Shown here piece after piece: positions 1-13,483 of a stretch of DNA of 13,483 nucleotides. The notes below the pieces were generated by a model. It saw nothing but the letters and a program-made list of their open reading frames with translations. It was not told where the DNA came from and did not search any database. The position numbers and the translations under genes are program-made. Source of the stretch: Clostridiales bacterium UBA4717. GTDB lineage: Bacteria > Bacillota > Clostridia > Oscillospirales > CAG-272. The DNA lies in assembly GCA_002404395.1 (NCBI GenBank), contig DHJP01000119.1:1-13483 (forward strand), given 5' to 3'. How positions within the stretch are numbered: position 1 is the first letter of the stretch; every line of letters starts with the position of its first letter.

Positions 1-8
1 TTGCAGTT

Positions 9-46
9 TGTCAAGTACTTTTTCAAGTTTTTTCAAAAGTTTTTTC
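9..46 (-). promoter_or_regulatory. Leftward promoter (-35 plus phased A-tracts), probably of an rRNA/tRNA operon; -10 lies outside the window
   Basis: On the minus strand a perfect -35 box TTGACA (plus 9-14) is preceded by three A-tracts (plus 19-23, 28-33 and 40-45). They are spaced about one helical turn apart, which is the pattern of an UP element or intrinsically bent DNA. The -10 box would fall left of position 1, so the promoter is only half visible. An A-tract-rich UP region plus a consensus -35 is typical of stable-RNA promoters in Firmicutes. That an rRNA or tRNA operon lies to the left is inferred, not seen. Confidence 0.55.
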
Positions 47-212
47 AGGAGCTCTCGCGACGCTTTCCGCTCGCTCTTCTGCCGCTCCTTTTCTTACTCT
101 TGTTACTCTTCCTCTAGTACTTATCTAAACTCGCTTCTTCGGTTCGCCGGCTTCTCTTCACCCGCTCACCCTTCGCTCTATACTTCCCTCGCTTCCTTTC
201 GTCAGCTCGCTT
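47..212 (-). other. Purine-rich transcribed leader between two leftward promoters
   Basis: Read on the minus strand this stretch is strongly purine-rich and repeats the short words GCGAG and GAGCG about nine times. It starts at the predicted transcription start of the upstream promoter and ends at the A-tracts of the downstream one. The plus strand holds a 68-codon open frame of mostly Ser/Phe/Arg, which reflects the pyrimidine bias and does not resemble a protein. No minus-strand ATG with a ribosome binding site was seen, so the region looks non-coding. Confidence 0.4.
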
Positions 213-275
213 AGTATACCACATCCCTTTATATATTGTCAAGAGGAAAATCAGAAAAAAATCAAATATTTTGAT
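213..275 (-). promoter_or_regulatory. Strong leftward sigma-A promoter with extended -10 and AT-rich upstream dyad
   Basis: On the minus strand TTGACA (plus 237-242) is followed after 18 bases by TATACT (plus 213-218), with a TG one base before the -10 (extended -10). Just upstream is a perfect AT-rich inverted repeat ATCAAA-TAT-TTTGAT (plus 261-275), placed where an UP element or operator would lie. Transcription would begin near position 206 and run left through the purine-rich leader to a second promoter. Tandem promoters of this kind commonly drive rRNA operons; the target gene is outside the window. Confidence 0.6.
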
Positions 276-332
276 TTATTGTCGTTTTTTACATATTCGT
301 TATCCCATACGCAGATATTATATGTAAATGCG

Positions 333-362
333 TTGAATACACTACCGGTTTACGGCAATAAT
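333..362 (+). promoter_or_regulatory. Candidate weak sigma-A promoter for the yetF-like gene
   Basis: TTGAAT (333-338) and AATAAT (357-362) are separated by 18 bases, a weak match to the sigma-A consensus. It is the best rightward candidate I found between the leftward promoter and the first gene. It would give a leader of about 155 bases containing the palindrome at 437-446 and the paired hairpins at 448-519. I see nothing else recognisable in 276-436. Confidence 0.25.
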
Positions 363-436
363 AACTTCAAACGCAAAAAATACAGCTCAAGCGCAGCCAA
401 ATGAAGTTTCAGGTTTCGCGCCTATTTCCCCTTAAA

Positions 437-446
437 ACGGGCCCGT
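437..446. repeat. Perfect 10-base palindrome
   Basis: ACGGGCCCGT is fully self-complementary and sits immediately before the paired REP-like hairpins in the leader of the yetF-like gene. It could be an operator half or simply part of the compound repeat next to it. No function can be assigned. Confidence 0.35.
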
Positions 447-447
447 C

Positions 448-519
448 AATTTTTCATCGGCTTCGCCGATTCGAAAATTCACGTTTGCTTTTTTGAGTCG
501 GCTACGCCGACATGAAAAA
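448..519. repeat. Inverted pair of REP-like hairpin elements
   Basis: Two related hairpins lie head to head. The first has stem ATCGGC/GCCGAT (456-461 and 465-470, loop TTC) inside an outer AT helix (448-455 with 473-479). The second has stem GTCGGC/GCCGAC (497-502 and 506-511, loop TAC). Read on the minus strand, the second unit aligns with the first along most of its length: TTTTTCAT, then CGGC, a three-base loop, GCCGA, then an A-rich tail. Two inverted copies of a short palindromic unit in an intergenic space resemble REP/BIME elements. The pair ends six bases before the start codon of the next gene. Genome-wide copy number cannot be judged here. Confidence 0.45.
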
Positions 520-524
520 TACTT

Positions 525-1253
525 ATGTCAACAATATTTATACGCACCGTTTTGATCTATATAATCCTCATTGCCGCCATGCGGGTCATGGGTAAGCGCC
601 AGGTAGGGCAGCTTGAGGTTTCGGAGCTTGTTACCACCTTTCTTCTCTCTGAGCTTGCCTCATTCACCATCACGGACGACGGAATACCGCTTTTGTTTTC
701 GGTCATACCCATACTCACACTGCTTTCGCTCGAAGTTGTCGGATCATTCACCGTAAACAAAAGCCCGCTTTTGAAAAAGCTGTTCATCGGTCATCCCACC
801 ATTTTAATACGAAAGGGTAAAATCATCGAAGCCGAGCTGCTGCGAAACCGCATAAGCATAGAAGAATTGTTGAGCCAGCTCAGGCTCAAAAACGTTACTG
901 CTGTAGACGATGTCGAATATGCTATACTTGAGCAGAACGGGCAGCTGTCAGTCATCCCGAAAGCCGATAAACTCCCGGCAACGCCGAGCGACCTCAAGCT
1001 GACGGTAAGCGAAGTCGGAATTGCTCACGCAGTCGTGATCGACGGCACTGTAAACGAGGAGAATCTACGGCTTTCCGGGCGTGACCGTGTCTGGTTAGAG
1101 CAATATCTCAAATGTGAAGGGATCGCCTGCAATAAGGTTTTTTTGCTCACAGTCGATGATGCCGGAAATATTCTGCTTACTAAGAAATCAAAAGACCGCC
1201 GCAAAGACGTTCCGAATATTACAGCAACAAGAAACGGAGACAATAGATCATGA
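525..1253 (+). CDS. YetF-like DUF421 membrane protein
   Basis: This 242-residue protein belongs to the DUF421/YetF family, whose biochemical role is not established; Bacillus members are linked to the spore or cell envelope. Three hydrophobic segments are visible near the N-terminus (about residues 5-20, 34-48 and 54-75), followed by a cytosolic domain. Family signatures are MGKRQVGQLEVSELV (22-36), GHPTILIRKGKI (89-100) and the NVTAVDDVEYAILEQNG stretch (123-139). ATG at 525 is the only credible start, because an in-frame stop lies at 513-515 and no start codon comes between. No Shine-Dalgarno sequence precedes it; a GC-rich hairpin ends at 511 instead, so translation is probably inefficient or unusual. 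The stop overlaps the next start (ATGA), showing translational coupling. Family assignment is firm, function unknown. Confidence 0.92.
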   Translation: MSTIFIRTVLIYIILIAAMRVMGKRQVGQLEVSELVTTFLLSELASFTITDDGIPLLFSVIPILTLLSLEVVGSFTVNKSPLLKKLFIGHPTILIRKGKIIEAELLRNRISIEELLSQLRLKNVTAVDDVEYAILEQNGQLSVIPKADKLPATPSDLKLTVSEVGIAHAVVIDGTVNEENLRLSGRDRVWLEQYLKCEGIACNKVFLLTVDDAGNILLTKKSKDRRKDVPNITATRNGDNRS

Positions 1254-1615
1254 GAAGCACCATAACCGCGTTTATATTGCTCGCCGCGATAATCGTTTTG
1301 CTCATCGCAAACGCCGTTATACTGAACGGATGCGGAAAAAAGCTAATCAGCATGGCAGATGAGCTCGGCGATGAGCCGATCGCCGCCTCGGAATCAGCCG
1401 AAGAATTGGTAAAATATTGGCGCAAAATTCAACCGTTCGTTTCAATATCGGTCACTCATGCGGAAGCGGAGTCGGTCTGTACGGCAGCCGAACTTATTGC
1501 CGCGTACGCAAAAGTCGGAGACAACTCGGAGTTTACCGCCGCAAAGCGGATCTTCAAAGATGCCGTAAGGCATATAATCTTTTCGGGAGAATGTTCTTTT
1601 GAGTCGATCTTATAG
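1250..1615 (+). CDS. DUF4363 family small membrane-anchored protein
   Basis: This 121-residue protein starts at the ATG that overlaps the stop of the DUF421 gene. A single hydrophobic segment (residues 5-24) anchors it, and the remaining roughly 95 residues form a mostly helical extracytoplasmic domain with charged and alanine-rich helices. The overall pattern (N-terminal anchor, W-R-K-IQP-F-V motif near 56-63, C-terminal AAKRIFKDAVRHI helix) matches DUF4363. In Clostridia this family very often follows a YetF-type gene, which suggests the two act together. An LNGC sequence ends at Cys28 and could be a non-ideal lipobox, so lipidation is possible but not clear. The gene ends four bases from the stop of the convergent TIGR03936 gene, leaving no room for a dedicated terminator. 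Function unknown. Confidence 0.85.
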   Translation: MRSTITAFILLAAIIVLLIANAVILNGCGKKLISMADELGDEPIAASESAEELVKYWRKIQPFVSISVTHAEAESVCTAAELIAAYAKVGDNSEFTAAKRIFKDAVRHIIFSGECSFESIL

Positions 1616-1619
1616 TCGG

Positions 1620-2303
1620 TCATCTGAAATCCGTAACACCGTCCGAAAGTTTTACACTTGTTCTGAGAACAGTATAATACTCGGTCATGGCATCGTCAAA
1701 ATCAATTCCGAACTTTTCCGATATTGCCTTGACGACATATTCCGGATTAAGGTAATCATTACTTCCGCTTGACAACATGGCGTTTATTTCTATACTTCCG
1801 TTTTTGAAATCCGCCTCGGCACGACGTATCATAGGCGAAATATCAACAAGCTTTTCCCCGCCGCTTTTTGTGCGCTTCATTATCTCAAGTTTTCCCGAAA
1901 GCAAGGAATTTATATCCGAAGCAAGCTTTGCGGAAGCCTTACGGCTGCCGAGAGTTATTGTATATCCTGCGTATGCTATTTCCTGCGTTTTATGTTCGGG
2001 AGTCCATACACCGTTTACCGCCATACCGCACGGAAACTGCGCAGCGATTCTTTCTGCAACCTCTGCATCGGACATATCGCCCTCAAGTTTGAAGTCCACA
2101 AACTCACAAAGGCTTTCGGCACCTACCGAAAGGTTCATGGCAAAAACCAGCTTCGGTTTAGGGTTGAAGCCTTCGGTGTACCATATCGGCACGCTGGCTC
2201 TGATTATCATTCTTCCCATCGTCCTTACAAGATCAAGATGAGAGATGAACTGCATTTTTCCCGTTTGAGTAAAGCCTAATCTTACAGGTCGCGTTTGCAC
2301 CAT
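1620..2303 (-). CDS. TIGR03936 (DUF2344) radical-SAM-associated protein
   Basis: This 227-residue protein has the hallmark N-terminal pattern of DUF2344/TIGR03936: a beta strand, then K-x-FISHLDLVRTMGR (residues 17-30), then GFNPKPKLVFAMNLSVG (45-61). Longer family members are fused to the TIGR03960 radical-SAM protein; here they are separate but overlapping genes. I chose ATG at 2303 over an upstream in-frame ATG at 2345 because GGAGG lies nine bases before it and the homologous region begins right there. It overlaps the end of the radical-SAM gene by 22 bases, so the two are translationally coupled. Its molecular function is unknown; it is presumed to be a partner or substrate-binding subunit of the radical-SAM enzyme. 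In many Clostridia the pair precedes rng and rplU, but here a convergent DUF4363 gene follows instead. Confidence 0.9.
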   Translation of the reverse strand: MVQTRPVRLGFTQTGKMQFISHLDLVRTMGRMIIRASVPIWYTEGFNPKPKLVFAMNLSVGAESLCEFVDFKLEGDMSDAEVAERIAAQFPCGMAVNGVWTPEHKTQEIAYAGYTITLGSRKASAKLASDINSLLSGKLEIMKRTKSGGEKLVDISPMIRRAEADFKNGSIEINAMLSSGSNDYLNPEYVVKAISEKFGIDFDDAMTEYYTVLRTSVKLSDGVTDFR

Positions 2304-4156
2304 GTTCTGACACCTCCGAGCTTGGATGCTCCGCACTGCGAGCATTTTTGCGAACAGTTGGGAGTGGTTTCGTTTCTGTGAGCTTTGCGGTTTTCATTTA
2401 ACAAAAATTCTTTTGACACGCCGCAGTCGATAAGATCCCACGGCAGTATTTCATCATCCGCAAATCTGCGGTTTGCATAAAACGCTGGGTCAATGCCTGC
2501 CGCTTCAAAACATTCGAGCCACTTGTCGTAGTCAAAACACTCATCCCAGCTGTCAAAGCACATATTCCGCTTGCGCGTCTCAAGCAACACACGCGAAAGC
2601 TTGCGGTCCCCCCGCGCAAGCACCGCTTCAATACGGCTCACTTTTGCGTCATGATGATTATATTTTACATATTTCCCTATACGTTCGCCTATATATGCCT
2701 GTTTCTTGTATACTGTTTCAAGGTCGTCCTGCGCTTCCCATTGAAATGCGGTAAACGGTTTGGGTATAAAGGTCGAAACGCTGATATTCACACTCGGCGG
2801 CCGTCTGAAACGCGGATCGCCTTTTTCATTTTCCCGCTTCAGCTCGTAGTATTTTCCGACCACACGATCCGCAAGCTCGGCTATTCCGGCAAGGTCTTCA
2901 TATTCCTCAGTCGGCTGTCCCAGCATAAAATACAGCTTGACCTGATTTTTGCCGCCCTCAAACGCGATCTTGCAGGCGTGCATCAGATCTTCCTCGGTCA
3001 CATTTTTGTTTATTGCATCGCGCAGCCGCTGAGTTCCTGCCTCGGGTGCGAACGTCAAACCGCTGGCACGCACTGACGAGACCTTTTCCATAAGTTCTTC
3101 GGAAAAACTGTCCGCTCTCAACGACGGCAGTGATAGGTTGACCCGTTTATCGTTCGTCCATTCGAGCAGACACTCGCAAAGCGGACGCAACTTTGAATAA
3201 TCGCTTATGCTCAGCGACACAAGCGAGATCTCATCATATCCGGTCGCAGCACACAGCTTTTTCGCCTGCTCATTCAATACTTCCGGCGTTTTTTCGCGTA
3301 TAGGTCGGTATACCATTCCCGCCTGACAAAAGCGGCAGCCGCGTATACAGCCCCTGTATACCTCAAGCGTCACACGGTCATGAACGGTTTCTATAAACGG
3401 CATTACGAATTTGTCCGGAAAATATGCCGTGTCCATATCCTTCATTATCCGCTTGGTTATCTTAGTCGGAATATCGTTTGCAAGCGGTACAAATTTCGCG
3501 ATCGTTCCGTCGGCATGGTATTCGACATCATAAAGCGACGGCACATAAAAGCCCTCAAGCTTTGCCGCTTCATGCAGAAAATCACGCTTTGTATATCTGC
3601 CCTCCGCTTTCATCTTAATATAAAGCTTCGTAAACTCCGGCAATGCTTCCTCGCCCTCTCCGATACTGAAAACGTCAAAAAAGTCGGCAATCGGCTCGGC
3701 ATTGTAAGCGCAAGGACCGCCTCCGATTATGATAGGAGCGTCCTCCCCGCGTTCGGCTGCAAGCATAGGTATCCCGGCAAGCTCCAGCATATAAAGCACA
3801 TTCGTATACGACATTTCGTACTGAAGCGTAAAAGCCACAATATCAAAATCCGCGACCGGATCGCCGCTTTCAAGTGCATAAAGCGGCATATTTCTGCGCT
3901 TCATCTGCTCGCCCATATCCATCCACGGCGCGTATACACGCTCACACCAAATATCGTCTTCACGATTCAGCGAACCGTACAATATGCGTACTCCGAGGTT
4001 CGACATTCCGATCTCGTAAGTGTCGGGGAAGCAAAAGGCAAAACGCGCCTTTACCGCCGCTTTATCCTTTATTACTTCGGCAAACTCGCCACCGGAGTAA
4101 CGTCCGGGCTTTTCAACACGCTTTAAAATGCGTTCAAACGGTATATTACCACTCAT
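2282..4156 (-). CDS. TIGR03960 family B12-binding-domain radical SAM protein
   Basis: This 624-residue protein has a B12-binding-like N-terminal domain (about residues 35-175, including GVRILYGSLN and IIIGGGPCAYNAEP). A radical-SAM core follows, with the cluster motif C270-x3-C274-x2-C277 in YRGCIRGCRFCQAG, which would ligate a [4Fe-4S] cluster and S-adenosylmethionine. Core strands include LTFAPEAGTQRLRDAINK (about 370-387). The C-terminus carries a second cysteine set, C601-x3-C605-x2-C608 plus C620, which could bind another cluster or zinc and which I recall as recurrent in this family. The substrate is unknown. ATG at 4156 has GAGG ten bases upstream. The gene lies 196 bases after the 907-residue membrane protein and overlaps its TIGR03936 partner by 22 bases. 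The family is confident; the reaction is not known. Confidence 0.93.
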   Translation of the reverse strand: MSGNIPFERILKRVEKPGRYSGGEFAEVIKDKAAVKARFAFCFPDTYEIGMSNLGVRILYGSLNREDDIWCERVYAPWMDMGEQMKRRNMPLYALESGDPVADFDIVAFTLQYEMSYTNVLYMLELAGIPMLAAERGEDAPIIIGGGPCAYNAEPIADFFDVFSIGEGEEALPEFTKLYIKMKAEGRYTKRDFLHEAAKLEGFYVPSLYDVEYHADGTIAKFVPLANDIPTKITKRIMKDMDTAYFPDKFVMPFIETVHDRVTLEVYRGCIRGCRFCQAGMVYRPIREKTPEVLNEQAKKLCAATGYDEISLVSLSISDYSKLRPLCECLLEWTNDKRVNLSLPSLRADSFSEELMEKVSSVRASGLTFAPEAGTQRLRDAINKNVTEEDLMHACKIAFEGGKNQVKLYFMLGQPTEEYEDLAGIAELADRVVGKYYELKRENEKGDPRFRRPPSVNISVSTFIPKPFTAFQWEAQDDLETVYKKQAYIGERIGKYVKYNHHDAKVSRIEAVLARGDRKLSRVLLETRKRNMCFDSWDECFDYDKWLECFEAAGIDPAFYANRRFADDEILPWDLIDCGVSKEFLLNENRKAHRNETTPNCSQKCSQCGASKLGGVRTWCKRDL

Positions 4157-4213
4157 ATAATGCTAACCTCATTCCATCATCGTCGGGCTCATCTGACACA
4201 AAAATAATCACGC

Positions 4214-4250
4214 GAGCGCACAACTGCGCCGATACCGCAACGGTGCGCTC
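4214..4250 (-). terminator. Nested GC-rich hairpin with T-rich tail, probable terminator of the 907-residue gene
   Basis: A perfect 8-base stem GAGCGCAC/GTGCGCTC (4214-4221 and 4243-4250) encloses a smaller TGCG/CGCA stem. Read leftward it is followed, after about eight bases, by ATTATTTTTG, which could act as the U-tract. It lies about 100 bases beyond the stop of the membrane-protein gene and about 60 bases before the radical-SAM start. It is therefore either a terminator or attenuator between the two genes, or a structured leader for the second. The gap before the T-run makes the terminator reading moderate only. Confidence 0.4.
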
Positions 4251-4272
4251 TCACCCGACTTTAAAAATCAAC

Positions 4273-4313
4273 GGGGTTGTCCAAAAAGCCAATTTGACTT
4301 TTAAGGCAACCCC
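4273..4313. repeat. Imperfect 41-base stem-loop, possible terminator or insertion-element end remnant
   Basis: GGGGTTG (4273-4279) pairs with CAACCCC (4307-4313). The helix continues with small bulges through CC/GG and AAAAG/CTTTT to a nine-base AT-rich loop. On the leftward strand the hairpin is followed by GTTGATTTTTAAA, so it could assist termination of the 907-residue gene. The GGGGTTGTCC-AAAAAG style of end also resembles terminal inverted repeats of clostridial insertion elements or MITEs, but no transposase or clear target duplication is visible. The identification is tentative. Confidence 0.35.
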
Positions 4314-4352
4314 TTTCATTCAAATCAATACGTCAAAAATTCAAGCGGTGTT

Positions 4353-7076
4353 TTATTCCGAAAATGCTTGTGCCGCAAGCATCGGGATCATCCAAAAGAG
4401 CTGATAAAGTGCCGCATACGCCGATCCGATATCAAGCTTTCCGAAAAGCGTAACCGCATATACCGCCACAAGCGCAAGCACAGCGCTGACTATTCCGAAC
4501 ACGCCGTGAACCTTGGTTATATATTTGACACGATCGCACTGCGAAAGTGCCTTGAGCAGTGCCTTGACCGATCCGCTTGAGATCACTCCGCTGTCAACGC
4601 AAGTCTCATTCGCTTCGCTTTCGGGACTCTTTTCATCGGCTCTGACCACTTTGACCGGGAAGTTTTCTTTCAGCTTCAGCTTTTTCATCACCAGCCCGTC
4701 TCCGATATTGGGGTCGAGCGTACGGATACCGATACAGATACCCGCTTTATACAATTGCTTGAAGATAAGCTCGTATTCAAGATCGGCAGTATATTGAACA
4801 GTAAACTTCGCAAGGATCTCTTCCTCGCTTGCAATATACATTATCCGTGATCCTGTGTTCTGCTCAAGCGCGAGGTCTTTATCGCCGTATGGCGTTTCAA
4901 AGCCCAGGCGCTTCATATAATCATTGCCACCGATATATGTTCCGACGCCGTCAATCTGCACATGGAGACCGTCGTCATCGCGGTCGAGCATCCGCACGTC
5001 ACTGCTGTGTCCGATATCTATTGTCGCAAGTTCAAACACATCCTTCAGCGGACCGCCGATCACAGAAAACACACTTGCGGCATCACGGATCACACGATCT
5101 ATACGATTGTCTCCGTAAACCTTTACGCTTCCGATCTTCACTCCCGCCGCCGGGAATATATCACGATCGTCAAAGTAAACGACCGCGCTGTCGGTATATT
5201 CATTGACCGCACCCTCTCCGAGGATCGCGCTTTCGGAGGCGCAGGCATTCTTTGATGCGCGATAAAGCGGCAAGCTGTATGTAAGCATGATACTGCCCGG
5301 CAGCGCGAGTATTACCGTAAGGTATACGATCGTCGCCACGGTACATGTGTCATATTTCATAAACAAACCGAACGCAAGCGCAAGCAATGCTTCGGCAATG
5401 GTAAGCGCGAACATGACCGCGATATGCTTGCGATTATGCTCCCTTTCCCTGATACGCTTAAAGAAGCCGTCAATGCGAGACGCTCTCACCACGCTGAATT
5501 TCTTCGCGTCGTCAGGCAGATACTCGCTGAAGCCCTCAGAGCCTTTAGCCTCTGCAGTCTCAGTTACCGCAAACTTGGCTTTTCCCGAGGAAGCGATCGC
5601 AAATCCCATAGCCTCGCTTTTGATGTGCATAAGCTCATATGCAAGCAAAAGCACCATAGCGGCGGCGACCGTGAAATTATACAGGCGTGCACCCTTGATA
5701 CCGCCGCCGTTCATCATGACCGAGGTATAGGCAACTGACGCCGCAAGCAATATCGCCGGCACACTTTCCGGAACGAATTTCAGTTTAAACAGAGAGTAAA
5801 TGCCGAACCCGAGTCGGTCAAACGCTGTCAGCGCACACAAAACCACAAGCTGGAGATCCACCATAGAGTAGATCACGGGATACACCGAAATATTCAGGAC
5901 ATTCGGTAAAGTAATGCCGAACAGATTCGCGTTTTCAAAAACAAAGAGTAACAGTGCAAACACAAGGCAGGCAAAGAAGCCGATCGTCTTCCTCCTGAAT
6001 GCGGACGCATATTCGCGTTCGATCTCTCCGTTCTGCGCACGATCGGTATATTCGTACTTTTCGTCGAACATTTCAAAGAAATGCTTTTTTCTCGGCGCTT
6101 TATATTTGGAAAGATTCTGTGCCTCGTTTATGATCTCCTGCGCTTCTGCGCTCTGCTTTTGTTCTTCCTTTTGTCGCTTGCCGCCGAATAATGCGATCAG
6201 TCCGAATTCGGTGCTGTCAAACTCCGCACCGTCAAGCCCGGTGTATTCCTTGCCGCCGTCCTCATCACTCACATACCCTCTGTCGGGCATTGGTTCGCTT
6301 TTATCGGCATTATCATTTTTTTCCGCCGCATCGGCATCCGACGCAACCTCAGCTACCTCATCCGACTCGGATCGCGATCTATCTGTATCTACAGAATCCG
6401 TGACGAACTCAAACTCATCATCTTCCTCATCGTTTCCGTAATATCCTGCCACGCCGTTTGAAATATCACCGATGATCTTACCGAGAAACCCGTCGTCATC
6501 ATCGGAGTCGGTATTCGGCACATCAGTCCACCCCTTTGTTTTGTCGTCCACGACAGTGTCGCGCACAGCTTCGTGCGCAGTCAAAGGTCTGCTCAGCGCT
6601 TCTTCCTCATCCTCATACCACGGATCCGAGTCATCGCCGTCATCGGGATCATCGGTTACTTCGGCAACTTCGGGCAGAGTTACATCTGCGTTGTCGCCCG
6701 AAACCTCGCTGACAGTCCGCTCATCCGATTCGGGAGCACCGTCGCTGCTGACAGGCTCGGGATCGACTTCCTGCACTTCGGGATTCTCATTATCGTTTGA
6801 CGATGCAGTCTTATCTTCATCGGCAGGCATATTCATAACACTGCGCAAAAGCGCCTCAAGGTCGTCTCCGAATTCGTCCGGCTCTCCCTTGATAAGCTCC
6901 GCTTCCGCCGCCTTCGCCGCTGTATCGCTGATATGTATGGACGCCTTCTTCGGTACGTTTTCGTTTTTATCGTCCGAAGCAGATGCTTCGATACCGCCTT
7001 TAAGCTTTTTTAACAGTTCGCTTGCGGATATCGCGTCCATTGCATCACGATTTTCATCATCTCTGCTGTTCGGCAT
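4353..7076 (-). CDS. Large membrane protein with degenerate P-type (P1B-like) ATPase architecture and acidic N-terminal extension
   Basis: This is a 907-residue protein. Residues 1-300 are strongly acidic, Ser/Asp/Glu-rich and low complexity; a basic stretch near 325-365 leads into the membrane. Eight hydrophobic segments are visible (about 364-382, 396-419, 439-456, 467-485, 551-573, 578-600, 857-878 and 886-905). That is the P1B-ATPase order: four, a small loop, two, a large loop, two. The segment ALPGSIMLTYSLPLYRASKN (591-610) followed by GAVNEYTDSAVVYFDD (622-637) aligns without gaps with the CPC-to-DKTGT stretch of CopA-type pumps as I recall it. That alignment puts Asp636 at the phosphorylated aspartate, but KTGT reads DRDI. 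Later equivalents are GGPL for HPL (674-677), YIGGNDY for the N-domain GN strand (714-720) and RTLDPN for TGDN (785-790); TGES and GDGxND are absent. Transport activity is therefore unlikely. ATG has AAAGGA nine bases upstream. The gene sits 23 bases after rlmB. The fold assignment is my inference; the partner and role are unknown. Confidence 0.85.
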   Translation of the reverse strand: MPNSRDDENRDAMDAISASELLKKLKGGIEASASDDKNENVPKKASIHISDTAAKAAEAELIKGEPDEFGDDLEALLRSVMNMPADEDKTASSNDNENPEVQEVDPEPVSSDGAPESDERTVSEVSGDNADVTLPEVAEVTDDPDDGDDSDPWYEDEEEALSRPLTAHEAVRDTVVDDKTKGWTDVPNTDSDDDDGFLGKIIGDISNGVAGYYGNDEEDDEFEFVTDSVDTDRSRSESDEVAEVASDADAAEKNDNADKSEPMPDRGYVSDEDGGKEYTGLDGAEFDSTEFGLIALFGGKRQKEEQKQSAEAQEIINEAQNLSKYKAPRKKHFFEMFDEKYEYTDRAQNGEIEREYASAFRRKTIGFFACLVFALLLFVFENANLFGITLPNVLNISVYPVIYSMVDLQLVVLCALTAFDRLGFGIYSLFKLKFVPESVPAILLAASVAYTSVMMNGGGIKGARLYNFTVAAAMVLLLAYELMHIKSEAMGFAIASSGKAKFAVTETAEAKGSEGFSEYLPDDAKKFSVVRASRIDGFFKRIREREHNRKHIAVMFALTIAEALLALAFGLFMKYDTCTVATIVYLTVILALPGSIMLTYSLPLYRASKNACASESAILGEGAVNEYTDSAVVYFDDRDIFPAAGVKIGSVKVYGDNRIDRVIRDAASVFSVIGGPLKDVFELATIDIGHSSDVRMLDRDDDGLHVQIDGVGTYIGGNDYMKRLGFETPYGDKDLALEQNTGSRIMYIASEEEILAKFTVQYTADLEYELIFKQLYKAGICIGIRTLDPNIGDGLVMKKLKLKENFPVKVVRADEKSPESEANETCVDSGVISSGSVKALLKALSQCDRVKYITKVHGVFGIVSAVLALVAVYAVTLFGKLDIGSAYAALYQLFWMIPMLAAQAFSE

Positions 7077-7099
7077 CGTTAATGTCCTTTCATCAGAAT

Positions 7100-7897
7100 T
7101 TATTTTTCGACACTTCTGTGCTGACGTGCCGCTTCACTCATAACCACTGCCGTCGCACATGAAACATTAAATGAAGTCACCTTGCCGTACATAGGTATAG
7201 AAACCACGAAATCGCTCAGCTCTTTAATGATACGCGATACACCGTTACCTTCACTGCCTACCACGATCGCCGCAGGCCCGGTAAAATCCACATCATAGTA
7301 AGGTCTGCCATCGGCTTCGGCGGTATATATCCAAACACCGAGTTTTTTGAGTTTTTCTACTGCCGAAGCAAGATTTGACACTTTTGCGATCGGAAGATGT
7401 TCAAGCGCGCCTGCCGACGCCTTTTCAACCACTGCGGTCACTCCCGAAGCACGTCTCTTGGGAATGATCAATCCGTGAGCGCCAACACCCTCGGCAACCC
7501 TGATGATCGCGCCGAGATTATGCGGATCTTCAATACCGTCGGCGATCAGAATAAGCGGTTTTTCGCCGCGCGCTTCAGCATTCGCCACGATATCCTCAAC
7601 CGAGCAATAGTCCTTGGCTGCGGCAGCTGCAATAATCCCCTGATGAACCGTACCGTGCGCCATTGCATCAAGCTTCGGCTTTTCACATTCGACGATCGGA
7701 ACGCCGGCTTCTATCGCTTCCGCCACAAGCATTGTGATAGAGCCTTCGCGCTCGCCTTTTTGCACATATATTTTATCTATACTGCGCGAACCCTTAAGCA
7801 ATTCACGCACCGCATTTCTTCCGAGAACGAGGTTTTCGTCTATCTCCGCATTTGAAAAACGTTCGTTTTTTACATCTTTTTGCCGATATTTATTCAT
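7100..7897 (-). CDS. rlmB: RlmB-like TrmH-family 23S rRNA 2'-O-methyltransferase
   Basis: This 265-residue SPOUT-class enzyme would transfer a methyl group from S-adenosylmethionine to the 2'-OH of a guanosine in 23S rRNA (Gm2251 in E. coli numbering). The N-terminal RNA-binding domain (about residues 22-95) shows VLGRNAVRELL and AHGTVHQGI. The catalytic domain shows the three TrmH motifs: NLGAIIR (127-133, with the catalytic-type Asn and Arg), IVVGSEGNG (211-219) and SIPMYGKVTSFNVSCATAV (233-251), which form the knotted cofactor site. The length is typical. ATG at 7897 has AGAGG close upstream and an extended -10 promoter begins about 30 bases before it. The 907-residue membrane protein follows after 23 bases, probably in the same transcript. 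TrmH paralogues such as TrmL-type enzymes are possible, but the N-terminal domain favours RlmB. Confidence 0.9.
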   Translation of the reverse strand: MNKYRQKDVKNERFSNAEIDENLVLGRNAVRELLKGSRSIDKIYVQKGEREGSITMLVAEAIEAGVPIVECEKPKLDAMAHGTVHQGIIAAAAAKDYCSVEDIVANAEARGEKPLILIADGIEDPHNLGAIIRVAEGVGAHGLIIPKRRASGVTAVVEKASAGALEHLPIAKVSNLASAVEKLKKLGVWIYTAEADGRPYYDVDFTGPAAIVVGSEGNGVSRIIKELSDFVVSIPMYGKVTSFNVSCATAVVMSEAARQHRSVEK

Positions 7898-7929
7898 AAC
7901 GCCTCTGAAATATATAATTATTTAATGTA

Positions 7930-7938
7930 ATTATAACA
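7930..7938 (-). promoter_or_regulatory. Extended -10 promoter for rlmB
   Basis: The minus strand reads TGTTATAAT, a perfect -10 box (plus 7930-7935) with the TGn extension. At a spacing of 17 the -35 position reads GTACAA, a poor match, which is usual for extended -10 promoters. Transcription would start near 7923, about 25 bases before the rlmB ATG. This places rlmB at the head of its transcription unit. Confidence 0.5.
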
Positions 7939-8017
7939 TAGCTTTGCCGATTTGTACATACCAAAAGCTATTTTTTTTCGATAATTTTACGGAAATTCCG
8001 ACAGCCTTTACCATAAC

Positions 8018-8049
8018 AAAAAAACCGTCGCTTACGCGACGGTTTTTTT
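8018..8049 (-). terminator. Rho-independent terminator after the zinc-ribbon gene
   Basis: A perfect 7-base stem CCGTCGC/GCGACGG (8025-8031 and 8036-8042) with loop TTAC is flanked by seven A's and seven T's. It would work in both directions, but the only gene leading into it is the zinc-ribbon gene, whose stop is 15 bases away. It separates the sigma factor/zinc-ribbon unit from the rlmB unit. Confidence 0.9.
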
Positions 8050-8063
8050 GTATCAAAAACTGA

Positions 8064-8345
8064 TTATTCCTGTTCGGCTCTGATAGCCGCATAGCATTCG
8101 CTGCAATAAACAGGCTTATCGCTGCTCGGCTGGAAAGGAACCTTTGCTTCTCCGCCGCATCTAGCGCAAGTCGCAGTGAACAGCTCTCTGGGAGCCTTTG
8201 CCGCATTCTTTTTCTTGTCACGGCAAGCTTTGCATCTCTGAGGCTTGTTCTGAAATCCCTTTTCGGCGTAAAACTCCTGCTCGCCGGCAGTAAAGGTGAA
8301 TTCAGCACCGCATTCCTTGCAAACTAAAACTTCGTCCTGATACAT
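8064..8345 (-). CDS. Zinc-ribbon (Tbcl-type) domain protein
   Basis: This 93-residue protein carries two four-cysteine zinc sites. The first is C9-x2-C12 with C38-x2-C41, within an EVLVCKECGAEFTFTAGEQ...RCKAC pattern characteristic of the zf-Tbcl family. The second is C60-x2-C63 with C81-x2-C84 (CARCGGEAKVPFQP...PVYCSEC). It is cytoplasmic, with a basic KKK linker between the sites that could contact nucleic acid. I chose ATG at 8345 rather than the in-frame ATG at 8417. GAGGT lies about ten bases upstream of 8345, the conserved domain begins there, and the longer version would run into the structured spacer. It follows the sigma-factor gene on the same strand and is closed by a strong terminator. 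Function unknown; nucleic-acid or ribosome binding is plausible. Confidence 0.85.
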   Translation of the reverse strand: MYQDEVLVCKECGAEFTFTAGEQEFYAEKGFQNKPQRCKACRDKKKNAAKAPRELFTATCARCGGEAKVPFQPSSDKPVYCSECYAAIRAEQE

Positions 8346-8377
8346 TTTGTGTCTACCTCGCTTTGTAAAATGGTAAT

Positions 8378-8460
8378 TTTCGCCCTCGACGGATTTAAAC
8401 CGCCACCTTTGACACACATTGATAATTGCAGCAACGCTCTACTTAAGCTATACGGGCAAA
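8378..8460 (-). ncRNA. tRNA-like cloverleaf in the spacer between sigma factor and zinc-ribbon gene
   Basis: Read leftward, TTTGCCC (8460-8454) pairs with GGGC-G-AAA (8385-8378, one bulged G). It closes a junction with three arms: a D-like arm GCTT/GAGC preceded by TA, as at tRNA positions 8-9; an anticodon-like arm GTTG/CAAT with a ten-base loop; and a T-like arm GGCGG/CCGTC with the seven-base loop TTTAAAT. The words TATAGCTTAAGTAGAGC and GGCGGTTTAAATCC closely resemble the D and T regions of bacterial tRNAs. Against a working tRNA are the oversized anticodon loop, the missing GG in a short D-loop, the TTT instead of TTC in the T-loop, the long variable region and no CCA. It may be a decayed tRNA or a tRNA-mimic leader element. 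Confidence 0.35.
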
Positions 8461-8470
8461 TATATGAATT

Positions 8471-9028
8471 TCAAGAGAGTGCATTTTTCAGTTTAACGCG
8501 TATTCGATAAATAGTATTGTCCACCGATTTAAGCGGAATACCGAGACGCTCGGCTATCTCGCTCCGGTCAAGCTCGGCGAGCTTCAGCATAAGCACCTCA
8601 AGCTCCGACTCGGATAAAAGTTTTTTTACTTTTCCGAGTAAAAACTCAGCGCTGTCCGACTCATCGACCTCACTTGTAGGATCGGGCATGGTAAGCTCGT
8701 TCGGATCAAGTTCGTCCGCCGAACGGTCAAGGTCACGGGCACGCTTACGCAAAATGGTTATAAGCCCGTTTCTGAGACAGATCTGTGCATACAATCCGAA
8801 AGTCAGACCCAAATCGCGATCGTATGTTTTAGCCGCCTTAAAAAGCAGTATCCCCGTCTCCTGAAGCAGATCTTCGCGATCCTCGCGGGTCATACCGTCA
8901 TAAGCAAACTTTTCAACCATATTGCGGCATAAACCTTCATATTTGGCGAGCACTTCATCAAATGCGGAATCGTCTCCCTGCCTGACACGCTCAACAAGTG
9001 CATTGATATCCGTATCGTTAGTGCTCAT
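8471..9028 (-). CDS. Sigma-70 family RNA polymerase sigma factor (SigH/ECF-like, regions 2 and 4)
   Basis: This 185-residue protein has a sigma region 2 (about residues 21-98) with DLLQETGILLFKAAKTYD (53-70, core-binding and -10 recognition helices) and the TFGLYAQICLRNGLITILRK helix (76-95). An acidic linker (about 105-128) leads to region 4 (136-183), whose helix-turn-helix is RSEIAERLGIPLKSVDNTI (155-173) for -35 recognition. The two-domain size fits an ECF or small SigH-like factor. No anti-sigma factor is adjacent. ATG at 9028 has AGGTGG close upstream and a near-consensus promoter just before it, so the gene seems well expressed in growing cells. The zinc-ribbon gene follows in the same direction with no terminator between. 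The regulon is unknown. Confidence 0.88.
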   Translation of the reverse strand: MSTNDTDINALVERVRQGDDSAFDEVLAKYEGLCRNMVEKFAYDGMTREDREDLLQETGILLFKAAKTYDRDLGLTFGLYAQICLRNGLITILRKRARDLDRSADELDPNELTMPDPTSEVDESDSAEFLLGKVKKLLSESELEVLMLKLAELDRSEIAERLGIPLKSVDNTIYRIRVKLKNALS

Positions 9029-9057
9029 ATTGCCACCTATGCCTTTGACTTACCCAT

Positions 9058-9085
9058 ATTATATCATATTTTTGTAAAATGTCAA
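9058..9085 (-). promoter_or_regulatory. Near-consensus sigma-A promoter of the sigma-factor gene
   Basis: On the minus strand a perfect TTGACA (plus 9080-9085) and a perfect TATAAT (plus 9058-9063) are separated by 16 bases, with an additional TGA extension before the -10. Transcription would start near 9051, about 22 bases before the ATG. This is the strongest protein-gene promoter in the window. Confidence 0.8.
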
Positions 9086-9228
9086 TAGTTTTTTTGCTTT
9101 TTCGGAATTTTGTTCTGACAAAAATTTACAAAATTCTTAAATATTTCCATAATGTTCCGGCTAAATGCACAGAAAATGAAAGTATTATGTCAAAAGCGGC
9201 GGTACAAGGCAAACTTCCGATTTTTCGG

Positions 9229-9774
9229 TCAGTCAAGCAGATAATCGACTTCACCGGTAAGTATCGCGTAAAGTCCTTTATAAAGCACTTCCGGCTTGCT
9301 GTCAAAATTGTACATCATCACGTCGAGCAATTGTTTTGATTCCACACCGAGAGAAAGTTTCATAACGATCTCGTCCTTTTCGCTTATCTCGCAGTCCATC
9401 ATATACTTATCATCGCCGATTTGACGCGAAGTACAGGTGATCTTGGAGCCGCGTTCCTTGAACGAAAGCAGTCGCAGTGCGCTTCTGAGGCTCTTCTCGC
9501 GTATGGCATTCAGGATATTGCTTTGCAGTTCATTGACGACCATCCTGCCTTTTTCGGTGATCTCATACTCCGCATCGCCGTTAACAAGCTTTTCACTGAT
9601 ACTGCCGTTATCAATAAGCTCGGCAAAACACGCGGCAAAATCAAAATAATTCACATATCCGTCCTGAACCGAGATCTCGCTGACAGTCGTAAAATCAAGC
9701 GGTCGGTTAAGCTGACGCAACAGGTACAGAATAAAAATTTTAATATCTTTCGGATCGCTAAGAGGCGCCTGCAT
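9229..9774 (-). CDS. DUF4364 family winged-helix protein
   Basis: This 181-residue protein begins with a winged-helix-like domain (about residues 8-85). It contains DIKIFILYLLRQLNRPLD, then YFDFAACFAELIDNGSI, and YEITEKGRMVVNEL (70-83), the recognisable wing and dimer helix of PadR/MarR-like folds. The C-terminal half (about 90-181) is the alpha/beta part typical of DUF4364 and ends with LYAILTGEVDYLL. It is probably a DNA-binding or protein-interaction regulator, but no target is known. ATG has AAAGGA about 11 bases upstream. It lies downstream of the substrate-binding lipoprotein on the same strand, with a strong hairpin in the 109-base gap, so it may be partly co-transcribed. The assignment rests on whole-length resemblance to the family as I recall it. 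Confidence 0.82.
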   Translation of the reverse strand: MQAPLSDPKDIKIFILYLLRQLNRPLDFTTVSEISVQDGYVNYFDFAACFAELIDNGSISEKLVNGDAEYEITEKGRMVVNELQSNILNAIREKSLRSALRLLSFKERGSKITCTSRQIGDDKYMMDCEISEKDEIVMKLSLGVESKQLLDVMMYNFDSKPEVLYKGLYAILTGEVDYLLD

Positions 9775-9825
9775 TATTTTACAGTCCTTTCAATTGGTAT
9801 GCGTTGGTTTGTTCAGACGGCAACA

Positions 9826-9859
9826 TGAGCCGCAAACCGTGCCGGCGGTTTGCGGCTCA
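9826..9859 (-). terminator. Very stable 14-base-pair hairpin after the lipoprotein gene
   Basis: TGAGCCGCAAACCG (9826-9839) pairs perfectly with CGGTTTGCGGCTCA (9846-9859) around a six-base loop. It starts 24 bases beyond the stop of the substrate-binding protein. No T-run follows on either strand, so it is not a classical intrinsic terminator. It could slow 3' exonucleases or lower read-through into the DUF4364 gene. Confidence 0.5.
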
Positions 9860-9883
9860 CAAAATCGAACTGCTGTCGCGGGA

Positions 9884-11581
9884 TCAGTCCTCGGTCGGAA
9901 GATACTTTTCGTAGTTCTTCATCGTAACCTTTTCAAAGATCTTGCCGCCGAAATAATCGGTATCGACTCCGGATATTACTTTCTTATTGATAAGATAGAA
10001 GTCCTGATTGAACACGATCGGGATCACCGGCATATCGGAAACAAGCATTTCTTCCGCCTTGTGGAGGTATTCGCTCTTTTCCTTTCTGCTGTTTACTGCC
10101 TGTGCCTCATCTATCACAGCCTCATACTCGGCATTGTCGTAGCCCGAAATGTGAGGAACAAGGTCGTACTTGTCGTTCTGCATATCAATCTTCATGCCGG
10201 CATAACTCTTTGCAAAGGATGCCATATAGTTGAATGCATCATTCGAAAGCACTTCGTAATCCACTGCCAGAATATCGAAATCGCGATCACTGTACGCGTT
10301 CGAGAACTTCTTCGCGTTGGAAAGTTTCTTTGTCTTCACATTAAAGCCGAGTTCATTCCAGATCTCGGCACAGTACTCGGCAATAGCTTCTTCGGTCGCA
10401 CTCTCAAAGTATGAGATCGTAAAGCTGCCGCCCTTGACCTTCGCTTCGGAAAGCAATGCCTTTGCTCCTTCGATGTCGCCTTTTGAAGAGATAAGCGTTC
10501 CGCCGTTTTTACGGAAGCTGTCCTTGCTTGTTTTGTCCGAAGTCATTTCGGGAACAAATCCGGTTGCCGGTTTCGCAAACACCACAAGCTCGCTGATCGC
10601 TTCGCGGTCAAGCGCCATCGAAAGCGCCTTGCGCACTCTTGAATCGGAAAGCAGCTTATTATCATTGTTTACAATATACGTATGAACCGACGGGATATCA
10701 TTGACAACCGCTTTTGATTTATACTCCGAACGCTTCTCGACCGGAATATCACCGAGGTAGAACAATTCGCCCGCCTCATATTTTTCAAGCAATTCGTCAA
10801 GCGTCAGAGTATAGTCGACATTGAGTCTGTACGGCTTGACCATCTTGTCGAGATTATCTTTTTCTCTGTCACGGAAATAGTAATTGTTGCGCTCAAGCGT
10901 AACCGTTTTTCCATAGTTCAGATTCTTTACAACGAACGGACCGCTGGTTACCATAGTCGAAGCGGAAGTTGCCCAATTGTCATAACGGGTAACAACATCC
11001 TCGCGCATAGGCACGAGCGCAGGACTTGCCAGACGTTCGATAAACAGATCGGTATCAATCTTATTTTCAAACTCGATCTCCAAAACATAGTTATCGACCG
11101 AAGCGATTCCGAGGTCGTCGATAGAGCAATCGCCCATTTTAACCGCTTTTGCATTCTTTATATCAAACAAGAGTGAAGCCGCAGGGCTGTCAAACTCGGG
11201 ATCAAGCACGCGCTTCCAAGCATAGACCACATCATCAGCGGTCAGGTTGCGTCCGTCGCTCCACATTGTCTGCTTGAGAGTAATGTACATTTTATATGTA
11301 CCGTCGCGCTCGTCTTCCTTAAACTCATAGCTGTCCATAAGATCGTTTTTGACCTTGCCGTTTTCATCAAGCGATACCAAACCGGCATAGATCAAGCCGA
11401 ACACCTTTGCAGTCCCATCATTGATAAGCGTGTATCCCGGATCAAAGTCGCGGATCTCATCGGTAATGTACACATTGATCTGTGCGCCTTTGTCCTCAGA
11501 ATCCGGCTTTAATCCGCCGCAACCGGTAAGACAAGCCGCAAGCATCAAAAGCGCAAGCACTGCAGATACTAATCTTTTCAT
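9884..11581 (-). CDS. Oligopeptide-type ABC transporter substrate-binding lipoprotein (SBP family 5)
   Basis: This 565-residue lipoprotein would capture peptides or similar solutes outside the membrane and deliver them to an ABC permease. It starts with a lipoprotein signal (residues 1-20, KR then a hydrophobic core) ending in lipobox LTGC with Cys21. The family-5 hallmark W-SDGRNLTADDVVYAWKRVL lies at 107-126, and LSMALDREAI is the typical central helix. I chose ATG at 11581 because AGGAGG lies 12 bases upstream and the signal peptide begins there; the in-frame ATG at 11650 would put 23 extra polar residues before it. No permease or ATPase genes are adjacent, so it is an orphan component. 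A sigma-A promoter with an overlapping palindrome precedes it. The ligand is unknown. Confidence 0.92.
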   Translation of the reverse strand: MKRLVSAVLALLMLAACLTGCGGLKPDSEDKGAQINVYITDEIRDFDPGYTLINDGTAKVFGLIYAGLVSLDENGKVKNDLMDSYEFKEDERDGTYKMYITLKQTMWSDGRNLTADDVVYAWKRVLDPEFDSPAASLLFDIKNAKAVKMGDCSIDDLGIASVDNYVLEIEFENKIDTDLFIERLASPALVPMREDVVTRYDNWATSASTMVTSGPFVVKNLNYGKTVTLERNNYYFRDREKDNLDKMVKPYRLNVDYTLTLDELLEKYEAGELFYLGDIPVEKRSEYKSKAVVNDIPSVHTYIVNNDNKLLSDSRVRKALSMALDREAISELVVFAKPATGFVPEMTSDKTSKDSFRKNGGTLISSKGDIEGAKALLSEAKVKGGSFTISYFESATEEAIAEYCAEIWNELGFNVKTKKLSNAKKFSNAYSDRDFDILAVDYEVLSNDAFNYMASFAKSYAGMKIDMQNDKYDLVPHISGYDNAEYEAVIDEAQAVNSRKEKSEYLHKAEEMLVSDMPVIPIVFNQDFYLINKKVISGVDTDYFGGKIFEKVTMKNYEKYLPTED

Positions 11582-11672
11582 ATGATAACGATTCCTCCTC
11601 TGCCCCCGGATACAAGGGCGTAGAACAAAATTTGCCTGTTTATCCCGCAATTTTCGTGTTGCGTAAACATTC

Positions 11673-11707
11673 TATGATATTATATCATACAATTTTGATT
11701 TTAGCAA
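11673..11707 (-). promoter_or_regulatory. Sigma-A promoter of the lipoprotein gene with palindrome over the -10 box
   Basis: On the minus strand TTGCTA (plus 11702-11707) and TATAAT (plus 11679-11684) are 17 bases apart, with a TGA extension before the -10. The -10 box lies inside the perfect inverted repeat TATGATA-TTA-TATCATA (11673-11689), which could be a repressor operator. Transcription would start near 11672, giving a leader of about 90 bases. Confidence 0.6.
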
Positions 11708-11806
11708 TTATGAAAATGAGAATAAATAAAGATTATGACATATGCACAATTTCCGACCTCTTAAATTGTAAGTTTTCACAATGCTTTTTATTTTTACCAT
11801 TTGTTT

Positions 11807-11835
11807 TTGGTACGCTTGCGGGCATACTTTATAAT
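11807..11835 (+). promoter_or_regulatory. Candidate sigma-A-like promoter of gpr
   Basis: TTGGTA (11807-11812) and a perfect TATAAT (11830-11835) are separated by 17 bases, about 30 bases before the gpr start. Family knowledge says gpr is usually transcribed by the forespore sigma factors F and G, but I do not see a convincing sigma-G pattern here. Confidence 0.4.
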
Positions 11836-11864
11836 AGATTCTTACTAACGAAGGAGCAATGCGT

Positions 11865-12770
11865 TTGAAAAAGCTGTCAGAATACCGCAGGACCGACCTT
11901 GCCAGCGAGTGCCGCACGACCGAGCGTGAGCACGACGGCAAATCGGATGACAAAGGAATAAATTTTTCCGAATACGAAAAGAGTGGCTTTAACATATGCG
12001 AGCTTGACGTCACTACCGCCGAAGCCGCATCGGCGATCGGAAAGAAATGCGGCAAGTATATCACCGTCGATGTCGGAAGGCTCTGGCATGAGACCGACGA
12101 GCGCGTTGCCGCCTGTTCCGAGCTGATCTCCGGAATAATCGGTTCGATGATAAGCGAGCTGTGCCCCGAAAGGCATTCGCTTTCCTATCTGATAGCCGGA
12201 CTTGGAAACCGATATATCACCTCGGACGCCATAGGTCACGAAACCCTCCGGGAAATAGTAGTTACACGCCATATAAAAAATGCCGATCCGAAGCTTTACT
12301 CGATGCTCGGAAACATTTCGGTCGCGGCAATTGCTCCCGGCGTTACCGGTCAGACCGGAATAGAGACTTTGGAAGTTATACGGCAAACCGTAGACACCGT
12401 AAAGCCGGATCTGCTCATTGCCATAGATGCGCTTGCCGCGTGTGAGCTTTCGCATCTTGCCACCACGGTTCAGATCACAAATGCCGGCATAGCGCCCGGA
12501 TCGGGTATCGGAAACCGCCGCGATTCTATCGACCGTGAAAGCGTCGGATGTCCCGTAATAATCGTCGGAGTTCCGACCGTCGTCGAATCCTCCGCGCTCG
12601 TGTACGATGCACTTTACAAGGCAGGCATTGAAGCCGACAGCATTGACCCGAAACTTCATGAAATACTTGAAAACGGCAGAGGCTTTTTTGTCACTCCGAA
12701 AGAAAGCGATATTGTGCTTATCGAGCTGTCAAAGCTGCTTGCAAATGCAATAAACTCTGCGCTGATATGA
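11865..12770 (+). CDS. gpr: GPR endopeptidase (spore germination protease)
   Basis: GPR degrades small acid-soluble spore proteins during germination; it is made in the forespore as a zymogen that self-processes (MEROPS A25). The protein is 301 residues from the TTG start. It begins MKKLSEYRRTDLA, with RTDLA typical of the GPR propeptide. Conserved motifs, numbered from that start, are AGLGNRYITSDAIG (111-124), AIAPGVTGQTGIET (155-168), IAIDALAACELS (185-196) and GIAPGSGIGNRRDSI (208-222). The two aspartates equivalent to the essential pair are Asp121 and Asp188. I prefer TTG at 11865: AAGGAG (11851-11856) lies eight bases before it, whereas ATG at 11859 would be only two bases away. spoIIP follows after 60 bases, a common pairing in spore formers. 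Confidence 0.95.
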   Translation: MKKLSEYRRTDLASECRTTEREHDGKSDDKGINFSEYEKSGFNICELDVTTAEAASAIGKKCGKYITVDVGRLWHETDERVAACSELISGIIGSMISELCPERHSLSYLIAGLGNRYITSDAIGHETLREIVVTRHIKNADPKLYSMLGNISVAAIAPGVTGQTGIETLEVIRQTVDTVKPDLLIAIDALAACELSHLATTVQITNAGIAPGSGIGNRRDSIDRESVGCPVIIVGVPTVVESSALVYDALYKAGIEADSIDPKLHEILENGRGFFVTPKESDIVLIELSKLLANAINSALI

Positions 12771-12830
12771 ATAATCGCTGCCATATGCTCATATCCTGTA
12801 TCAATTCCAAGCACTTTGGGGAGACAGGCT

Positions 12831-13483
12831 TTGAACAGAGCAAGAACAGCAAAAATACTATTGTGGATATTGTATACAGTCTTTGCAATTGCGGGTTTTG
12901 CCTGCATTGCAAAGCTTTGCCTCACAAATACAGAGATACGTTCGGGCATAGCCGAATGTCTTGAGAGACAAGCATTTTTCAAATATTCCGAATTTTCAGG
13001 CGAACCTGCGCAGATCTCACTTGCAAAAGCCGCCTGCTTCGGCATGCCTTTGCGGCAATCAGACAAAAGCGCTTTTAAAAATGAAATGATTTACGAATTC
13101 ATACAGCCTCAGCTTCCGCTGCAAGGCGACTCCCATCCCTCGGATACAGACGATCCTTTAACCGATAATTACACTCATACCGACAATAATACACAGTCGG
13201 ACTCGACTCAAAGCGATATGCCTGAAAATACCGCACTGCACCCGATAATCGAAACCGATATTTCCGCAGACGATCTGTTCGTTCTGAACAGCACCGTAAA
13301 ATCCGATCCGGACACCCGCAGGCTGTATGAGCAAAAACTGCCCGAAGCGAAAATCGACAAAGATAAGCCGCTTGTCCTGGTATTACATACTCACGCTACC
13401 GAATGTTATTCAAGAGAAGGCAGCGATTTTTATGATGAAAACGCCGCCACGCGAACGGTTGACGAAAACATCAACATGATCGC
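12831..13483 (+). CDS. spoIIP: SpoIIP stage II sporulation protein, N-terminal part (runs off the right edge)
   Basis: SpoIIP is a membrane-anchored peptidoglycan hydrolase that works with SpoIID and SpoIIM to thin septal wall and drive forespore engulfment. About 217 residues are visible, with no stop before the window ends. From the TTG at 12831 the protein begins MNRARTAKILLWILYTVFAI, with a single transmembrane segment at about residues 9-28. A Ser/Thr/Asp/Asn-rich linker follows (about 105-140). The family motif LVLVLHTHATECYS comes next, with the zinc-ligand-type HTH at 186-188 and Glu191; TRTVDENINM follows, as in other SpoIIP proteins. No in-frame ATG exists before the membrane segment, and GGGGAG lies seven bases before this TTG, which fixes the start. 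It follows gpr by 60 bases and is probably co-transcribed. Confidence 0.92.
   Translation, partial: MNRARTAKILLWILYTVFAIAGFACIAKLCLTNTEIRSGIAECLERQAFFKYSEFSGEPAQISLAKAACFGMPLRQSDKSAFKNEMIYEFIQPQLPLQGDSHPSDTDDPLTDNYTHTDNNTQSDSTQSDMPENTALHPIIETDISADDLFVLNSTVKSDPDTRRLYEQKLPEAKIDKDKPLVLVLHTHATECYSREGSDFYDENAATRTVDENINMI

Follow-up and report, generated by a model that had tools for sequence, protein, structure and literature searches.

We found that the window, the whole 13,483-nucleotide stretch of DNA analyzed here, carries a gene for what is almost certainly a dead P1B pump. The protein, pseudo-P1B-ATPase (PSA), is the 907-residue product of a minus-strand open reading frame at 4353..7076, a call supported by the ORF list, the homologues, the structural model and the fold search; read on the plus strand, the same interval contains 10 stops. 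Sequence and profile comparisons indicate that PSA is descended from a P1B (copper-type) ATPase, through a homology that is statistical and goes beyond structure alone, and motif losses throughout its family strongly support the original prediction that the protein no longer pumps. All features given below lie on the minus strand.

The predicted structure of the window PSA contains eight helices in the order 4+2+2, matching the eight hydrophobic segments of the original prediction. Across the predicted models and the fold search, A, P and N domains were found between the right helices of a P1B-type arrangement, as expected of a P-type ATPase. The chain begins with an acidic N-terminal tail (residues 1-340; 6057..7076) containing 97 Asp and Glu residues against 34 Lys and Arg; it is poorly conserved, and its length varies among relatives. 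In the model the tail is followed by helices MA, MB, M1 and M2 (residues 351-495; 5592..6026), with a conserved Gly425 in MB, and then by a shrunken actuator domain (residues 496-549; 5430..5591) in which the model, hhalign and column counts reveal no TGE. This loop had been described as about 65 residues long and devoid of TGES; the missing motif was confirmed, and the M2-M3 region measures 54 residues in the model. Helices M3 and M4 (residues 550-613; 5238..5429) come next, M4 being interrupted at residues 592-595, LPGS. Beyond them lie the N domain (residues 643-756; 4809..5150) and the second half of the P domain (residues 757-835; 4572..4808), both with approximate bounds, and finally the modeled helices M5 and M6 (residues 837-906; 4359..4568). 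These last carry an aromatic motif, YQxxWxxP, that is conserved in much of the family, with its W895 being Trp in just 20/120 sequences of the Ruminococcus-side set described below (best 120 listed).

Family databases and single-sequence searches gave few matches. Pfam returned nothing real for the window PSA (a lone Claudin match arose by chance), NCBIfam returned a sub-threshold match to the heavy-metal P-type family TIGR01525 (11.7 bits, E 0.087, residues 554-780), and as a single sequence the protein matched nothing in the PDB. Residues 350-907 used as a protein query retrieved 66 homologues; five of these came with source names, and all five are hypothetical proteins from Clostridia or Ruminococcaceae bacteria. 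Among ten distant members of the family, nine matched TIGR01525 (best E 3e-12) and one was matched by Pfam (E 0.0043). The scores remained below the curated TIGR01525 cut-off of 346 bits (21-35 bits for P0268, P0250, P0237 and P0057), and some members taken alone, such as P0080 and P0066, had no family match.

As a reference for profile comparisons we used 30 canonical P1B pumps belonging to the window's order, which a script requiring DKTGT, an M4 motif and TGE had selected from 32 loci. The PSA family profile aligned with these control pumps by hhalign at a probability of 99.4 (E 8.6e-22; 527 columns in order), with a score of 184.5 versus 14.9-24.3 (E 0.088-0.75) for six controls, one reversed and the other five column-shuffled; two P2-type pumps from the window's own genome, a thin control (n = 2), gave E 0.33. 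A profile built from the ten distant members matched the 30 control pumps at E 4.9e-28, with values of 2.8e-25 against 21 L/M-DKTGT pumps, 1.5e-21 against 9 FDKTGT pumps and 0.048 against the two own-genome P2-type pumps, the last being a weak contrast (n = 2). At E ≤ 0.001 this profile retrieved 19 sequences from the PDB, each of them a P1B pump or a domain of one, headed by LpCopA (4.3e-23), so that the homologues do track P-type ATPases, as had been anticipated. In the PDB the near-relative profile, too, retrieved LpCopA (E 2e-7); its match to ribosomal protein eS8 (E 0.0014) arises through the tail and was taken as chance. Among viral structures, all 5 matches at E ≤ 0.001 were annotated P-type pumps of giant viruses.

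The original prediction had placed residues 591-636 in register with the stretch from the CPC motif to the phosphorylated Asp of copper pumps. This M4-to-Asp register was recovered independently by hhalign and by HMMER against LpCopA, and the CPC-to-Asp spacing is 44 residues both in the CopA of the window's own genome (396 to 440) and in PSA (592 to 636). The SEHPL position follows the Asp by 37 residues in both proteins (477-440 and 673-636), and the TGDN position by 152 versus 150 residues (CopA versus PSA). At these places hhalign and column counts identify LPG for CPC (residues 592-594; 5295..5303), DDRDI for DKTGT (residues 636-640; 5157..5171) and IGGPL for SEHPL (residues 673-677; 5046..5060), and column counts identify TLDPN for TGDN (residues 786-790; 4707..4721). 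Each replacement named at the outset was thus present in the window protein at matching spacing; across the family LPG, DDRDI and GGPL are not conserved, and the Asp of TLDPN is.

We scored the motif columns in alignments of 326 sequences built with MAFFT --add, comprising 66 near relatives, 20 loci of other families of the order, and two sets of 120, one of them from the Ruminococcus side (the best 120 of 394 and the best 120 of 757 proteins matched). These sequences are not independent, since they are 90% clusters of which many are alike, and the window protein is itself present as P0001. Fair comparison with the control pumps is confined to HP, TGD and GDGxND, because the selection of those pumps had itself required DKTGT, TGE and an M4 motif. 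His was absent from the SEHP column of all PSA sequences (0/326), where HP occurs in 29/30 control pumps; TGD in register was found in 0/326 versus 29/30, and GDGxND in register in 0/326 versus 30/30, in agreement with the predicted disappearance of the hinge from the P domain. There was also no DKTG in register (0/326) and no CPC/CPH/SPC-like metal site in M4 (0/326), and the letters TGE occurred between residues 490 and 550 in a single sequence (1/326), from the 20-loci set, and in 0/306 of the others. DKTG, [ST]EHP, TGDN and GDGxND strings turned up six times in the 326 sequences, always out of register. Missing exact [ST]EHP and TGDN strings prove little, as 11/30 and 8/30 real pumps lack them, and the His and TGD counts are the fairer measure. 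With its metal-site, nucleotide-site, phosphorylation, dephosphorylation and hinge motifs lost, PSA should neither form an aspartyl-phosphate nor pump.

The phospho-Asp column (636) is Asp in 151/326 sequences, with 41/66 in near relatives, 5/20 in other families, 0/120 in one large set and 105/120 in the Ruminococcus-side set. The Asp636 that the window protein keeps, as predicted, is therefore not a family feature, and we rejected it as a sign of activity; its dominance on the Ruminococcus side makes chemistry in that one branch conceivable. No column among 636, 637 and 639 is acidic family-wide. Retained positions include G716 (326/326), D788, the Asp of the old TGD (324/326), the second N-domain glycine G703 (319/326) and the MB glycine G425 (314/326). 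This combination of kept residues without any single acid at the old site fits a body retained under selection without its chemistry.

The family extends through the window's order, a large group of gut bacteria that we take to be the Oscillospirales of GTDB. The distant-member profile detected PSA in 184/197 genomes of the order at E ≤ 1e-32, with counts read by eye from the score table. Among the 13 genomes lacking a clear copy, eight (G004, G025, G033, G068, G128, G154, G165 and G176) are at most 77% complete and five (G027, G063, G090, G104 and G133) at least 90%. Outside the order, where absence is judged from genome samples and profiles rather than from every genome, the best scores were 61.7 bits for the A2 profile (279 class genomes; in-order scores at least 121.3, except G012 at 62.9), 108.6 bits for A4 (E 2.5e-31; 115 class genomes; in-order at least 212.3) and 87.9 bits for A7 (147 phylum genomes; in-order at least 138.6). 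All 8 outgroup matches that were fetched proved to be ordinary pumps with CPC, DKTGT, TGES, SEHPL, TGDN and GDGIND. Named members among the matches listed came from Pseudoflavonifractor (P0080 among them), Ruminococcus (including P0250), Hominimerdicola and Oscillospiraceae bacteria. In a tree, which was a quick version rather than a finished careful search, a single branch (SH-aLRT 100) separated all 27 PSA rows from the 40 pumps. Real P1B pumps were present in 26/26 order genomes sampled, indicating that PSA is an extra protein and not a replacement.

PSA has a constant neighbor in rlmB, the gene for the 23S rRNA G2251 2'-O-methyltransferase. In the window, rlmB (7100..7897; TIGR00186, E 2e-66) lies directly upstream of PSA across a 23 bp gap. 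We compared near loci consisting of the window and 80 of the 101 relatives' genome loci, and rlmB immediately preceded PSA in the same orientation in 76/76 of those having DNA upstream of the gene, 70 by ORF calling and 6 by tblastn, where a longer antisense ORF hid rlmB or the target was unclustered. In these six rescued loci the PSA frame starts no more than 60 bases from rlmB; the remaining 5 near loci reached a contig end before PSA or had no preceding ORF. The gap between the two genes, taken from longest-ORF starts, was below 130 bp in 69/70 measured loci. The same arrangement held in 20/20 loci representing 19 further families within the order (17 by ORF calling, 3 by tblastn), which were hand-picked (family f9 twice; f5, f17, f19, f20, f22 and f25 left out). 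Apart from rlmB and three of its antisense shadows, ORF clustering found no ORF family common to more than two of these 20 distant loci. The persistence of this gene pair while its surroundings are otherwise reshuffled argues for a link, functional or regulatory, between rlmB and PSA.

A simple pattern scan of the window found no terminator-like site on the minus strand between rlmB and PSA. A promoter-like site before rlmB (TGTACA-17-TATAAT, TG-extended; 7930..7958) is a pattern match only, and the 9 promoter-like sites of the window do not clearly exceed the 5.8 (sd 2.3) found in shuffles. The two genes are presumably expressed together, and the linkage could reflect co-transcription without contact between the products. 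Also in the window are gpr and a SigH-like gene, and searches of the window for tRNA and Rfam families returned no match.

The acidic tail of many relatives contains near its start a short motif, [ST][LIV][DE][DESAQK]I[LI]xE[FYV], for example SLDDILAEF or SIDDIISEY. When sought in the first 120 residues, this strict form was present in 165/306 homologues (91/186 and 74/120 listed) and missing in 141/306, some of which are truncated; it occurred in 0/1204 neighboring ORFs, which were longest-ORF calls with spurious ones included. The window protein has a divergent, looser form, SASELLKKL (residues 17-25; 7002..7028), recognized by comparison with relatives. In the model of P0080 most of the tail has pLDDT < 50, and the motif appears as a short helix of low confidence. 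When 20 genomes were scanned with the motif as a DNA pattern, 20 matches emerged versus 2 for a backward control; six lay at PSA starts and two at the starts of other proteins, the remainder falling within other frames. By Pfam, the two other proteins are of the VanW/PG_binding_4/G5 type. The motif may thus serve a cytosolic partner common to several membrane proteins, a lead that comes from sequence patterns.

Based on these observations, we propose that PSA is a membrane platform that would work without catalysis. In this view the pump body persists, with its eight helices, a smaller actuator domain, and P and N domains that are joined; these last two, together with the transmembrane body, would act as a conformational or binding scaffold, while a short helical peptide in the long acidic tail would dock a cytosolic partner. 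If PSA is made together with RlmB, its job could be tied to RlmB or to ribosome production, either directly or via shared regulation. Taken as a whole, we consider this explanation moderately probable, and we are evenly divided on the more specific statement that PSA serves, without catalysis, as a scaffold or sensor linked to rlmB. Both the conserved pairing with rlmB and the motif near the N terminus lend some substance to the earlier suggestion that the protein may sense, scaffold or regulate. In a bolder version, the entire order would have converted a copper pump into a core hub of the membrane that lacks catalysis and is tied to RlmB, and the tail motif, shared with VanW-type wall proteins, would recruit a partner that links ribosome maturation to the membrane or wall; this we regard as rather doubtful.

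Other roles can be envisaged for such a body. PSA might be a passive or differently driven permease or lipid handler working without ATP through the broken M4 cavity, since the modeled M4 retains its break where the metal site used to be and the human protein TMEM94 has lipid near the corresponding place (PMC12134183). However, in two of the four sets Ser or Ala mostly replaces the proline at this break (Ser in 71/120 and 115/120), and a permease seems unlikely to us. A role for PSA as regulator and partner of genuine P1B pumps, such as in a mixed dimer or as a metal sensor on a shared docking platform, is likewise unlikely. Its P1B descent, the kept MB glycine and the presence of real pumps in every sampled genome would suit such a partner, but no gene except rlmB recurs in more than two of the 20 distant loci, and a CPC-like metal site is absent from the entire family.

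P-type pumps have a HAD-like P domain, and a shifted DxD (D637-x-D639) with T786 and D788 might still let PSA carry out phosphotransfer, whether as a phosphatase, as a receiver of phospho-signals or as an unusual pump. Residue 637 is acidic in 66/66 near relatives, 16/20 sequences of other families and 120/120 of one large set, being Asp in 196/206 sequences of these three sets; residue 639 is mostly acidic there, T786 is Thr or Ser in most PSA proteins, and D788 is nearly invariant. In the Ruminococcus-side set, however, residue 637 is never acidic (0/120; Ala in 109/120) and residue 639 is Gln in 119/120, so that a HAD nucleophile Asp with its DxD is not shared family-wide and the shifted pattern fails as a family-wide mechanism. 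Moreover, residues 800-850 hold no acid common to the three sets and only one common basic residue, 849, and TGE and the SEHP His are lost. We judge this chemistry highly unlikely.

A place in a sporulation or germination programme could be read into the neighboring gpr and SigH-like genes, and Spo0A scored over the cut-off in 175/197 genomes of the order, so both it and PSA are common. These neighbors are not kept at distant loci, and PSA is present without Spo0A over the cut-off in G077 (98% complete, one stop in the PSA frame) and in G053, G069, G083 and G109 (90-95%), which makes a sporulation-only role unlikely. Two genomes of the same genus as the latter four, G034 and G182, do have Spo0A, and missing parts of assemblies could feign the absences; even so, we find membership in such a programme very improbable. 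Finally, long open frames across the window and 80 loci, near-invariant residues in 326 proteins and confident models of two distant members leave practically no room for a decaying pseudogene or gene-calling artefact, despite single internal stops in at least three genomes among the matches listed (G077, G091 and G022) and one split frame (L101).

Dead enzymes often regulate, as pseudokinases and pseudoproteases illustrate, and the spread of PSA suggests a pump body kept for a different job. The P-type fold is known, and an order-wide bacterial clade without the catalytic motifs is apparently new as far as the literature searched extends. The clade makes the use of a pump fold without pumping a testable question, draws attention to its fixed pairing with rlmB, and corrects misannotation, since one source labels the member P0268 a 'Cu+-exporting ATPase'.

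Among known systems, the P1B-1 copper ATPases (LpCopA 3rfu/4bbj, ATP7B, HMA4) resemble PSA in predicted fold, 4+2+2 helices, domain order, the 44-residue spacing and the N-domain glycines G703 and G716. PSA differs from them in its shrunken actuator, in a long acidic tail standing in place of metal-binding domains, and in the in-register loss of every catalytic motif counted above. The canonical P1B pumps of its own genome (C62, C101 and C139) share ancestry with PSA by profile, but canonical pumps stand apart in the tree and keep the motifs that PSA has lost. HAD phosphatases have a DxD-like pattern in common with part of the family, unlike the family as a whole.

In the open-access literature searched, whose coverage is partial, we found no description of a bacterial family like PSA. 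A 2023 review of P-type ATPases, in its accessible part, names no dead family and holds further prokaryotic families likely (PMC10654040), and the terms P-type, ATPase, transporter and pump do not occur in the available portion of a pseudoenzyme review (PMC10211241). In these partly accessible sources, the sole printed candidate for a dead P-type ATPase was human TMEM94/ERMA (structure 9JJK), whose activity is disputed. One group described a P-type-like protein without TGES, with a proposed Asp417, no ATPase activity, no Mg2+ binding and micromolar affinity for AMPPCP, and proposed that it does not run the Post-Albers cycle (PMC12134183), whereas another, in the part of its report available, described ATP-dependent Mg2+ uptake (PMC13322241). 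By its published description TMEM94 is like PSA in its P-type-like architecture and the absence of TGES, and unlike PSA it is eukaryotic, has ten helices and is structurally nearest to SPCA rather than to P1B pumps.

We found that a pump name in the databases does not fit one member of the pseudo-pump family, P0268. This protein carries the source name 'Cu+-exporting ATPase [Ruminococcaceae bacterium FB2012]', which we regard as a misannotation because it scores 29.7 bits against the 346-bit curated cut-off of the heavy-metal P-type ATPase model (TIGR01525) and lacks the pump motifs in the alignment columns.

The locus labelled Candidatus Colimorpha enterica (L062), a genus assigned to Bacteroidales by NCBI, has an rlmB-pseudo-pump-rSAM arrangement resembling that of other loci, and is probably a wrongly labelled or mixed MAG. 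A family member was also present in a locus labelled Lachnospiraceae bacterium (L042), which points either to an incorrect label or to a family that extends outside the order. The reading frame was broken in a few pseudo-pump copies, by one internal stop codon each in genomes G077, G091 and G022 and by a split at locus L101; these breaks would reflect either sequencing errors or local decay.

The peptide SVDDIL(R/N)EY, found in many pseudo-pump tails, also begins two VanW/PG_binding_4/G5 proteins (L160:4029-6068 and L161:4126-6000, both minus strand). It is possibly a docking motif common to several membrane proteins of the order.

In the window, the pseudo-pump region is flanked by a DUF421-DUF4363 pair (525-1615, plus strand) and the gpr spore protease gene (11859-12770, plus strand). 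DUF421 recurred downstream of the pseudo-pump in many near loci, and clustering of ORFs did not recover it as a common neighbour among the 20 distant loci. A pattern scan returned a perfect promoter-like match, TTGACA-16-TATAAT with a TG extension (9058-9085, minus strand), adjoining the SigH-like gene (8471-9028) on its upstream side.

In Bacillus, rlmB is followed by YacP; within the order, YacP (PF05991) occurs in only 9 of 39 genomes.
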